Positions 1 through 64,000 of a DNA stretch of 64,000 bases are shown here, in pieces. Both the position numbers and the translations under genes were made by a program. The notes under the pieces were generated by a model. It did not search any database and was not told where the DNA came from. It was given only the letters and a program-made list of their open reading frames with translations. How positions within the stretch are numbered: the first letter of the stretch is position 1; the number at the start of each line of letters is the position of its first letter. The stretch spans positions 1-64,000 of the forward strand of contig JAFTIM010000014.1 of the NCBI GenBank assembly GCA_017456885.1, given 5' to 3'. The stretch comes from Paludibacteraceae bacterium (lineage in GTDB: Bacteria; Bacteroidota; Bacteroidia; Bacteroidales; Paludibacteraceae).

Positions 1-340
1 TCCGTGTCACAGTACCAGTGTGGGGGACCTTCCTCTCAGAACCCCTAAACATCGTCGACTTGGTGAGCCGTTACCTCACCAACTATCTAATGTTACGCAT
101 GCCCATCCATCAGCGGCTGACCTTTAGCAAATATCTCATGCGAGACCCCTGCTTCATGCGGTATTAGACCGTCTTTCGACGGATTATCCCACTCTGATGG
201 GTAGGTTGCATACGCGTTACTCACCCGTGCGCCGGTCGCCATCAAATCAAGCAAGCTTGATTCATGCTGCCCCTCGACTTGCATGTGTTAAGCCTATCGC
301 TAGCGTTCATCCTGAGCCAGGATCAAACTCTTCATTGTAC
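1..340 (-). rRNA. rrs: 16S ribosomal RNA, 5' part
   Basis: The minus strand reads as the 5' end of a bacterial 16S rRNA. The universal 27F-type site lies at about 312-334, followed by the V1 and V2 regions typical of Bacteroidales. The gene begins near 340 and runs off the left edge of the window, so only about the first 340 nucleotides are present. The rest of the rRNA operon lies outside the window. The 5' boundary is approximate because it rests on alignment from memory with the conserved start. Confidence 0.97.
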
Positions 341-476
341 TTTCTCTCTTAACTCAGGTAGATTTATCGTAGTCTTGACGGTCGGGTTATTCCCTTCCTT
401 TCCTTTTTACTACATTCTGTTGTTTCTCATTATCTCAAAGATCTCTTAAAATCCCTTTTCCTTACCAAAAGGACTG

Positions 477-508
477 CAAAGATAGAACCTTTTTTCTCCC
501 ACTCCAAA
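477..508 (-). promoter_or_regulatory. rRNA operon promoter, proximal
   Basis: On the minus strand a TTTG element (508-505) is followed after exactly 20 bases by TATCTTTG (484-477). This matches the Bacteroidota housekeeping promoter (-33 TTTG, 19-21 bases, -7 TAnnTTTG). Transcription would start near 470, leaving a leader of about 130 nucleotides before the 16S rRNA. The 341-476 leader holds no coding sequence that I can see. Confidence 0.75.
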
Positions 509-599
509 TATTTTTGAAGTTTTTTTTGATTTTTTTTTCAAACCAATACTCAAAATTTCAATCCTAACCATTACAGCCCCTCTCCCCAGAAAAGCGGTG

Positions 600-631
600 C
601 AAAAGTAGATACTTTTTTCTACCAATCCAAA
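600..631 (-). promoter_or_regulatory. rRNA operon promoter, distal
   Basis: A second copy of the same promoter architecture lies 123 bp upstream of the proximal one. TTTG (631-628), a 20-base spacer and TACTTTTG (607-600) lie on the minus strand. The flanking A/T-rich runs of the two promoters resemble each other. The rest of the 341-691 interval is AT-rich and contains no gene that I can support. Confidence 0.7.
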
Positions 632-691
632 CTTTTTTACATGTTTTTTATGAAAAATTTACAAACGACTGAATATCAGAAACAATTAACT

Positions 692-1654
692 TTACTTCAA
701 CCCAATACGAGATTCAATCCAGTCAACTACAAGGTTTCTTCCCTCCTCTGAAACTTGATCCAAGGAGTTAAAACAAGCAAATTTGTAATCATTTCTTTCG
801 GAGAAAAGACGCAGTTTATCTTTTATATACTCCACACTTTTTTTAGGTTTTAAATAAAGCAACACGGAAGAAGCACGGCGAAGTTCACATTTCCCTTGTT
901 TATAAAAATCCAAGTATTGCAACTCTTGGGCATTAAACTGCTTCAAATTCCGAAAACGATGACTAATGTTTTGCATTAAATATTCAGGATGTTCCGAAAA
1001 GTATTGCTCATAATAACTTTTTAACAAAGCTTTTGGAGTATGGTATATTTTAATCATATAAAGATGCCGTCCGAGTAAAGCTGCCGCATTATCCATTGTT
1101 TCTTTAAAAGTTACACGCTTGCTGCCATCACAGCGATACTTCAACAACCCATGTAATTTTACAACAAACGAACTATATTTTCTCCCATAACACACCAACT
1201 TACCATCTGTCGTAAAAAAATCTTCGGGAACAACGGGAGCGGTTAAAATCAAGTCATCGTTAAATTCTATAAAATGCTCGCTCAACCCAGGGATTCTCCA
1301 TGTCATCGTCTCTATACATATAGAATTGAACGTAGGCAAATACTGCTCATAACCACGAAAAATGATTTTATGATCAACAATTTCAACGGGAATATACCCT
1401 TCCGAAAAGTATTGTTTCAGAAAAGGTTCTACATTTGGATTTTGCTCATCAGTTACAATATAAATCTTGTTCAACCATGGCGCAAACCTGTTTAACGATG
1501 CCACACAATAGAATATCTCACCAACACTTTTATAACGCGTACTACCAGCGACATCGTCTGTATTCAGCATTTTTTGTGTACCATACTGCCGGCGTTTTTC
1601 CTTATGGCGAGGGTCGTCTCCATCGACCCATGTAATCACTGCGTCTATTTTCAT
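692..1654 (-). CDS. Stealth-family sugar-phosphate transferase
   Basis: This 320-residue protein has the Stealth conserved regions in order. CR1 is at residues 2-14 (IDAVITWVDGDDP) and CR2 spans roughly 40-137, including FNDD at 131-134. A CR3-like segment follows near the middle. Stealth proteins are hexose-1-phosphate transferases that build phosphodiester-linked surface polysaccharides. There is no signal peptide, so it should act in the cytoplasm. The ATG overlaps the stop of the upstream Stealth gene as ATGA, so the two are translationally coupled. The exact sugar substrate cannot be read from the sequence. The family call is strong; the role in a surface glycan is inferred from the family and from the acyltransferase upstream. 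Confidence 0.85.
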   Translation of the reverse strand: MKIDAVITWVDGDDPRHKEKRRQYGTQKMLNTDDVAGSTRYKSVGEIFYCVASLNRFAPWLNKIYIVTDEQNPNVEPFLKQYFSEGYIPVEIVDHKIIFRGYEQYLPTFNSICIETMTWRIPGLSEHFIEFNDDLILTAPVVPEDFFTTDGKLVCYGRKYSSFVVKLHGLLKYRCDGSKRVTFKETMDNAAALLGRHLYMIKIYHTPKALLKSYYEQYFSEHPEYLMQNISHRFRNLKQFNAQELQYLDFYKQGKCELRRASSVLLYLKPKKSVEYIKDKLRLFSERNDYKFACFNSLDQVSEEGRNLVVDWIESRIGLK

Positions 1655-2529
1655 AATTCAAATTTTGACTTAATAGGAAATGCGTCTTCAAATGCCGCGA
1701 GCAATACATTTCTCAATTTCGCATACCGATGTCGATTTAATTTCACATCATTGATGCACACCAACTTTTTAGATGGATTTTTAATGAAATTACATAATTG
1801 GGAAGCAGATGTTACCGCCACGGAAAAATGTTTTTTCGATTGGCGCTCATCTACAATTTTCCCTTGCAGATACAGATAATTTGTAAATACATACTGCGTA
1901 ATATTTTCTTTAGAACGCACACGTGTAAGCGAGACTTTAATTTGAGGTTCTATTGTTGCATACAATTTTTCACACTCACTTTTCAGCATTGGAGCACAAG
2001 TATGCTGTGGACGAAGATATTTCAAAGAATGCCCCATACCAAGTGCCAAACGCGCCATGCGATCGGAGCGATGACATATTTGCTTAAAGGTATTAAGCAC
2101 AAAAAAATGGCTGCTCATTCCGATTACCCCTTTGCCATCTCGAAAAAAATCTGTTGATTCACATTTTGCTACCGGAAATATATCATCGTTGAAATACAGA
2201 TACTCCTCGTCCAGCTCTTTTATCCGATGCAAATGCATTTCTATCAAATTGCTATTAAAACATGGCAAATACTCCGCAGGAATAATATCTCGATGAAAAA
2301 CCACGTTTACCTCATTGCGATTCACCCATTCGGGCACCTGACTTTCGCGAGCCACTACCAAATGAACTTTGCGTATAAAAGGCATATTCTTCTCGATGCC
2401 ACGAAACAAGTAGCGCAGCGTACCCCAATCGCGGAAACGCTTTTCAAGCATCTTTACATTGGTATGTGCGGCATATTCTTTTTGCCAAAGAGGGTCAAGC
2501 CCATTGACGTAGGTTATTACAATGTCCAT
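1651..2529 (-). CDS. Stealth-family sugar-phosphate transferase (second copy)
   Basis: This is a second Stealth protein of 292 residues. CR1 starts at residue 1 (MDIVITYVNGLDPLW), CR2 runs from about 30 to 120, and FNDD is at 113-116. It is clearly diverged from the downstream copy, so the pair may act on different sugars or sequentially. I chose the ATG at 2529 because it begins CR1 directly and lies 4 bp after the stop of the acyltransferase gene. A start 33 codons further upstream is open but would overlap that gene by about 95 bp. It forms an operon with the two flanking genes on the minus strand. Confidence 0.83.
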   Translation of the reverse strand: MDIVITYVNGLDPLWQKEYAAHTNVKMLEKRFRDWGTLRYLFRGIEKNMPFIRKVHLVVARESQVPEWVNRNEVNVVFHRDIIPAEYLPCFNSNLIEMHLHRIKELDEEYLYFNDDIFPVAKCESTDFFRDGKGVIGMSSHFFVLNTFKQICHRSDRMARLALGMGHSLKYLRPQHTCAPMLKSECEKLYATIEPQIKVSLTRVRSKENITQYVFTNYLYLQGKIVDERQSKKHFSVAVTSASQLCNFIKNPSKKLVCINDVKLNRHRYAKLRNVLLAAFEDAFPIKSKFEL

Positions 2530-2533
2530 AGTT

Positions 2534-3484
2534 TTACTTTTTACATTTTTCCCCAAAAATACGTGCTTGTTTTGCAGGCGTATGTTTCCATCGCCGATGC
2601 GACCACATCCATAATTCGGGTTGAGCAATTATTTGTTGTTCCAAAATACGTGCATAACGTTCGTTTATCTCATGAGGAGCAACTTCGTCTTTTCCATTAT
2701 ATATTTCTACAAGTTTCAACGAGTATTTTCCTCTTGCAAGACGCGTGATATAAGCATAATAAATAGGTAAATGAAACTTTTGCGCAAGCAGTTCGGCTCC
2801 CTCGTTAAATATTGTATCTTGATTCAGAAATCGATGCCAATGGCTGTCGGCAAGCAGATGCGGACTTTGGTCGGAAACCAACCCAAGCACCCGCTTCCGA
2901 TTGTCATTACGATTTTTCAGATAATAACGCACGGCCTCATTCATAGGAATTTGACGAACATTTTCCGAGAAACTGCGCAATCGAGCATAAAAGCATTCAA
3001 AAATTTCGCTATGAAGCGGATGATATACGCTCACGAAATCGCAATTTTTGTCTTGCCAACACCACATCGGGAAATATTCCCAACAGCCATAATGTGCCGC
3101 CATAGCAATCCAATCCTGCCCCTGTGTTTTTTTTAAAACTTCATCGGTATTTTCCCAAACGATAAACTCCGATTGACGCTTTTCGGTTACACCGGCAAGA
3201 CTTATGGTGTCAACCACCACCTCCGCCAAAGTATTATAATACTTACGGCGAATAGAGCGAATGGCTCGTTGCGATTTTTCGGGAAACGATTTTTGTAAAT
3301 TCGTAGTAATAACCTTACGCCTATATCCAAAAAGCATAAGCATCCCCGCAAAAAAAGGTTGCAACAAATAGTAACGAAACCAACGTGGCAAAACACTCAC
3401 TATGCGACACATTGCCCATAACAAATTCAATGCAATGCGCTTATGCCACTTCAACTCCGTTTCGTTTACGCTTTGTTCGCTCAC
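2534..3484 (-). CDS. LpxL/HtrB-like lipid A acyltransferase
   Basis: This 316-residue protein belongs to the lysophospholipid/lipid A acyltransferase family. A hydrophobic N-terminal segment at about residues 15-55 should anchor it to the inner membrane. The catalytic HX4(D/E) motif is visible as H131-YGCW-E136. Such enzymes add a secondary acyl chain to the lipid A precursor. A TACCTTTG -7 element lies at 3514-3507 on the minus strand, 23 bp before the ATG, without a clear -33 box. It is the first gene of a three-gene operon with the two Stealth transferases, which suggests joint modification of a surface glycolipid. Bacteroidota often carry several paralogues, so the exact acyl position is unknown. 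Confidence 0.82.
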   Translation of the reverse strand: MSEQSVNETELKWHKRIALNLLWAMCRIVSVLPRWFRYYLLQPFFAGMLMLFGYRRKVITTNLQKSFPEKSQRAIRSIRRKYYNTLAEVVVDTISLAGVTEKRQSEFIVWENTDEVLKKTQGQDWIAMAAHYGCWEYFPMWCWQDKNCDFVSVYHPLHSEIFECFYARLRSFSENVRQIPMNEAVRYYLKNRNDNRKRVLGLVSDQSPHLLADSHWHRFLNQDTIFNEGAELLAQKFHLPIYYAYITRLARGKYSLKLVEIYNGKDEVAPHEINERYARILEQQIIAQPELWMWSHRRWKHTPAKQARIFGEKCKK

Positions 3485-3562
3485 CTGATTTTTTTGTTAA
3501 AGATTGCAAAGGTAATGAAAAAGTTATGATATAAGCATTTTTCAAAAAGAAGGACAACTTTC

Positions 3563-4441
3563 CTATTCCTTCACTCCGAAGTATTTCATACTCTCACAGA
3601 AACAATCTTGAGCAGTAAGAATTGTTTCTCGCAGGAAACCATTGATTTTTCCCCAATTCTGAAGGCCTCGATAATAAAACAATCTCAAATCTTCCGTAAT
3701 TATAAAAGGTGTAATACCACTTTGTAAGCACTGCCATAGCATCAACAATCTGCCTACACGGCCATTGCCGTCCTGAAACGGATGAATAGATTCAAAACGC
3801 ACATGAAAATCCAATATATCATCCAACGTAACTTGCGACAGAGCATTGTATGCTGACAGCAAGTGCTTCATTTCTTGCTGTACATCAGCGGGTTGAGTGG
3901 TGATTTCTCCGCCAACCTCGTTAGCAAGTTTCTTATATGCTCCTACGGCAAACCACAATTTTTGACTATCAGAAGTATTGGTTTTCAACAACAAATGCAA
4001 ATACTTGATATGAATTTCTGTAATTTTATCCATGGCATGCTCTATTACATAATCTATACAACGAAAATGATTTACCGTTTCCATTATATCATCTATACGA
4101 GTGTTTTCAGTTGTAATTCCAAGCGTATTTGTCTCAAAAATATAACGTGTTTGCTCTTTGGTCAAGCGACTTCCCTCTATATGGTTGGAATTATAAGTTA
4201 AATCTATTTGCAAGCGATGATAAATTCCTCCTTTCAATCGACTTTCTTTTTCTTCCCTCAAACGCGAAAGCAGAGGCGACACTTTTTTGTTTTTTGTAGG
4301 TAACGTAGCAGACGAAGGGATATTCCACGTTTTACCCACAAGAAAAGCCCCACTTATTTTCCCTGTAGCACAATAGTTACGAGCAGTTCGTTCACTTATG
4401 CCATACTTTTCTGCAAATTGTTTAACTGATATATATTCCAT
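3563..4441 (-). CDS. Fic-domain protein with N-terminal helix-turn-helix
   Basis: This 292-residue protein has a MerR/excisionase-like DNA-binding segment at residues 1-42. A class II inhibitory motif follows (SNHIEG, 85-90, matching S/T-x3-E-G/N). The Fic core has the catalytic motif HPFQDGNGR at 220-228 followed by VGR. Fic enzymes transfer AMP or another nucleotide-derived group to a target hydroxyl; the N-terminal helix with its Glu normally holds the enzyme in check. I prefer the ATG at 4441 because homologous HTH proteins begin at this point; another ATG lies at 4453. The promoter is overlaid by a 34-bp palindrome, suggesting self-repression. The target is unknown. No antitoxin gene is adjacent, consistent with built-in inhibition. 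Confidence 0.88.
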   Translation of the reverse strand: MEYISVKQFAEKYGISERTARNYCATGKISGAFLVGKTWNIPSSATLPTKNKKVSPLLSRLREEKESRLKGGIYHRLQIDLTYNSNHIEGSRLTKEQTRYIFETNTLGITTENTRIDDIMETVNHFRCIDYVIEHAMDKITEIHIKYLHLLLKTNTSDSQKLWFAVGAYKKLANEVGGEITTQPADVQQEMKHLLSAYNALSQVTLDDILDFHVRFESIHPFQDGNGRVGRLLMLWQCLQSGITPFIITEDLRLFYYRGLQNWGKINGFLRETILTAQDCFCESMKYFGVKE

Positions 4442-4474
4442 AGTTATCGGCAAGTTTTATCTAAAAAACCGCCA

Positions 4475-4514
4475 CAAAGGTATCATTTCTTGCCGATATC
4501 GGCAAGAAATGATA
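4475..4514 (-). promoter_or_regulatory. fic promoter overlapped by a 34-bp perfect palindrome (operator)
   Basis: The minus strand carries TACCTTTG at 4482-4475 as -7 element, with TTG (4505-4503) 20 bases upstream. A perfect palindrome of 17 bp per arm runs 4481-4514, centred on GATATC at 4495-4500. It covers the whole interval between the -33 and -7 elements. A further half site (TATCGGCAAG, 4445-4454) overlaps the start codons. A repressor dimer bound here would block RNA polymerase. The Fic protein's own HTH is the obvious candidate, but this is inference. Confidence 0.7.
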
Positions 4515-4574
4515 TTAATTTCCTTTTTGCTTGAAATATACTTTTATGAGAATATTTTTCTATTTTTGCAGAGA

Positions 4575-4849
4575 AGTTTTGCGACTCATTTTGTTGTGAA
4601 ACTTCAAAAGACATATTAAAAAGGCGTTTATTGACGCTTTGTTCTGACGTTTTGAAACTTCGCAACTTTCAATTTCTCTATCAGGACTTAGCAACGATAG
4701 ATGCCCAACGGGTATAAAGTTTTATGCCAACCATTGCGTGTTGGTATTAGTTTATATCGGCGTGGGCTTCAGCGTTGTTGTTCGATAGAGAAAGGCAATG
4801 CGAAGGCCTCAAAACGTGGAACGGCAACAGTCGAATTCCACGTTTTTTT
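4575..4849 (+). ncRNA. Structured RNA candidate, about 275 nt (6S-like rod)
   Basis: A TATTTTTG -7 element at 4561-4568 precedes a stretch with no convincing reading frame that ends in a strong intrinsic terminator. The central part folds as a long irregular rod. TTTCTCTATC (4673-4682) pairs with 4784-4793, AGCAACG (4690-4696) with 4773-4779, GCCCA (4703-4707) with 4763-4767, and 4725-4731 with 4740-4746 at the tip. Smaller hairpins lie upstream, for example GCGT/ACGC around 4624-4637. A rod with internal loops resembles 6S RNA or the Bacteroidales-1 RNA in general shape, but I cannot confirm homology. It occupies most of the gap between fic and the lipoprotein gene. Confidence 0.5.
4812..4849 (+). 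terminator. Intrinsic terminator of the structured RNA
   Basis: A perfect 10-bp stem, AAACGTGGAA (4812-4821) with TTCCACGTTT (4836-4845), encloses a 14-nt loop and runs into a T-tract ending at 4849. It separates the structured RNA from the lipoprotein gene that starts at 4923. Confidence 0.75.
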
Positions 4850-4922
4850 ATGTGCCTTTTCAGAACAATTAATTTTTATAAACCGCATAATCGGGAGTTC
4901 TTATGCAAAAAATTACTTCGCT

Positions 4923-5789
4923 ATGAATATAAAAGTTTATTTAAAAAATTTCATTTTATTAAATGTATGTATTATTATTCTTTGTGGATGCAATAAATTC
5001 CCAACTACACCAATTTTCGAAGAGTTATCTCTTGACGAATTGCAAGAATGTATAAAAAAAGATCCAGATTTCGCTTTTTTTTATGATAACATAAATTCTG
5101 AATCTCTTTCTATAAAAATGACACCTTCTCAAAAAGTATTATTTAAAGATATTTCTTATGAAAGATTGTTTAAATATTTTAAAAATGATCTAGAATGGAT
5201 TGATGGATATAAAGACTCTATATGTGAAAGAGAATGGAAATCCCTATATTCGGTAAAAATTGATTCAATTATTGCATATTGGAAACAGTACCCAATAGAA
5301 AGTTGTAAAGAAACACATCGTTATGCACAAGTACAAATAATTGATGTTACTGACACTACTATACTATTTAAGATTACTTCAAACCTTTCTTTTATAGACC
5401 GATTTGAATACAGTGTAAGATGGCCAGAAAACGATTACTATAGTGAATACTTAGAAAAAGATATTTGTTTCTCAAATGAGAATAATAACAAAATTGTTAA
5501 AAAAAAGAGATACTTCACATATGAAAAAAAACCAATACCAACGGAAGTAATTGTTACAACAATTCTTTTCGACGATAAGGAAGTCAAATCCAAATTTAGA
5601 GAATATAGTATTCCACATACAGTAAGAAAATATTTGGCAGAACCTAATGAATACAAATGGGAGGAAATAGCTGAAGATTTTTTTGTTTCTAAATATGATT
5701 ACTTCAGAGAAAAGAGGGCAATCGATTTAATAAACTTTGATAAATTGTGTTATGAATTTATAGAAGAGTTAGATATTAATCTTTATTAA
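4923..5789 (+). CDS. Predicted lipoprotein, family not recognised
   Basis: This 288-residue protein begins with a hydrophobic signal segment ending in a lipobox-like ILCGC, so Cys at about residue 21 should be lipidated. The mature part is charged, rich in Glu, Asp, Lys and Tyr, and has no motif I recognise. An open frame continues upstream to 4701, but that part overlaps the structured RNA and its terminator; the ATG at 4923 directly starts the signal peptide. The gene is AT-rich like its downstream partner, 30 bp away, and the two look like a transferred pair. Confidence 0.75.
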   Translation: MNIKVYLKNFILLNVCIIILCGCNKFPTTPIFEELSLDELQECIKKDPDFAFFYDNINSESLSIKMTPSQKVLFKDISYERLFKYFKNDLEWIDGYKDSICEREWKSLYSVKIDSIIAYWKQYPIESCKETHRYAQVQIIDVTDTTILFKITSNLSFIDRFEYSVRWPENDYYSEYLEKDICFSNENNNKIVKKKRYFTYEKKPIPTEVIVTTILFDDKEVKSKFREYSIPHTVRKYLAEPNEYKWEEIAEDFFVSKYDYFREKRAIDLINFDKLCYEFIEELDINLY

Positions 5790-5819
5790 CAGATAAAAAT
5801 TCTTATTTGAAAAATATTT

Positions 5820-6338
5820 ATGTCTCTATCAGAAAAAAATTATGATTATGATTCTATAAATCCTCAATATAGAAATCTATTAACCATAGACCAAAAGAAT
5901 GTTATATGTGAAATATTTTCAATACAATCTGAATCCTTTAGATCAGATTATCCTGTTGACAATAGAGTAAAACGTAATATATGGAATAACTTAGTTATAT
6001 CAATGCCAAAATGTAACCGAAAACTTGTATATAGATTTCTTAATACCTATGATAAAATGAATGTAATTATTGGAGAAGTATTAGTAATAGAACATAGTTT
6101 AACAACAACAAAAATAGGACGTGGATTTATGGGAAAAGACAAATATTTTGGCAAATATATAATAAACTGTAAATCAAAAAAGTATACAAAAGCTCATGAT
6201 GTAAGCGTCTTATGGAATCCCAATTATTCTACATTAAAAGGAGAAAAACAAGTTAATTTTGAGGAAGGAACATCTTTTAAAGTTTATAAAATTATTGAGG
6301 TTTATGGAAAACCTTATATTTATCTAAATGAACTATAA
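5820..6338 (+). CDS. ADP-ribosyltransferase-fold protein, probably catalytically degenerate
   Basis: I see the order of motifs of R-S-E type ADP-ribosyltransferases in this 172-residue protein. Arg72 lies in a beta strand (KLVYRFLN), a Thr-rich 'STS' equivalent is at 94-97 (LTTT), and a C-terminal block GEKQVNFEEGTSFKV (141-155) fits the ExE region. At the second Glu of ExE, the usual catalytic residue, Gln144 stands instead. There is no signal peptide. The fold assignment is from motif pattern only and needs a profile search. G+C is very low (16 of 60 bases in 6001-6060). It follows the lipoprotein gene and is closed by a strong terminator. Confidence 0.55.
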   Translation: MSLSEKNYDYDSINPQYRNLLTIDQKNVICEIFSIQSESFRSDYPVDNRVKRNIWNNLVISMPKCNRKLVYRFLNTYDKMNVIIGEVLVIEHSLTTTKIGRGFMGKDKYFGKYIINCKSKKYTKAHDVSVLWNPNYSTLKGEKQVNFEEGTSFKVYKIIEVYGKPYIYLNEL

Positions 6339-6361
6339 ATAAAAGTAAACAAGAGAGAACC

Positions 6362-6390
6362 AATAAAAGAGTCCGGTGGACTCTTTTATT
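6362..6390. terminator. Bidirectional terminator
   Basis: A perfect 13-bp inverted repeat (6362-6374 with 6378-6390) with a GGT loop is flanked by A and T runs on both sides. It serves the ART-like gene on the plus strand and tyrA, which ends at 6408, on the minus strand. Confidence 0.85.
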
Positions 6391-6407
6391 GTATATATAA
6401 ACATTTT

Positions 6408-7181
6408 TTACTCAATATTCTTTCGTACTTTTTTGAGGAAGGTCTGCATGGCATCAGTGTCTTTTTGGCGAATGATGTCAAGCAGAAGTTCCAGCTCGGT
6501 TTGTATTTTTTCTACCTGATTGGGTGTGTGTGGATTGAAAAGAATTTCGGAAAGCAAATAATCGTCTTCCGAGAGCAATCCGCGAGCCACCGCCATGTGT
6601 TTTTTGAACGTCGTACCCGGAGCATCTTGGTGCTTCATAATGGCAGAAAAAACCAACGACGACACAAACGGCAACGAAAGCGAATAAGCAATCGTTTCGT
6701 CGTGTTCTTCAAAAGAGTATTCAAAAATGTTCAGTTTGAGCGAGTTATAGAAATCTTTGAAAAACATTTTTCCCAAATAATCGGATTCGGCAATGATAAT
6801 GGCATTTTCGCTCGAAAGATTGTCAAGTCGGGCAAACGTAGGTCCAAACATCGGGTGCGTAGAAACAAAACGCATTCCCGTTTTTTGGTAAAACTCAGGC
6901 AAACCTGTTTTTACCGAAGCAATATCGGACAAGATACAATCTTTGGACACATAGGGCAACACTTTTTCGAACGCCTCGATGGTGTATTTTATGGTAGCAG
7001 CGTTGATAACGAGTTCGGGATTGAACTCACGCACACTCTCCAATTCACTCATGCGTTGAGTGTTAAACACAAATCGCAAACGCGAGGCATCGGGATCGTA
7101 CAATGCAACTTCGTGTTTCAGACAAAGAGCATCGGTAAAAAACGTTCCCATTTTACCTGCACCTAAAATCAATATCCTCAT
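6408..7181 (-). CDS. tyrA: Prephenate dehydrogenase
   Basis: This 257-residue enzyme oxidatively decarboxylates prephenate to 4-hydroxyphenylpyruvate, the tyrosine branch of aromatic synthesis. The N-terminus is a Rossmann fold with GAGKMG at residues 7-12. A conserved THPMFGPTFA segment near residue 108 matches the prephenate-dehydrogenase active site (THPMFGP). It lacks a fused chorismate mutase, which is instead carried by the upstream gene. It is the last gene of the four-gene Phe/Tyr operon, 12 bp after the DAHP synthase gene, and should fall under the attenuator at 10.3 kb. Confidence 0.93.
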   Translation of the reverse strand: MRILILGAGKMGTFFTDALCLKHEVALYDPDASRLRFVFNTQRMSELESVREFNPELVINAATIKYTIEAFEKVLPYVSKDCILSDIASVKTGLPEFYQKTGMRFVSTHPMFGPTFARLDNLSSENAIIIAESDYLGKMFFKDFYNSLKLNIFEYSFEEHDETIAYSLSLPFVSSLVFSAIMKHQDAPGTTFKKHMAVARGLLSEDDYLLSEILFNPHTPNQVEKIQTELELLLDIIRQKDTDAMQTFLKKVRKNIE

Positions 7182-7193
7182 TTTACGGAGAAT

Positions 7194-8261
7194 TTATTTA
7201 TTAATGATTTCCACCTGCTGACGAACCGACTCTTCGTGAATAGCCTCAAAAACCTTTTTCATAAATTCGCTATCCATACCGCATTGCACAGCCTGAATGC
7301 CACGTTTGTTGATAATCTCGTCATAACGCCCCGACTGAAAAATCGTCATATTATGTTCTTTTTTGAATACACCTATTTCGCGCGAGATACGCATACGTTT
7401 TGCCAAAGTTTCAATCAGTTGATTGTCGCATTCATCAATTTGCGAACGCAATTCGCTCAAATTTTCAGTAGTTTGCTTTCCCTCACGAATAACCAAAAGA
7501 TTCAAAATATAGCTCAAAATATCAGGCGTAACTTGTTGCATGGCATCGCTCCAAGCGCAATCGGGATTTTCGTGCGATTCCACCATTAAACCATCAAAAT
7601 TTAGGTCCATAGCTTGCTGACAAAGCGGGGCTATCAATTCGCGTTTGCCACCGATATGGCTCGGGTCGCAAATAATAGGCAAATTCGGCAAGCGACGACG
7701 CAATTCAATAGGAATATGCCATTGAGGAATGTTACGATAAATTTTTTTGTCGTAGGAACTAAATCCGCGATGTATCACTCCAAGTTGTTTGACTCCGGCA
7801 TTATTCAATCGTTCCAAGGCTCCTATCCACAACTCCAAATCGGGATTAACAGGATTTTTTACCAACACTGGAATATCTACTCCACGTAGTGAATCGGCAA
7901 TTTCTTGTACAGCAAAAGGGTTTGCCGATGTTCTTGCTCCAATCCAAAGCAAGTCAATGTCGTATTTCAAAACCTCTTCCACGTGTTTTGCCGTAGCCAC
8001 TTCGGTAGCCACATACATGTCTGTTTCTTCTTTTACGCGTTGCAACCACGCCAAGCCTTTTTCGCCAACACCTTCAAAACCTCCCGGTTTTGTACGAGGT
8101 TTCCAAATACCCGCACGAAAGATTTTGATTCCTTTGGCAGCTAATTGTTTGGCCGTGTTCAGAGTTTGTTCTTCCGACTCTGCACTACACGGACCTGCTA
8201 TCACAATGGGACGTTTCTCTTCAACGCCTTCCATCTTTATTTTTTTCAATTCTAATTCCAT
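7194..8261 (-). CDS. Bifunctional DAHP synthase / chorismate mutase
   Basis: Residues 1-260 form a 3-deoxy-7-phosphoheptulonate synthase of the short type I-beta class, with GPCSAES near residue 23, WKPRTKPGGFEG near 54 and DPSHIGGKRE near 200. It condenses phosphoenolpyruvate and erythrose 4-phosphate. Residues 265-355 form an AroQ-type chorismate mutase (LRSQIDECDNQLIETLAKRM and following helices). The fusion joins the first step of the shikimate pathway with the branch point to Phe and Tyr. It is a known arrangement in Bacteroidota. It lies 16 bp after the aminotransferase gene, inside the attenuated operon. Confidence 0.95.
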   Translation of the reverse strand: MELELKKIKMEGVEEKRPIVIAGPCSAESEEQTLNTAKQLAAKGIKIFRAGIWKPRTKPGGFEGVGEKGLAWLQRVKEETDMYVATEVATAKHVEEVLKYDIDLLWIGARTSANPFAVQEIADSLRGVDIPVLVKNPVNPDLELWIGALERLNNAGVKQLGVIHRGFSSYDKKIYRNIPQWHIPIELRRRLPNLPIICDPSHIGGKRELIAPLCQQAMDLNFDGLMVESHENPDCAWSDAMQQVTPDILSYILNLLVIREGKQTTENLSELRSQIDECDNQLIETLAKRMRISREIGVFKKEHNMTIFQSGRYDEIINKRGIQAVQCGMDSEFMKKVFEAIHEESVRQQVEIINK

Positions 8262-8277
8262 ATTTAAATATATTTTC

Positions 8278-9447
8278 TTACAAATTTTGTTTTATTCTAT
8301 TCAATGCTTCTGCCAATTTTTCTTCTTTGGCACAAAGCGAAATGCGGATATACCGACTTCCGTTAGAGCCAAAAATAAACCCCGGTGTAATAAACACACG
8401 CGCTTCGTGCAACACTTTCTCCGTCAACTCTTCGGCATCGGCATACGTTGCAGGTATTCGTCCCCAAAGAAACATTCCCACTTGCGCAGGGTCAAACGTG
8501 CAATGCAGGGTTGTCATTATCTCTTCGGCAAAATTCCGACGTCTTCCGTAAACATTGATATTGGCTTCCTCATGCCATGTTTGACTATTATGATAGGCTT
8601 GTGCCGCTGCCAACTGCATAGCACGAAAAGTACCCGAATCGATATTACTTTTTATCTTCAAAATCCATTGCACAAATTCTGCATTTGTAGCCAACATTCC
8701 CACACGCCAACCCGGCATATTGTGACTTTTGCTCATCGAGTTGAACTCAATACAGCAATCTTTTGCTCCCGATACATTTAATATACTGATTGGCTTGCGA
8801 TTAAGGATAAAACTATATGGATTATCGTTCACCACCACGATATTTTTACGTTTGGCGAAATCGACAATTTTTTCATACAAATCCAATGTTGCATTCGCTC
8901 CTGTCGGCATATTCGGATAATTGGTCCACATCAACTTTACACGACTCAAATCCATTTTCTCCAATGCCTCAAAATCGGGCTGCCAACCCGTTTCCTGTTT
9001 CAAATCGTAATGCACCACCTTACACCCCAATATCTTGCTCAACGACGTATAAGTAGGATAACCGGGATTAGGGACCAGCACCTCGTCACCGACATTGGCA
9101 AAAGCCAGCGTAACATGCAAAATGCCCTCTTTTGAGCCAATAAGCGGTTGAATTTCAGTGGCAGGATTTAAATCAACATCGTACCATCGTTTATAAAACG
9201 ACGCCATGGCCTCTCGTAATTCAGGTATTCCGACAGTGGGTTGATACCCATGTGCATCTGCTTTTCTGGCATTTTCGCAAAGCACTTCTATCGTTTCAGG
9301 CGATGGCGGCATATCGGGGCTACCAATTCCCAAACTGATAATATCTTTCCCTGCGGCATTAAGCGAAGCTATCTCTTTCAGTTTTCTTGAAAAATAGTAT
9401 TCGGTTATTGTACCAAGTCGGTTGGCCGGTTGTATATTCATATTCAT
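8278..9447 (-). CDS. Class I/II aminotransferase of the Phe/Tyr operon
   Basis: This 389-residue PLP-dependent enzyme of fold type I has the Schiff-base lysine in SMSKSHNMPGWRVG. Its place between pheA and the DAHP synthase/chorismate mutase gene suggests it transaminates phenylpyruvate and 4-hydroxyphenylpyruvate as the last step to Phe and Tyr. The sequence also resembles LL-diaminopimelate and aspartate aminotransferases, so the substrate is inferred from context. ATG codons occur at residues 1 and 3; pheA ends only 2 bp upstream, so the genes are tightly coupled. Confidence 0.9.
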   Translation of the reverse strand: MNMNIQPANRLGTITEYYFSRKLKEIASLNAAGKDIISLGIGSPDMPPSPETIEVLCENARKADAHGYQPTVGIPELREAMASFYKRWYDVDLNPATEIQPLIGSKEGILHVTLAFANVGDEVLVPNPGYPTYTSLSKILGCKVVHYDLKQETGWQPDFEALEKMDLSRVKLMWTNYPNMPTGANATLDLYEKIVDFAKRKNIVVVNDNPYSFILNRKPISILNVSGAKDCCIEFNSMSKSHNMPGWRVGMLATNAEFVQWILKIKSNIDSGTFRAMQLAAAQAYHNSQTWHEEANINVYGRRRNFAEEIMTTLHCTFDPAQVGMFLWGRIPATYADAEELTEKVLHEARVFITPGFIFGSNGSRYIRISLCAKEEKLAEALNRIKQNL

Positions 9448-9449
9448 TT

Positions 9450-10283
9450 TTATGCTGTAAATGCTTTGTATTCTCCAAGATTTTTAAACTCATTCGCAAA
9501 AGGTTTTATCGCACTCAATGCTTGCTGATAACGTGTATAGTTATCATATTCAAGCGTAATATAAAAGCGATATTCCCACTCTTTACCTATAATCGGCAAC
9601 GATTGAATTTTCGATAAATTGATATGATAAAACGAAAAGATTGTCAGTATTTTTGACAAACTACCCTCTTCGTGTGGCACTGTAAGCATCAACGACGCTT
9701 TGTTCGTTTCGTTCTCGACATTCCATTTTTTTGCATTCTCGCTATTGGTAATCACCAAAAAACGCGTAAAATTACGTTTATTGGTTTCGATACCGTCGGC
9801 AAGTACGGCCAAATTATATATCTCCGCTGCCAAGCGACCACAAATAGCCGCCTGACCTTTCAAATTGTTTTCAGCAATTTCTTTTGCACTGAATGCCGTA
9901 TCTTCACTTTCCACAGCTTTCATGGCTTTATGTTGAGCAAGAAATTCTTCACATTGCATCAATGCGATAGGATGAGAATGCACTTCCTTTATATCGTCAA
10001 TGCTCTGATTGGGCAATGCCACCAACGAATGCTCTATTCTCAATTTGTATTCACCAATTATTTGCAACTCGCTGTTACTCAACAGATGATGATTTTGCAA
10101 GAGACTTCCGGCAATGGTATTCTCAATTGCCATTATGGCATAATAGTCGTTTTCAGGAGTTACCTGCTCAAATATTTCCTTAAAAGTAAGGCAGGGTATA
10201 ATCTCTATATCCTCTCCGAAAAAGTTGCGAGCGGCAATTTCATGAAACGACCCTGCAATTCCTTGTATAGCTACTTTTTTCAT
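9450..10283 (-). CDS. pheA: Prephenate dehydratase
   Basis: This 277-residue enzyme converts prephenate to phenylpyruvate. The catalytic domain covers about residues 1-180 and includes the conserved TRF motif (NFTRFLVI). A C-terminal ACT domain (about 195-270) should bind phenylalanine. In place of the GALV and ESRP Phe-binding motifs of E. coli PheA it has GSLS and QSLP, so feedback sensitivity may differ. There is no fused chorismate mutase; that activity is on a separate protein in the same operon. It is the first structural gene after the Phe/Tyr leader and attenuator. Confidence 0.95.
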   Translation of the reverse strand: MKKVAIQGIAGSFHEIAARNFFGEDIEIIPCLTFKEIFEQVTPENDYYAIMAIENTIAGSLLQNHHLLSNSELQIIGEYKLRIEHSLVALPNQSIDDIKEVHSHPIALMQCEEFLAQHKAMKAVESEDTAFSAKEIAENNLKGQAAICGRLAAEIYNLAVLADGIETNKRNFTRFLVITNSENAKKWNVENETNKASLMLTVPHEEGSLSKILTIFSFYHINLSKIQSLPIIGKEWEYRFYITLEYDNYTRYQQALSAIKPFANEFKNLGEYKAFTA

Positions 10284-10293
10284 TGTTCTTTAT

Positions 10294-10370
10294 AAAAAAA
10301 TCCCACTCAAAAATGAGCGGGATTTACCAAATTCTTGTTTCTTAAATATTTCTATAACAAATCCCGCTCT
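10294..10370 (-). promoter_or_regulatory. Transcription attenuator of the Phe/Tyr operon
   Basis: Three segments on the minus strand can pair in two exclusive ways. Segment 1 (10370-10359) and segment 2 (10325-10314) share a perfect 11-bp complementarity, forming an antiterminator. Segment 2 and segment 3 (10309-10298) form a 12-bp stem with one G-U pair and a 4-nt loop, followed by a T-run to 10294, which is an intrinsic terminator. Segment 1 begins at the stop codon of the leader peptide. A ribosome that finishes the leader would cover it and allow termination, whereas one stalled at Phe or Tyr codons would leave it free. The start of pheA is 11 bp downstream. Confidence 0.85.
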
Positions 10371-10423
10371 TATTTCTTAAAATAAAAGTAAAAATAGAAA
10401 TATTCAAAAAATCGTACTATCAT
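10370..10423 (-). CDS. Phe/Tyr-rich leader peptide
   Basis: A 17-codon frame encodes MIVRFFEYFYFYFYFKK, with six Phe and four Tyr among 17 residues. Its stop codon coincides with the first base of attenuator segment 1. A TATCTTTG promoter element lies about 20 bp upstream. The composition matches exactly the two amino acids made by the downstream operon, the hallmark of ribosome-mediated attenuation. The peptide itself should have no function beyond sensing charged tRNA-Phe and tRNA-Tyr. Confidence 0.85.
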   Translation of the reverse strand: MIVRFFEYFYFYFYFKK

Positions 10424-10443
10424 AACATCTTCTTTTTGCGATG

Positions 10444-10477
10444 CAAAGATACGAAAGAGTTTCTTCTTTTGCACAAA
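10444..10477 (-). promoter_or_regulatory. Promoter of the Phe/Tyr operon
   Basis: TATCTTTG (10451-10444) on the minus strand is a perfect -7 element. A TTTG box (10477-10474) lies 22 bases upstream, slightly longer than the usual 19-21. Transcription would begin near 10438, giving a very short leader before the leader-peptide ATG at 10423. Confidence 0.6.
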
Positions 10478-10508
10478 AAAATAGTTGATTTCTCAACTAT
10501 TTCAAAAA

Positions 10509-10955
10509 CTATTCTTCCACTACTCCTTCTTCTGAAGCATTCGCTTCGCCAAGTATCTCGCCAAAGTTTTCATTCTTAAACTCATAGCGGATTCCGCCTA
10601 AACGATATAGTTTGGCACGATCGCCAATAAATTTCAATTCCCATTTTTTTGAAGTAGGAATGCCTCCGTCCATCTCAACCAAACTCAAATTAGGATGAAC
10701 CTTATCACGCACGATTCCACTAATTACTCTAAAAGAGATGGCTTTCCCGTCCATTTTTACAGTACACATATCATACAATGTTTCAGCATCTTTTGTAAGA
10801 TTAATTGTGATAGACATCGGAGTTTCCGTAACACAATCATTTAAATTGCTAACACAAAAATTATAGCTATAATTAAATTTATCTTTTTTGCCATTTGCAG
10901 CAAAAACAACACAACTCGTTGCTATTAACAACAGAATAAATAATGTCTTTTTCAT
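10509..10955 (-). CDS. Secreted protein of unknown function
   Basis: This 148-residue protein has a clear N-terminal signal peptide (about residues 1-20, ending CVVFAANG). The remainder is a beta-rich soluble domain with two Cys (in NFCVSNLNDCV) that could form a disulfide, and an acidic C-terminal tail. I do not recognise the family. It is monocistronic, between the Phe/Tyr operon leader and the divergent pheS. Confidence 0.7.
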   Translation of the reverse strand: MKKTLFILLLIATSCVVFAANGKKDKFNYSYNFCVSNLNDCVTETPMSITINLTKDAETLYDMCTVKMDGKAISFRVISGIVRDKVHPNLSLVEMDGGIPTSKKWELKFIGDRAKLYRLGGIRYEFKNENFGEILGEANASEEGVVEE

Positions 10956-11130
10956 ACTAAAAAATTTTTCCCTAAATGAATCGCAAACATAATATTTTAT
11001 TTACGTTTATCAAAAAAAAGATTAAATTATTTTTATGTTTTTTCATTTTTCACATTCAACAAACAGCATTCTTTTATAAACTCATCTCAAAGAAAAATCG
11101 TAATTTTGCAAAAATTTTAATAGCAAGGAA

Positions 11131-12150
11131 ATGATTGAGAGAATAAACAATCTGACAAAAGTCATAGAAAAATTGACCGCCAAAAACAACGAAGAGATAG
11201 AAGCCCTTCGTATCAAATATTTAAGTAAGAAAGGAGAAATCACCTCTTTGTTCAACGATTTCCGAGATGTCCCTAACGAGCAGAAAAAGGAAATAGGGCA
11301 AAAACTAAATCAATTGAGAAATCTTGCCCAAGAGAAAATCAAATCGCTAAAAGAATCTTTTGGGAACACCTCGCTAACGGAACAAGACCTTGATTTGTCG
11401 CGCCCATGCGAACCTATCGAAATCGGAGCAAGGCATCCGCTCTCTTTGATTAGAAACGAAATTGTAGATATTTTCTCACGATTAGGTTTTGCTCTTGCCG
11501 AAGGACCTGAAATCGAAGACGACTGGCATGTTTTTGAGGCTCTTAATTTCCCTGCTGAACATCCTGCCCGCGATATGCAAGATACGTTTTTCATCGAAAA
11601 AAATCCGGACGTTTTACTCCGTACTCATACATCGTCGGTACAAACACGCGTAATGACAACGCAAAAACCTCCGATTCGAGTAATATGCCCGGGACGCGTT
11701 TATCGCAACGAGGCTATTTCGTACAGAGCACATTGCTTCTTCCATCAGATAGAAGGATTGTACATCGACAAAAACGTTTCGTTTGCCGATTTAAAACAAG
11801 CGCTACTTTACTTCACGAAAGAGATGTTCGGTGAAAAAACACAAATTCGTCTGCGCCCATCATATTTCCCATTTACCGAACCAAGTGCCGAAATGGACAT
11901 TTCGTGCGACCTATGTGGAGGAAAGGGATGCGCCTTTTGCAAACACACCGGTTGGGTAGAGATAATGGGTTGCGGAATAGTTGATCCTAATGTATTGGAA
12001 ATGTGTGGTATCGACTCAAAAATCTACTCCGGTTACGCATTCGGATTCGGAGTAGAACGCATTGCCAACCTAAAATACCGAGTAAAAGACTTGCGTATGT
12101 TCTCCGAAAACGACGTTCGTTTCTTACAGCAATTTAAAAGTAGTCATTAA
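11131..12150 (+). CDS. pheS: Phenylalanine-tRNA ligase alpha subunit
   Basis: This 339-residue protein is the catalytic subunit of the alpha2-beta2 enzyme that charges tRNA-Phe. A coiled-coil N-terminal arm (about 1-85) is followed by class II aminoacyl-tRNA synthetase motifs: motif 2 around GRVYRNEAISYRAHCFFHQIE and motif 3 in YAFGFGVERIANLKY. A four-Cys insert (CDLCGGKGCAFC) is present, as in many bacterial PheS. A TAATTTTG -7 element lies at 11101-11108, and only about 20 nt separate it from the ATG. The gene for the beta subunit is not in the window. Confidence 0.97.
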   Translation: MIERINNLTKVIEKLTAKNNEEIEALRIKYLSKKGEITSLFNDFRDVPNEQKKEIGQKLNQLRNLAQEKIKSLKESFGNTSLTEQDLDLSRPCEPIEIGARHPLSLIRNEIVDIFSRLGFALAEGPEIEDDWHVFEALNFPAEHPARDMQDTFFIEKNPDVLLRTHTSSVQTRVMTTQKPPIRVICPGRVYRNEAISYRAHCFFHQIEGLYIDKNVSFADLKQALLYFTKEMFGEKTQIRLRPSYFPFTEPSAEMDISCDLCGGKGCAFCKHTGWVEIMGCGIVDPNVLEMCGIDSKIYSGYAFGFGVERIANLKYRVKDLRMFSENDVRFLQQFKSSH

Positions 12151-12175
12151 ACAACAAAAAAACGTCTGTTATCAT

Positions 12176-12205
12176 AAAAACGAGGAAGTGTCACTTCCTC
12201 GTTTT
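12176..12205. terminator. Bidirectional terminator
   Basis: An 11-bp perfect inverted repeat (12180-12190 with 12192-12202), extended by A/T runs on both sides, ends pheS. It also contains the last codons of the convergent DUF454 gene. Confidence 0.8.
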
Positions 12206-12547
12206 ATAATGCAAAATATGAACCGTAACAGCTACAGCCACAAATAGCAGAAATACTCTTACGAAGAGTATTTTCACTAAAAAAACAGACAAAAGAATTG
12301 TCGCCCACAAAACAGTAACAGATATAACCTTCACGCGCAAAGGCAATGTACGATGCCTGCGAAAATCCTCAATATACGCACCCAAGCGGGGATGATTCAT
12401 CAACCAACTATACAATCGTTCCGAACTTTTGGCATACAGAGTTGCCGTAAGCAACAAAAAAGGAGTTGTAGGCAATATGGGCAGAAAAATACCTACCAAC
12501 CCAAGCACAAGCGAAAGAGTTCCAATTATTTTATATAAGGTTTTCAA
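12191..12547 (-). CDS. DUF454 / YbaN-family membrane protein
   Basis: This 118-residue protein has a hydrophobic N-terminal hairpin with the family signature LVGIFLPILPTTPFLLL (about residues 17-33). Two or three transmembrane segments follow, then a short basic tail. This matches the YbaN family of small inner-membrane proteins of unknown function. The last codons lie inside the shared terminator stem. No functional clue comes from the neighbours. Confidence 0.85.
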   Translation of the reverse strand: MKTLYKIIGTLSLVLGLVGIFLPILPTTPFLLLTATLYAKSSERLYSWLMNHPRLGAYIEDFRRHRTLPLRVKVISVTVLWATILLSVFLVKILFVRVFLLFVAVAVTVHILHYKTRK

Positions 12548-12617
12548 TGCTTTTTCTCTAAAACAAAAGAGCCTGACAATTACAAACTATCAAGCTCCAA
12601 TGTCGCATGTAAAGCCT

Positions 12618-16161
<3,544 letters not shown>

Positions 16162-16384
16162 TTATAGGCTTCACTCCTCGCTTTTTTTGAGTTAAAAAGA
16201 ACTAACTCCGGTTTTAAGCGTTATAAAATCGACACAGCAATCATATAGCAATCGAAGTACCTCGTTGGCAGTTGTTGATGTTAGAAAAACCTATTTTTTT
16301 ATAAAATGACTCCATCAAGCCATCTGAAACACAGCATAATCTTTGATATTTTTCTATTTTTGTACATCTTTTGGGCATTTTGCA

Positions 16385-17881
16385 ATGGAAATACAACTTG
16401 AATTCATATTATTAGGACTTTCCTTGCTCTTTTTTGTGAGTATCATTGCAGGCAAGGCAAGTTCCCGTTTCGGAGTACCGGCTTTGTTATTGTTTTTATG
16501 CGTAGGTATGCTTTGCGGAAGCGACGGACTCGGCATTCACTTCAACAACATCGGAATAGCACAAACCATTGGTACCATATCGCTCTGCATCATACTATTT
16601 TCGGGAGGAATGGACACAAAGATGCACGAAATACGCCCCGTATTAAAACAAGGTGTTTTGCTTGCCACACTTGGCGTTTTACTCATGTCACTCATTACGG
16701 GAGTACTCATTTGGTTGATATTCGGCATGACTATAAAATCCGCACAAATAGGTTTTGCTTCGTCATTGCTGCTGGCCGCCATCATGTCTTCTACCGACTC
16801 GGCATCGGTGTTTGCCATACTTCGTTCAAAAGGGTTGCGGCTGAAAAACAACCTCCGCCCCACACTCGAACTCGAAAGCGGAAGCAACGACCCGATGGCT
16901 TACATCTTGGTTATTACGCTCATCGAAATTGTCAAAATAAATTCCATGCCAAACATTTGGCATATTCTCGGAATGATTGCCATGCAACTCTGCATCGGAG
17001 TATTGGCAGGATTCGTATTGGCAAAAATGGCCATTGTCATCATCAATCGTCTGAAAATAGACAACGCTTCGCTCTATCCGATTTTGGTGCTGACCTTTTG
17101 CATTCTCACCTTTTCGCTGACCTATTTTTTGAAAGGTAACGGATTTTTAGCTGTTTACATTGCCGGATTGATTATCGGTAACAACTCTTTTCAGCACAAA
17201 CGTTCAACCGTCAATTTCTTTAACGGACTTACATGGCTTTGCCAATTACTTATGTTCCTCACTTTAGGTCTGTTGGTAAATCCGAGCGAGTTATTATCCG
17301 TGTTGATTCCCGGTTTAATCATCAGCATTGTGATGATATTTATAGCACGCCCCATAAGTGTTTTTCTGTGCCTTCTGCCTTTCAGAAAAATGGGAATTTC
17401 GAGCAAAATCTACATATCGTGGTGCGGTTTACGCGGTGCCGTACCCATCATATTCGCCATTTTGCCGCTGGCAGAAAACATTCCGAACGCAAGAATTATT
17501 TTCAACATCGTATTCTTATGCACGCTTGTTTCGTTACTCATACAAGGCACCTCGTTGCCCAAAATGGCGAAATGGCTCAAACTCGACGACAACACGCGGC
17601 AACTAAAAAAAGTGGAGGATTTCGATGTCGATTTTTCCGACGAAATCAAATCGGTAACCACAGAAATTACTATCACCGACGACATCCTTAAAAAAGGTAA
17701 TCATCTTATGGATTTAGGATTGCCCGACAAAACATTGGTCGTAATGGTAAAACGCAATAAAAAATTCTTCGTACCGACGGGAAAAACCGTTCTATTGGCA
17801 GACGATAAACTGCTGATTATCACCGACGACCACGAGGCGTTGATGGAAACTTATAACACCTTGAACATTGCGAACAAATAA
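16385..17881 (+). CDS. CPA1-type potassium/proton antiporter
   Basis: This 498-residue protein has about twelve transmembrane segments of the Na+/H+ exchanger fold, followed by a cytoplasmic TrkA_C domain at about 405-495. The combination is that of CvrA/NhaP2-like K+/H+ antiporters. Conserved intramembrane polar motifs are seen in SSTDSASVFAIL and ELESGSNDPMA, the latter holding the ND pair typical of electroneutral exchangers. The TrkA_C domain probably senses a ligand that gates transport. The ATG at 16385 follows a TATTTTTG element (16355-16362); an earlier in-frame ATG at 16343 lies upstream of that element. Confidence 0.9.
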   Translation: MEIQLEFILLGLSLLFFVSIIAGKASSRFGVPALLLFLCVGMLCGSDGLGIHFNNIGIAQTIGTISLCIILFSGGMDTKMHEIRPVLKQGVLLATLGVLLMSLITGVLIWLIFGMTIKSAQIGFASSLLLAAIMSSTDSASVFAILRSKGLRLKNNLRPTLELESGSNDPMAYILVITLIEIVKINSMPNIWHILGMIAMQLCIGVLAGFVLAKMAIVIINRLKIDNASLYPILVLTFCILTFSLTYFLKGNGFLAVYIAGLIIGNNSFQHKRSTVNFFNGLTWLCQLLMFLTLGLLVNPSELLSVLIPGLIISIVMIFIARPISVFLCLLPFRKMGISSKIYISWCGLRGAVPIIFAILPLAENIPNARIIFNIVFLCTLVSLLIQGTSLPKMAKWLKLDDNTRQLKKVEDFDVDFSDEIKSVTTEITITDDILKKGNHLMDLGLPDKTLVVMVKRNKKFFVPTGKTVLLADDKLLIITDDHEALMETYNTLNIANK

Positions 17882-17883
17882 GA

Positions 17884-19233
17884 TTAGTTCCCTTTTTCCA
17901 ACTGCTTTATTTTGAATGCACAACGCCGATGATAAAGCACAGCGGCAAGTGTCAAACTGATGATAAACGCCACCCATACGCCCGCAACACCTATGCCGCA
18001 TGGGAAAGCCAAAATATAACCCAACGGGATATTGATACAGATGTAAGTTACAAAGGCATAAAGGACAGGCTTTTTAACATCGGTCAAGCCGCGTAGAATA
18101 CCTGCCCCAACGCTTTGCATTCCGTCCGAGAGTTGAAAAAGTCCTGCCAACACCAATAGTTGAGCCGTAATTTCTATCACCTCCTTATCGGTGGTAAATA
18201 TCCACGGAATTTGATAACGAAAAACAATCATCAAAACCGCCATCAGTGCATTCAAAAACAGACATAAATGCACGCTGGCTTGTGCCGCCATTCGTAAAGC
18301 AGCGAAATCGCGAACGCCCAACTGATGACTCACCCTGATAGTCGTTGCCGCCGAAACGCCCACTACCATCATAAACGAGATAATCGCCACATTGTTGGCT
18401 ATCTGATTGGCCGCCAAAGGCACTGCACCCAGCCAACCAACAATAATTGCCAGCAACGCCCATGCCGAACATTCCAACAGCATGTGTCCACCAATGGGAA
18501 TACCCACCTTGGCTACGGTAACGACGCCCGATTTTGAAAGGGTATGCCACGAGAAACTTTTGAAATAACGGCTCAACTCCTCATGCCGCAATATGACCGC
18601 AAAAAACATAACGGGCATCAGCAGGCGAGCTATAAGCGTAGCAACTCCTGCACCGAAAGCACCTAATTGCGGGAACCCGAATTTTCCGAAAATAAACAGG
18701 TAATTCAGCACAATATTAAGCACATTGGCTGTTATCGTTATCAACATTGCCACTTTTGTATTGCCCAACCCCTCCAAAAATTGTTTGCAAACACAAAACA
18801 GCATAAACGGCAACAAACTACCGACCAATGCCAAATAATAAGGCTTGGACAAAGTTGCTACTCGAGGTTCCTGTCCCATTGCATCAATAAAAAAGTAACA
18901 ACTGCCGAGTATCAGTGTCAGAGCAATACCCATCAGCAAACAGAAAAGCATTCCGTTGTGCAAAAGCGATGCCACCCGTGTATGGTTTTTCTGCACAAAA
19001 GCCTGTCCGACAAGCGGCGTGATTCCCATCGTAACTCCCATGGCAAATACAAACCCTATTACAAAAATGGAATTGGCAAACGCCACTGCCGCCAAATCGA
19101 CCGCACCCAGATGACCAACCATAATGTTGTCCGCCAACTGCACAAGTCCTCCTCCCAACTGCGTAAGCACAATAGGGATAGCTACCTTTAAGTTTCGCTT
19201 ATAATAGGGTATGTATGCGCTGATATTTTTCAT
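17884..19233 (-). CDS. MATE-family multidrug efflux transporter
   Basis: This 449-residue protein has twelve predicted membrane helices in two similar halves. The first half carries the MATE signature (ADNIMVGHLGAVDLAAVAFA). Such pumps export cationic drugs using a Na+ or H+ gradient; the coupling ion cannot be told here. The ATG at 19233 is preferred over the one at 19245 because a TATTTTTG -7 element sits at 19250-19243, leaving almost no 5' leader. The gene converges on the antiporter gene with only 2 bp between them. Confidence 0.92.
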   Translation of the reverse strand: MKNISAYIPYYKRNLKVAIPIVLTQLGGGLVQLADNIMVGHLGAVDLAAVAFANSIFVIGFVFAMGVTMGITPLVGQAFVQKNHTRVASLLHNGMLFCLLMGIALTLILGSCYFFIDAMGQEPRVATLSKPYYLALVGSLLPFMLFCVCKQFLEGLGNTKVAMLITITANVLNIVLNYLFIFGKFGFPQLGAFGAGVATLIARLLMPVMFFAVILRHEELSRYFKSFSWHTLSKSGVVTVAKVGIPIGGHMLLECSAWALLAIIVGWLGAVPLAANQIANNVAIISFMMVVGVSAATTIRVSHQLGVRDFAALRMAAQASVHLCLFLNALMAVLMIVFRYQIPWIFTTDKEVIEITAQLLVLAGLFQLSDGMQSVGAGILRGLTDVKKPVLYAFVTYICINIPLGYILAFPCGIGVAGVWVAFIISLTLAAVLYHRRCAFKIKQLEKGN

Positions 19234-19381
19234 AAAAGGTTGCAAAAATACACATTTTCATACAGACTAAAAATAGTATTCAACACACACAATTGCATCT
19301 CATCGAAAAAACTATATTCAGTAAACGGCATTTTTTGTACTTTTGCAAACTTTATTATCATACAGAAAAAATATCATTTTT

Positions 19382-22300
19382 ATGAAAAAGTTTAAGGAAT
19401 ATTCCCACTTCGATTTGTCGGCTATCAACAAAGAGATGTTGCAACGATGGCAGGACGAGGATTTGTTTCACAAAAGTATCGATGAGCGCGAAGGCGCGCC
19501 GGCATTCGTCTTTTTCGAGGGACCGCCTTCGGCCAACGGCATGCCCGGCATTCACCATGTGATGGCACGCACCATCAAAGATACCTTTTGTCGCTACAAG
19601 ACGATGCAGGGCTTTCAGGTGCGCCGCAAAGCCGGATGGGATACGCACGGACTGCCTGTGGAACTCGGCGTGGAAAAAATGCTCGGCATCACCAAAGAGG
19701 ATATCGGCAAAAAAATCAGCGTGGACGACTACAACGCCGCCTGCCGCCGCGAAGTGATGAAATACACCAAAGAATGGACGTCGCTCACCGAAAAAATGGG
19801 CTATTGGGTCGATTTAGAAAATCCGTACATCACCTACGACAATAAATACATCGAAACGCTGTGGTATCTGCTCAAAGAACTCTACCACAAAGGGTTGCTC
19901 TACAAAGGCTATACCATTCAGCCCTATTCGCCAGCTGCCGGCACAGGACTGAGTTCGCACGAACTGAACCAGCCCGGCTGCTACCGCGATGTGAAAGATA
20001 CCACTTGCACGGCACAGTTCAAACTGAAAGGCGACCGCTTTGGCGCCGATGCCTATTGTCTTGCGTGGACAACCACACCGTGGACATTGCCCTCGAACAC
20101 CGCCTTGTGCGTCGGCCCGAAAATCGACTATGTGGCCGTGAAGGGCGAAAATCCGTACACCAAAACCGCCGCCACTTACATTTTGGCCGAAGCACGCCTG
20201 TCGGCTTACGCCAAAGAGTTGGGCGAACAGCCCGAAATCGTTTGGCGCGGCAAAGGCACCGACTTGGTGGGCGAGGCATACGAACAACTCATTCCGTGGG
20301 CAAACCCGGGCGAGGGCGCATTCCGCGTCATTGCCGGCGACTACGTTACCACCGACGACGGTACGGGCATCGTGCATATAGCACCCACGTTCGGTGCCGA
20401 CGATGCTTTCGTGGCAAAGAAAGCGGGCGTCCCCGGCTTGACGTTCCTGACCAAAAAAGGCGAAACACGCCCGATGGTCGATATGACGGGCAAATTCTTC
20501 GTGTTGGACGACTTGGACGACGATTTTGTGAAAAATCACATCAACGTCGATTTGTACAAGGCCTACGAAGGACGTTTCGTGAAAAACGCCTACGACCCGA
20601 ACCTCACCGACAAAGACGAAACGCTCGACATTGCGCTCTGCATCATGCTGAAACAGCAAGGATTGGCGTTCCGCATCGAAAAACATGTACACAACTATCC
20701 GCACTGCTGGCGCACCGACAAACCCGTGCTGTACTATCCGCTCGACAGTTGGTTTATCAAAACCACAGCCGTGAAAGACGAGATGATCGCCCTGAACAAA
20801 ACCATCAATTGGAAACCCGAATCGACGGGTACGGGGCGTTTCGGTCAGTGGCTCAACAATCTGAACGATTGGAACTTAAGCCGCAGCCGCTATTGGGGAA
20901 CACCGTTGCCCATTTGGCGCACCGACGACGGACAAGAGGAGATTTGCATCGGATCCATCGAGGAACTTTTCGAGGAGATAGACAAGTCCGTGGCTGCCGG
21001 ATTCATGAAAGAAAATCCGTGGCCGAATTTCCGCGTCGGCGATTACAGCAAAGAGAACTACGACCCGAAAAACATCGACCTGCACCGTCCGTATGTCGAT
21101 AGCATCGTGTTGGTGTCGGCTTCGGGCAAACCGATGCACCGCGAACTCGACCTCATCGACGTGTGGTTCGACTCGGGTGCCATGCCGTATGCACAAGTGC
21201 ATTATCCGTTTGAAACAGATCACGATTCAGGGGGTTGGGGGGCTGCCGATTTCATCAGCGAAGGCGTTGACCAAACGCGCGGCTGGTTTTTCACGCTGCA
21301 CGCCATTCACACGATGATAGAAAACCGCGTGGCATTCAAAAACGTGATTTCCAACGGTTTGGTACTCGACAAAAACGGCAACAAAATGTCAAAACGCTTG
21401 GGCAATGCCGTCGATCCGTTTACGACAATCGAAAAATACGGCAGCGACCCGCTGCGTTGGTACATGATGACCAATGCTTCGCCGTGGGACAACCTCAAAT
21501 TCGACACCGAAGGCGTGGAAGAGGTGCGCCGCAAATTCTTCGGCACGCTCTACAACACCTATTCATTCTTTGCACTCTATGCCAATGTCGATGGCTTTAC
21601 GGGCGACGAAACAGCGGTGCCCGTGGCCGAACGCCCCGAAATCGACCGTTGGATTTTGTCGCTGCTCAACACGTTGGTCAAAGACGTTACCGAGCAATAC
21701 GAAAACTACGAGCCGACGCGCGCCGGCCGTGCCATCAGCGATTTTGTGCAGGAGAACCTGTCGAATTGGTACGTTCGCCTCAACCGCAAACGTTTCTGGG
21801 GCGGCACGATGGACGCCGACAAATTGGCTGCTTACCAAACACTTTACGAATGCCTAGTGACCATCAGCAAATTGATGGCTCCTATCGCTCCATTCTATGC
21901 AGACCGTTTGTATTGCGATTTAACGGGAGAGGGCTCGGTACATTTGACCGACTTCCCAAAATGCAACGAAGCACTTATTTCGCAAAACCTCGAAGCGTGT
22001 ATGCAACTTGCACAGCAAGCCACTTCGATGATTTTGGCATTGCGCAAAAAAGCCAACAAAAAAGTGCGTCAGCCGCTGCAAAAAGCCGTCGTGCCGGTGC
22101 CAAGCGAAAGCGTGATGCAACAACTGCAACATGTGGCCGATTTGGTCAAAACCGAAGTGAACATCAAAGAGTTACTGATTGTTACCAACGAAAATTCGAC
22201 CATCAAATTGGTGAAACGCATCAAACCGAACTTCAAAACATTAGGTAAAAAATATGGCAAACAGATGAAAGAAATTGCCGCTGCTATTGCCGTGCTTGCT

Positions 22301-22732
22301 CAAGAAGAAATTGCCACTATAGAAACACAAGGAAGCATTGTGCTCGCCTTGGCAAGTGGAGAGGTTTGCATAGAAATTGCCGATGTGGAAATTGCTACCG
22401 AAGATATGCCAGGCTGGCTTGTAGCCAACGAAGGCAACCTGACCATTGCTCTCGACATTGAGGTGTCCGAAGCATTGCGGCAAGAAGGCATTGCACGCGA
22501 ACTCGTCAATCGCATTCAAAATCTGCGCAAAGCGAACGGCTACGAAATAACCGACAAAATTGCGGTAACCATCGAATCAAACGACGAGGTGAACACCGCC
22601 GTGGCAAATTTCAAAGATTATATCGCAGCGCAAGTGTTGGCGCAGTCGCTCATCGTTGCCGACAAGGTGGAGAACCCGATTGCACTCGATTTTGAGGATT
22701 TTATCGTGAACATCAGTATCGAAAAAGCTTGA
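19382..22732 (+). CDS. ileS: Isoleucine-tRNA ligase
   Basis: This class I synthetase of 1116 residues charges tRNA-Ile and edits valine. The HIGH-equivalent reads GIHH inside PPSANGMPGIHHVMA, the CP1 editing site shows TTTPWTLPSNTALCVGP, and the signature loop is KMSKR. There is no C-terminal Cys-rich zinc finger, and the length fits the IleS2-like group rather than the E. coli type. A TACTTTTG element is at 19338-19345. The first 2.4 kb is strikingly G+C-rich (36 of 60 bases in 19621-19680), while the last 0.9 kb returns to local values (26 of 60 in 22261-22320). Confidence 0.97.
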   Translation: MKKFKEYSHFDLSAINKEMLQRWQDEDLFHKSIDEREGAPAFVFFEGPPSANGMPGIHHVMARTIKDTFCRYKTMQGFQVRRKAGWDTHGLPVELGVEKMLGITKEDIGKKISVDDYNAACRREVMKYTKEWTSLTEKMGYWVDLENPYITYDNKYIETLWYLLKELYHKGLLYKGYTIQPYSPAAGTGLSSHELNQPGCYRDVKDTTCTAQFKLKGDRFGADAYCLAWTTTPWTLPSNTALCVGPKIDYVAVKGENPYTKTAATYILAEARLSAYAKELGEQPEIVWRGKGTDLVGEAYEQLIPWANPGEGAFRVIAGDYVTTDDGTGIVHIAPTFGADDAFVAKKAGVPGLTFLTKKGETRPMVDMTGKFFVLDDLDDDFVKNHINVDLYKAYEGRFVKNAYDPNLTDKDETLDIALCIMLKQQGLAFRIEKHVHNYPHCWRTDKPVLYYPLDSWFIKTTAVKDEMIALNKTINWKPESTGTGRFGQWLNNLNDWNLSRSRYWGTPLPIWRTDDGQEEICIGSIEELFEEIDKSVAAGFMKENPWPNFRVGDYSKENYDPKNIDLHRPYVDSIVLVSASGKPMHRELDLIDVWFDSGAMPYAQVHYPFETDHDSGGWGAADFISEGVDQTRGWFFTLHAIHTMIENRVAFKNVISNGLVLDKNGNKMSKRLGNAVDPFTTIEKYGSDPLRWYMMTNASPWDNLKFDTEGVEEVRRKFFGTLYNTYSFFALYANVDGFTGDETAVPVAERPEIDRWILSLLNTLVKDVTEQYENYEPTRAGRAISDFVQENLSNWYVRLNRKRFWGGTMDADKLAAYQTLYECLVTISKLMAPIAPFYADRLYCDLTGEGSVHLTDFPKCNEALISQNLEACMQLAQQATSMILALRKKANKKVRQPLQKAVVPVPSESVMQQLQHVADLVKTEVNIKELLIVTNENSTIKLVKRIKPNFKTLGKKYGKQMKEIAAAIAVLAQEEIATIETQGSIVLALASGEVCIEIADVEIATEDMPGWLVANEGNLTIALDIEVSEALRQEGIARELVNRIQNLRKANGYEITDKIAVTIESNDEVNTAVANFKDYIAAQVLAQSLIVADKVENPIALDFEDFIVNISIEKA

Positions 22733-22788
22733 TTTTTATAATTGTATAACCAAAAAAGTGTTGCCTATGAAATAAAAGCGTATTTGTG

Positions 22789-22995
22789 ATACGCACATCT
22801 TGAAAATAATTGGAAAGCGTTAGCTTTTTATTCGGGATTCCGAAACTTAGACACTTTCAGAAATGCCCCAAAGAATAAAAAAACTAACTCACGTAGATGC
22901 TACGTGGGATTTATTCTTGTATTTGGGGCAATAGGTAGTCTAAGACCTCGGAATCCGAAGAAAAGTATAAAGTCTCACGTTTTTTATGTGCGTAT
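22789..22995. repeat. Long imperfect palindrome (element A)
   Basis: Nested complementary arms span 207 bp. ATACGCACAT (22789-22798) matches 22986-22995, 22831-22852 matches 22938-22959, 22865-22879 matches 22910-22929 with a small insertion, and the apex is CACGTAG/CTACGTG (22890-22896 and 22900-22906). The whole gap 22733-23071 between ileS and the lipoprotein gene is made of this element plus about 75 bp of flank. It could be a MITE-like insertion or a transcribed structured element. No protein frame is convincing. Confidence 0.75.
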
Positions 22996-23071
22996 ATTTT
23001 TAGGAAATGAGACTTACGGAGAATCCCCGAAGCCGTTATTAAAGTGAGGGAAAAATCAAATTTTATAGAAA

Positions 23072-23533
23072 ATGAAAAAATTATTTAAGCAAATTTTATT
23101 TGGAGCCGCTCTTTTGGTAAGCATGAGTATGTTTGTTGGTTGCGACACAATGACAAACGACGAAATAGAAAAACTTATCAACGATAAATTAAATGAAAGC
23201 TCAAGCAACGCAACTGCCGATGCAACACCTCCTGTTGAATTAGCAGGAACTACTTGGGTTTCTTATGGCCTTTGGATAAAAGATGTTGATGAGGAACCAG
23301 GATATATTGAATTTGAGGGGGAACGCTTTTTACATTTTACTGAAACAACTATAATCGATAGTGGTAAAACTTACAAAGAAGATGATAGTTTAGTTGAGTG
23401 GGAAGAATCTATAGGAGAATATTATGTTCAAGGAAATATAATTATAGTAAACACTGAAGTTCTGCCTTTTTACGTTCCAAAAAAGGATTGTATAATATTT
23501 TGGGGTCGTGAATTTTATCGTGTAGAAGAATAA
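23072..23533 (+). CDS. Predicted lipoprotein, unknown function
   Basis: This 153-residue protein has a lipoprotein signal peptide with the lipobox FVGC at about 21-24. A short acidic, Ser/Asn-rich linker (about 25-55) follows, then a small beta-rich domain starting LAGTTWVSYGLW. The layout resembles many small surface lipoproteins of Bacteroidales, and the TTW start of the domain recalls lipocalin-like folds, but I cannot assign a family. It is AT-rich, monocistronic and closed by a strong terminator. Confidence 0.75.
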   Translation: MKKLFKQILFGAALLVSMSMFVGCDTMTNDEIEKLINDKLNESSSNATADATPPVELAGTTWVSYGLWIKDVDEEPGYIEFEGERFLHFTETTIIDSGKTYKEDDSLVEWEESIGEYYVQGNIIIVNTEVLPFYVPKKDCIIFWGREFYRVEE

Positions 23534-23554
23534 AAATAGTTGTAAAAAAAAGAG

Positions 23555-23590
23555 AACTCCGCTTTTTCTTACGAAGAGCGGAGTTTTTTT
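23555..23590 (+). terminator. Intrinsic terminator
   Basis: A 9-bp stem, AACTCCGCT (23555-23563) with AGCGGAGTT (23577-23585), is followed by a T-run to 23590, downstream of the lipoprotein gene. Confidence 0.85.
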
Positions 23591-23642
23591 ATATTTTCAT
23601 ATCCGGCAGAGAAATTGTAATTTTGTCGGAAAAGAAAACGAT

Positions 23643-23828
23643 ATGAATAAATTCTTACCACTACTTGTATTTCGCTGCGTGGCGTTGGGGTTAGGTCTGG
23701 GTGTACTCACACTGCTCGGCATGGATAAAATAGCTACGGAAGAAGCCATTTGGCTACTAGCGTTGGCAGTTACATGCCTTGCTGCATGTTCACTCGGGGA
23801 AAACAGTAAAAATCAAAAAAAGAAATGA
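23643..23828 (+). CDS. Small membrane protein upstream of the prenyltransferase
   Basis: This 61-residue protein has two hydrophobic segments (about 4-25 and 35-50) and a polar basic tail. Its stop overlaps the next ATG as ATGA, which strongly supports it as a real gene translated together with the UbiA-type gene. A TAATTTTG -7 element is at 23618-23625. I do not know the family. A role in assisting the prenyltransferase is possible but is only inferred from the overlap. Confidence 0.65.
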   Translation: MNKFLPLLVFRCVALGLGLGVLTLLGMDKIATEEAIWLLALAVTCLAACSLGENSKNQKKK

Positions 23829-24829
23829 AAAACAAACTTACCTTTTGGATAAAAAACGCTCGCTCGATAGCATTGCCGCAAAGCATTTTACCAGCAGTTT
23901 TGGCTATTTCGATGGCAAGTGGCTACGAAGGTTTTTCGTGGTGGTTGGCACTCATCGCCCTATTTGGCGTTGTTTGTGCTCACCTTGGCTTTAACCTTGC
24001 CGATGATTATTTCGACTATCGCCACAACGACGTAGAAGCCCGCAAAAAAGTAACCGAACAGGGTTTCCGTACGCACATGGAAAAATGTCATTACATAGAA
24101 TCAGGAGCTGCTACACTTAACGATTTACTTTTGGCTGTTTGTTCGTTTTTGGCTGTGGCGGGAATGGCAGGGATTGTTGTGCTGATTTTTCGCGGATGGG
24201 CAATAGCCGTTGTTGCGCTTACGGGGCTGTTGCTTGGCATCTCCTATTCGGGCAAACCGCTCGAGTTGGGGTATCACGGGTTCGGCGAGTTGGTTATCGG
24301 GGTGATGTTCGGTCCGTTGCTGATGATGGGAATGCACTATGCCGCCTGCGGTGTGTTCGGCGACGAGATACAATGGGTTTCGGCAGCCGTAGGATTGTTG
24401 GTAACAAACATTGTGTATTCGCATGCCGTGCTCGACCTCAAAGCCGACACCCAAGCCGAGAAAATGACCTTTGCACGACTGCTAAAAACAAAGCCGGCAA
24501 TGCTTGTCTGTTCGGCATTGTTCTGTCTGTTGCCATTTGTAGTGATAACGCTCGGCGTGACACTCGGCAAACTGCATTGGGCATACCTTTGCGTGCTGCC
24601 TTTACTTCCGATGGGCATCTATCTTGTTTTTTCGCTAAAAGCACATTTAGACAACAAAGAAGTTGCCTTTGAGCCTCGCTGGTGGATGGGACCGATGGGC
24701 AATTTCGACCTCTATCGCCAGCACAACATGGATTGGTTTCTGTTCCGTTGGCTCATTGCACGCAACTTGGTTACTTTTTTCTGTCTGATACTGACCATTG
24801 TCGGCATCGTATCGACCATTTGCCGATAA
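23825..24829 (+). CDS. menA: UbiA-family prenyltransferase, probably 1,4-dihydroxy-2-naphthoate prenyltransferase
   Basis: This 334-residue integral membrane protein has about nine hydrophobic helices. Both Asp-rich motifs of the UbiA family are visible: NLADDYFD at 57-64 and DLKADTQAEK in the second half. MenA attaches the polyprenyl chain to dihydroxynaphthoate in menaquinone synthesis. Other UbiA members (for heme O or ubiquinone) differ in these motifs, and menaquinone is the expected quinone of the phylum, so MenA is the best guess. The gene is coupled to the small membrane protein upstream. Confidence 0.8.
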   Translation: MKNKLTFWIKNARSIALPQSILPAVLAISMASGYEGFSWWLALIALFGVVCAHLGFNLADDYFDYRHNDVEARKKVTEQGFRTHMEKCHYIESGAATLNDLLLAVCSFLAVAGMAGIVVLIFRGWAIAVVALTGLLLGISYSGKPLELGYHGFGELVIGVMFGPLLMMGMHYAACGVFGDEIQWVSAAVGLLVTNIVYSHAVLDLKADTQAEKMTFARLLKTKPAMLVCSALFCLLPFVVITLGVTLGKLHWAYLCVLPLLPMGIYLVFSLKAHLDNKEVAFEPRWWMGPMGNFDLYRQHNMDWFLFRWLIARNLVTFFCLILTIVGIVSTICR

Positions 24830-24833
24830 TGCA

Positions 24834-24866
24834 AAAAAGATAGGGAGAACATTCGTTTTCTCCCTA
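24834..24866 (-). terminator. Intrinsic terminator of the META-domain gene
   Basis: A 9-bp stem (24841-24849 with 24858-24866) is followed on the minus strand by a TCTTTTTT run. It ends the minus-strand gene at 24891. On the plus strand there is no T-run, so it would be weak for the prenyltransferase gene. Confidence 0.7.
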
Positions 24867-24890
24867 CCCTTTCACTGTTTTTTCAAACAA

Positions 24891-25313
24891 TCAATCCATT
24901 TTGACAAACTGCATTGTTACACGCTTATCGGGCGAAGACAACTCCAAAACATTACCGGCAACGGTATATGTTTGTATCTCCTCCAACGCCGAAAAAAAAG
25001 CTTCTTCCAACGCCATCGATTCATGACAATAAGCTTTGGTAGAGCCTTGCGGCGTGAGCTTAATATCGCAATCGACCATGGCATATACGCCAAAATAGCG
25101 GTTACAGCCAGCAAATCCGTTGATTTCGCCTTTTTTTGTAAAACCCAAGGTAGGCACACCGCTTCCAATCGTCATTTCAGCCCCGTTTTTTACAAACGAT
25201 TGCATTTTCCACTGCGTATCAGCCAAACAATCGGGCTTATTGGCACACTTTTTTTGCGACGAACACGACAACATTAACACACTCATTAATAATAAATAAC
25301 AAACTTTTTTCAT
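24891..25313 (-). CDS. META-domain (HslJ-like) lipoprotein
   Basis: This 140-residue protein has a lipoprotein signal (lipobox MLSC at about residues 14-17). A META domain follows, beginning LADTQWKMQSF and including GFAGCNRYFGVY, which is typical of HslJ-like proteins. These are envelope proteins linked in other bacteria to stress or drug tolerance; the molecular role is unknown. The ATG at 25313 is chosen because it starts the signal peptide and lies just after a good promoter; an upstream frame to 25376 would run through that promoter. Confidence 0.85.
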   Translation of the reverse strand: MKKVCYLLLMSVLMLSCSSQKKCANKPDCLADTQWKMQSFVKNGAEMTIGSGVPTLGFTKKGEINGFAGCNRYFGVYAMVDCDIKLTPQGSTKAYCHESMALEEAFFSALEEIQTYTVAGNVLELSSPDKRVTMQFVKMD

Positions 25314-25330
25314 AAATACTTTTTTTCTTG

Positions 25331-25361
25331 CAAAGGTAGGAATTATCGGAAGAGATACAAA
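25331..25361 (-). promoter_or_regulatory. Promoter of the META-domain gene
   Basis: TTTG (25361-25358), 19 bases and TACCTTTG (25338-25331) on the minus strand match the Bacteroidota consensus fully. The ATG is 18 bp downstream, which fixes the gene start at 25313. Confidence 0.8.
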
Positions 25362-25449
25362 TCCCTCCCCTTGCAAAAAACAATTTGTCGTTTCGCGTTG
25401 TTTTATTGTAAAAACCTATTGTTTAACTATCAAAAAAAGGAGGTATGAA

Positions 25450-25707
25450 ATGAAACTATCGCACATTTTTGCATTTGTCGGCGGAGCTTTGGCCGGCGTT
25501 GCTGTCGGTATGCTTTTGGCACCCGAGTCGGGAGCTGAAACCCGACAAAAAATTGCTGACGTATTGCACGAAAAAGGCATTACGCTCGACAAAGAGCGAT
25601 TCAAACAATTTGTGGACAAGGTGATTGCAAAACTCAAAAACGGATTTACCGATGCAGAGTTGCACGATGCCGTAAACGAAACCATCAACGAACACGGTCA
25701 TGAATGA
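25450..25707 (+). CDS. YtxH-domain protein
   Basis: This 85-residue protein starts with a Gly/Ala-rich hydrophobic segment (AFVGGALAGVAVGMLLAPESGAETR, the YtxH signature, about 8-32). An amphipathic helical region follows. YtxH-like proteins are small envelope or stress proteins whose role is poorly known. An AGGAGGT-like purine run lies just upstream of the ATG, unusual for this phylum. The gene overlaps the next one by 8 bp in a three-gene cassette common in Bacteroidota. Confidence 0.8.
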   Translation: MKLSHIFAFVGGALAGVAVGMLLAPESGAETRQKIADVLHEKGITLDKERFKQFVDKVIAKLKNGFTDAELHDAVNETINEHGHE

Positions 25708-26065
25708 CGAAAACCACTACAAAGAGTTGACCGACGAGGTGAAAGCGTACATGCAGACACGCTACAATCTGTTGCGTATGGAGTTGCTCGAAAAAACGAG
25801 CCGGATTGTTGCACTTGTGCTTTTCACCCTTGTTGCCACCTGCCTTGCATTGGCTGCTTTAGGTTATTTTTCGATGGCTTTGTTGGTATGGTTAAGCACG
25901 ATTTTCGGATCGATTGTAGAGCCTATCTGCATTGTAGGCGGTGGTTTTCTGATTCTGCTGTGCGTGGTATGCTTGGCACGTAAAACGCTGTTTGTAAATC
26001 CCATTGTTCGACAGCTGAGCAAAATTATGTTCAAAAAAAACAAAAAACAGCAGCACGATGAGTAA
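25700..26065 (+). CDS. Holin-X/DUF1469-like membrane protein
   Basis: This 121-residue protein has an amphipathic N-terminal helix (about 5-38), two transmembrane segments (about 38-60 and 70-92) and a very basic tail. This layout is that of the 'phage holin family' (DUF1469/Holin-X) proteins, which in Bacteroidota are chromosomal envelope proteins next to YtxH genes rather than phage lysis genes. It overlaps both neighbours by 8 bp, so the three are co-translated. Confidence 0.75.
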   Translation: MNDENHYKELTDEVKAYMQTRYNLLRMELLEKTSRIVALVLFTLVATCLALAALGYFSMALLVWLSTIFGSIVEPICIVGGGFLILLCVVCLARKTLFVNPIVRQLSKIMFKKNKKQQHDE

Positions 26066-26273
26066 CACGTTTTCACCCCCGCACTCGCTCAACGACATTG
26101 CACACGAGAAAGCCGCACTGCGTGAGCAACTCGCACAACAAGAAAAGGCATTGAGCAACCGCCTTGCATACTTCAGGCAGCGCAACGAGGCGACCTACAA
26201 GACGGTTCACCTTTTTTGCACGGGATACCGCCTTGCACACCTGCTGCTCTCGCTACGCAGAAGCAGGCGATGA
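26058..26273 (+). CDS. Small coiled-coil protein, third gene of the YtxH cassette
   Basis: This 71-residue protein has a heptad-like helix at about 12-40 and an Arg-rich C-terminus. It overlaps the holin-like gene by 8 bp, the only strong support for its being translated. I do not recognise the family. The cassette ends at the hairpin at 26293-26329. Confidence 0.6.
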   Translation: MSNTFSPPHSLNDIAHEKAALREQLAQQEKALSNRLAYFRQRNEATYKTVHLFCTGYRLAHLLLSLRRSRR

Positions 26274-26292
26274 CGCCCCTACCGACACAAAG

Positions 26293-26330
26293 AAAAAACG
26301 GCCTCCGAGAAAAAAAGAGACCGTTTTTTG
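26293..26330 (+). terminator. Intrinsic terminator of the YtxH cassette
   Basis: A 9-bp stem AAAAAACGG (26293-26301) with CCGTTTTTT (26321-26329) encloses a 19-nt A/G-rich loop. The T-run forms part of the stem. Confidence 0.65.
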
Positions 26331-26381
26331 TTGTTCGTGCAATGAAAAAAACAGTTATATCTGTAAAAACTTTTTTTATGC

Positions 26382-26389
26382 TATTTTTG
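26382..26389 (+). promoter_or_regulatory. Promoter -7 element of the structured leader
   Basis: TATTTTTG (26382-26389) followed by CA is a perfect -7 element; no good -33 TTTG is seen at 19-21 bases. Transcription would start near 26395 and read through the structured region toward the small HTH gene. Confidence 0.5.
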
Positions 26390-26394
26390 CAGAC

Positions 26395-26658
26395 GGCAAA
26401 AGGTGTTTTGCTTATTTTTTTACAGCATTAGCTATTATTCGCAATCAAACCAAAAGCATCGGAAACTCTTGGATTTGAACCGAGAAGTCGAATAAAAAAG
26501 CAATGGCGTGGCAGCTCGTTTTTAGGGGAGCTCCCGTTTTACACAACATGAAGTTAATGTTCGTACCTAACAAGGTGTGAACATATTCTAGTTGTGTGGC
26601 GGGGTTTTCCGATGCTCCTCGCGATTGCGATAGAGAGGTTCACACCTTTCTCTTTTTT
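26395..26658 (+). ncRNA. Riboswitch-like structured leader with terminator switch
   Basis: A closing helix P1 of 11 bp (26455-26465 with 26606-26616) encloses three hairpins. P2 is 26466-26472 with 26480-26487, and P3 is 26513-26517 with 26528-26532. P4 is a long hairpin: 26541-26547 with 26591-26597, then 26557-26567 with 26574-26584. A terminator hairpin (26632-26653) followed by six T ends at 26658. The 3' arm of P4 (26573-26582) is also perfectly complementary over 10 bases to 26638-26647 inside the terminator, so P4 plus terminator and an antiterminator are mutually exclusive. I match it to no known riboswitch class. It occupies most of the gap 26274-26716. Confidence 0.6.
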
Positions 26659-26716
26659 CGTTCGAGGTGAGGGTGGAGTGATAGAGAATACACCAAACCC
26701 TCAATTTTTTACGACC

Positions 26717-26956
26717 ATGAACGAAAACGAAATTCCGCCGCTACACATCGGCAGCCTGATAAAAGCGCAACTGCACGAGCAACGCCGCTCGGTGGCTTGG
26801 CTCGCCACGCAGATAGGCTGCAAACGCGACAACGTGTACAAACTGCTGCGCAACTACTACATCACCACCGACATGCTGATGCGTATCTCCTACGCCTTGA
26901 ATTACGACTTTTTTTCGGCACTATCGGCTCACTTCAAACGCACCAAAAATGTATAG
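26717..26956 (+). CDS. Small helix-turn-helix protein
   Basis: This 79-residue protein is essentially one DNA-binding domain of the Cro/C1 type: IGSLIKAQLHEQ, then a recognition region AWLATQIGCKRDNVYKLLRN, then a capping helix. There is no ligand-binding domain. The ATG at 26717 is preferred over one 41 codons upstream because the latter lies inside the structured leader. The gene sits directly after the riboswitch-like element and before the TIGR02145 lipoprotein gene, whose promoter carries a small palindrome that could be its site. Its targets are not known. Confidence 0.75.
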   Translation: MNENEIPPLHIGSLIKAQLHEQRRSVAWLATQIGCKRDNVYKLLRNYYITTDMLMRISYALNYDFFSALSAHFKRTKNV

Positions 26957-27004
26957 CATCAGCATACGTTTTGTATAGTGCTGGCATACAATATCGTAAC
27001 GAGT

Positions 27005-27029
27005 ATAACTTTATTAAGTTATAGTTTTG
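27005..27029 (+). promoter_or_regulatory. Promoter with adjacent palindrome before the TIGR02145 lipoprotein gene
   Basis: ATAACTT (27005-27011) and AAGTTAT (27016-27022) form a palindrome with a 4-base gap. It touches the -7 element TAGTTTTG (27022-27029). The palindrome occupies the spacer of the promoter, a suitable place for a repressor such as the HTH protein encoded just upstream. This link is inference. Confidence 0.4.
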
Positions 27030-27078
27030 TGATGTATAAATAACATCTAATCATTTTTAACAATTTAAATTCATTACG

Positions 27079-27834
27079 ATGAAAAAAATCAAATTTTTGG
27101 CAGCCGTATGCTGCATGCTGGCAGTGTTTACTGCGTGTGAGAATGATACAAAAAGCAAAATCGAGGAGTTGGAAAATCGTATTGAGGAGTTAGAGAATGG
27201 CGGTAACTCCAATACGGGGAGTGATAACGCTACGGGCACTGCCAACGGCCACGAATGGGTCGATCTCGGCTTACCCAGCGGTACCAAATGGGCTACCTGC
27301 AACGTAGGCGCCACCAAACCTGAAGAATATGGCAACTACTACGCTTGGGGCGAAACCGAACCAAAGACGACTTACTCTTGGGCTACCTACAAGTGGTGCA
27401 ACGGCAGTTATGGTACCCTAACCAAATACAATACAAGTAGCAGTTACGGCACCGTAGATAACAAAACCGTGCTTGAACTCGCCGACGATGCTGCCCGTGC
27501 CAACTGGGGTGGTCAATGGCGTATGCCTACCAAGGAAGAATGTGAAGAACTGCTTGATAACTGCACATTGAAATGGGTATATAGTTACAAAGGTACAGGC
27601 GTAGCAGGACGAATCGTAACGAGCAATATCAACGGCAACTCTATATTTCTCCCTGCGGCGGGCTGTCGCAACGACGATGTCTTGAACGACGCGGGCCGCA
27701 ACGGCATCTATTGGTCGAGTTCGCTCTACGCGGGCATCCCGAACGACGTGTGGGACGTGTACTTCAGTTCGGGCTACGTGTCCATGGACTACGGCAACCG
27801 CGTCTACGGTCGGTCCGTCCGCCCTGTTCTTTAA
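27079..27834 (+). CDS. Lipoprotein with Fib_succ_major (TIGR02145) domain
   Basis: This 251-residue protein has a lipoprotein signal (FTAC at about 17-20). A short heptad region follows (about 25-40, EELENRIEELENGG) that may trimerise. The Fibrobacter succinogenes major paralogous domain then runs from about residue 55 (GHEWVDLGLPSGTKWATCNV) to the end (GRSVRPVL). Such domains are frequent in surface proteins of Bacteroidales and may bind ligands. The last 150 bp is much more G+C-rich than the first half (36 of 60 bases in 27661-27720). GC-rich palindromes follow directly after the stop. Confidence 0.88.
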   Translation: MKKIKFLAAVCCMLAVFTACENDTKSKIEELENRIEELENGGNSNTGSDNATGTANGHEWVDLGLPSGTKWATCNVGATKPEEYGNYYAWGETEPKTTYSWATYKWCNGSYGTLTKYNTSSSYGTVDNKTVLELADDAARANWGGQWRMPTKEECEELLDNCTLKWVYSYKGTGVAGRIVTSNINGNSIFLPAAGCRNDDVLNDAGRNGIYWSSSLYAGIPNDVWDVYFSSGYVSMDYGNRVYGRSVRPVL

Positions 27835-27844
27835 AGCCCCCCAG

Positions 27845-27948
27845 CCCCCTGAAGGGGGTGTGGACGCACTGCGTGCGTCTGAAATCGTAGGGACGCATCG
27901 AATGCGTCCGCCGAAAAAATTGTAGGGACGTGGCGCGCCGCGTCCCTA
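27845..27948. repeat. Cluster of GC-rich palindromes with GTAGGGACG units
   Basis: Four palindromes follow each other: CCCCC/GGGGG (27845-27858), GACGCAC/GTGCGTC (27863-27879), GGACGCAT/ATGCGTCC (27891-27909) and TAGGGACG/CGTCCCTA (27923-27948). The last two begin with the same GTAGGGACG word. This looks like an array of small interspersed repeat units. The remainder of the gap 27835-28090 is A/T-rich and holds a short direct repeat. Confidence 0.6.
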
Positions 27949-28034
27949 TGGTTGTTTTATTTTTGTATTTAAAATCCCGATTTTTTTTACTCTAAAAGTA
28001 GCTCCGCATCGTCGGGCGAGTGTAGTTTTTATCA

Positions 28035-28084
28035 AAAAAACTGCGTTTTCCTACAAAACCGAAGCTCAAAAAACTGCGTTTTCC
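28035..28084. repeat. Short direct repeat downstream of gdhA
   Basis: A 17-base word (AAAAAACTGCGTTTTCC) occurs at 28035-28051 and again at 28068-28084, 33 bp apart, just after the 3' end of gdhA. No function can be assigned. Confidence 0.6.
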
Positions 28085-28090
28085 GTTTTT

Positions 28091-29425
28091 TCAGACAACG
28101 CCTTGTGCAAGCATGGCACGTGCCACTTTCAGAAATCCCGCCACATTCGCCCCTTTTACATAGTTGATATAACCGTCGGGGTCGGTGCCGTGTTTCACAC
28201 ATTGGGCATGAATGTCGGCCATTATCTGTTGCAGGCGGCAATCCACCTCGGCGGCACTCCATGCAATGTGCATGGCATTCTGTGTCATTTCGAGCCCCGA
28301 AGTGGCCACACCACCGGCATTCACGGCTTTTCCCGGAGCAAAAAGCAACTTGTTGCGGGTAAAAATATCGATGGCCTCGGCCGTACAACCCATATTCGAT
28401 ACCTCGCCCACACAAAGTACGCGATTGTTCTCCAATTGTTGAGCATCGTCGGCAGTCAGTTCGTTTTGCGTAGCACAAGGCAGCGCAATATCTACGGGAA
28501 GTTCCCAAGGTTTTTTACCGGGGACAAACTTTGCTCCGAAACGTTCGGCATAAGGCTCCACCACATCGTTGCACGAAGCCCTCAACTCCAGCAAATAGTC
28601 TATTTTCTCGCCCGAAATGCCCGCTTCGTCGTATATATAACCGTCGGGACCGGACACGGTAACTACCTTGGCACCCAGCTCCGCAGCTTTCTTAACAGCC
28701 CCCCAAGCCACGTTGCCAAAGCCCGACACGGCAACGGTTTTCCCCGCAAGGGTATGCCCTGCATTTTCGAGCATTTGTTTCACAAAATACAAAGCTCCAA
28801 AGCCCGTTGCCTCGGGACGCATAAGCGAACCGCCGTATTCTATGCCTTTGCCCGTGATGACGCCCGTATTCTCGCAAGCCAATTTTTTGTACATGCCATA
28901 CAAATAGCCCACCTCGCGCGCGCCCACGCCAATGTCGCCGGCAGGTACATCGGTGTTATGCCCTATCTGTTTCCACAACTCCAACATATAAGCCTGACAA
29001 AAACGCATTACCTCGGCATTGCTTTTCCCCTTGGGATTGAAATCGGAACCGCCCTTGCCGCCACCCATCGGCAGTGTGGTAAGCGCGTTTTTGAAGGTCT
29101 GCTCAAAGCCCAAAAATTTCAGAATGGAAAGATTGACCGACGGATGGAAACGCAAACCGCCTTTGTACGGACCAATGGCGTTGTTGAACTGCACGCGGTA
29201 GCCCAAATTGGTTTGCACCTCGCCATAGTCGTCCACCCACACCACGCGGAAAGTAAAAATCCGGTCGGGTTCCACCATCCGTTCTATAATTTTTGCCTTT
29301 TCAAATTCGGGGTGTTCGGCATACACCTCTTCGATGGAAAGCAATACTTCGTGTACTGCCTGCAAATACTCTTGCTCACCCGGATGCTTTGCCTGCAAAG
29401 CCGCCATCAGTTTATTCACGTCCAT
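28091..29425 (-). CDS. gdhA: Glutamate dehydrogenase
   Basis: This 444-residue enzyme of the hexameric family interconverts glutamate with 2-oxoglutarate and ammonia, the main ammonia-assimilating route in this phylum. The catalytic lysine region reads LPMGGGKGGSDFNPKGKS, the glutamate-binding region GPYKGGLRFHPSV, and a Rossmann motif GFGNVAWGA lies in the second domain. The length matches NADP-type GdhA from Bacteroides and E. coli; cofactor choice is not certain from sequence alone. It is transcribed alone on the minus strand. Confidence 0.96.
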   Translation of the reverse strand: MDVNKLMAALQAKHPGEQEYLQAVHEVLLSIEEVYAEHPEFEKAKIIERMVEPDRIFTFRVVWVDDYGEVQTNLGYRVQFNNAIGPYKGGLRFHPSVNLSILKFLGFEQTFKNALTTLPMGGGKGGSDFNPKGKSNAEVMRFCQAYMLELWKQIGHNTDVPAGDIGVGAREVGYLYGMYKKLACENTGVITGKGIEYGGSLMRPEATGFGALYFVKQMLENAGHTLAGKTVAVSGFGNVAWGAVKKAAELGAKVVTVSGPDGYIYDEAGISGEKIDYLLELRASCNDVVEPYAERFGAKFVPGKKPWELPVDIALPCATQNELTADDAQQLENNRVLCVGEVSNMGCTAEAIDIFTRNKLLFAPGKAVNAGGVATSGLEMTQNAMHIAWSAAEVDCRLQQIMADIHAQCVKHGTDPDGYINYVKGANVAGFLKVARAMLAQGVV

Positions 29426-29516
29426 AACCTATCTTTTTTAAAAGTTAAACAAGAATTGTTCGGACAATGATACCGTTATTTTATGAGAAAAGCAATTTTT
29501 CTCGCGGTAAATAAGG

Positions 29517-30416
29517 TTATTTTGAAAAATCAAGCTGCACACCCAAAGCGTTCACCTCCAAACGGCAGTCGTAGTTGAACAACAAAGGATGGTTGTTGCG
29601 GATATGCCCCGACGGGAAATCGAATACAACGGGAAAACGATAGTCGGCTACCACGTCGGCAATGAGTTCGGGAAGCGTTCGGCAAAGCCCGTTGTCTTCC
29701 TCATAATCGGTAAACTGCCCGACAATCAGTCCTCGTATTCTGTTGAAAACACCCGCCAATTTCAGGTTCCACAACATACGCTCCACGCAATGAGGTTTCT
29801 CGCCAATGTCCTCGATAAAAAGTATTTTTTCGGCAAAATCCAAATCGAGAGGTGTACCACGCAATGCCGAAAAAACAGCCAAATTGCCCCCGACGATTTT
29901 TCCTTGCGTTTTGCCATAGCGGTTGAGCGGATGCTGTTTTCTCTTGTACGAAGGCTCTATTCCGAAAAGCATTTTGCGATAGGTTTCGAGCAACGTATCG
30001 GGAAGTTCGGCACGAGCCAAATTGCGTAACATTGGTGCATGCATCGACGCCACGCCATGCGCGCAAACAGCGTTGTGCAACACCGTAACATCGCTATACC
30101 CCACTATCCACTTGGGGTGTGAAAGAAATCCCGACCAATCGATTCCGCCCACAATCTGCACCAAACCATAACCGCCGCGAGCACAAAAAACAGCTTTCGT
30201 ATCGGCATCGTCAAACGCCTGCTGCAAATCGCACAAACGTTGTTCGGGACGCCCCGCAAAACAGCCATACTCTTCGGTAATATGCGGCATTGCCACCGCA
30301 ACCAATCCCCACGATTGCAATATCGCTGCCGCTTGCTGCACTTCCGCCTCGGCAACTCGCCCCGCGGGAGCCACCAACGCCACTTTATCACCTTTTTTCA
30401 AAAACGGAGGAATCAT
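29517..30416 (-). CDS. ldcA: LD-carboxypeptidase (peptidase family S66)
   Basis: This 299-residue enzyme removes the terminal D-Ala from murein tetrapeptides during cell-wall recycling, or acts on related peptides such as microcin C7 (MccF group). The S66 triad is visible: Ser in GYSDVTVLHNA, Glu in FIEDIGEKPH and His in FPSGHIRNN. There is no signal peptide, so it should act in the cytoplasm. Its start codon touches the stop of the ABC permease gene, placing it at the end of the kdsD-ABC operon. Confidence 0.93.
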   Translation of the reverse strand: MIPPFLKKGDKVALVAPAGRVAEAEVQQAAAILQSWGLVAVAMPHITEEYGCFAGRPEQRLCDLQQAFDDADTKAVFCARGGYGLVQIVGGIDWSGFLSHPKWIVGYSDVTVLHNAVCAHGVASMHAPMLRNLARAELPDTLLETYRKMLFGIEPSYKRKQHPLNRYGKTQGKIVGGNLAVFSALRGTPLDLDFAEKILFIEDIGEKPHCVERMLWNLKLAGVFNRIRGLIVGQFTDYEEDNGLCRTLPELIADVVADYRFPVVFDFPSGHIRNNHPLLFNYDCRLEVNALGVQLDFSK

Positions 30417-31693
30417 CAGTTTTTATATTTAATCCATTTCCACAGCTCGCGCCATGTTACTTTTTTGCCATACATAAGAATTCCCGTACGATATATTTTC
30501 GCTGCCAACCAAGTGGTAATCAAAAACGTGATAACCAAAACGACAATCGAAACGATTTTTTGCCAAAGGGCGACTCCAAACGGCAAACGTACCATCATCA
30601 CAACGGGCGAAGTAAAAGGTATCATCGAACACCAAAAAGCCAACGGGCCATCGGGATTCTCGATACTGTAGATAGCTGCATACATTGCAAACAATATGGG
30701 TATCATGATAGGGAACACAAACTGCTGCGTGTCCGTATCGCTGTCAACCGCAGCTCCGATAGCGGCAAACAGCGAAGCGTAAAGCAGGTACCCTCCAACA
30801 AAATAGACGAGAAAAAGGGTTATGATTTCCGCAAAATTGATGCTCATAAGGTGCTGCATCATTTCTGCCATCGTATTCGGATTGTCCAACGTAAAATCGG
30901 GCTGCAGCGGAATGTCGAACAAATAGCCGCCTGCAAAAATCAAAGCAACCACAAAGAGCAACCACAACAAAAATTGCGTCAAACCGACCAACGCAATGCT
31001 GATAATTTTTCCTAACATCAACTCAAAAGGTTTTACACTGCAAATCAACACCTCCACGATACGATTTGTTTTTTCTTGCAAAACACCATTCATCACTATC
31101 GACCCGTAGGTAAACACAAAAAAGTAAATCAACATCATAAACACCAATCCGACCACACTTGCAACTTCGGAGGAGGAGAGATTTGCCGTACCGTTTTCGT
31201 CCATCTTAACGGTGGTTACCTCTATTTCCGTATGCAGTTGTTCTACGATTGCTTTCAGATTCGGAATCGCGTACGATGCCAATTTCTCGTCTTCCACGAA
31301 TACCGCCAATTGTTGTTCTACATATCGTTTCAATTCCGGCGTAACCTGTTTTTCGGAGAATATGGTTACCGACGGTTTAACCAACAAATCGTTGTCTATC
31401 AAAATCACAGCATCGTAGTTGCCGGCAGCGGGGATTCCCCCAATGGCATCGGAGAGCGGCTCTACGACATCAAACTTGAAATCGGTGGTGTTTGCCAACA
31501 CTTGTTTGTATTTGCCCGTTCTATCGACAACGGCAATATGCTCTTCACGATGGCTGTCGATACCCGAAAGCCACAACGGAATAAAAAAGGTTGCCGCAAA
31601 CAAAATCGGCACTAAAAATGTCAGCAGAATAAACGACTTTTTTGCCACACGACGCAAATATTCACTTTTGATAATCAATCCTATTTTACTCAT
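30416..31693 (-). CDS. ABC-2 type transporter permease
   Basis: This 425-residue protein has an N-terminal membrane helix (about 20-42), a large extracytoplasmic domain (about 45-170) and five or six C-terminal helices. This is the layout of NatB/YhaP-like ABC-2 permeases. Together with the ATPase encoded just upstream (8-bp overlap) it should form an exporter. NatAB exports Na+ in Bacillus, but the substrate here is not determined by the sequence. Confidence 0.88.
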   Translation of the reverse strand: MSKIGLIIKSEYLRRVAKKSFILLTFLVPILFAATFFIPLWLSGIDSHREEHIAVVDRTGKYKQVLANTTDFKFDVVEPLSDAIGGIPAAGNYDAVILIDNDLLVKPSVTIFSEKQVTPELKRYVEQQLAVFVEDEKLASYAIPNLKAIVEQLHTEIEVTTVKMDENGTANLSSSEVASVVGLVFMMLIYFFVFTYGSIVMNGVLQEKTNRIVEVLICSVKPFELMLGKIISIALVGLTQFLLWLLFVVALIFAGGYLFDIPLQPDFTLDNPNTMAEMMQHLMSINFAEIITLFLVYFVGGYLLYASLFAAIGAAVDSDTDTQQFVFPIMIPILFAMYAAIYSIENPDGPLAFWCSMIPFTSPVVMMVRLPFGVALWQKIVSIVVLVITFLITTWLAAKIYRTGILMYGKKVTWRELWKWIKYKN

Positions 31694-32591
31694 GCTGCGA
31701 ACCCTTTATAGCATTGATAAAAATTTCATTCATGCTTGGCACTTCCTCGAAAAACGCAGTTATTTTATGACCTGCCATGACTTGTGCCAAGACTTCGTTG
31801 GGCGACGGAGTGCGAAAACGCAACGTTGTAGCGCCGTTCCGTTCGCAAGAGGAAAGTACCTCGCAATGCCGCAACTCCTCGCCCCGAAAAACACCCTCGC
31901 AAGTCAGCGTATAGGTATCGGTTTTAAATGCCGCACGCACTTGAGCCACATTGCCCTGCAACACAACCTTCGAGCGGTTGATAAGCGATATTTCATCGCA
32001 AAGTTCTTCCACCGACTCCATATTGTGGGTAGAAAAAATAATGGTTGCTCCTTTTTCGCGCAATGCCAAAATCTCTTGTTTCAAGAGATTTGCATTCACG
32101 GGGTCGAAACCACTGAACGGTTCATCGAAAATCAGCAATTCGGGTTCGTGTAACACCGTCGTTATAAACTGCACCTTCTGTGCCATTCCTTTCGACAGTT
32201 CCTCCACTTTTTTGTTCCACCAAGGCTGTATTTCAAATTTTTCGAACCAAAACTTCAAACGCTCCAAAGCATCGGACTTCGACACCCCTTTCAGTTGAGC
32301 AAGATAAAGCGCCTGCTCGCCCACCTTCATTTTTTTGTAAAGTCCTCGCTCTTCGGGCAAATAGCCGATACGCGAGACATCGTTTTGCGAGAGCGGTTTC
32401 CCTTTAAACAACACCGTACCGCTATCGGGAGCCGTTATCTGATTGATGATGCGAATCAACGTAGTTTTACCGGCTCCATTCGGACCCAACAGACCGTAAA
32501 TAGACTTTTCGGGAATGGTAAGCGACACCTTATCCAATGCCAAATGACCATCGTACTGCTTCGACACATCCGCAATGTTCAGAAAATCCAT
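31686..32591 (-). CDS. ABC transporter ATP-binding protein
   Basis: This 301-residue ATPase has Walker A GPNGAGKTT (about 36-44), the signature LSKGMAQKVQF, and Walker B LLIFDEPFSGFDP. A C-terminal extension of about 80 residues follows the nucleotide-binding domain, as in NatA and drug exporters (DUF4162 type). It is the partner of the ABC-2 permease downstream. The gene begins 1 bp after the stop of kdsD, so the four genes kdsD, ATPase, permease and ldcA form one operon. Confidence 0.92.
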   Translation of the reverse strand: MDFLNIADVSKQYDGHLALDKVSLTIPEKSIYGLLGPNGAGKTTLIRIINQITAPDSGTVLFKGKPLSQNDVSRIGYLPEERGLYKKMKVGEQALYLAQLKGVSKSDALERLKFWFEKFEIQPWWNKKVEELSKGMAQKVQFITTVLHEPELLIFDEPFSGFDPVNANLLKQEILALREKGATIIFSTHNMESVEELCDEISLINRSKVVLQGNVAQVRAAFKTDTYTLTCEGVFRGEELRHCEVLSSCERNGATTLRFRTPSPNEVLAQVMAGHKITAFFEEVPSMNEIFINAIKGSQHE

Positions 32592-32592
32592 A

Positions 32593-33561
32593 CTATTTCA
32601 ACGTTTTTTTAAAATCGAAAATATTATGAATGTGCAAAACACCTATAATCAGTGCATTCGAGGCATCGCTTTCGGGCACCACCAACGAGGTGATTTTGTT
32701 TTCGTCCATCATTGCCAAAGCATCGCTTATCATAGCCTCCGGCAGAATTTTTTTGAAGCCGTTTGTCATTATATCCGTAGCAACAATCACTTTCAAATCA
32801 TCGTATTTCTGCACCGCCCGACGAATGTCGCCGTCGGTAATTATTCCAACAGCCACATCGTCTTTGTATACAAGCGTTACACCCTGCCGCGACTTGCTTA
32901 CCTCGTAAATAACGTCTTTGAACAAGGTGTTTTCTTGTACGCGAGGAACATTTCTGTTCATACAATCGGACACCCTTGTCAGCAAGCGTCTTCCAAGAGC
33001 TCCTCCGGGGTGATAAAATGCAAAATTCTCCATTTTAAAAGCTCGATGTTCCATCAAACACATTGCCAAGGCATCACCCATTACCAAAGCAGCCGTAGAA
33101 GAACAGGTCGGTACGAAAGATTCCTCACCTGCTTCGTGTACGACACCGCAATCAATTGCAATATCGGCACGCTTTGCCAACTCCGACTGTAAATCGCCGG
33201 TCATTGCCACAATCGGGCAGCCGATTTTTTTTATCGGAGGCAAAATATTCAACAATTCCTGCGAAAAACCGCTGTTTGAAATTGCAACCACCACATCATC
33301 TTTGCAAATCATGCCCAAATCGCCATGCATTGCTTCTGCCGCATTCATAAAAACAGAAGGCGTACCTGTCGAAGCCAGCGTCGAAGATATTTTATGACCG
33401 ATGATACCCGATTTTCCGATTCCGGTTATCACCACTTTCCCTTTCGATTTCAGAATAAGATTAACCATATCGGCAAATTCACGCCCTATACGATTACGAA
33501 CATTTTTCAGTTCTCCAATTTCTGCATCAAAAACCTCTTTGCTACGTTCAATAAAATCCAT
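32593..33561 (-). CDS. kdsD: Arabinose-5-phosphate isomerase
   Basis: This 322-residue enzyme of the KpsF/GutQ family turns ribulose 5-phosphate into arabinose 5-phosphate, the first step to Kdo for lipopolysaccharide. An SIS domain (about 30-180) has the sugar-phosphate site GIGKSGIIGHK and the conserved CSSTAALVMGDALA. Two CBS domains follow (about 205-320). A TATCTTTG element at 33590-33583 with TTTG 18 bases upstream provides the promoter. It leads the operon with the ABC exporter and ldcA. Confidence 0.94.
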   Translation of the reverse strand: MDFIERSKEVFDAEIGELKNVRNRIGREFADMVNLILKSKGKVVITGIGKSGIIGHKISSTLASTGTPSVFMNAAEAMHGDLGMICKDDVVVAISNSGFSQELLNILPPIKKIGCPIVAMTGDLQSELAKRADIAIDCGVVHEAGEESFVPTCSSTAALVMGDALAMCLMEHRAFKMENFAFYHPGGALGRRLLTRVSDCMNRNVPRVQENTLFKDVIYEVSKSRQGVTLVYKDDVAVGIITDGDIRRAVQKYDDLKVIVATDIMTNGFKKILPEAMISDALAMMDENKITSLVVPESDASNALIIGVLHIHNIFDFKKTLK

Positions 33562-33677
33562 ACCATATACAAATTTTCAAAACAAAGATACGCATAATCG
33601 CCGCAAACCAAAAAATCTTGCATTTTTTACATCTAAACACACACAAATAAAACGTACATTTGTATACAAACTGAAAA

Positions 33678-34844
33678 ATGATGAAATACGATTTCAACAA
33701 AACGATTGAACGCCGAGGCAGCAATTCTGTAAAATGGGACGCAACGGTCGCCTTTTTCGGGGAAAAAGATGTTTTGCCCATGTGGGTGGCCGATATGGAT
33801 TTTCAAACTCCTCCGTTCGTTATCAATGCCATACAACAGCAACTCAATCGAGCCGTTCTCGGCTATACCTTTGCCGGCGAAGAGTGGTATTCGTCAATCA
33901 TCTCGTGGTTAAAAAAAAGGCACGAATGGGACGTTGAAGCAAAGTCATTGACATTTGTTTCAGGAGTTGTGCGCGGTCAGGCACATGCCTTGCAGTGTTT
34001 TACCGAAGCATCTGACAAAGTGATGGTGATGACGCCTGTGTATCATCCGTTTTTTCAGGTTACCAAACACTTGCATCGACAAGTCGTTTTTTCGCCACTT
34101 CACATCGAAAACAACCAAATCGACATCAATTTCAATCGATTTGAAAACGACATCAAAGGGTGTAAAATGCTGATTTTATGCAACCCGCACAACCCCGGAG
34201 GGCGTGTTTGGACAAAAGAAGAACTGCAAACAATCGCTCATATTTGCCACAAAAACAACGTTTTAGTTATCTCCGACGAAATTCACGCCGATCTGACACT
34301 ACCGGGCTATCGACATCTCCCATTTACCACCGTATCGGCCGAAGCCGCAGAAATAGGCATCACTCTAATGGCTCCAAGCAAAACATTCAATATGCCGGGT
34401 GTGTCCAGCTCGTTTGCCATTGTCGAAAACGAACAACTGAACCGACAATTCCAAACATTTATGCAGGCAGGCGAATTTGACCAAGGCAATATGTTTGCTT
34501 ATGCAAGTACAGTTGCTGCCTATCGGCAAGGCGAGGAGTGGCTCGAACAATTGTTGCAATACGTTCAAAACAACATCGACTTTACAGAGCATTTTCTTCA
34601 AACAGAACTACCTGCGATAAGCATGATTCGACCTCAAGCCTCTTTCCTGATCTTTTTGAATTGCAAAAAGTTGAATTTGGAACAACCCGAATTAGAGAAA
34701 TTGTTTTTGAACAAAGCTCGTTTGGCACTAAATAGCGGCACGACGTTCGGACAAGAAGGCGAAGGCTTCATGCGGTTAAATGTGGGGTGTCCTCTCGGCA
34801 CGTTGCAAGAGGCATTGTATCGGATGAAAACCGCTTTAAGATAA
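33678..34844 (+). CDS. patB: PatB/MalY-type cystathionine beta-lyase or aminotransferase
   Basis: This 388-residue PLP enzyme of the MalY/PatB group cleaves C-S bonds in cystathionine or cysteine conjugates, or acts as an aminotransferase. The signature VLPMWVADMDF is near residue 32, and the PLP lysine lies in LMAPSKTFNMPGVSSSF. ATG codons at residues 1 and 2 are both possible. A TACATTTG element is at 33655-33662. The 3' end overlaps the convergent LytTR gene by 9 bp. Confidence 0.9.
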   Translation: MMKYDFNKTIERRGSNSVKWDATVAFFGEKDVLPMWVADMDFQTPPFVINAIQQQLNRAVLGYTFAGEEWYSSIISWLKKRHEWDVEAKSLTFVSGVVRGQAHALQCFTEASDKVMVMTPVYHPFFQVTKHLHRQVVFSPLHIENNQIDINFNRFENDIKGCKMLILCNPHNPGGRVWTKEELQTIAHICHKNNVLVISDEIHADLTLPGYRHLPFTTVSAEAAEIGITLMAPSKTFNMPGVSSSFAIVENEQLNRQFQTFMQAGEFDQGNMFAYASTVAAYRQGEEWLEQLLQYVQNNIDFTEHFLQTELPAISMIRPQASFLIFLNCKKLNLEQPELEKLFLNKARLALNSGTTFGQEGEGFMRLNVGCPLGTLQEALYRMKTALR

Positions 34845-35714
34845 ATTGTCGGCATCGGGTGTCAAGCCCGAAAATTGCTCCAATACCCGAGTGCTATAAA
34901 TTTTTGAAATCGGAATATTCGGAATGCCATCGTAATCGAAATCGATACACAAACCCTCTTCGGTTTTACGAATGATTCTTACCTTGTTGGCATTTACAAT
35001 ATACGAACGATGACAACGCAACAACTTGCGGTCGGAAAAGGATTTCTCAATATTCTTCAACGAATTTCGCAACAAGAAATTCACAATTCGTCCTTTGTTC
35101 AAGTAATGAATATCCACATAGTTGTCGGAGGCTTCGATATAAAACAAACTATCGGCAGCCACCACCAAACGCACATCGCCACGCTCGTTGCAGAAACTCA
35201 TTTGGTTGTTTGCCTGTTCGCTCTGCGAGGCAGCCTGCTGGTTGCCCAACATCTTGATAATCTTATTCTTCTCCTGCAATTCAAAGTAAAGAAACAAAAT
35301 GGTGTACGGAAACAAAATAACCAACGAAGTGTACGATATGGCCTGCTTGTACAATTCCCCAAAATCCACATTTACTTTCAGTGCAAAAATCGGGAACAAG
35401 GTAAAGAAAAACGACATTGCCAAAATTTCGCCTAAAATCCAAACCAAATAGCTTACCAACGAAATGTCGTGTTTTTTGGCATAATAAAACATCACTACAC
35501 GGCTGATGGCAATTACGCACATGGCCGTCAGTATAATAAGACTGGAAAACAAAAAATAGGTGAAATCATTTATGTTCGGCACCCAATTCCGAGAATTGAA
35601 TGGTTGGAATATATTGATAAAAAACAAAGCGAAAACTGCCGTACCAAGAATTAAGGTTATGACATTTTTTTTATTGTTTATATGACGCGGTATTTTCAGC
35701 ATTTCGCCCGACAT
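34836..35714 (-). CDS. Membrane-bound LytTR-family transcription regulator
   Basis: This 292-residue protein has four predicted transmembrane helices (about 18-155), a short coiled linker, and a C-terminal LytTR DNA-binding domain (about 185-285). Typical residues such as FYIEASDNYVDIHY and LLRCHRSYIVN are visible. Unlike usual LytTR response regulators there is no receiver domain; the membrane part probably senses a signal directly. Such membrane LytTR proteins are frequent in Bacteroidota. Target genes are unknown. Confidence 0.88.
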   Translation of the reverse strand: MSGEMLKIPRHINNKKNVITLILGTAVFALFFINIFQPFNSRNWVPNINDFTYFLFSSLIILTAMCVIAISRVVMFYYAKKHDISLVSYLVWILGEILAMSFFFTLFPIFALKVNVDFGELYKQAISYTSLVILFPYTILFLYFELQEKNKIIKMLGNQQAASQSEQANNQMSFCNERGDVRLVVAADSLFYIEASDNYVDIHYLNKGRIVNFLLRNSLKNIEKSFSDRKLLRCHRSYIVNANKVRIIRKTEEGLCIDFDYDGIPNIPISKIYSTRVLEQFSGLTPDADNLS

Positions 35715-35765
35715 CGCAGTATTTTAATTAAACGAAATGCAAATATATGTTTTTTCTTTTGGAAT

Positions 35766-35796
35766 AAAAAAAGCCCGTTTTTGGCAAACGAGCTTT
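35766..35796 (-). terminator. Intrinsic terminator of the acyl-CoA synthetase gene
   Basis: On the minus strand an 11-bp stem (35796-35786 with 35780-35770) and a 5-nt loop are followed by a T-run. It lies 22 bp after the stop of the synthetase gene at 35818. Confidence 0.8.
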
Positions 35797-35817
35797 AAAA
35801 CAACCGCTATAAATCTC

Positions 35818-37464
35818 TTAATTATAGAGGTATCGCTTGATACTGCGTTTAGGCGTTTTCTCAAATTCCTTGTCCACAAGTTCCAATTTTGAGAGTCGGC
35901 AAAACAGCGGTAAAAGCTTATTGACACGTACTCGCAACTCCTCCATTACCTCGTCAGAGGTTTTACCCGGCAACTCTTGTTTCATTTTATCGGTATCAGC
36001 ATAAACAAGTGCTACAAGTTTGCCCTCACGTTCAACCACAACAGACTCTATCACATAAGGCAGATTGTTTACCTTACCCTCTATTTCTTCGGGATAGATG
36101 TTTTGTCCCGAGGGGCCGAGTATCATACTTTTTGAACGCCCTCTAATAGACAAATGCCCATCTTTGTCAATCACGCCAAGGTCGCCCGTACGCATCCAGC
36201 CATCGGCCGTAAAGGCAGCATCTGTAGCTTCTTGATTTTTGTAGTAACCCATCATCACGTTATCGCCACGCACCAAAATTTCACCTACTTCTCGTTGAGG
36301 ATTTGCCGAGTCAATGCGTATTTCAATGCCATCAACAGCCTTTCCGCATGTGCGCAGTTTGAATTTTGTCCAATCTTCATAACAAATCAAAGGTGCACAC
36401 TCCGTCATTCCATAGCCTACACAGAAGGGAAATTTGATGGTTTTCAAACATTTTTCCACTTCGTGATTCAATGCCGCACCACCAATAATCAAATAACGCA
36501 AATGACCGCCAAAAGCATTCATCAATTGATCATACACTTTTTTATGAATCAAGCGATTGATACCCGGTGTGTACCACAAAATACGCACAAGCGGTTTGTG
36601 TATGGCAGGGAAAATTTTTGCTTTAAAAATCTTCTCGATAACCAACGGGACGGTAAGCATCATGTAAGGTTTCACCTCCGACAACACTTTCATCAATACG
36701 GCCGGCGATGGAGTTTTGTTCAACACCGTAACGTGTGTACCTCCTGCCACTTGATACAAAATCTCGATAGCCAACCCAAACATGTGCGCCATGGGCAACA
36801 TGGACAACAAGTTGTCCGACGAATTGTTAGGAATTGTTCTTTGCGAGAAATCGATATTCGAGTCGATGCTACGCCAATTAAGCATAACGCCTTTGGGCGA
36901 TCCCGTACTTCCCGACGTATAGTTAATCAACACGGGAAGTTCGCTGTCGAACCGCTCAAAATGGACATCGTTACTCGAATAACCTTGTGGATATTTTGCT
37001 TCAAAGGCCGAATTCCAATTGTTAAATCCTTGTTCAAATTGCTCTTGATTCGATTTTAATATCACTAACTCCTCGATAGCAAGAATACCTATCAAATTGG
37101 GCATCGAGTCCGGATTCAACTGCTCCCAAACCAAAGGGCCTGCCAACAAAAGTTTTGCATCGCTATGATTAACCAATGCCTGAATGCCTTCCGAATCGAA
37201 ATCGGACAAAATGGCGACAGCCACGCAGCCATAACTTGTTACAGCCAAAAAGTCGACTGCCCACATCGAGCTGTTTCGCCCACAAAGTGCGATTTTATCG
37301 CCTTTTTGCAACCCAACCTGCTCGAACAACACATGCAAACGGGCAATTTTTTCAGCCATCTCGCCATAAGTAAATGCCGTAGTGCCGTCATAATCATTCA
37401 ACGCGGGAGCATTCCAATTCGTTGTTATCGAATTTTCAAAATAATCTAAAAAACGTTTATTCAT
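35818..37464 (-). CDS. Long-chain acyl-CoA synthetase (AMP-binding)
   Basis: This 548-residue adenylate-forming enzyme activates a carboxylic acid with ATP and CoA (or acyl carrier protein). The core motifs are INYTSGSTGSPKGVMLNW, VGYGMTECAPL and TGDLGVIDKDGHL, followed by the mobile C-terminal domain with the catalytic Lys in TPKRSIKRYLYN. The sequence resembles FadD-like long-chain synthetases of Bacteroidota; another acid substrate cannot be ruled out. A TACTTTTG element (37499-37492) lies 27 bp before the ATG. The 260-bp gap to the next gene holds the divergent promoters and a small GTGGAA/TTCCGC hairpin (37660-37686), nothing else. Confidence 0.9.
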   Translation of the reverse strand: MNKRFLDYFENSITTNWNAPALNDYDGTTAFTYGEMAEKIARLHVLFEQVGLQKGDKIALCGRNSSMWAVDFLAVTSYGCVAVAILSDFDSEGIQALVNHSDAKLLLAGPLVWEQLNPDSMPNLIGILAIEELVILKSNQEQFEQGFNNWNSAFEAKYPQGYSSNDVHFERFDSELPVLINYTSGSTGSPKGVMLNWRSIDSNIDFSQRTIPNNSSDNLLSMLPMAHMFGLAIEILYQVAGGTHVTVLNKTPSPAVLMKVLSEVKPYMMLTVPLVIEKIFKAKIFPAIHKPLVRILWYTPGINRLIHKKVYDQLMNAFGGHLRYLIIGGAALNHEVEKCLKTIKFPFCVGYGMTECAPLICYEDWTKFKLRTCGKAVDGIEIRIDSANPQREVGEILVRGDNVMMGYYKNQEATDAAFTADGWMRTGDLGVIDKDGHLSIRGRSKSMILGPSGQNIYPEEIEGKVNNLPYVIESVVVEREGKLVALVYADTDKMKQELPGKTSDEVMEELRVRVNKLLPLFCRLSKLELVDKEFEKTPKRSIKRYLYN

Positions 37465-37724
37465 AATATCTCTGTTTTATTTTAACGACAACAAAAGTAG
37501 AAACAAAAAAGACGAGGGACTAAAAAAAGTTTTTGACATTGGATTTGAGGTACAAAACAGCCCTTTTGTGTGTGAAAATTCAAATATAGGGGCGAAATTA
37601 GAATTTGCAATTGGTCAAATAACCATTTTTGAGCCAAAATTCAGAACAAATTAGACAGTGTGGAACAATAAGGAAAATGATTCCGCGTTTTTTGCTAATT
37701 TTGCGTAAAATTTAGAAAATAGAA

Positions 37725-38927
37725 ATGCCAAAAACATCTACAAGAGGACTACAAATGCCCTCTTCACCTATCAGGAAACTCGCACCGCTTGCCGAAAAAG
37801 CGAAAGAGCGAGGAGTTAAGGTTTTCCATTTAAACATCGGACAACCCGACTTGAATACGCCTCAGGTAGCACTTGACGCGCTGAAAAACATAGACCGTAA
37901 ATTGTTGGAATACAGTCCAAGTCAAGGCTTCAAGCATTTACGCGAAAAGATGGTGGACTACTATCAACGATTCAACATTCACGTTTCGGCCGACGATATC
38001 ATCATTACCACAGGAGGCTCGGAAGCCGTAAATTTCGCTTTTTTGAGTTGTTTAGACCAAGGCGACGAAATTATTGTACCCGAACCCGCTTATGCAAACT
38101 ACACCGCTTTTGCACTCGGTGCCGGCGTAAACGTGCGACCTTTGATTGCCACTATCGAAAATGGGTTTGCCCTGCCGCCCATCTCCGAATTCGAAAAACT
38201 AATCACTCCCAAAACAAAAGGGATTCTTATATGCAACCCCAACAATCCGACAGGATATTTGTATTCAAAAGAAGAATTGCAACAACTCTGCGAATTGATA
38301 AAACGATACGATTTGTTTCTTTTTTCCGACGAGGTTTATCGTGAATTTTGCTATACGGGAACGCATTACACATCGGCACTCTCATTCAAGGAGATAGAGC
38401 AAAACGTAATCCTTATCGACTCTTTCTCAAAACGTTACAGCGAATGTGGAATAAGAGTGGGAGCCTTGGTTTGTCGGAACAAACAGGTACGCGAAAACGT
38501 GATGAAGTATTGCCAAGCACGGCTCAGCCCGCCGCTTTTGGGTCAGATTGTGGCCGAAGCATCGTTGAATACGCAGGATTCGTATATGCAAGCGGTGTAC
38601 AACGAATACCTTGAGCGACGCAATCTGCTCATCGAAGGTTTAAACAAGATACCCGGCGTTTACAGTCCTATGCCAATGGGGGCATTTTATACGTTGGCAC
38701 GGCTACCCATCGACAACTGCGAGAATTTCTGTCGGTGGTTGCTCAGCGATTTTGAGTACGAGGGACAAACGGTCATGTTAGCACCGGCAAGCGGATTCTA
38801 TACCTCGCAGGCTCTTGGGCACAACGAAGCGCGCATTGCCTATGTTTTGGAAAAAGAGGAACTCAAACGAGCATTGTTTATATTAGAAAAAGCCTTGGAA
38901 GCCTACCCGAACAACACATTGAAATGA
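37725..38927 (+). CDS. Aspartate-type aminotransferase (class I/II)
   Basis: This 400-residue PLP enzyme of fold type I has the Schiff-base Lys in DSFSKRYSECGIRVG and the substrate-binding NPNNPTGYLYS. It resembles AspC-type enzymes that transfer amino groups between aspartate or other amino acids and 2-oxoglutarate. A TAATTTTG element is at 37696-37703, about 20 bp before the ATG. The stop overlaps the start of the permease gene as ATGA. A functional link to that permease is not evident. Confidence 0.9.
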   Translation: MPKTSTRGLQMPSSPIRKLAPLAEKAKERGVKVFHLNIGQPDLNTPQVALDALKNIDRKLLEYSPSQGFKHLREKMVDYYQRFNIHVSADDIIITTGGSEAVNFAFLSCLDQGDEIIVPEPAYANYTAFALGAGVNVRPLIATIENGFALPPISEFEKLITPKTKGILICNPNNPTGYLYSKEELQQLCELIKRYDLFLFSDEVYREFCYTGTHYTSALSFKEIEQNVILIDSFSKRYSECGIRVGALVCRNKQVRENVMKYCQARLSPPLLGQIVAEASLNTQDSYMQAVYNEYLERRNLLIEGLNKIPGVYSPMPMGAFYTLARLPIDNCENFCRWLLSDFEYEGQTVMLAPASGFYTSQALGHNEARIAYVLEKEELKRALFILEKALEAYPNNTLK

Positions 38928-40168
38928 ACTTCAGCCTTTTCATAGCAAAGCATTTTCATTACAATCACGACAACACACAGCTCGTATCGAAACCGGCTGT
39001 GCGGATTGCCACAACGGGTATTGCCATCGGGTTGACCGTCATCATTATTGCCGTATCGGTGATTGTCGGTTTCAAAAAAGAGATTCAAGACAAAGTCATC
39101 GGATTTGGTACGCACATACAAATTTCGAACTACGACAGAAATTCGTCGTTTGAAACCGTTCCTATTACGGTGAGCGATTCGTTACTCAACAATCTGCGCA
39201 ACCTGCCGACAATAAAACAAGTGCAAGTGTTCGGCACAAAACCCGGCATTATAAAAACAAATACCGACTTTATGGGCATTATTCTAAAAGGCGTGGGCAA
39301 AGAATACGATTGGGCATTTATGCAAGAGAGCCTTTTAAGCGGCACGATTCCTGCTTACAACGATTCGACGGCAAGCAACAAGGTGCTGATTTCGCAACCC
39401 ATAGCCAATATGTTGCATTTACAGGTAGGCGACGATTTTTTCACCTATTTCATGCAAGAAAACATACGGGTCAGAAAATTGGTCGTTGCAGGCATTTACC
39501 AAACAAACATTGCCGAATACGACAAAAATTTCATCATTACCGACATCAAACAAATACAACAACTCAACCGCTGGAACAAACACCAAGTGAGCGGCATAGA
39601 AATGCAGGTGAACGACTATAAGCATTTGGACGATGCCTTCGACGAGGTGTTTATGACCACCGCCAACCGCTTCGACGACAACGGCTCCACCTACTACATA
39701 CAGACCATCAAGGATTTGAACCCGCAAATTTTCGGCTGGCTCGACCTTTTGGACATCAACACGTGGGTGATACTCATACTGATGCTTGCAGTGGCTGGAT
39801 TCAACATCATTTCAGGGTTGCTCATACTCATTTTGGAACGCACCAACAGCATTGGCATACTCAAAGCCTTGGGGTCGAGCAATTGGAGCATTCGCAAAAT
39901 TTTTCTTTATCAGTCGGCTTTTCTCATTGGCAAAGGTATGCTCTGGGGGAACATCGTCGGGGTGAGCCTCTGTCTGATACAGCACTTTACACACCTGATT
40001 CCGCTCGATGCCGAAGCCTACTACATTGCCTATGTACCTATTTCGCTCAATGTCGGCTATTGGTTGCTGATAAACATTGGCACAGCCTGCATTTCGCTTG
40101 CAATGCTGATTGCTCCCTCGTACATTATCACGCATATTTCGCCGGCAAAAGCCATTCGATTCGAATAA
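38924..40168 (+). CDS. LolC/LolE-type ABC transporter permease
   Basis: This 414-residue protein has one N-terminal transmembrane helix (about 28-50), a large periplasmic domain (MacB/LolC-like, about 60-265) and three C-terminal helices of the FtsX domain ending ISPAKAIRFE. This is the topology of the lipoprotein-releasing permease, which lifts lipoproteins out of the inner membrane. No ATPase gene (lolD) is adjacent, which is common in this phylum. It is translationally coupled to the aminotransferase gene upstream. Confidence 0.9.
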   Translation: MNFSLFIAKHFHYNHDNTQLVSKPAVRIATTGIAIGLTVIIIAVSVIVGFKKEIQDKVIGFGTHIQISNYDRNSSFETVPITVSDSLLNNLRNLPTIKQVQVFGTKPGIIKTNTDFMGIILKGVGKEYDWAFMQESLLSGTIPAYNDSTASNKVLISQPIANMLHLQVGDDFFTYFMQENIRVRKLVVAGIYQTNIAEYDKNFIITDIKQIQQLNRWNKHQVSGIEMQVNDYKHLDDAFDEVFMTTANRFDDNGSTYYIQTIKDLNPQIFGWLDLLDINTWVILILMLAVAGFNIISGLLILILERTNSIGILKALGSSNWSIRKIFLYQSAFLIGKGMLWGNIVGVSLCLIQHFTHLIPLDAEAYYIAYVPISLNVGYWLLINIGTACISLAMLIAPSYIITHISPAKAIRFE

Positions 40169-40171
40169 GAG

Positions 40172-40330
40172 ATGAACAACAAAGAGATAAAAAACATATT
40201 GAAAGCCGTCAAACGCGACAACCGAAATTACGAGATTGAACATTTCGGGAAAACCTTGTGCCACACACGCGTGCAAAAAAGCAAGAAACTCTACACGCGA
40301 AAATGCAAACACAAAAACAGGGATTTGTAA
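40172..40330 (+). CDS. Small basic protein, unknown
   Basis: A 52-codon frame starts 3 bp after the stop of the LolC/E permease gene. The product begins MNNKEIKNILKAVKRDNRNY and ends in a Lys/Arg/Cys-containing tail, with a net charge that is strongly positive. Position directly behind the permease gene and the good codon pattern support it, but I do not recognise a family. It could bind RNA or another anionic partner; that is speculation. Confidence 0.5.
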   Translation: MNNKEIKNILKAVKRDNRNYEIEHFGKTLCHTRVQKSKKLYTRKCKHKNRDL

Positions 40331-40365
40331 AAAATATTCAACACACGGCGTCTGATTTTTGAAAA

Positions 40366-42990
40366 TTACAACTCTTTGAGTATGTCAATAAAATCGGTAA
40401 GTGTGTATGCTCCGTCTAATTTGGTTTGGTCGAAAACCATAAAATAACGAAAATTTTCGCCTGCTTTGTTAGCCCAATAGTTACCGAGTTCGAGTTTATT
40501 GCGACTATCGGTATTGTCGCGGTCGTCGCCTTTGGTTTCTACTACAATAATTTTATCTTTCCGAGTACGGATAATGAAATCGGGATAATGGTTGATGAAA
40601 CCATTGATGCAAAAGCCTTGTCCGCGTTCGGGATTGCGATGCCAGAAATGTATGTTTTCGAGATTGGCGATAGTGCTAATTACTTGATATTCAAAATTGT
40701 TCATATCACCTTCTTCGATGTATAAACCTTTCGACAGTCCCATAGATTTTTTGTTTAACGTAAGCTGATCCGGAAAATCATATTGTGGCTTGCATTTGAT
40801 GATGTCTTTGTCTATCAGTTCTTTGAATTTTTTATATTGGTGTTCGGCAATCAGATTGAGGATTTTGTTTTTGAAAGCTTGTTCGGTTTGCAATTCGTGG
40901 TCGAATAATTCGGTGAGTTCCTCTGCCGATTTTTGCTCCAATACGCTTTTTATATAATTGGTTATATGTGGTTCGTGTACATCATCGAAACGTAGTCGTT
41001 TGGCGATTTGCCCCGTGAGTTGTCTGCGTTTGCTTTCGAGGTTGTATCCTGCAAACAATTCGCGCACGGCATGCAGTTGTTGTTCGTTCATGGTGTATTG
41101 TTTGGGTACATATTCGTCGTGCGAACGTTCTTCCAAGTCGATGCGCACAACCTCTTGAGCGGTACGCGTAAAATCGATGTTTTTGTCGGCATTTTCGAGC
41201 AGAAAACCTTCGGAAAGCATTGTTTTAGTGAGAAGTACGATGTTGTTATCTTTAAATATTGATTGGTTGCTTACTTCTTGAACAAACATCGGAAGTACTA
41301 TTTGGCGCACCGTATCGCGAAAATCGTTTTTTATGGTATATGTTTTCATATTATCGGCTATTTCGATTGGAACAAACACGTTGTTCGATTGTTGATTTTC
41401 GTTTTCGTATTGTTTGTTGGCAGCTTGTGCTTGTGCCAACACTTGTTTGATGCTTTCAGTTTCCCCATTGTTTGGTGTGCCCGATTGTGTTAATTGGGTT
41501 TTGAGTTGTTCAACATCAAAAACAGGTTCTTGTGCTACAGACGATATACTTGCAGGCGTGCCAAACAATTCGTGCGATACAACTGCTTGGCTTGCAACCA
41601 TCGTTGTTTCGACCGGTTCGGCCAAACGATAGTCTTTTGACGAAAAACCTGCGTTGTTTAAACTTTTGATAACGGCTTCGATGGTTTCTCTAAAATTTTG
41701 CGACGCTGTAAAAACATACGACAAATTCAAAAATTCATCGGCGTGTTGAACGGTGTATGGTAGTCGCAGTATTCGCCCAAGTATTTGCTCGACATCTACT
41801 TGCGACGATTTGTTGGCTAACGATGCCAAAATATAGGCAAACGGACAATCCCAACCTTCTTTCAGTGCATTGATGGTGATGATATAGCGCACTTCGCACG
41901 ATTCACTCATTAGGTCAAGCCCTTTGAGCTCGTCTTTTTCGGCTGTTTTTATCTTTATTTGCTCTTGCGGTATGCCTGCTTCCACCAAATTGTTTTTCAC
42001 TTTTTCGAACGTTTCGCTATCCTTGTCACTTTTCGGTTGCGCCTGAAAAAGCACAATCGGACGAATGTAGCGACCGCCATTTCCCCGCATCGTCGTAGCA
42101 CGCTGCTCCAAAGTGCGTTGCAACTGTATGGCATCAATCAGCACCTCGTTGGTCGAAGCGCGGTTGTAGAGTACAACGGGCAATTTGACCATGTGTGCAT
42201 CTTTCAGTTTTTTTGCATCGACAAAACTGATGATGTTGCTTTTTTCGCGCGGGGTGGCTGTGAGGTCAAGAATAAAACTCGGATTGATTTGTTGGAACAT
42301 TTCGATACGGAGTTTTGCCTCGAAATTGTGGCTCTCGTCGATAATGACTACCGGATTGAGATGGGCAATGGCTTGAATGAGCGATGTTTCGTCGGCACCG
42401 TCTATCTGATTGCCCCGACCAAAAGCATGCGCATATTCGGCTAATGACGAATTTTCGCGAAATACGCGTCGCCCATCCTTGTTGTTGGCGGCAAACGACT
42501 GTACGCTCAACACAAAAATGGTCAGTTGGTCGGCTATTTGGTTGGGTTGAATGCCTGTGCCGCTCAAGGCGGTTTCCTTATCGACAACCACCACGCGGTT
42601 GTTAAAGTGGCTGTTGATGCGCATCCGATACGGGTGATTCGGATTTTTCAGATTCTGATAGGTCTGTTTGAGAATCGAATCGCTTGGCACAAACCACGCT
42701 ACCACTCTCGGACGGTCGTCGGGCAAATGGTCGAATATCACCCGCAACGCATTGCAGGCTATAAATGTTTTTCCGCCTGCCGTCGGTACCTTGAACATTA
42801 CGCGCGGAACGCCGGCAATGCTGTTGTCGTAAGCGTGCAAAAAACGGTTTTGCGACAAGTCGGCAAGGTCGATGCCCTTTTGTTTCCAAAAGTTGGCGTA
42901 TGCCGCCAGCAGATTGTTGTCGGCAGCAAGTTGCTGCATGTAGACAGCCAAGTCGTTCAGCGTATCTTGTTGATATTGTTTTAGTTCCAT
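40366..42990 (-). CDS. res: Type III restriction enzyme, Res subunit
   Basis: This 874-residue helicase-nuclease has Walker A PTAGGKT at 69-75, a DESH box (VIIDESHNFEAKLR) and further superfamily 2 helicase motifs. A C-terminal PD-(D/E)xK nuclease follows (PDFIIRTRKDKIIVVETKG). Type III Res cuts DNA with the Mod methyltransferase after translocation between two head-to-head unmethylated sites. The gene follows mod by 12 bp on the same strand. Length and motif order fit an intact enzyme, so the system should be functional. Confidence 0.93.
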   Translation of the reverse strand: MELKQYQQDTLNDLAVYMQQLAADNNLLAAYANFWKQKGIDLADLSQNRFLHAYDNSIAGVPRVMFKVPTAGGKTFIACNALRVIFDHLPDDRPRVVAWFVPSDSILKQTYQNLKNPNHPYRMRINSHFNNRVVVVDKETALSGTGIQPNQIADQLTIFVLSVQSFAANNKDGRRVFRENSSLAEYAHAFGRGNQIDGADETSLIQAIAHLNPVVIIDESHNFEAKLRIEMFQQINPSFILDLTATPREKSNIISFVDAKKLKDAHMVKLPVVLYNRASTNEVLIDAIQLQRTLEQRATTMRGNGGRYIRPIVLFQAQPKSDKDSETFEKVKNNLVEAGIPQEQIKIKTAEKDELKGLDLMSESCEVRYIITINALKEGWDCPFAYILASLANKSSQVDVEQILGRILRLPYTVQHADEFLNLSYVFTASQNFRETIEAVIKSLNNAGFSSKDYRLAEPVETTMVASQAVVSHELFGTPASISSVAQEPVFDVEQLKTQLTQSGTPNNGETESIKQVLAQAQAANKQYENENQQSNNVFVPIEIADNMKTYTIKNDFRDTVRQIVLPMFVQEVSNQSIFKDNNIVLLTKTMLSEGFLLENADKNIDFTRTAQEVVRIDLEERSHDEYVPKQYTMNEQQLHAVRELFAGYNLESKRRQLTGQIAKRLRFDDVHEPHITNYIKSVLEQKSAEELTELFDHELQTEQAFKNKILNLIAEHQYKKFKELIDKDIIKCKPQYDFPDQLTLNKKSMGLSKGLYIEEGDMNNFEYQVISTIANLENIHFWHRNPERGQGFCINGFINHYPDFIIRTRKDKIIVVETKGDDRDNTDSRNKLELGNYWANKAGENFRYFMVFDQTKLDGAYTLTDFIDILKEL

Positions 42991-43002
42991 AATTCAAATT
43001 GG

Positions 43003-44607
43003 TTAAAAACGACGAATGTCGCGCGGTATTTTTTTGAAAACGATGTGGTGATTGTTCAGCCACTCTTTGTCGATAGTGCAGCGGTCGGCATAGATAACGT
43101 AGGCTTCGGCTGTGCGTTCCACAATGTTGAGCGTGTCGTGACTGAGGGTTGTTATGCGGTCGGGTTCGTAGTAGAAGTAGTAGTCCGTGCTGTCGTGGCA
43201 ACCCAGCAGATAGCTGTTCAACGCTTGCGATGTGTAAGGCGTGCGTGTTTCGCTGTACCAAATGTATTCGCGCAGTTTCTGCACGCCGATATTTTCATTC
43301 AGATTGTCGTCGGCAAAAACAGGCTCGCCCAGTTCGTAGTAGGCAAAGCCGCCGCCCGTACCTTTCACCGCATTCTTGCCCTCGCCATAGCCATTGATGA
43401 CGCGCCGCACACGCTCGGCGGTGATTGTTTCGGCATAATCTTCCATCTCCACGAGGATAAACTTGCGGTTGCCGCCGTCTTGTTTGTTGAGGTTTAGCAC
43501 GGCGTGGGCTGTGGTTCCAGAACCTGCGAAGGAGTCAAGGATGATGGAGGATTTGTCGCACAAAAAGTTTATCAAGTATTCAACTAATGATGGTGGTTTA
43601 GGGAAGTCGAAGACTTTGTTTTTATCAAATATTGAATCAACCATTTTCCCCGCTTCTTCTGTAGTTGTTACCCCAACAGATTCGTCAATTAAATTAGGGG
43701 GTACTTCTGGGTCATAATTACTTTTCTTATATGATAGCACCAACTGCTTTGAACAATTGATGATTGTGCCATTTGCTATTTGTTCATTTAGTGTTTCTTG
43801 TATCCAAATGAATCTGTTTTCAAAAGAAACTGCATTGGCGTTCTTCCCATCTTTTATTTCAATGTCATTCAAAAGTTTATTGGGATATTTTACAGTTCCA
43901 TAAACTCCAGCATTTATTATACGATCATCAATACCCTTAAAATTTATAGTATTAGGTGGGAATGTCAATATTTTGAATGTGTTTTGGGGCTTTGTTATAG
44001 GGTCATCACTTTTACTCGTTTTTTGGACGCCTTTATATTTTATGCTTGACTTGTTTTTCTCATAAGCTAAAATATACTCAAGATTTTTTTTGATTTTGTA
44101 AGACAAATTAGGAGGTGTTGCAGAACGATACCAATACCAAACTCCCACAAAATTCCCCGCCCCGAAAATTTCATCGCAAATGAGTTTGAGGTTAGCTTGT
44201 TCGTTGTCGTCGATGGAGATGAAAATGGCGCCGTCGTCGGAGAGCAGCTCTTTTAGCAGCGCAAGGCGCGGGTACATCATGCAGAGCCATTTGTCGTGGC
44301 GTGTGAGGTCGTCGGCCTCTTTGCCCACCACTTGTCCGAGCCATTTTTGTATTTTGGGGTCGTTCACGTTGTCGTTGTACACCCAACCCTCGTTGCCCGT
44401 ATTGTACGGCGGGTCTATGTAGATGCACTTGATGCGCCCTTCGTATTCGGGCAGCAGTGCTTTGAGTGCTTCGAGGTTGTCGCCATGAATGATTTTGTTT
44501 TCGGTCGTGTTGTCGCCAAACGTATATTTGCGTTCCAACGTGCGGAACGGCACTTCGCGGTGGTGGTTCGTCACCTTGTCTTTTCCAATCCAATTGAGTG
44601 TGGGCAT
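43003..44607 (-). CDS. mod: Type III DNA methyltransferase, Mod subunit
   Basis: This 534-residue adenine N6-methyltransferase of the beta class has DPPYNTGNEGW at 65-75 (motif IV) before FAGSGTT at 360-366 (motif I). The central target-recognition region (about 155-350, bases 43560-44145) is much poorer in G+C than the flanks (20 of 60 in 43801-43860 against 33 of 60 in 44401-44460). This mosaic suggests exchange of the recognition domain by recombination. The ATG at 44607 starts the conserved N-terminus; an earlier ATG at 44652 is less likely. I saw no simple-sequence repeat that would cause phase variation. Confidence 0.93.
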   Translation of the reverse strand: MPTLNWIGKDKVTNHHREVPFRTLERKYTFGDNTTENKIIHGDNLEALKALLPEYEGRIKCIYIDPPYNTGNEGWVYNDNVNDPKIQKWLGQVVGKEADDLTRHDKWLCMMYPRLALLKELLSDDGAIFISIDDNEQANLKLICDEIFGAGNFVGVWYWYRSATPPNLSYKIKKNLEYILAYEKNKSSIKYKGVQKTSKSDDPITKPQNTFKILTFPPNTINFKGIDDRIINAGVYGTVKYPNKLLNDIEIKDGKNANAVSFENRFIWIQETLNEQIANGTIINCSKQLVLSYKKSNYDPEVPPNLIDESVGVTTTEEAGKMVDSIFDKNKVFDFPKPPSLVEYLINFLCDKSSIILDSFAGSGTTAHAVLNLNKQDGGNRKFILVEMEDYAETITAERVRRVINGYGEGKNAVKGTGGGFAYYELGEPVFADDNLNENIGVQKLREYIWYSETRTPYTSQALNSYLLGCHDSTDYYFYYEPDRITTLSHDTLNIVERTAEAYVIYADRCTIDKEWLNNHHIVFKKIPRDIRRF

Positions 44608-44680
44608 AATGGCATTTTTTCTGATGCTTTTGCCCTTAATTCTGACAAACAAAAAAGCGTGAAACTTTTTGGTTTATCTT

Positions 44681-44796
44681 CATCTGAGGATCTCGACTTC
44701 CCTTGTATATAGATAAGTTCCAAAAGTCCACGCCGTAGCGTGAACCTTAACTTGACTTATTCTCATATACAGATGAAATTGTCGAGATTTCAGATG
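44681..44796. repeat. Long imperfect hairpin element (element B)
   Basis: Arms 44681-44697 and 44781-44796 pair, then 44704-44718 with 44755-44771. The apex CACGC/GCGTG (44729-44733 and 44738-44742) has a CGTA loop. It fills much of the 326-bp gap between mod and the DUF975 gene; a small AGAGCT/AGCTCT hairpin follows near 44805. The apex is nearly identical to that of element C at 53.98 kb although the arms differ. Confidence 0.7.
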
Positions 44797-44933
44797 AGAG
44801 AATAAGAGCTAAAGCTCTGTTTAGTATGTTAGTTTAGTTTTCTCTGTTTTGCTTGAATTTTTTGTTTGTTATCATTTTGTTTTTTCGCCTTGTACGCTCC
44901 GAAGAGGCGTTGCAGCAAGGCATTTTGTTCGGC

Positions 44934-45515
44934 TTATATGCTTAATTCTTCGGAGGCTTTCAGCTCTTCGTAAAAATGGCAATGTGCAGTTTTCATATAA
45001 GGCACAACCCAAAGAAGTCCAATACCAAACGTCAGAATACCGAGCAGTATCCAACCGATAAAACTCAAGTCGAGAAGGAATAACTCCATTTTGTGTCCGT
45101 TCATCATTTTCATACTGCGATTGATACACTCTTCGGCACCAAGTTCGGGATTGTCGAGAGCGATATAGTACGTCATGGCATACGAATAGGATTTGACAAT
45201 GCCGGGAATGTACAACAGCAATGTCCACAAAAAGATGTAAACGGCTCTCAACAATTCGACACTGAGTGCACGTCCGTAACACTTGAAGCCATCGAACATT
45301 TTTTCGATAAGGTTGTCTTCTTCGCCACGCACAAAACGCAAAAACAACTGTTCTACACCGAAATTGACAGGCAGAAAGGCAAAAATAGTTGTTACGATGC
45401 CAATGCCCGATGCTCCCGAAATAACGAGTAAAAGAAGTGTAACAAGTGCAAGCATAGTCCATTTATCGGACAAGGATTGGCGAGCCAAAGCTCTGATTTC
45501 AGCATTAGATTTCAT
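44934..45515 (-). CDS. DUF975 family membrane protein
   Basis: This 193-residue protein starts with the family hallmark (residues 1-20, including ARQSLSDKW). It has about four or five transmembrane helices, with the typical LLYIPGIVKSYSYAMTYYIALDNPELGAEE region split here as LLYIPGIVKSYS and YYIALDNPEL. The function of DUF975 proteins is unknown. It is probably monocistronic and not obviously linked to the restriction system upstream. Confidence 0.88.
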   Translation of the reverse strand: MKSNAEIRALARQSLSDKWTMLALVTLLLLVISGASGIGIVTTIFAFLPVNFGVEQLFLRFVRGEEDNLIEKMFDGFKCYGRALSVELLRAVYIFLWTLLLYIPGIVKSYSYAMTYYIALDNPELGAEECINRSMKMMNGHKMELFLLDLSFIGWILLGILTFGIGLLWVVPYMKTAHCHFYEELKASEELSI

Positions 45516-45552
45516 ATCAAAAAAATTTAAGGATTAGTTGCTAAAAAATTAT

Positions 45553-46434
45553 TTAGTCCAACGTAAAAGTTTGCGAGCCGGCCAAATTGCCATCGATAAA
45601 AATATCGACCCGATAAGTACCCTCTATGAGTACTTCTTCAACGCTCCAATAAAGCGTTTCGACCACCTCGTCGCCCATGTATTCGAACTGTTTTTTGCAA
45701 GAGAATGCTATTTGCGAACCCTCGAACTCGAACACATCGGCAGCGTTCTTGGTCAAAATGCGTTCGTCGGGCGTAACGATGCGCAAATACACCACTTTAT
45801 TGCCCGTTGGCGTGGTAATGTTTTTCAGCACCACAAAGTCAAACTTTATCAATGCTATTTTGCGTAAGCGTGTCGTTTTGCGTTCACGTTCGTTGAGGGT
45901 GGTAACCACCACGTCGCGCACCTCCAACATCGAAGCCAATTTTACCTTTTCGGTCAGGTTTTCTTTCTCTTGCGAAAGCGTAGCCACGGTTTGCGTAGCC
46001 TCGGTGTAACGGTTTTTGATGTCGGTATTTTCGCGCATCAAATGCGTATTTATCTTGTTCAGCGAATCGATTTGATTGATGTACGACACCATGACTTTTC
46101 GCACCGAAGCCAACTCTTTTTTCAACTCGGCAATACGGCGCGCATTGGTGGCTTTGGTTTGTCGAAGCTCCTCCAACAGCAGCTGAACACGTTTTTTCTC
46201 GTTATCCAAAAGTTTCAGTATCGAATCGTTTTTCAGCGTATAATTAGCACCCTCGAAAAAAGCCAAATCCGAATACTCCTCCTCCAACGACTCTTTTTCG
46301 TAGTTGAGTTGCTCCACCATTTCCTGCATCTCTTTTTCGGTGTTTTTTGCATTGCGAAAAACAAAAAACAGAGCGGCAGCCAATCCTATAATAATACACG
46401 AGGCAATGATGATTATAATCGTTTCTTTTTTCAT
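45553..46434 (-). CDS. Membrane-anchored coiled-coil protein
   Basis: This 293-residue protein has one N-terminal transmembrane helix (about 5-26), a long coiled coil (about 30-170) and a C-terminal beta-rich domain (about 190-290). The topology suggests a periplasmic or cytoplasmic rod ending in a small globular module. Similar proteins in Bacteroidales carry uninformative names, and I cannot give a function. A TATTTTTG element at 46464-46457 lies 22 bp before the ATG. Confidence 0.7.
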   Translation of the reverse strand: MKKETIIIIIASCIIIGLAAALFFVFRNAKNTEKEMQEMVEQLNYEKESLEEEYSDLAFFEGANYTLKNDSILKLLDNEKKRVQLLLEELRQTKATNARRIAELKKELASVRKVMVSYINQIDSLNKINTHLMRENTDIKNRYTEATQTVATLSQEKENLTEKVKLASMLEVRDVVVTTLNERERKTTRLRKIALIKFDFVVLKNITTPTGNKVVYLRIVTPDERILTKNAADVFEFEGSQIAFSCKKQFEYMGDEVVETLYWSVEEVLIEGTYRVDIFIDGNLAGSQTFTLD

Positions 46435-46470
46435 GATATACGAGCTAAAAACGCCACAAAAATAACCATT

Positions 46471-47391
46471 TTATTTGCAAAACGTGTGATTCGAATAAGT
46501 AATTTCACGTCGGTATTTTGCCGGTGAAGTCCGCATACAATTTTCAAACACACGCGAAAAATGGTATCTGTTGAGAAAACCCGAACAGTGGGCAATTTGT
46601 TCGATACTCATATCGGAATGTGCCAAAAGAGAACACGCCGTTTCGATGCGTTTTTGTTGTACAAACCGATGCAATGGACTTCCCGTTGTTTGTTTAAAAA
46701 TCTTTGCAAACGAATTTTTTGCCATGCAAACTTGTTCGGCAAGCATATCGCACGACAACTTTTTCCGAATATTCGCCTCGATATAACTTATGATACGCAA
46801 AACGCGTACATCTTTGTTGCCCAAATCCCAATGCGTACTTTCAAAACACGAAAGAATCTCGCAAATAAACGTCTGTATGAACAAATAGCCTCTGAAGTCG
46901 AATTGCGAAGTGTTTGTTTTTATCTGCTTGATAATGGTTTCAACTTTCTTTCTTAAATTGTCGGTAAACGGAAATTTATAAATCCCCGATGTTGCATTAT
47001 CGTAGGGATAACCTATCGTAAAGTGAATGAACAACTGCTCCACTGCCCCCGACAACAACAATTGCTGCTCTTCCGACGAGGTCAAATCGGAAATTCGTCC
47101 ACCCGTCATTTTGAAACCCTCTTGCGGAATTTCGTTGGAATGCAAAAAAGTGGCATAATGCGTATTCGGCGAAATCACATACAAATATTCGGGCAGCAAC
47201 TCCATCTCAACACCATTGGCAACCACGTAAGCCCCCGGTTGTTTGTTGTAATAAATCCGCCAATAAGGAAACGCCTGCTCTCTGAACTCCCAATTGCTCA
47301 ACCACCAATAACGACAGCAGAGTAATCGTAAATTGAAAGCAGGAAACTGCTGCAAAATTTCGGAAGGATCACCTTTATAAGAACTATCCAT
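46471..47391 (-). CDS. AraC-family transcription regulator, probably of the fucose operon
   Basis: This 306-residue protein has an N-terminal cupin-like sensing part (about 20-130) and a C-terminal AraC/XylS DNA-binding domain with two HTH motifs (about 205-305, including LAEQVCMAKNSFAKIFKQTT). It is divergent from fucI, with 113 bp between the ATGs, so it is likely the local activator or repressor of L-fucose use. The ATG at 47391 is downstream of a TATTTTTG element (47430-47423), which excludes the longer frame to 47460. The ligand is inferred only from context. Confidence 0.85.
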   Translation of the reverse strand: MDSSYKGDPSEILQQFPAFNLRLLCCRYWWLSNWEFREQAFPYWRIYYNKQPGAYVVANGVEMELLPEYLYVISPNTHYATFLHSNEIPQEGFKMTGGRISDLTSSEEQQLLLSGAVEQLFIHFTIGYPYDNATSGIYKFPFTDNLRKKVETIIKQIKTNTSQFDFRGYLFIQTFICEILSCFESTHWDLGNKDVRVLRIISYIEANIRKKLSCDMLAEQVCMAKNSFAKIFKQTTGSPLHRFVQQKRIETACSLLAHSDMSIEQIAHCSGFLNRYHFSRVFENCMRTSPAKYRREITYSNHTFCK

Positions 47392-47504
47392 ACAAAAAAC
47401 AGGTTTAAGTTTAAAACAGACACAAAAATAAGGAAAATAGATATTTTTCGTACAATACATTTACTCTACTTTTACGCAAATAATTACAAAAAAAATACAG
47501 ACTT

Positions 47505-49298
47505 ATGGCAAAAAACAGATTGATAGGAGATTATCCCGTAATTGGTATCCGCCCAACCATCGACGGACGACGAGGTGAACTCAAAGTTAGAGAGTCGCTC
47601 GAAGAGCAGACAATGAATATGGCAAAATCGGCGGCAAAGTTGTTTGAGGACAATTTACGTTACAGCAACGGCGAACCCGTAAAAGTAGTGATAGCCGACA
47701 CCACTATCGGCCGTGCCGGCGAGGCCGCTGCCTGTGCCGAGAAGTTCAAAAAAGCAGGTGTGGACATCACTCTGACCGTAACTCCTTGTTGGTGCTACGG
47801 TGCCGAAACCATGGATATGGACCCCATGACCATCAAAGGCGTTTGGGGATTTAACGGTACGGAGCGTCCGGGTGCCGTCTATTTGGCCTCCGTTTTGGCT
47901 ACGCATACGCAAAAAGGTCGCCCCGCTTTCGGCATCTACGGACACGATGTACAAAATGCCGACAACACCGAAATACCCGACGACGTAAAAGAAAAACTCC
48001 TGCGCTTTGGGCGTGCTGCCGTAGCCGCTGCCACAATGCGAGGGAAATCGTACCTGCAAATAGGATCCATTTGTATGGGTATCGGAGGCTCAATTATCGA
48101 CCCCGCTTTCATCGAAGAATATCTTGGTATGCGGGTAGAATCGGTTGACGAGGTGGAACTCATCCGCCGAATGGAAAAAGGCATTTACGACAAAGCCGAA
48201 TACGAAAAAGCCCTTGCATGGACAAAAGCCCGATGCAAAGAGGGTTTTGACAAAAATCCCGAATTTCTGCAAAAAACACGCGAGGAAAAAGATGCCGATT
48301 GGGAATTTGTGGTAAAAATGATGGTCATCATCAAAGATTTGATGAATGGCAACCCGAATCTACCCGACGGCTGCGAAGAAGAGAAAGTAGGACACAATGC
48401 CATTGCAGCAGGATTTCAAGGGCAACGCCAATGGACAGACTTCTATCCGAACTGCGATTTCCCCGAAGCCATGCTCAACACCTCGTTCGATTGGAACGGC
48501 GCGCGCGAACCGTACATTCTTGCCACCGAAAATGATGTATTGAACGGGCTTGGCATGCTGTTTATGAAATTGCTTACCAATCGTGCACAAATTTTTGCCG
48601 ATGTGCGTACCTATTGGAGCCCCGAGGCGGTAAAAAAAGCTACCGGCTACGACATCGAAGGCAAAGCAAAAGAGGCCGATGGATTCATTCACCTTATCAA
48701 CTCGGGAGCCGCCTGCCTTGATGCTTGCGGATTGGCAAAAGACGAACAAGGCAACGCCGTCATGAAAGAATGGTGGAACATAACCGAAAAAGACCAAGAA
48801 GCGATTCTCAACGCAACCACATGGAACCCTGCCGATTTGGGTTATTTCCGTGGCGGTGGCTACTCCTCGCGTTTCATTACCGAAGAGCAAATGCCCGTAA
48901 CCATGATTCGTTTGAATTTGGTAAAAGGTCTTGGACCCACATTGCAAATAGCCGAAGGTTGGACGGTAAAACTCCCCGACGAGGTGTCCGACATTCTATG
49001 GAAACGCACCGACTACACATGGCCGTGCACTTGGTTTGCTCCACGCTGCACAGGCAAAGGCGCTTTCAAAACCGCTTACGATGTGATGAACAATTGGGGT
49101 GCAAACCACGGAGCCATCTCGTACGGACACATAGGAGCCGACCTTATTACGCTTTGCTCCATACTACGAATACCCGTATCGATGCACAACGTACCCGAAG
49201 AAAAAATTTTCCGCCCATCGGCTTGGAATGCTTTCGGCATGGACAAAGAGGGGCAAGACTATCGTGCCTGTGCAGCCTACGGACCTATGTATAAATGA
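47505..49298 (+). CDS. fucI: L-fucose isomerase
   Basis: This 597-residue enzyme isomerises L-fucose to L-fuculose with a divalent metal, usually Mn2+. Length and sequence match FucI of E. coli (about 590 residues) along the whole protein, including [12 protein letters not shown] near the start and a typical FucI C-terminus. It is the first gene of the fucose operon fucI, fucO remnant, fucA, fucK, fucP. A near-consensus promoter (TACTTTTA) lies in the region shared with the AraC gene. Confidence 0.97.
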
Positions 49299-49308
49299 CA
49301 AAAACACG

Positions 49309-49342
49309 AAGTTATGGTTATCTTTCGGGATAACTATAACTT
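49309..49342 (+). promoter_or_regulatory. Intercistronic hairpin between fucI and the fucO remnant
   Basis: A 14-bp stem (49309-49322 with 49329-49342, one G-U pair) with a 6-nt loop follows the fucI stop by 10 bp. No T-run follows, so it is more likely an mRNA-stabilising or processing hairpin than a terminator. It may allow higher FucI expression relative to the downstream genes. Confidence 0.55.
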
Positions 49343-49374
49343 TGAAAAGTGAAAGCATATAAAAAACATTCGAT

Positions 49375-49668
49375 ATGACAAGAAGATTTGTACTAAACGA
49401 AACTGCTTGTTTCGGAGCAGGAGCACGTTCGGCAATAGCCGAAACTATGAAAGGCATGTCGAACGAAGAGGCAGCAGACGCAGCCGTAGCAGCTGTCAAT
49501 GCCTTGTCGATAAAAGTCGGCATCCTCCAAACCCTCGGCAAATTAGGTATTACTGAAAAAGACATTGACGCTTTAGCAACATCGGCGATAAAAGATGTAT
49601 GCACCACCGGCAACCAAAAAAATATTGATAAAAAAACTATTAAAGAATTGTATAAAAAATTACTCTGA
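49375..49668 (+). pseudogene. fucO: Lactaldehyde reductase remnant with large internal deletion
   Basis: The 97-residue frame joins the first roughly 26 residues of FucO (MTRRFVLNETACFGAGARSA) directly to its last roughly 70 residues (from GMSNEEAADAAVAAV to the C-terminus). FucO is normally about 382 residues, so around 285 residues with the NAD- and iron-binding sites are missing, in frame. No dehydrogenase activity can remain. The stop overlaps the start of fucA, so the remnant may persist to keep translation coupled. An assembly artefact cannot be excluded from the sequence alone. Confidence 0.85.
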
Positions 49669-50312
49669 TGAATAACATAAGCACTGTTCATTTTCAAGAA
49701 TTTATAGAGGCTGCACATCGTGCCGGAAACGAGCATTTGATGCTGTGTAGCAGTGGAAATATGTCGTGGCGAATCGGTAATAGAGTTATGATTTCGGGAA
49801 CAGGTTCGTGGTTGCCGACAATACAAAAAGAGAAAATTGCCGTACTGAACCTTGCCAACGGAGAACCTCTGAACGGCATAAAACCGTCGATGGAACACGG
49901 ATTCCATTTAGGGGTGTTACGCGAGCGAACCGACATAAACGTGGTGTTACACTTTCAGTCGGAATATGCCACAAGCGTTGCGTGTATGAAAAACAAACCG
50001 AGCAATTTCAACGTAACGGCCGAAGTGCCTTGCCATGTAGGGAAAGAAATTCCCGTGGTTCCGTACTACCGACCGGGGTCGCCCGAGTTGGCAAAAGCCG
50101 TAATCGAAGCATTAAAGGAACACGATTCGTGCCTGCTCACAAATCATGGACAGGTAGTTTGCGGCAAAGATTTTAATGCGGCTTTTGAAAAGGCCATGTT
50201 CTTTGAGATGGCATGTCGCATCATTGTGCAATCGGATATGAACTACCAAGTGCTGACCGAACAAGAGATAAAAGACCTCGACAAATATGTGTTAGGAAAA
50301 ATCACCGACTAA
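49668..50312 (+). CDS. fucA: L-fuculose-1-phosphate aldolase
   Basis: This 214-residue class II aldolase of the FucA/RhaD/AraD group cleaves L-fuculose 1-phosphate to dihydroxyacetone phosphate and L-lactaldehyde. The catalytic Glu76 lies in SMEHGFH and a metal-ligand His160 in TNHGQ. Where E. coli FucA has His-Asn-His, this protein has His95-Phe-Gln97, so one zinc ligand is changed. The start overlaps the fucO remnant by one base. Confidence 0.92.
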   Translation: MNNISTVHFQEFIEAAHRAGNEHLMLCSSGNMSWRIGNRVMISGTGSWLPTIQKEKIAVLNLANGEPLNGIKPSMEHGFHLGVLRERTDINVVLHFQSEYATSVACMKNKPSNFNVTAEVPCHVGKEIPVVPYYRPGSPELAKAVIEALKEHDSCLLTNHGQVVCGKDFNAAFEKAMFFEMACRIIVQSDMNYQVLTEQEIKDLDKYVLGKITD

Positions 50313-50327
50313 AAAACGACATCAATC

Positions 50328-51737
50328 ATGTACTACATAGCTGCTGATTTTGGAGCCGGAAGCGGACGCGTGATTGTTGGGTGCATCAACAACAACGAGT
50401 TGACACTCGACGAGATACATCGCTTCCCCAACCGACAAATAAATTTGGGAGGAAGGGTTTATTGGGATTTTCTCGCTCTGTTCGAAGAGCTTAAAAACGG
50501 ACTTAAAAAGGCTTTTAAGAAATACGGCACCCACATACGCAGTATCGGCATCGACACGTGGGGTGTCGATTTCGGGTTAATCGACGAAAACGGCAGACTG
50601 ATTTCAAACCCCGTATGCTACCGCGACACACGCACCGCAGGTATTCTTGCAAAGGCTTTCGAGCAATTGCCCAAAGAGCAGTTTTTCCGATTGGCAGGTA
50701 ATCAGTTTATGGAAATAAACACCGTATTTCAGCTATATAGTGCAGTTTTAGAAAACGATGCAGCATTAAAAAGCGCAAAAAAGTTGTTGTTTATGCCCGA
50801 TTTGTTCGCCTATTTTCTCACGGGAAAAGCAGCAAACGAATACACGATAGCTTCCACCTCGCAAATGATGAACTCCATTAGTCGCGAATGGGACGATACG
50901 ATATTTTCCAAGTTGTCTCTCCCGAAAAATTTAATGCAGAAAATCGTACTGCCGGGGACAATCATCGGTGAAATAACGGGCGATTTACAAAAAGAGTTGG
51001 GAGGCACTTGCAATGTGGTGGCCGTAGGCTCTCACGACACGGCATCGGCACTTGCAGCCATCGCCGCAGAGGGCGACGAATGGGCGTTTATCAGTTCGGG
51101 GACGTGGTCGTTGATGGGAACTATTACCCCAACTCCACTTCTCACACCGGAGGTTTTGGCTGCCGACTTTACCAACGAAGGAGCCGTTTCGGGCGATATT
51201 CGTTTGCTAAAAAACATTACAGGGCTATGGTTTTTGCAGTCGTTGGTAAAAGAGTGGACGGCACAAGGTATGAATTGCGACTACTCACGCATGGTGGCCG
51301 AGGGAGAAAAATCGGACTGCGAAAGCACCATTGACGTAAACGACGGCCGTTTTACCGCACCCAAGAGCATGAAGCAAGCCATTGACGACTATTGTCGCGA
51401 AACAAATCAACGCATTCCTCAATCGCAAGGCGACTATATGCGGTTAGTTTGTCTATCGTTGGCAAACGAATATGCAAGAGTAAAACAAGAATTGGAATTG
51501 TCAACCGGTCGCCGAATAACAACCATATACATAGTAGGCGGAGGCTCGCAAAACGGACTATTGAATAAACTCACAGCACAAAAAACCGGTTGTAAAGTAG
51601 TGGCAGGACCGGTTGAGGCAACCGCCATTGGAAACATAAAAGTACAAGCCCGAGCAGCAGGAGAATTGAAAGACAACGACACGCCGATACTGAAAGGGAA
51701 TGGCATGGCATTAAAAACCTATTTACCACAATCGTAA
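50328..51737 (+). CDS. fucK: L-fuculokinase / rhamnulokinase
   Basis: This 469-residue kinase of the FGGY family phosphorylates L-fuculose (or L-rhamnulose). The N-terminal phosphate-binding motif DFGAGSGRVIVG is at residues 7-18, and the second-domain motif YIVGGGSQNGLLNKLTA near residue 403. The protein is closer in motif pattern to rhamnulokinase (RhaB) than to E. coli FucK, as is usual for Bacteroidota fucose operons. Fuculose is assigned from its place between fucA and fucP. Confidence 0.93.
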   Translation: MYYIAADFGAGSGRVIVGCINNNELTLDEIHRFPNRQINLGGRVYWDFLALFEELKNGLKKAFKKYGTHIRSIGIDTWGVDFGLIDENGRLISNPVCYRDTRTAGILAKAFEQLPKEQFFRLAGNQFMEINTVFQLYSAVLENDAALKSAKKLLFMPDLFAYFLTGKAANEYTIASTSQMMNSISREWDDTIFSKLSLPKNLMQKIVLPGTIIGEITGDLQKELGGTCNVVAVGSHDTASALAAIAAEGDEWAFISSGTWSLMGTITPTPLLTPEVLAADFTNEGAVSGDIRLLKNITGLWFLQSLVKEWTAQGMNCDYSRMVAEGEKSDCESTIDVNDGRFTAPKSMKQAIDDYCRETNQRIPQSQGDYMRLVCLSLANEYARVKQELELSTGRRITTIYIVGGGSQNGLLNKLTAQKTGCKVVAGPVEATAIGNIKVQARAAGELKDNDTPILKGNGMALKTYLPQS

Positions 51738-51756
51738 TCCTCAAAATTCTATCATC

Positions 51757-53067
51757 ATGAGCAACAACAAAGAATCACTTTTAAGACACAATGGCGTAAG
51801 TTATGTATTGCCGTTTATTCTTATCACATCGCTTTTTATGTTGTGGGGATTTGCCAACGACATTACCAACCCGATGGTAGCCGCCTTTCAAACCGTGATG
51901 AATCTATCGGCAGCCAAAGCCTCGCTCGTGCAGTTTGCATTCTATGGAGGTTATACGACAATGGCATTGCCGGCAGCATTTTTTATCCGGAAATACAGCT
52001 ACAAGAGTGGTGTCTTATTAGGATTGGCACTTTATGCCGTGGGAGCATTCTTGTTTATTCCGGCTACTTCATTCGAGAGTTTCACTTTTTTCTGCATCTC
52101 GTTGTACATACTGACATTCGGATTGGCTTTTTTGGAAACAACGGCCAATCCGTTCATCATGTCGTTAGGTTCAAAAGAAACTGCCACGCGAAGGCTCAAT
52201 TTTGCACAAGCGTTTAATCCGGTCGGGTCGCTTTCGGGCATGGCCGTTGCCTCGCTGATTGTCTTACCGCAACTTTGGTCTGACAAACGCGATGCTGCAG
52301 GCGAGATTATTTTTAACACGTTGAGTGAAGCCGAACAAGCCGCCATCCGTACACACGACCTTGCCGTAATTCGCAATCCGTACGTAGTTATCGGCATATT
52401 GGTATTGTTGGTATTTGTTGTTATTGCTTGTACAAAAATGCCTAAAACCATACAACAAAGCAGACAAACAAAGGCGAGCGAAACACTTTCACGATTGTGG
52501 CATAACAAACTCTATCGAAACGGCGTTGTGGCACAGATTTTTTATGTGGGAGCGCAAATAATGGTTTGGACTTTTATTATACAATATGCCAACCAATTGG
52601 GAATAAACAAAGCCACTGCTCAAAACTACAATATAGTTGCCATGATAATGTTTCTTGCGAGTCGGTTTATCACCACTTATCTGATGAAATTTATCAAATC
52701 GCACACACTGCTTGCCGTATTCGGCATCGGAGCTTGCTGTGCCACTCTCGGAGCCATTTTTATCGTAGGCAGAATCGGGCTTTACTCTTTGGTGGCAATC
52801 AGTTTCTTTATGTCGCTGATGTTTCCGACCATTTACGGCATTGCATTGGAAAACGTCGATGAACACGATACCACTCTCGGAGCGGCATTTTTGGTAATGG
52901 CTATTGTAGGAGGTGCACTGATGCCGCCGCTTCAAGGAATGATAATAGACAAAGGCACGATAGCAGGGTTGCCTGCCGTGAACATTTCGTATGCGGTACC
53001 TCTGCTCTGTTTCGTAATGGTTACGCTCTACGGATTATACGCCAAACGTGTGAGAGAGAAAAGTTAA
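51757..53067 (+). CDS. fucP: L-fucose:H+ symporter
   Basis: This 436-residue major facilitator protein has twelve membrane segments. The FucP-type start (FILITSLFMLWGFANDITNPM) and the motif FLETTANPF match the FucP/glucose-galactose permease family. It imports L-fucose across the inner membrane with a proton. It is the last gene of the fucose operon and ends at a strong terminator. Confidence 0.94.
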   Translation: MSNNKESLLRHNGVSYVLPFILITSLFMLWGFANDITNPMVAAFQTVMNLSAAKASLVQFAFYGGYTTMALPAAFFIRKYSYKSGVLLGLALYAVGAFLFIPATSFESFTFFCISLYILTFGLAFLETTANPFIMSLGSKETATRRLNFAQAFNPVGSLSGMAVASLIVLPQLWSDKRDAAGEIIFNTLSEAEQAAIRTHDLAVIRNPYVVIGILVLLVFVVIACTKMPKTIQQSRQTKASETLSRLWHNKLYRNGVVAQIFYVGAQIMVWTFIIQYANQLGINKATAQNYNIVAMIMFLASRFITTYLMKFIKSHTLLAVFGIGACCATLGAIFIVGRIGLYSLVAISFFMSLMFPTIYGIALENVDEHDTTLGAAFLVMAIVGGALMPPLQGMIIDKGTIAGLPAVNISYAVPLLCFVMVTLYGLYAKRVREKS

Positions 53068-53070
53068 ATA

Positions 53071-53096
53071 AAAAAGGGAGCGCGCTCCCTTTTTTT
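53071..53096 (+). terminator. Intrinsic terminator of the fucose operon
   Basis: A perfect palindrome GGGAGCGCGCTCCC (53076-53089), flanked by five A and seven T, lies just after fucP. Confidence 0.9.
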
Positions 53097-53112
53097 GTAT
53101 TTGATTTAGTTT

Positions 53113-53850
53113 TTACAAATCCTCTCCATTTGCTTTATTGTATTCATTATCATAGTACATAGCAATATAATATTTGCCATAAATTTCTTTAATAGTAAAC
53201 CATACATTTCTGTTGGAATTAAATTTTAGGAATGCTATTGGTAAAAAGTTTTCTGCTATGTTTATTAATGACTCTTCTGGTAATGCTGCAAGCGTTTCAT
53301 AATTTTCGTATCGTTTTAAAAGTTCTTTTTTTAAGTATTTTGCAATAAGTATAGAATCTGATTCCGAAAATTTTTGATAAAAAATTGCCTGATATTGTTT
53401 GTTGTTTACAGACATCTCATAAGATATATCCTCATTATCAGGAATTCTATAACTAATAGAATCATAACTAATATATTTCGAATTATTTTCAAATTGATAA
53501 CAAAGATTATTAAATCTGATTTTTATTTGAGTCTCGTCAACACAGTTTTTATCTGCTAAATAGATGCGATAAACTTTATTATTGTTAGTAGCAACATAAA
53601 CATCTACATCTTTTCCATTAAATTCACCTTCTAAAACTTCAAAACCAGCACGTTCTGTTGCGTCATAATTACGAACGAATCCTTTTGCTTTTAGTTTTTG
53701 ATTAACTTCAAATCTTGTTCCATCAACAGGAATACCCAAAAATTTAGTACAAAGGTTTCTACTGTCTTGAAAAAATGTCGAATCTATTTCTTGACCAAAC
53801 GCAGAAACTGAAATTGCCAAAGAGACAACTAATAAACCTATTTTTCTCAT
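53113..53850 (-). CDS. Secreted protein of unknown function
   Basis: This 245-residue protein has a signal peptide (about 1-19, ending SAFGQ) and an AT-rich coding sequence. The mature part contains many Asn, Tyr and charged residues and two segments that look like repeated beta-rich modules (about 30-100 and 110-180). I find no known motif. It is convergent with the fucose operon and has its own promoter region shared with element C. Confidence 0.7.
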   Translation of the reverse strand: MRKIGLLVVSLAISVSAFGQEIDSTFFQDSRNLCTKFLGIPVDGTRFEVNQKLKAKGFVRNYDATERAGFEVLEGEFNGKDVDVYVATNNNKVYRIYLADKNCVDETQIKIRFNNLCYQFENNSKYISYDSISYRIPDNEDISYEMSVNNKQYQAIFYQKFSESDSILIAKYLKKELLKRYENYETLAALPEESLINIAENFLPIAFLKFNSNRNVWFTIKEIYGKYYIAMYYDNEYNKANGEDL

Positions 53851-53904
53851 AGTGTAAATTGTTTTGTGTTCTTCAGTTCCAAAAGAACATTTATAAATAA
53901 GGAA

Positions 53905-54055
53905 GCGTGGAACTGCAATGCCACGTCTCTATATGAAGGTGCTAGGAAAAACCCTTGAAAACAGAAATGGAATAACGGTTCCACGCTGTCGCGTGAAGAC
54001 CATTACATCGCTTCTTGTTTTCAAAATGAAGAAAGTTTCCTAGGCTTTTCATATA
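53905..54055. repeat. Long imperfect hairpin element (element C)
   Basis: Arms 53930-53949 and 54036-54055 pair, then 53955-53966 with 54012-54024, then AATGG/CCATT (53966-53970 and 54000-54004). The apex is CACGC/GCGTG (53982-53986 and 53991-53995). A separate CGTGG/CCACG hairpin (53906-53925) precedes it. The element lies in the 446-bp gap between the divergent secreted-protein gene and mce. The rest of that gap is AT-rich with a candidate mce promoter. Confidence 0.7.
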
Positions 54056-54196
54056 CAAGAAGAAGACATAACGCCTCTTTTTCAAAAAATAATCTCGGAA
54101 AGAGTTTACTCTATCCGCTCGCGAAAGTAAACATTTTTTACAAGAAAAAATAACCCCATCGGTTTTTCTTATCCAGCCATTTTTCATGTTTTTTTA

Positions 54197-54226
54197 TTGC
54201 CAAACAAAAGAAAACATGTAACTTCG
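54197..54226 (+). promoter_or_regulatory. Candidate promoter of the mce-mmd operon
   Basis: TTG (54197-54199), 19 bases and TAACTTCG (54219-54226) resemble the Bacteroidota consensus with one mismatch in the -7 element. The leader to the mce ATG would be about 65 nt. Confidence 0.35.
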
Positions 54227-54296
54227 TGAGATTTTTTGTCTTACACAAAGAAATAATATTTAAACATTTAATAATTAAATAATTAACTTTATTATT

Positions 54297-54707
54297 ATGC
54301 AACCAAGTTACATTGAACACATCGGCATTGCCGTAAGTAAATTGGAGGAGGTAATCCCCTATTACGAACAAATTTTAGGTACAAAATGCTACTCTATCGA
54401 AGAGGTAGCCGACCAAAAAGTACGCACAGCTTTTTTCAAGGTAGGACAAACCAAGATTGAACTTTTGGAGCCGACTTGCGAGGAAAGCACCATAGCAAAA
54501 TGGTTGGAAAAGAATCCTCGTGGTGGTGTTCATCACATTGCTTTCAACGTAGATGATGTGCAAGCGGCTCTGACCGAGTGCGAAGCAAACGGTATCCAAC
54601 TCATCGACAAAACCCCACGCAAAGGAGCTGAAAATTTGAGTATCGGCTTTTTGCACCCGAAATCGACACACGGAGTTTTAACAGAACTATGCGAACAACC
54701 AAAATAA
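54297..54707 (+). CDS. mce: Methylmalonyl-CoA epimerase
   Basis: This 136-residue protein of the glyoxalase/vicinal-oxygen-chelate fold interconverts (R)- and (S)-methylmalonyl-CoA. Metal-binding residues fit: His in YIEHIGIAV near residue 8, His in GGVHHIAF near 78 and a Glu in LTELCEQ near the end. It sits 10 bp before the decarboxylase genes, completing the route succinyl-CoA to propionyl-CoA (the mutase is not in the window). Confidence 0.95.
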   Translation: MQPSYIEHIGIAVSKLEEVIPYYEQILGTKCYSIEEVADQKVRTAFFKVGQTKIELLEPTCEESTIAKWLEKNPRGGVHHIAFNVDDVQAALTECEANGIQLIDKTPRKGAENLSIGFLHPKSTHGVLTELCEQPK

Positions 54708-54717
54708 AATAAAAAAA

Positions 54718-56277
54718 ATGGAAAATCAAGAAAAACTAAAAAAACTGGTTGACAAACGCGCCCAAGCCTTGCTTGGTGGTGGCGAAAAGGCTATCGAAAA
54801 ACATCACGCAAAAGGTGCATATACCGCGCGCGAACGTATCAATATGTTGCTCGACGAAGGAAGTTTTGAGGAAATAGATATGTTCCTCACCCATCGCTGT
54901 ACCGACTTCGGTATGGAGAAGAAAGTTTTCCTCGGCGATGGTGTTGCCGTTGGTAGTGGAACAATCGACGGAAGATTGGTATTTGTCTTTGCACAAGATG
55001 CTACGGTTATCGGTGGTTCGTTGTCGGAAACAATGGCACAAAAAATCTGCAAAGTAATGGATATGGCCATGAAACTCGGAGCTCCCATCATCGGATTGAA
55101 CGATTCGGGTGGTGCTCGTATTCAAGAGGGAGCATGTGCTTTGGCAGGTTATGCCGAGATATTCGAACGCAACATTTTGGCGTCGGGCGTAGTGCCTCAA
55201 ATTTCCGTCATTTTCGGACCTTGTGCCGGTGGAGCAGTTTATTCGCCAGCACTTACGGACTTTATTCTAATGACCGAATCCAACTCATACATGTTCATCA
55301 CGGGACCGAAAGTAGTGAAATCGGTAACCAACGAAGATGTAACCGTTGAGGAACTCGGCGGTGCCCGCGTGCATGCTACAAAATCGGGTGTAACCCATTT
55401 TACGGCTCCTACCGAAGAAGAAGCGATTGCAACCGTTCGACGTTTGGTTTCTTTCATTCCTCAAAACAACATGGAAGAGGCTCCTCGCATGGAATGCACC
55501 GACCCAATCGACCGTCTTGACGATGTACTGAATTCGATGGTTCCTGCCAATCCGAACGTGCCTTACGATATGAAAAACATCATCTACACAATTGTGGATA
55601 ATGGCGATTTTATGGAAGTTCAACCCGACTATGCAAAAAATATTATTTGCGGTTTTGCCCGTTTCAACGGACAATCGACGGGTATCATTGCCAACCAACC
55701 GAATTGGTTAGCGGGAGTTTTGGATTGCAACTCTTCACGCAAAGCAGCTCGCTTTGTACGTTTCTGCGATGCGTTTAATATTCCTATTCTGACGTTGGTC
55801 GATGTTCCGGGATTCCTTTGCGGAACAGGTCAAGAGTATGCCGGTATCATTGCTCACGGTGCAAAATTGATGTTTGCTTACGGCGAAGCCACCGTGCCAA
55901 AAGTAACGGTTACCATTCGCAAATCGTACGGCGGTTCGCATATTGTTATGAGTTGTAAGCAACTCCGTGGCGACCTTTGCTATGCTTGGCCAAATGCAGA
56001 AATTGCCGTTATGGGAGCTTCCGGTGCTATTGGCGTTTTGGAAGCAAAAACGCTTAAAACGATTGAAGACCCCGAAGAAAAGAAAAAATTCATTGCCGAA
56101 AAAGAGGCAGAATATCAAGAGAAATTTGCAAGTCCGTATCAGGCTGCATCGCGTGGATACATCGACGACGTTATTGAGCCGCGCAATACTCGTTTCCGCA
56201 TTATTCGCGCATTCGAAATGCTGAAAACAAAACGCTTGAACAACCCTGCAAAAAAACATTCTAACATTCCACTATAA
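54718..56277 (+). CDS. mmdA: Methylmalonyl-CoA decarboxylase alpha subunit (carboxyltransferase)
   Basis: This 519-residue carboxyltransferase of the propionyl-CoA carboxylase beta type moves the carboxyl group from methylmalonyl-CoA to biotin. Two crotonase-like halves are seen, with GLNDSGGARIQEG in the first and IVMSCKQLRGDLCYAWPNAE in the second. In this operon with oadG-like, biotin-carrier and beta-subunit genes it is part of a Na+-pumping decarboxylase rather than an ATP-dependent carboxylase; no biotin carboxylase gene is present. Confidence 0.95.
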   Translation: MENQEKLKKLVDKRAQALLGGGEKAIEKHHAKGAYTARERINMLLDEGSFEEIDMFLTHRCTDFGMEKKVFLGDGVAVGSGTIDGRLVFVFAQDATVIGGSLSETMAQKICKVMDMAMKLGAPIIGLNDSGGARIQEGACALAGYAEIFERNILASGVVPQISVIFGPCAGGAVYSPALTDFILMTESNSYMFITGPKVVKSVTNEDVTVEELGGARVHATKSGVTHFTAPTEEEAIATVRRLVSFIPQNNMEEAPRMECTDPIDRLDDVLNSMVPANPNVPYDMKNIIYTIVDNGDFMEVQPDYAKNIICGFARFNGQSTGIIANQPNWLAGVLDCNSSRKAARFVRFCDAFNIPILTLVDVPGFLCGTGQEYAGIIAHGAKLMFAYGEATVPKVTVTIRKSYGGSHIVMSCKQLRGDLCYAWPNAEIAVMGASGAIGVLEAKTLKTIEDPEEKKKFIAEKEAEYQEKFASPYQAASRGYIDDVIEPRNTRFRIIRAFEMLKTKRLNNPAKKHSNIPL

Positions 56278-56289
56278 AACCGTTGTGTT

Positions 56290-56643
56290 ATGATGATTTT
56301 AGCAGTTAATTGGACAAACGTTACTATCGTAACATTGTTTGGGATAGGAATGGTATTCTTCATTCTTTGTGTTCTAATCCTTACTCTTAACCTTTTTAGT
56401 GTTGTAATGACAACAAGTGTTAATAAGAAAACTAAGACAAAAAAGGAAGTTGCAACACAAGTAGAAGAAGCTCCTATTTGCGAATCTTCCGCTTCCGAAA
56501 GCGAAAAAGCAGCCATTGCAATGGCTCTTCATTTGTATTTTGCTGAAGTTCACGATACTGAAAGTTATTGTTTGACTATTCGTCAAAATCCTAACTCTGC
56601 GTGGAACTCAAAAATTTATGGTATGAATAATTTAAACAAATAA
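56290..56643 (+). CDS. mmdD: OadG-like small membrane subunit (decarboxylase gamma/delta)
   Basis: This 117-residue protein has one transmembrane segment (about 9-40) and a cytoplasmic acidic tail. This is the layout of OadG/MmdD subunits, which hold the soluble and membrane parts of Na+-pumping decarboxylases together. A Met pair at the start leaves the exact first residue open. It lies between mmdA and the biotin-carrier gene, 12 and 3 bp away. Confidence 0.85.
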   Translation: MMILAVNWTNVTIVTLFGIGMVFFILCVLILTLNLFSVVMTTSVNKKTKTKKEVATQVEEAPICESSASESEKAAIAMALHLYFAEVHDTESYCLTIRQNPNSAWNSKIYGMNNLNK

Positions 56644-56646
56644 GAA

Positions 56647-57375
56647 ATGAAAAATTTTAAATTCAAAATAGATGGCGTTGATTATGAAGTTTCAGTAAAC
56701 GAGTTAGAAGGAAATAACGCCGAAGTTGTTGTTAATGGAAAATCATTTAACGTAGAACTTGACAACGAACAACCTACAGCATCAGCCCCAGTAGCACGCG
56801 TTGCTCAATCGGCTGCAGTTCCTGCAAGTAAAAAAGTTGCAGCAAACATCAAAGCTCCTCTTCCTGGTAGCATTATCAAAGTGTTGGTAAGCAATGGTCA
56901 AAGTGTAAAACGTGGTGATGTGTTGCTTACTATGGAATCAATGAAAATGGAAAACAACGTGTGTGCAGAATCTGATGGAACAATCAAAAACGTACTTGTA
57001 AAACAAGGACAAAACGTTATGCAAGACGATGTTCTTATCGAATTCGAAGGTACTGTAGTAGAAGCAGCGGCTCCTGCTCCTGCACCGAAACCACAAGCAA
57101 AACCAGCTGCGGCACCAAAAGCAGCTCCTGCTCCAGCAGCAGCTCCAAAACCAGCAGGCGGTGCAAGTGCTGTGAAAGCTCCACTTCCTGGTAGCATTAT
57201 CAAAGTGTTGGTTAGCGAAGGTCAAAGCATCAAACGTGGCGATGTGTTGCTTACTATGGAATCAATGAAAATGGAAAACAACATTATGGCAGAAAAAGAT
57301 GGTGTTGTTGGCAAAATCTATGTTCAAGCAGGAAAATCTGTTATGCAAGACGATGTTTTGTTGGATTTAGCTTAA
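56647..57375 (+). CDS. mmdC: Biotin carboxyl carrier protein with two biotinyl domains
   Basis: This 242-residue protein carries the carboxyl group as carboxybiotin between the carboxyltransferase and the membrane beta subunit. It has an N-terminal region of about 65 residues, a biotinyl domain (about 68-138) and an Ala/Pro-rich linker (about 140-175). A second biotinyl domain (about 177-242) follows. Both contain ESMKMEN, with biotin-accepting Lys100 and Lys208. Single-domain carriers of about 140 residues are the norm. A 42-base stretch around both sites is identical (56917-56958 and 57241-57282), pointing to a tandem duplication. Confidence 0.93.
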   Translation: MKNFKFKIDGVDYEVSVNELEGNNAEVVVNGKSFNVELDNEQPTASAPVARVAQSAAVPASKKVAANIKAPLPGSIIKVLVSNGQSVKRGDVLLTMESMKMENNVCAESDGTIKNVLVKQGQNVMQDDVLIEFEGTVVEAAAPAPAPKPQAKPAAAPKAAPAPAAAPKPAGGASAVKAPLPGSIIKVLVSEGQSIKRGDVLLTMESMKMENNIMAEKDGVVGKIYVQAGKSVMQDDVLLDLA

Positions 57376-57393
57376 TTTAAAACCCTAAAAACG

Positions 57394-58710
57394 ATGAAAC
57401 GATTTATTAAAATTCTTTGCTTAACATTTGCACTTGCTCTACCTACAAATCAGTTGTGGGCAGCGGAACAACAAAGTGCAACTTCCAACGAAAAAGAAGA
57501 CATCGTGATGTCTGAAAAAATTATTAACGTTGGAGAAACATTAAGTGATTTTGCTGAAAGTTCTGGTATTGGCAAAATGCTAAATACAGAAAACGAAGGC
57601 GATTGGCGAAACATTATGATGATTGCCATTGCTTGTTTGTTGCTTTATTTGGCAATTGTAAAACAATTCGAACCATTGCTTTTGTTACCTATTGCGTTTG
57701 GTATGTTGCTATCAAACATTCCTGGTGCAAATATGTTCCACGAAAGTTTGTTCGCTGGCGGACACGTACATTGGGGCGACTTTTATGCAAATGCAGGATT
57801 ACTCGACTACCTTTATTTAGGTGTTAAACTTGGTATTTATCCTTGTTTGATATTTATCGGTATCGGAGCAATGACCGACTTTGGGCCACTTATCTCTAAT
57901 CCAAAAAGTTTATTACTAGGTGCTGCTGCACAATTAGGTATTTTTGCGACCTTCATCGGTGCTTTGGCATTAGGTTTTACAGGTCCTGAAGCAGGTTCTA
58001 TTGGTATTATTGGTGGTGCAGATGGTCCAACAGCTATTTTCTTGACATCGAAATTAGCACCTCATTTACTTGGTCCTATTGCTGTTGCGGCATACTCTTA
58101 CATGGCACTAGTACCAGTTATTCAACCTCCAATTATGAGAGCCCTAACTACACAAAAAGAGCGTGTCATTAAAATGCCACAACTACGTACCGTTTCTAAA
58201 ACTGAAAAAATCATTTTCCCTATAATGATTACAATTGTAGTGGCTCTTATTTTACCTGATGCCGCTACTCTTATCGGTTGTTTGATGTTTGGTAACCTAT
58301 TGAAAGAATGTGGTGTTACTGAACGTTTAAGCAAAACGGTTCAAAATGAGTTGATGAACATCGTTACTGTATTTCTTGGCATTACCGTTGGTGCAACTGC
58401 CACTGCAAGTACATTCCTTGCATGGGGAACTATAAAGATCATTGTTCTTGGAGTTATTGCATTTAGTATTGGATCGGCAGGAGGTGTTTTGCTTGCAAAA
58501 TTCATGAACTTATTCTTGAAAGAAAAAATTAATCCATTGATTGGTTCTGCTGGTGTTTCTGCAGTGCCAATGGCAGCTCGTGTATCTCAACAAGTTGGAC
58601 AAGAATCTGACCCAGGAAACTTCCTATTGATGCACGCTATGGGACCCAACGTAGCAGGTGTTATCGGGTCGGCAGTAGCTGCTGGAATCCTTCTCTCAAT
58701 GTTAGGATAA
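57394..58710 (+). CDS. mmdB: Na+-translocating decarboxylase beta subunit
   Basis: This 438-residue membrane protein of the OadB/MmdB family decarboxylates carboxybiotin and pumps Na+ outward. It has a signal-like N-terminal segment (about 1-23), a polar stretch, then about ten membrane segments. The conserved [17 protein letters not shown] and [11 protein letters not shown] regions contain the Asp and Ser/Arg residues implicated in Na+ transport. It is the last gene of the mce-mmdA-D-C-B operon. Confidence 0.95.
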
Positions 58711-58729
58711 ACGCTACTTTTATAAATAA

Positions 58730-58763
58730 AATAAATCCCTTTACAATTGTAAAGGGATTTATT
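58730..58763. terminator. Bidirectional terminator after mmdB
   Basis: A perfect 17-bp-per-arm palindrome (58730-58746 with 58747-58763) centred on AATT, rich in A/T at its outer ends and continued by a T-run, lies between mmdB and the convergent TlpA-like gene. Confidence 0.85.
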
Positions 58764-58785
58764 TTTTAATTTTCCGGAAATGTTC

Positions 58786-59880
58786 CTATCGAAATATTTC
58801 TTGAAGTTTTTCTTCTAAAGAAGCATCGTTGAGTTGTTTTGCAAGAATAGTACCATCAGGTCCTAACAGCATTAAATGCGGAATGGCATTAACACCATAA
58901 ACGGAAGAACCTAACGACTCCCAACCTTTTAAATCGGACATTTGGTGCCATGGCAACTCAAGTGCCTGAATACCCGAAATCCATGCTTGTTCGTCGTTGT
59001 CAAACGATATTCCAACCACATCAACGCCTTTTGCTTTATATGTTTCATAAATACGCTTCAACTCGGGCATTGCACGACGACATGGTCCGCACCACGAAGC
59101 CCAAAAATCGACAACAAGATAGTTGCCTTTGCCTGCAAAATCGGATAAATGAACTTCATTCCCTTGAGGATCTCTCATTGTAAGATCCACGAAGACATTC
59201 CCAACCGCAACTTTTTTTACAATCTCCAAGCGTGCTGCAATACGGGCAATTTCAGGCTGTATCAGAAATAATTCTCCCGCTTTGTCCAGCAAGCCTATCT
59301 GTTCCTCATCGCTCAACGAACGATAAATCTGGACAAACGCATAAGCACCTGCCACATTATTCAAATTCTCATCAATAAACGAAATTACCTTTTCATTATA
59401 CTCTGTTTCAAGCACATCATACTGATTCTCTATCGAGTTACGTTTCCCGATATTCGTTTCTTCCGTCTTAAAATATTCGGTAATCAGTTCTTCGAACAAA
59501 GGATTGTACTGCTGCTCCAAAAGCAAGTATTTCTGCAAAACATCGTTATTACTCGTCCCCGAAACAGTGGCAACGCCATTGGTAAAATCAACACGAATAG
59601 TCCCTTTCTCCAACACAACAGGCGCAACAAACGTCCGTTTCGATTCCTGACTCAAAACAATGGTACGAAACAATGCCGTATCTTGCACCCCTTTGAAAGT
59701 TGCAATACCATTATCAACCAAAACACTATCGGTAAAAACCACATCGCGACCTATCTGCTTTGCAAGATATGCCGTTGCACCATTAAAATCGTCCGACACC
59801 TCAAGCGTCAACTGATACTCATTTTTCTGACAACTGCACAAAAACAAGGCAGCAAAAAATAAAATTTTAATTTTTTTCAT
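58786..59880 (-). CDS. TlpA-like thioredoxin-fold lipoprotein
   Basis: This 364-residue protein has a lipoprotein signal (lipobox LCSC at about 14-17), a DUF4369-like N-terminal domain (about 20-110), a helical middle part, and a C-terminal TlpA/AhpC-type thioredoxin domain (about 230-364). The redox motif is WCGPC in FWASWCGPCRRAMPEL. It is expected to act as a periplasmic disulfide reductase. Such proteins are numerous in Bacteroidales and the client is unknown. cysS is encoded upstream on the same strand, 18 bp away. Confidence 0.92.
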   Translation of the reverse strand: MKKIKILFFAALFLCSCQKNEYQLTLEVSDDFNGATAYLAKQIGRDVVFTDSVLVDNGIATFKGVQDTALFRTIVLSQESKRTFVAPVVLEKGTIRVDFTNGVATVSGTSNNDVLQKYLLLEQQYNPLFEELITEYFKTEETNIGKRNSIENQYDVLETEYNEKVISFIDENLNNVAGAYAFVQIYRSLSDEEQIGLLDKAGELFLIQPEIARIAARLEIVKKVAVGNVFVDLTMRDPQGNEVHLSDFAGKGNYLVVDFWASWCGPCRRAMPELKRIYETYKAKGVDVVGISFDNDEQAWISGIQALELPWHQMSDLKGWESLGSSVYGVNAIPHLMLLGPDGTILAKQLNDASLEEKLQEIFR

Positions 59881-59898
59881 TGATCTATCTTGTTAAAA

Positions 59899-61362
59899 TT
59901 ATAAACTCCACTCAAAACCGTCTTTTGTATCTTTTATTGAAAAGCCAAGAGCCGTCAGTTCGTTGCGGATTTTGTCCGAGGTTGCCCAATCTTTGTTTTG
60001 TTTGGCTTGCAAGCGCAAATCCAACAACAAATCAACTGCTTTTTTGTAAGCATCGTTTTTATTGTCATCGGCTTCGGTTTTTATTCCCAAAACATCTTCC
60101 ACAAAAAGCGAAAATACCGCTTTCAGTTCCTCCAAATCGACTGCTGAAATGCTCCCTTTGCCGTCAGCAACGGTGTTGATGGCTTTGCACGCGTCGAATA
60201 GGTGCGAAATCACAATCGGCGTGTTCAAGTCGTCGCACATGGCCTCTTCGCAGCGGTCGCGCAGACCTTTCACATCGATGGTCGATTGCGCCGCCGGCAC
60301 TATTTTTTGCAGACGTTCGTAGGCTTCCAACAGGCGCGCCAAACCTTTTTCCGACGCTTGCAGCGCTTCGTTGCTGAAATCGACCGTGCTGCGGTAGTGT
60401 GCCTGAAGAATGAAAAAACGAATCGTCATCGGCGAAAATGCCTGTGTCAGCAACGGATGCGAACCGGTGAAAAATTCGTCGAGCGTGATGAAGTTGCCCA
60501 ACGATTTGCCCATCTTTTGTCCGTTGATGGTTATCATGTTGTTGTGCATCCAATAATGCACGGTTTCGTGACCGAGAGCAGCCACACTTTGAGCAATTTC
60601 GCACTCGTGGTGCGGGAACATCAAGTCCATGCCGCCGCCGTGTATGTCGAACTCTTCGCCGAGGTATTTGGTGCCCATGGCCGAACATTCCATGTGCCAA
60701 CCGGGGAAACCTTCGCTCCACGGACTCGGCCAGTGCATGATGTGTTCGGGCGCGGCTTTTTTCCACAATGCGAAATCGATGCTGCGCCGTTTTTCAGTCT
60801 GACCGTCAAGTTCGCGTGTTGTTTCCAGCAACTCGTCAATATTCCGCCCCGACAGTTTGCCGTAGTGGTGGTCGCGGTTGTATTTTTCGACATCGAAATA
60901 GACCGACCCTTCGCTGACGTACGCGTAGCCGGCATCGAGAATTTTTTGCACAAACGCAATCTGTTCGATAATGTGCCCCGATGCGTGCGGTTCGATGCTT
61001 GGCGGCAACACGTTCAATTTCTCCATCGCCTTGTGATAACGCAACGTATAGTGTTGAACGACCTCCATCGGCTCGAGTTTTTCGAGGCGCGCTTTTTTGG
61101 CTATTTTGTCTTCGCCCTCGTCGGCATCGTGTTCCAAATGACCGACATCGGTGATGTTGCGCACGTAACGCACTTTGTAGCCGAGATGCGTCAGATAACG
61201 ATACAAAACATCGAAAGTGATAGCCGGCCGTGCGTGCCCCAAATGTCCGTCGCCATAGACAGTCGGACCGCAAACGTACAAACCGACGTGCGGCGCATGC
61301 AGCGGTTTGAACTCTTCTTTTTTGCGAGTCAACGTATTATAAATGTAAAATTTGCTTTCCAT
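59899..61362 (-). CDS. cysS: Cysteine-tRNA ligase
   Basis: This 487-residue class I synthetase charges tRNA-Cys. The zinc-site Cys and the HIGH-equivalent lie in [17 protein letters not shown], further zinc ligands in HMECSAM and HHECE, and the signature loop reads KMGKS. The ATG at 61362 starts the conserved region; a longer frame to 61398 overlaps the promoter (TACCTTTG, 61387-61380). The central part is strongly G+C-rich (40 of 60 bases in 60241-60300), similar to ileS and unlike its neighbours. Confidence 0.97.
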
Positions 61363-61458
61363 AATCCACTTTTTTAGCGCAAAGGTAATATTTTTCAATG
61401 TAGTCTCGAAATAGATAAAAAGCGTTTTTATGCCCTCTCTTAATTTATATTAACGAGC

Positions 61459-61489
61459 TTGTTAATCTCGGCATAAAAAAGTATTTTTG
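61459..61489 (+). promoter_or_regulatory. Promoter of the sigma-54 activator gene
   Basis: TTG (61459-61461), 20 bases and TATTTTTG (61482-61489) match the Bacteroidota housekeeping consensus. The ATG at 61514 is about 24 bp downstream. Confidence 0.7.
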
Positions 61490-61513
61490 TATGATATTTT
61501 TAGTCTTTTGTTT

Positions 61514-62755
61514 ATGCAAACATCAGAATTACAAGCTGTAAAACAACGATTTGGAATCATCGGGAATAACTCCCTGCTGAATCGTGCCATCGATATTGCC
61601 GTGCAGGTTGCCAACACCGATTTATCGGTTTTGATTACAGGAGAGAGCGGCGTCGGGAAAGAGAATTTTCCGCAAATCATTCATCAATATAGTTATCGCA
61701 AACACAATAGTTTTATTGCTATCAACTGCGGTGCAATACCCGAAGGGACCATTGACTCCGAATTGTTTGGACACGAAAAAGGTGCTTTTACAAGTGCCAC
61801 ATCCGATCGCAAAGGATATTTTGAAGTGGCCGACGGAGGAACCATTTTTCTTGACGAAGTAGGCGAACTTCCTCTTTCCACTCAGGTGCGATTGCTACGC
61901 GTACTCGAAGCAGGAGAATTTATGCGTGTTGGGTCGTCGAAAGTGCAAAAAACAAACGTGCGTGTTGTTGCTGCCACCAATGTAAATATGTTGGAAGCCA
62001 TTCAAAACAAGAAATTCAGAGAAGACCTTTACTACCGACTGAATGCCGTGCCTATTTATGTACCGCCTTTGCGAGAACGTAAAGAAGACATTTTGCTCTT
62101 ATTCAGAAAATTTGCCAACGACTTTGCAGAGAAATACAATATGCCTCCCATTAAACTCTCCGAAGAAGCACAAATCCTGCTTCAGAAATACTATTGGAAA
62201 GGCAACATCAGACAACTGAAAAACGTGACCGAGCAAATTTCCGTCATTGAGCACAATCGGGACATTTCGAGCGATATTTTAGCCAAATACTTGCCCGATA
62301 GCGAAACACGGCAAATGCCAGCCCTGTTTTCACATGGCTCCTCACACGACAAGTCGTTCAACGACGAACGCGAAATTCTTTATCAGGTCTTATTCGATAT
62401 GAAAAAAGACATGAACGATTTAAAAAAACTTGTCAACAATATTATCAAACAAGGAAATATCAACATCAGCGAGGACCCCGTGTACGAAGTACCCACTATT
62501 TTCGAACAACAGCAAGAAACACACATTCCGACCATTATCGACAGACAACAACCCGTATCGCGGATAATCAACCCGAATGATGAAATTCAAGACACCGAAG
62601 AATATACCGAAGAGTCTCTTTCGCTTGAAGAATCGGAAAAACGAATGATTGTCAAAGCATTGGAGAAACACAAAAAAAGAAAAGATGCCGCAAAAGACCT
62701 CAACATATCGGAGCGAACACTATACCGAAAAATCAAAGAATATGGATTGGAATAA
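61514..62755 (+). CDS. Sigma-54-dependent transcription activator
   Basis: This 413-residue AAA+ activator has Walker A GESGVGKE at 43-50, Walker B FLDEVGEL near 112-119 and a C-terminal Fis-type HTH (about 375-413). There is no N-terminal receiver or sensing domain. The loop that touches sigma-54, usually GAFTGA, reads GAFTSA (90-95). An acidic, Gln-rich linker of about 100 residues separates the AAA+ and HTH parts. The gene overlaps lptE by 14 bp, an arrangement common in Bacteroidales, which hints at a role in envelope biogenesis. Confidence 0.9.
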   Translation: MQTSELQAVKQRFGIIGNNSLLNRAIDIAVQVANTDLSVLITGESGVGKENFPQIIHQYSYRKHNSFIAINCGAIPEGTIDSELFGHEKGAFTSATSDRKGYFEVADGGTIFLDEVGELPLSTQVRLLRVLEAGEFMRVGSSKVQKTNVRVVAATNVNMLEAIQNKKFREDLYYRLNAVPIYVPPLRERKEDILLLFRKFANDFAEKYNMPPIKLSEEAQILLQKYYWKGNIRQLKNVTEQISVIEHNRDISSDILAKYLPDSETRQMPALFSHGSSHDKSFNDEREILYQVLFDMKKDMNDLKKLVNNIIKQGNINISEDPVYEVPTIFEQQQETHIPTIIDRQQPVSRIINPNDEIQDTEEYTEESLSLEESEKRMIVKALEKHKKRKDAAKDLNISERTLYRKIKEYGLE

Positions 62756-63272
62756 AGCAAAATATTACCTCACGACAACAATTGCAATTGCTGTGATTGC
62801 CGTGATTATGAAATCTTGTGCCGTTTCATTTAAATTCAACGGAACTTCTATTGATTATTCAAAAATTAAAACCATCTCCATTTCCGAATTTACTAACACC
62901 GCCACATTGGTTTATCCGCCATTGGTCATTCAACTCAACGAAGCTTTGCAAGATATTTATCGCAAACAGACACGATTGAACTTTGTCAATCAAGGAGGCG
63001 ATTTAGAAATAGAAGGAGAGGTAACAGGTTACACACTGACACCGCTTTCTATTCAAAGCGATGCTTATGCTGCCGAAACCCGATTGACAATGACCGTTCG
63101 CGTGCGATTTACAAACAATGTAAATCCTGACGAGGACTTTGAGACCAATTTTACGGCATTCCAAAACTTTGAAAGCAGCAAAATGCTTAACGATGTACAA
63201 GACGAACTTATCGGCGTAATGATTGAAGAGATTGTTGACCAAATCTACAACAAAACAGTAGCGAATTGGTAA
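62742..63272 (+). CDS. lptE: LptE-family LPS-assembly lipoprotein
   Basis: This 176-residue protein has a signal segment with a Cys after IMKS (about residue 27) and a mature part starting AVSFKFNGTSIDY. The order of strands and helices fits the LptE/DUF4136-like fold (ISEFTNTA, VIQLNEALQDIYRKQTRL, LEIEGEVTGYTLTP). LptE plugs the LptD barrel that inserts lipopolysaccharide into the outer membrane. The ATG at 62742 overlaps the activator gene and starts the signal segment directly. Confidence 0.85.
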   Translation: MDWNKAKYYLTTTIAIAVIAVIMKSCAVSFKFNGTSIDYSKIKTISISEFTNTATLVYPPLVIQLNEALQDIYRKQTRLNFVNQGGDLEIEGEVTGYTLTPLSIQSDAYAAETRLTMTVRVRFTNNVNPDEDFETNFTAFQNFESSKMLNDVQDELIGVMIEEIVDQIYNKTVANW

Positions 63273-63377
63273 ATGCGTATTTTTAAGAAAAATGCAGAAA
63301 ATAGTTTTTAGTTCCGATTTATTCTATATCTTTGCAAACTCTTAACGGTATTTTGTATTATTTAAATATATAGAACA

Positions 63378-63632
63378 ATGAAAAAGGGAATTCATCCAGA
63401 AAGCTATCGACCCGTAGTTTTTAAAGACATGTCAAACGGCGATTACTTCATTACTCGTTCGACTGTTACTACGAAAGAAACCATCGATATTGATGGGGTA
63501 ACTTATCCGTTATTGAAGCTCGAGATTTCAAGTTCGTCACATCCTTTCTACACAGGCAAATCGAAGCTTGTGGATACGGCAGGGCGTGTCGATAAATTTA
63601 TGAGCCGATATGGGAATCGTGGAAAAAAATAA
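63378..63632 (+). CDS. rpmE2: 50S ribosomal protein L31 type B
   Basis: This 84-residue protein matches type B L31 ([19 protein letters not shown] at the start, HPFYTGKSK near the middle, [10 protein letters not shown] near the end). It lacks the four zinc-binding Cys of type A L31, so it is the zinc-independent form. A TATCTTTG element at 63327-63334 lies about 44 bp before the ATG. Highly expressed, monocistronic. Confidence 0.97.
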
Positions 63633-63650
63633 CACAAGTGTAGATAGTGC

Positions 63651-63690
63651 GAAACGCCTCGAACAAATGTTCGGGGCGTTTCTGTTTTCT
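63651..63690 (+). terminator. Intrinsic terminator of rpmE2
   Basis: A 15-bp stem (63651-63665 with 63668-63682, one T-G pair) and a short loop are followed by a weak T-rich tail (TGTTTTCT). Confidence 0.75.
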
Positions 63691-63705
63691 CGGAAATATC
63701 AAGTT

Positions 63706-63987
63706 TTAATCTTGAATACCGCAAAAATCTCTCACTTCATTATAGTCGTCAAGATTAAGAGATGTAGTACTTACCGACTCGCCATTTATCCAAACAATTC
63801 GCACTTGAATAGCACCATTTATACTCTTTGTTTGTAATGTGGCAGGATCCATATATGTAATACCTACTTTTACCCACGAATCACTCGTACTAAATTCATA
63901 TGCATATATAACATTTACATCTGAAGAACAAACCGGTAAAGATGTGTATGCTCCATTACTTTTTGCATAAACTAAAATAATTTTAAC
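63706..63987 (-). CDS. Incomplete or interrupted reading frame at the window edge
   Basis: On the minus strand a frame of 93 codons ends at 63706. Its C-terminal part reads as a plausible secreted-protein domain (WINGESVSTTSLNLDDYNE, ending DFCGIQD). Upstream it meets an in-frame TAA at 63988-63990 with no good start codon after it (the first ATG is about 45 codons in). The gene may be frameshifted or start at an unusual codon, or the frame may be chance. The family is not recognised. The rest of the 3' end of the window holds no other feature I can support. Confidence 0.35.
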   Translation of the reverse strand, partial: VKIILVYAKSNGAYTSLPVCSSDVNVIYAYEFSTSDSWVKVGITYMDPATLQTKSINGAIQVRIVWINGESVSTTSLNLDDYNEVRDFCGIQD

Positions 63988-64000
63988 TTAATCCGATTTT

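Follow-up and report, generated by a model that had tools for sequence, protein, structure and literature searches.

A probable ribosome-mediated attenuator with a Phe/Tyr-rich leader upstream of pheA in a Paludibacteraceae bacterium and related Bacteroidia

The pheA locus and its leader region

The window (the whole 64,000-nt stretch of contig JAFTIM010000014.1, assembly GCA_017456885.1, that was analyzed) carries on its minus strand, in this order, a promoter, a short leader ORF, an antiterminator/terminator pair, and the genes for pheA, an aminotransferase, a DAHP synthase/chorismate mutase, and tyrA (Table 1). The four structural genes are probably co-transcribed, given the gaps of 2–16 nt between them. 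In the window genome, pheA is present as a single copy. A preliminary description of this DNA had placed a promoter, a 17-codon leader, and a terminator before pheA on the minus strand, and all three are present there. Its count of six Phe and four Tyr codons was reproduced, and the operon content, with which these codons had been said to match, was confirmed using Pfam.

Table 1. Features of the pheA leader region and of the genes downstream of it in the window.
Feature	Position	Strand	Basis
-33 element TTTG of the leader promoter, 22 nt 5' of the -7 box	10474..10477	-	Sequence and sigma-ABfr consensus
-7 element TATCTTTG (fits TAnnTTTG)	10444..10451	-	Sequence; same box in relatives
Leader ORF MIVRFFEYFYFYFYFKK, 17 codons and TAA stop; 6 Phe and 4 Tyr control codons	10370..10423	-	
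Segment 0 (CTTTTATTT), 5' arm of the protector hairpin, within the Phe/Tyr codons	10380..10388	-	Folds; compensatory TAC-G / TAT-A changes
3' arm of the protector hairpin (AAATAAGAG), spanning the final Lys codon, the stop codon, and bases 1-3 of segment 1	10367..10375	-	
Segment 1 (GAGCGGGATTT), 5' arm of the antiterminator, immediately 3' of TAA	10359..10369	-	
Segment 2 (AAATCCCGCTC), common to antiterminator and terminator	10315..10325	-	
Segment 3 (GAGTGGGATTT; with U run GAGTGGGATTTTTTT), 3' arm of the terminator	10294..10308	-	
pheA, prephenate dehydratase, first structural gene, ATG at 10283	9450..10283	-	Pfam PF00800, E 1.4e-57
Class I/II aminotransferase	8278..9447	-	Pfam PF00155, E 3.1e-63
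DAHP synthase fused to chorismate mutase	7194..8261	-	Pfam PF00793 and PF01817
tyrA, prephenate dehydrogenase	6408..7181	-	Pfam PF02153, E 3.5e-11

Both promoter elements fit the Bacteroidota sigma-ABfr consensus, TTTG/TAnnTTTG, as given in PMC7366714. The same-strand gene upstream of the leader ends at 10509. An A/T-rich stem-loop followed by a U run lies 3' of this gene (10475-10507, minus strand) and overlaps the -33 TTTG of the leader promoter; the signal that ends one gene and the one that starts the next thus have bases in common.

The antiterminator of the window (segments 1:2) folds with -18.6 kcal/mol and the terminator (2:3) with -17.6 kcal/mol. The latter features a 12-bp stem and a U run (10325-10298), and it was also recovered by an independent terminator scan. 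In the protector hairpin (0:1), CUUUUAUUU is paired with AAAUAAGAG. An 11-bp antiterminator and a 12-bp terminator made from three segments had been described beforehand; both helices were found, but the element has four segments, the protector hairpin having been missed. At least 10 Phe and Tyr codons in one ORF were encountered in 57 of 5000 dinucleotide shuffles of the window's intergenic region (ca. 1%). The Phe/Tyr content of the window alone is therefore only moderately unlikely, and it is the conservation in relatives that settles the reality of the leader.

Two other observations concern the window genome (G000). No His or Phe leader was seen at its hisG and pheS genes, and no match to trpE/anthranilate synthase component I (PF04715) was found in this 95%-complete genome, which suggests Trp auxotrophy or a gap.

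Occurrence of the leader in relatives

The gene pheA was searched for in the relatives of the genome, in public bacterial genomes, and in the whole phylum. The public-genome set comprised 80 loci, mostly from Paludibacteraceae, Barnesiella, Parabacteroides, and other Bacteroidales. Loci were collected via pheA only; the leader was never used as a search key. Three of the 80 named loci were too close to a contig edge, leaving 77 with usable upstream sequence.

A Phe/Tyr-rich leader followed by the switch was found in 74 of these 77 Bacteroidales loci, and a Phe/Tyr-rich leader was present in every examined locus of the same class outside the order. Outside the class, it was found in five loci only (L106, L109, L134, L144, and L147), all of which have a relatively Bacteroidia-like pheA; no leader was seen at L120 or at the more distant pheA genes. 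To judge from these sequences, the leader seems to travel with Bacteroidia-type pheA. The comparison upstream of pheA was the test by which the preliminary description had proposed to be judged, and the relatives proved to have both the aromatic codons and the alternative pairing.

In the three exceptions among the 77 (L043, L054, and L064), pheA lies immediately 3' of an apparent truA (recognized by eye), and the leader and attenuator are absent; these are three related losses. Together with most pheA homologues outside the class, which have no leader, they show that the leader is not obligatory for pheA. In other classes of the phylum, the pheA matches of G173, G188, G276, G315, and G323 sit in open frames of 668-719 aa, which suggests that pheA is fused to another protein there.

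In the loci examined, Phe and Tyr accounted for 64% of the codons in the leader frame vs. 21-22% in the other two frames. Upstream of segment 1, a leader contained on average 5.5 Phe and 4.0 Tyr codons; in 111 of 119 leaders, each of the two amino acids was encoded three or more times. A bacteroidal -7 box was located 5' of the leader in 92 of 119 loci (vs. 6.1 in shuffles), with a median spacing of 27 nt to the start codon; the loci are related by descent, and p-values and counts such as these overstate their independence. A chance T-rich frame was ruled out by the frame-specific conservation, despite the frequency of such frames in the window shuffles. The conservation of the frame also suggests that the leader is translated. 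When the bare Phe-Tyr codon pattern was used in genome searches, matches were about as frequent as with a reversed control. At least one Trp codon precedes segment 1 in 26 of 119 leaders (e.g. L118, L127, L152, and L153), mostly upstream of the last codons; these codons are possibly a weak third aromatic input.

The competing hairpins and the codon-to-segment distance

With the terminator fixed first and independently, 116 of 119 loci had a segment 1 whose pairing exceeded that of shuffles (p<0.05). This test was regarded as fairer than a combined three-segment search, because the latter optimizes all arms jointly. The segments diverge between loci (GAGCAGGAT, GGCAGGAG, AACGGGGTTT, CGAGGCTT, GCCGGGACT), and within a locus all three match. 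When segment 2 was swapped between loci, the mean energy of 1:2 rose from -16.1 to -9.4 kcal/mol, and that of 2:3 rose from -17.4 to -10.3 kcal/mol. The arms of the antiterminator and terminator are under selection, with the sequences changing and the complementarity being kept. In the free full-length RNA, the terminator was dominant, with a mean pair probability of 0.91 (0.95 when segment 1 was hidden).

In most loci, the last Phe/Tyr codons (typically CUUUUAC) fold with a stretch that straddles the 5' end of segment 1 (mostly GUAAGAG). Opposite the third base of the penultimate Tyr codon, G was present in 50 of the 57 loci having TAC at this position; among the 21 loci having TAT, A was present in 18 and G in none (Fisher p = 2e-13). 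The 3' arm used in this test was chosen blind to the tested column. In 84 of 107 unique regions, the hairpin was more stable with the actual synonymous codons than with codons drawn anew according to gene usage. The 0:1 helix is a protector hairpin that, without a ribosome, sequesters the 5' end of segment 1, so that the terminator can form, and the preference of the free RNA for the terminator is consistent with this role. A three-segment switch that stays on without translation was dropped from consideration, as the free-RNA folds favor the terminator and the protector hairpin is conserved. A leader-to-linker helix present in the window fold showed no conservation over that in codon shuffles (21 of 40 loci), and it is not claimed here.

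Segment 1 began a median of 10 nt (quartiles 9-12) after the last Phe/Tyr codon. This spacing fell between 6 and 15 nt in 97% of loci, vs. 22% for the best match in shuffles; the comparison left out seven loci that had tandem modules or lacked a true leader. The position of the stop codon varies widely: at one extreme it precedes segment 1 (as in the window), and at the other it lies far beyond the segment (as in Parabacteroides and other families of the class). Across these sequences, then, what is held constant as a ruler is the spacing between the last Phe/Tyr codon and segment 1, not the position of the stop codon. The abutment of the stop codon on segment 1, as originally described, holds for the window and its relatives; elsewhere, the ORF enters or passes segment 1. 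Toeprints of the E. coli ribosome extend ca. 9-10 nt beyond the A-site codon. With this reach, a ribosome on the last Phe codon would just spare segment 1, and one at the stop codon would cover it.

Some loci, the window not among them, have two Phe/Tyr leader-terminator modules in series 5' of pheA. These loci (L006/L070, L015, L053, L062, L067, L069, L075, L078, L081, L082, L108, and L119; also L022) belong to apparently unrelated lineages. In a rumen group (L066 and L086), the module nearest pheA resembles the second tandem module. Tandem attenuators are found in the Salmonella mgtCBR leader (PMC3641672), which, like the tandem loci, has two short ORFs and two switchable structures serially in one leader; unlike it, the tandem loci have a Phe/Tyr leader in both modules and appear to sense the same pair of amino acids at each.

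Interpretation, alternatives, and related systems

We consider it very probable that the element is a classical four-segment attenuator of transcription, operated by the ribosome and sensing charged tRNA-Phe and tRNA-Tyr. The sequence marks of such an attenuator were found: control codons that match the products, an intrinsic terminator, an antiterminator exclusive of it, a protector hairpin, and a spacing equal to the footprint distance. The gene set makes Phe and Tyr, so its products match the amino acids that would be sensed, and this match counts for the attenuator reading. The enterobacterial type of attenuation had been proposed at the outset; that proposal is supported in that the relatives share the codons and the alternative pairing.

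By analogy with the established trp, his, and pheA attenuators, the switch probably operates as follows. When Phe and Tyr are plentiful, the first ribosome would reach the stop codon and cover the start of segment 1; segments 2 and 3 would then pair, and transcription would terminate before pheA. When Phe or Tyr is scarce, the ribosome would stall within the alternating Phe/Tyr run. The stalled ribosome, with a reach of only ca. 9 nt past the last Phe codon, would open 0:1 and free segment 1, which would pair with segment 2, and the polymerase would proceed into pheA and the aminotransferase, DAHP synthase/chorismate mutase, and tyrA genes. With no ribosome, 0:1 and 2:3 would form together, and termination would be the outcome. 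Stalling, termination in vivo, and a response to each of the two amino acids are accordingly expected from the analogy with those attenuators.

Within the attenuator reading, dual sensing of Phe and Tyr is quite likely. The opposing notion, to which we attach a low probability, is that stalling at Phe alone matters, the Tyr codons being there as an arm of the protector hairpin or as shared T-rich codons. It is in keeping with the last control codon, which is mostly Phe (TTT at position -1 in 91 of 119 leaders), and with the TAC codons at -2 and -4, which serve the pairing. However, a role in pairing alone needs no Tyr further upstream in the run, and the leaders contain on average 4.0 Tyr codons along with the 5.5 for Phe, with at least three of each in the 111 leaders mentioned above. 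Moreover, the last Tyr codon ends a median of 13 nt before segment 1, also within reach of the ribosome, and the operon makes both Phe and Tyr.

Explanations that dispense with the ribosome are far less probable. The hairpins could answer some other signal, as in a protein-binding leader or a riboswitch, with the Phe/Tyr frame a T-rich by-product; the leader region of the window is indeed T-rich, and shuffles occasionally yield long Phe/Tyr frames. This account, which we deem very improbable, is opposed by Phe/Tyr content that is specific to the frame, by synonymous variation (TTT/TTC and TAT/TAC) in more than 100 loci, and by a run-to-segment-1 distance that is fixed, whereas the sequence of the segments, the loop length, and the stop position vary. 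A riboswitch or T-box in particular was rejected, as no such match was found in Rfam and sub-threshold matches were at chance level. Slightly less probable still is the idea that the upstream gene ends here in an ordinary, unregulated terminator and that pheA is expressed by leakage through it. The stem and U run do make a good intrinsic terminator, and a same-strand gene does end at 10509, but that gene is followed, ahead of the promoter, by an A/T stem-loop and U run of its own. What lies between the two terminators is conserved, namely the promoter box, the leader, and the competing antiterminator, the last of which already contradicts leakage.

The ribosome-mediated attenuator favored here has well-known counterparts in E. 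coli, where Phe is sensed via attenuation and Tyr, separately, via TyrR. The E. coli pheA leader senses Phe alone. Like the present element, the E. coli pheA attenuator (RF01859) has a Phe-rich leader peptide, a protector, an antiterminator, a terminator, and a prephenate dehydratase target; unlike it, the present element has alternating Phe and Tyr codons and a gene set that includes tyrA, and no sequence relationship between the two was seen. The E. coli trp attenuator has four segments, control codons in the 5' arm of the protector, and a stop codon near the next segment. In these respects it resembles the pheA element described here, from which it differs in the amino acids sensed, the sequence, the promoter type, and initiation, which occurs here in a phylum without Shine-Dalgarno sequences (see PMC7366714, in its available text).

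No match to the window element was found in Rfam 15. The enterobacterial Phe_leader family (RF01859) scored 16 bits against a cut-off of 55, outside that family; Bacteroid-trp (RF01692) gave no match either at the gathering score or, within the element, at E<=5, and the T-box covariance model had no match in the window. Bacteroid-trp, which we take to be a Trp attenuator, embodies a related idea in Bacteroidetes, but with Trp instead of Phe/Tyr. It has been listed as a Bacteroidetes cis-regulatory motif (PMC2864571). Phe/Tyr uORFs upstream of shikimate genes have been noted in other bacteria (PMC6429828), and an aroF motif is described for Acholeplasma (PMC8632094). For B. thetaiotaomicron, the published map mentions sORFs “reminiscent of leader peptides” within long 5' UTRs, and pheA is not named in the passages found (PMC7366714).

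The preliminary description knew of no described example in this order. Nothing was found that contradicts this statement, but it must be qualified by an element of the same phylum: in the available text on the transcriptome of Flavobacterium psychrophilum, clues to leader-peptide attenuation are given for the regions preceding amino-acid operons, and a 5' element without an Rfam family, located ahead of pheA, is described as conserved in Flavobacteriaceae (PMC9723704). That element shares the phylum and the gene with the present one, and the main text of the report gives no peptide, segments, or amino acids for it. It is probably of the same family, because loci of the same class outside the order have the leader. 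At the present level of detail, the family is in neither Rfam nor the literature that was found, although older surveys (Lyubetsky 2007, Lopatovskaya 2010) may cover Bacteroidetes. The kind of mechanism is already textbook; the breadth and the dual sensing are unusual.

We think it likely, with less assurance than for the mechanism itself, that these loci represent an old, class-wide family of Bacteroidota attenuators in which an interleaved codon run, whose codons also build the protector hairpin, turns one ribosome into a sensor of either of two amino acids, and which was inherited with Bacteroidia-type pheA and duplicated in tandem in several lineages. Such a family would imply tight coupling of transcription and translation in the leader in a phylum without Shine-Dalgarno sequences. 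The constant codon-to-segment ruler is indirect evidence that, in Bacteroidota, the leading ribosome and RNA polymerase are closely coupled; such coupling is difficult to demonstrate by other means, and this leader element allows a direct test of it. The element spans the Bacteroidales and much of the wider class, in a phylum that ranks among the dominant ones of the human gut, and the pheA leader offers a ready Phe/Tyr-responsive switch for Bacteroides genetics. Its two-amino-acid logic contrasts with the separate sensing of Phe and Tyr in E. coli: very probably, the device turns on the genes of Phe and Tyr synthesis only when either amino acid runs short.
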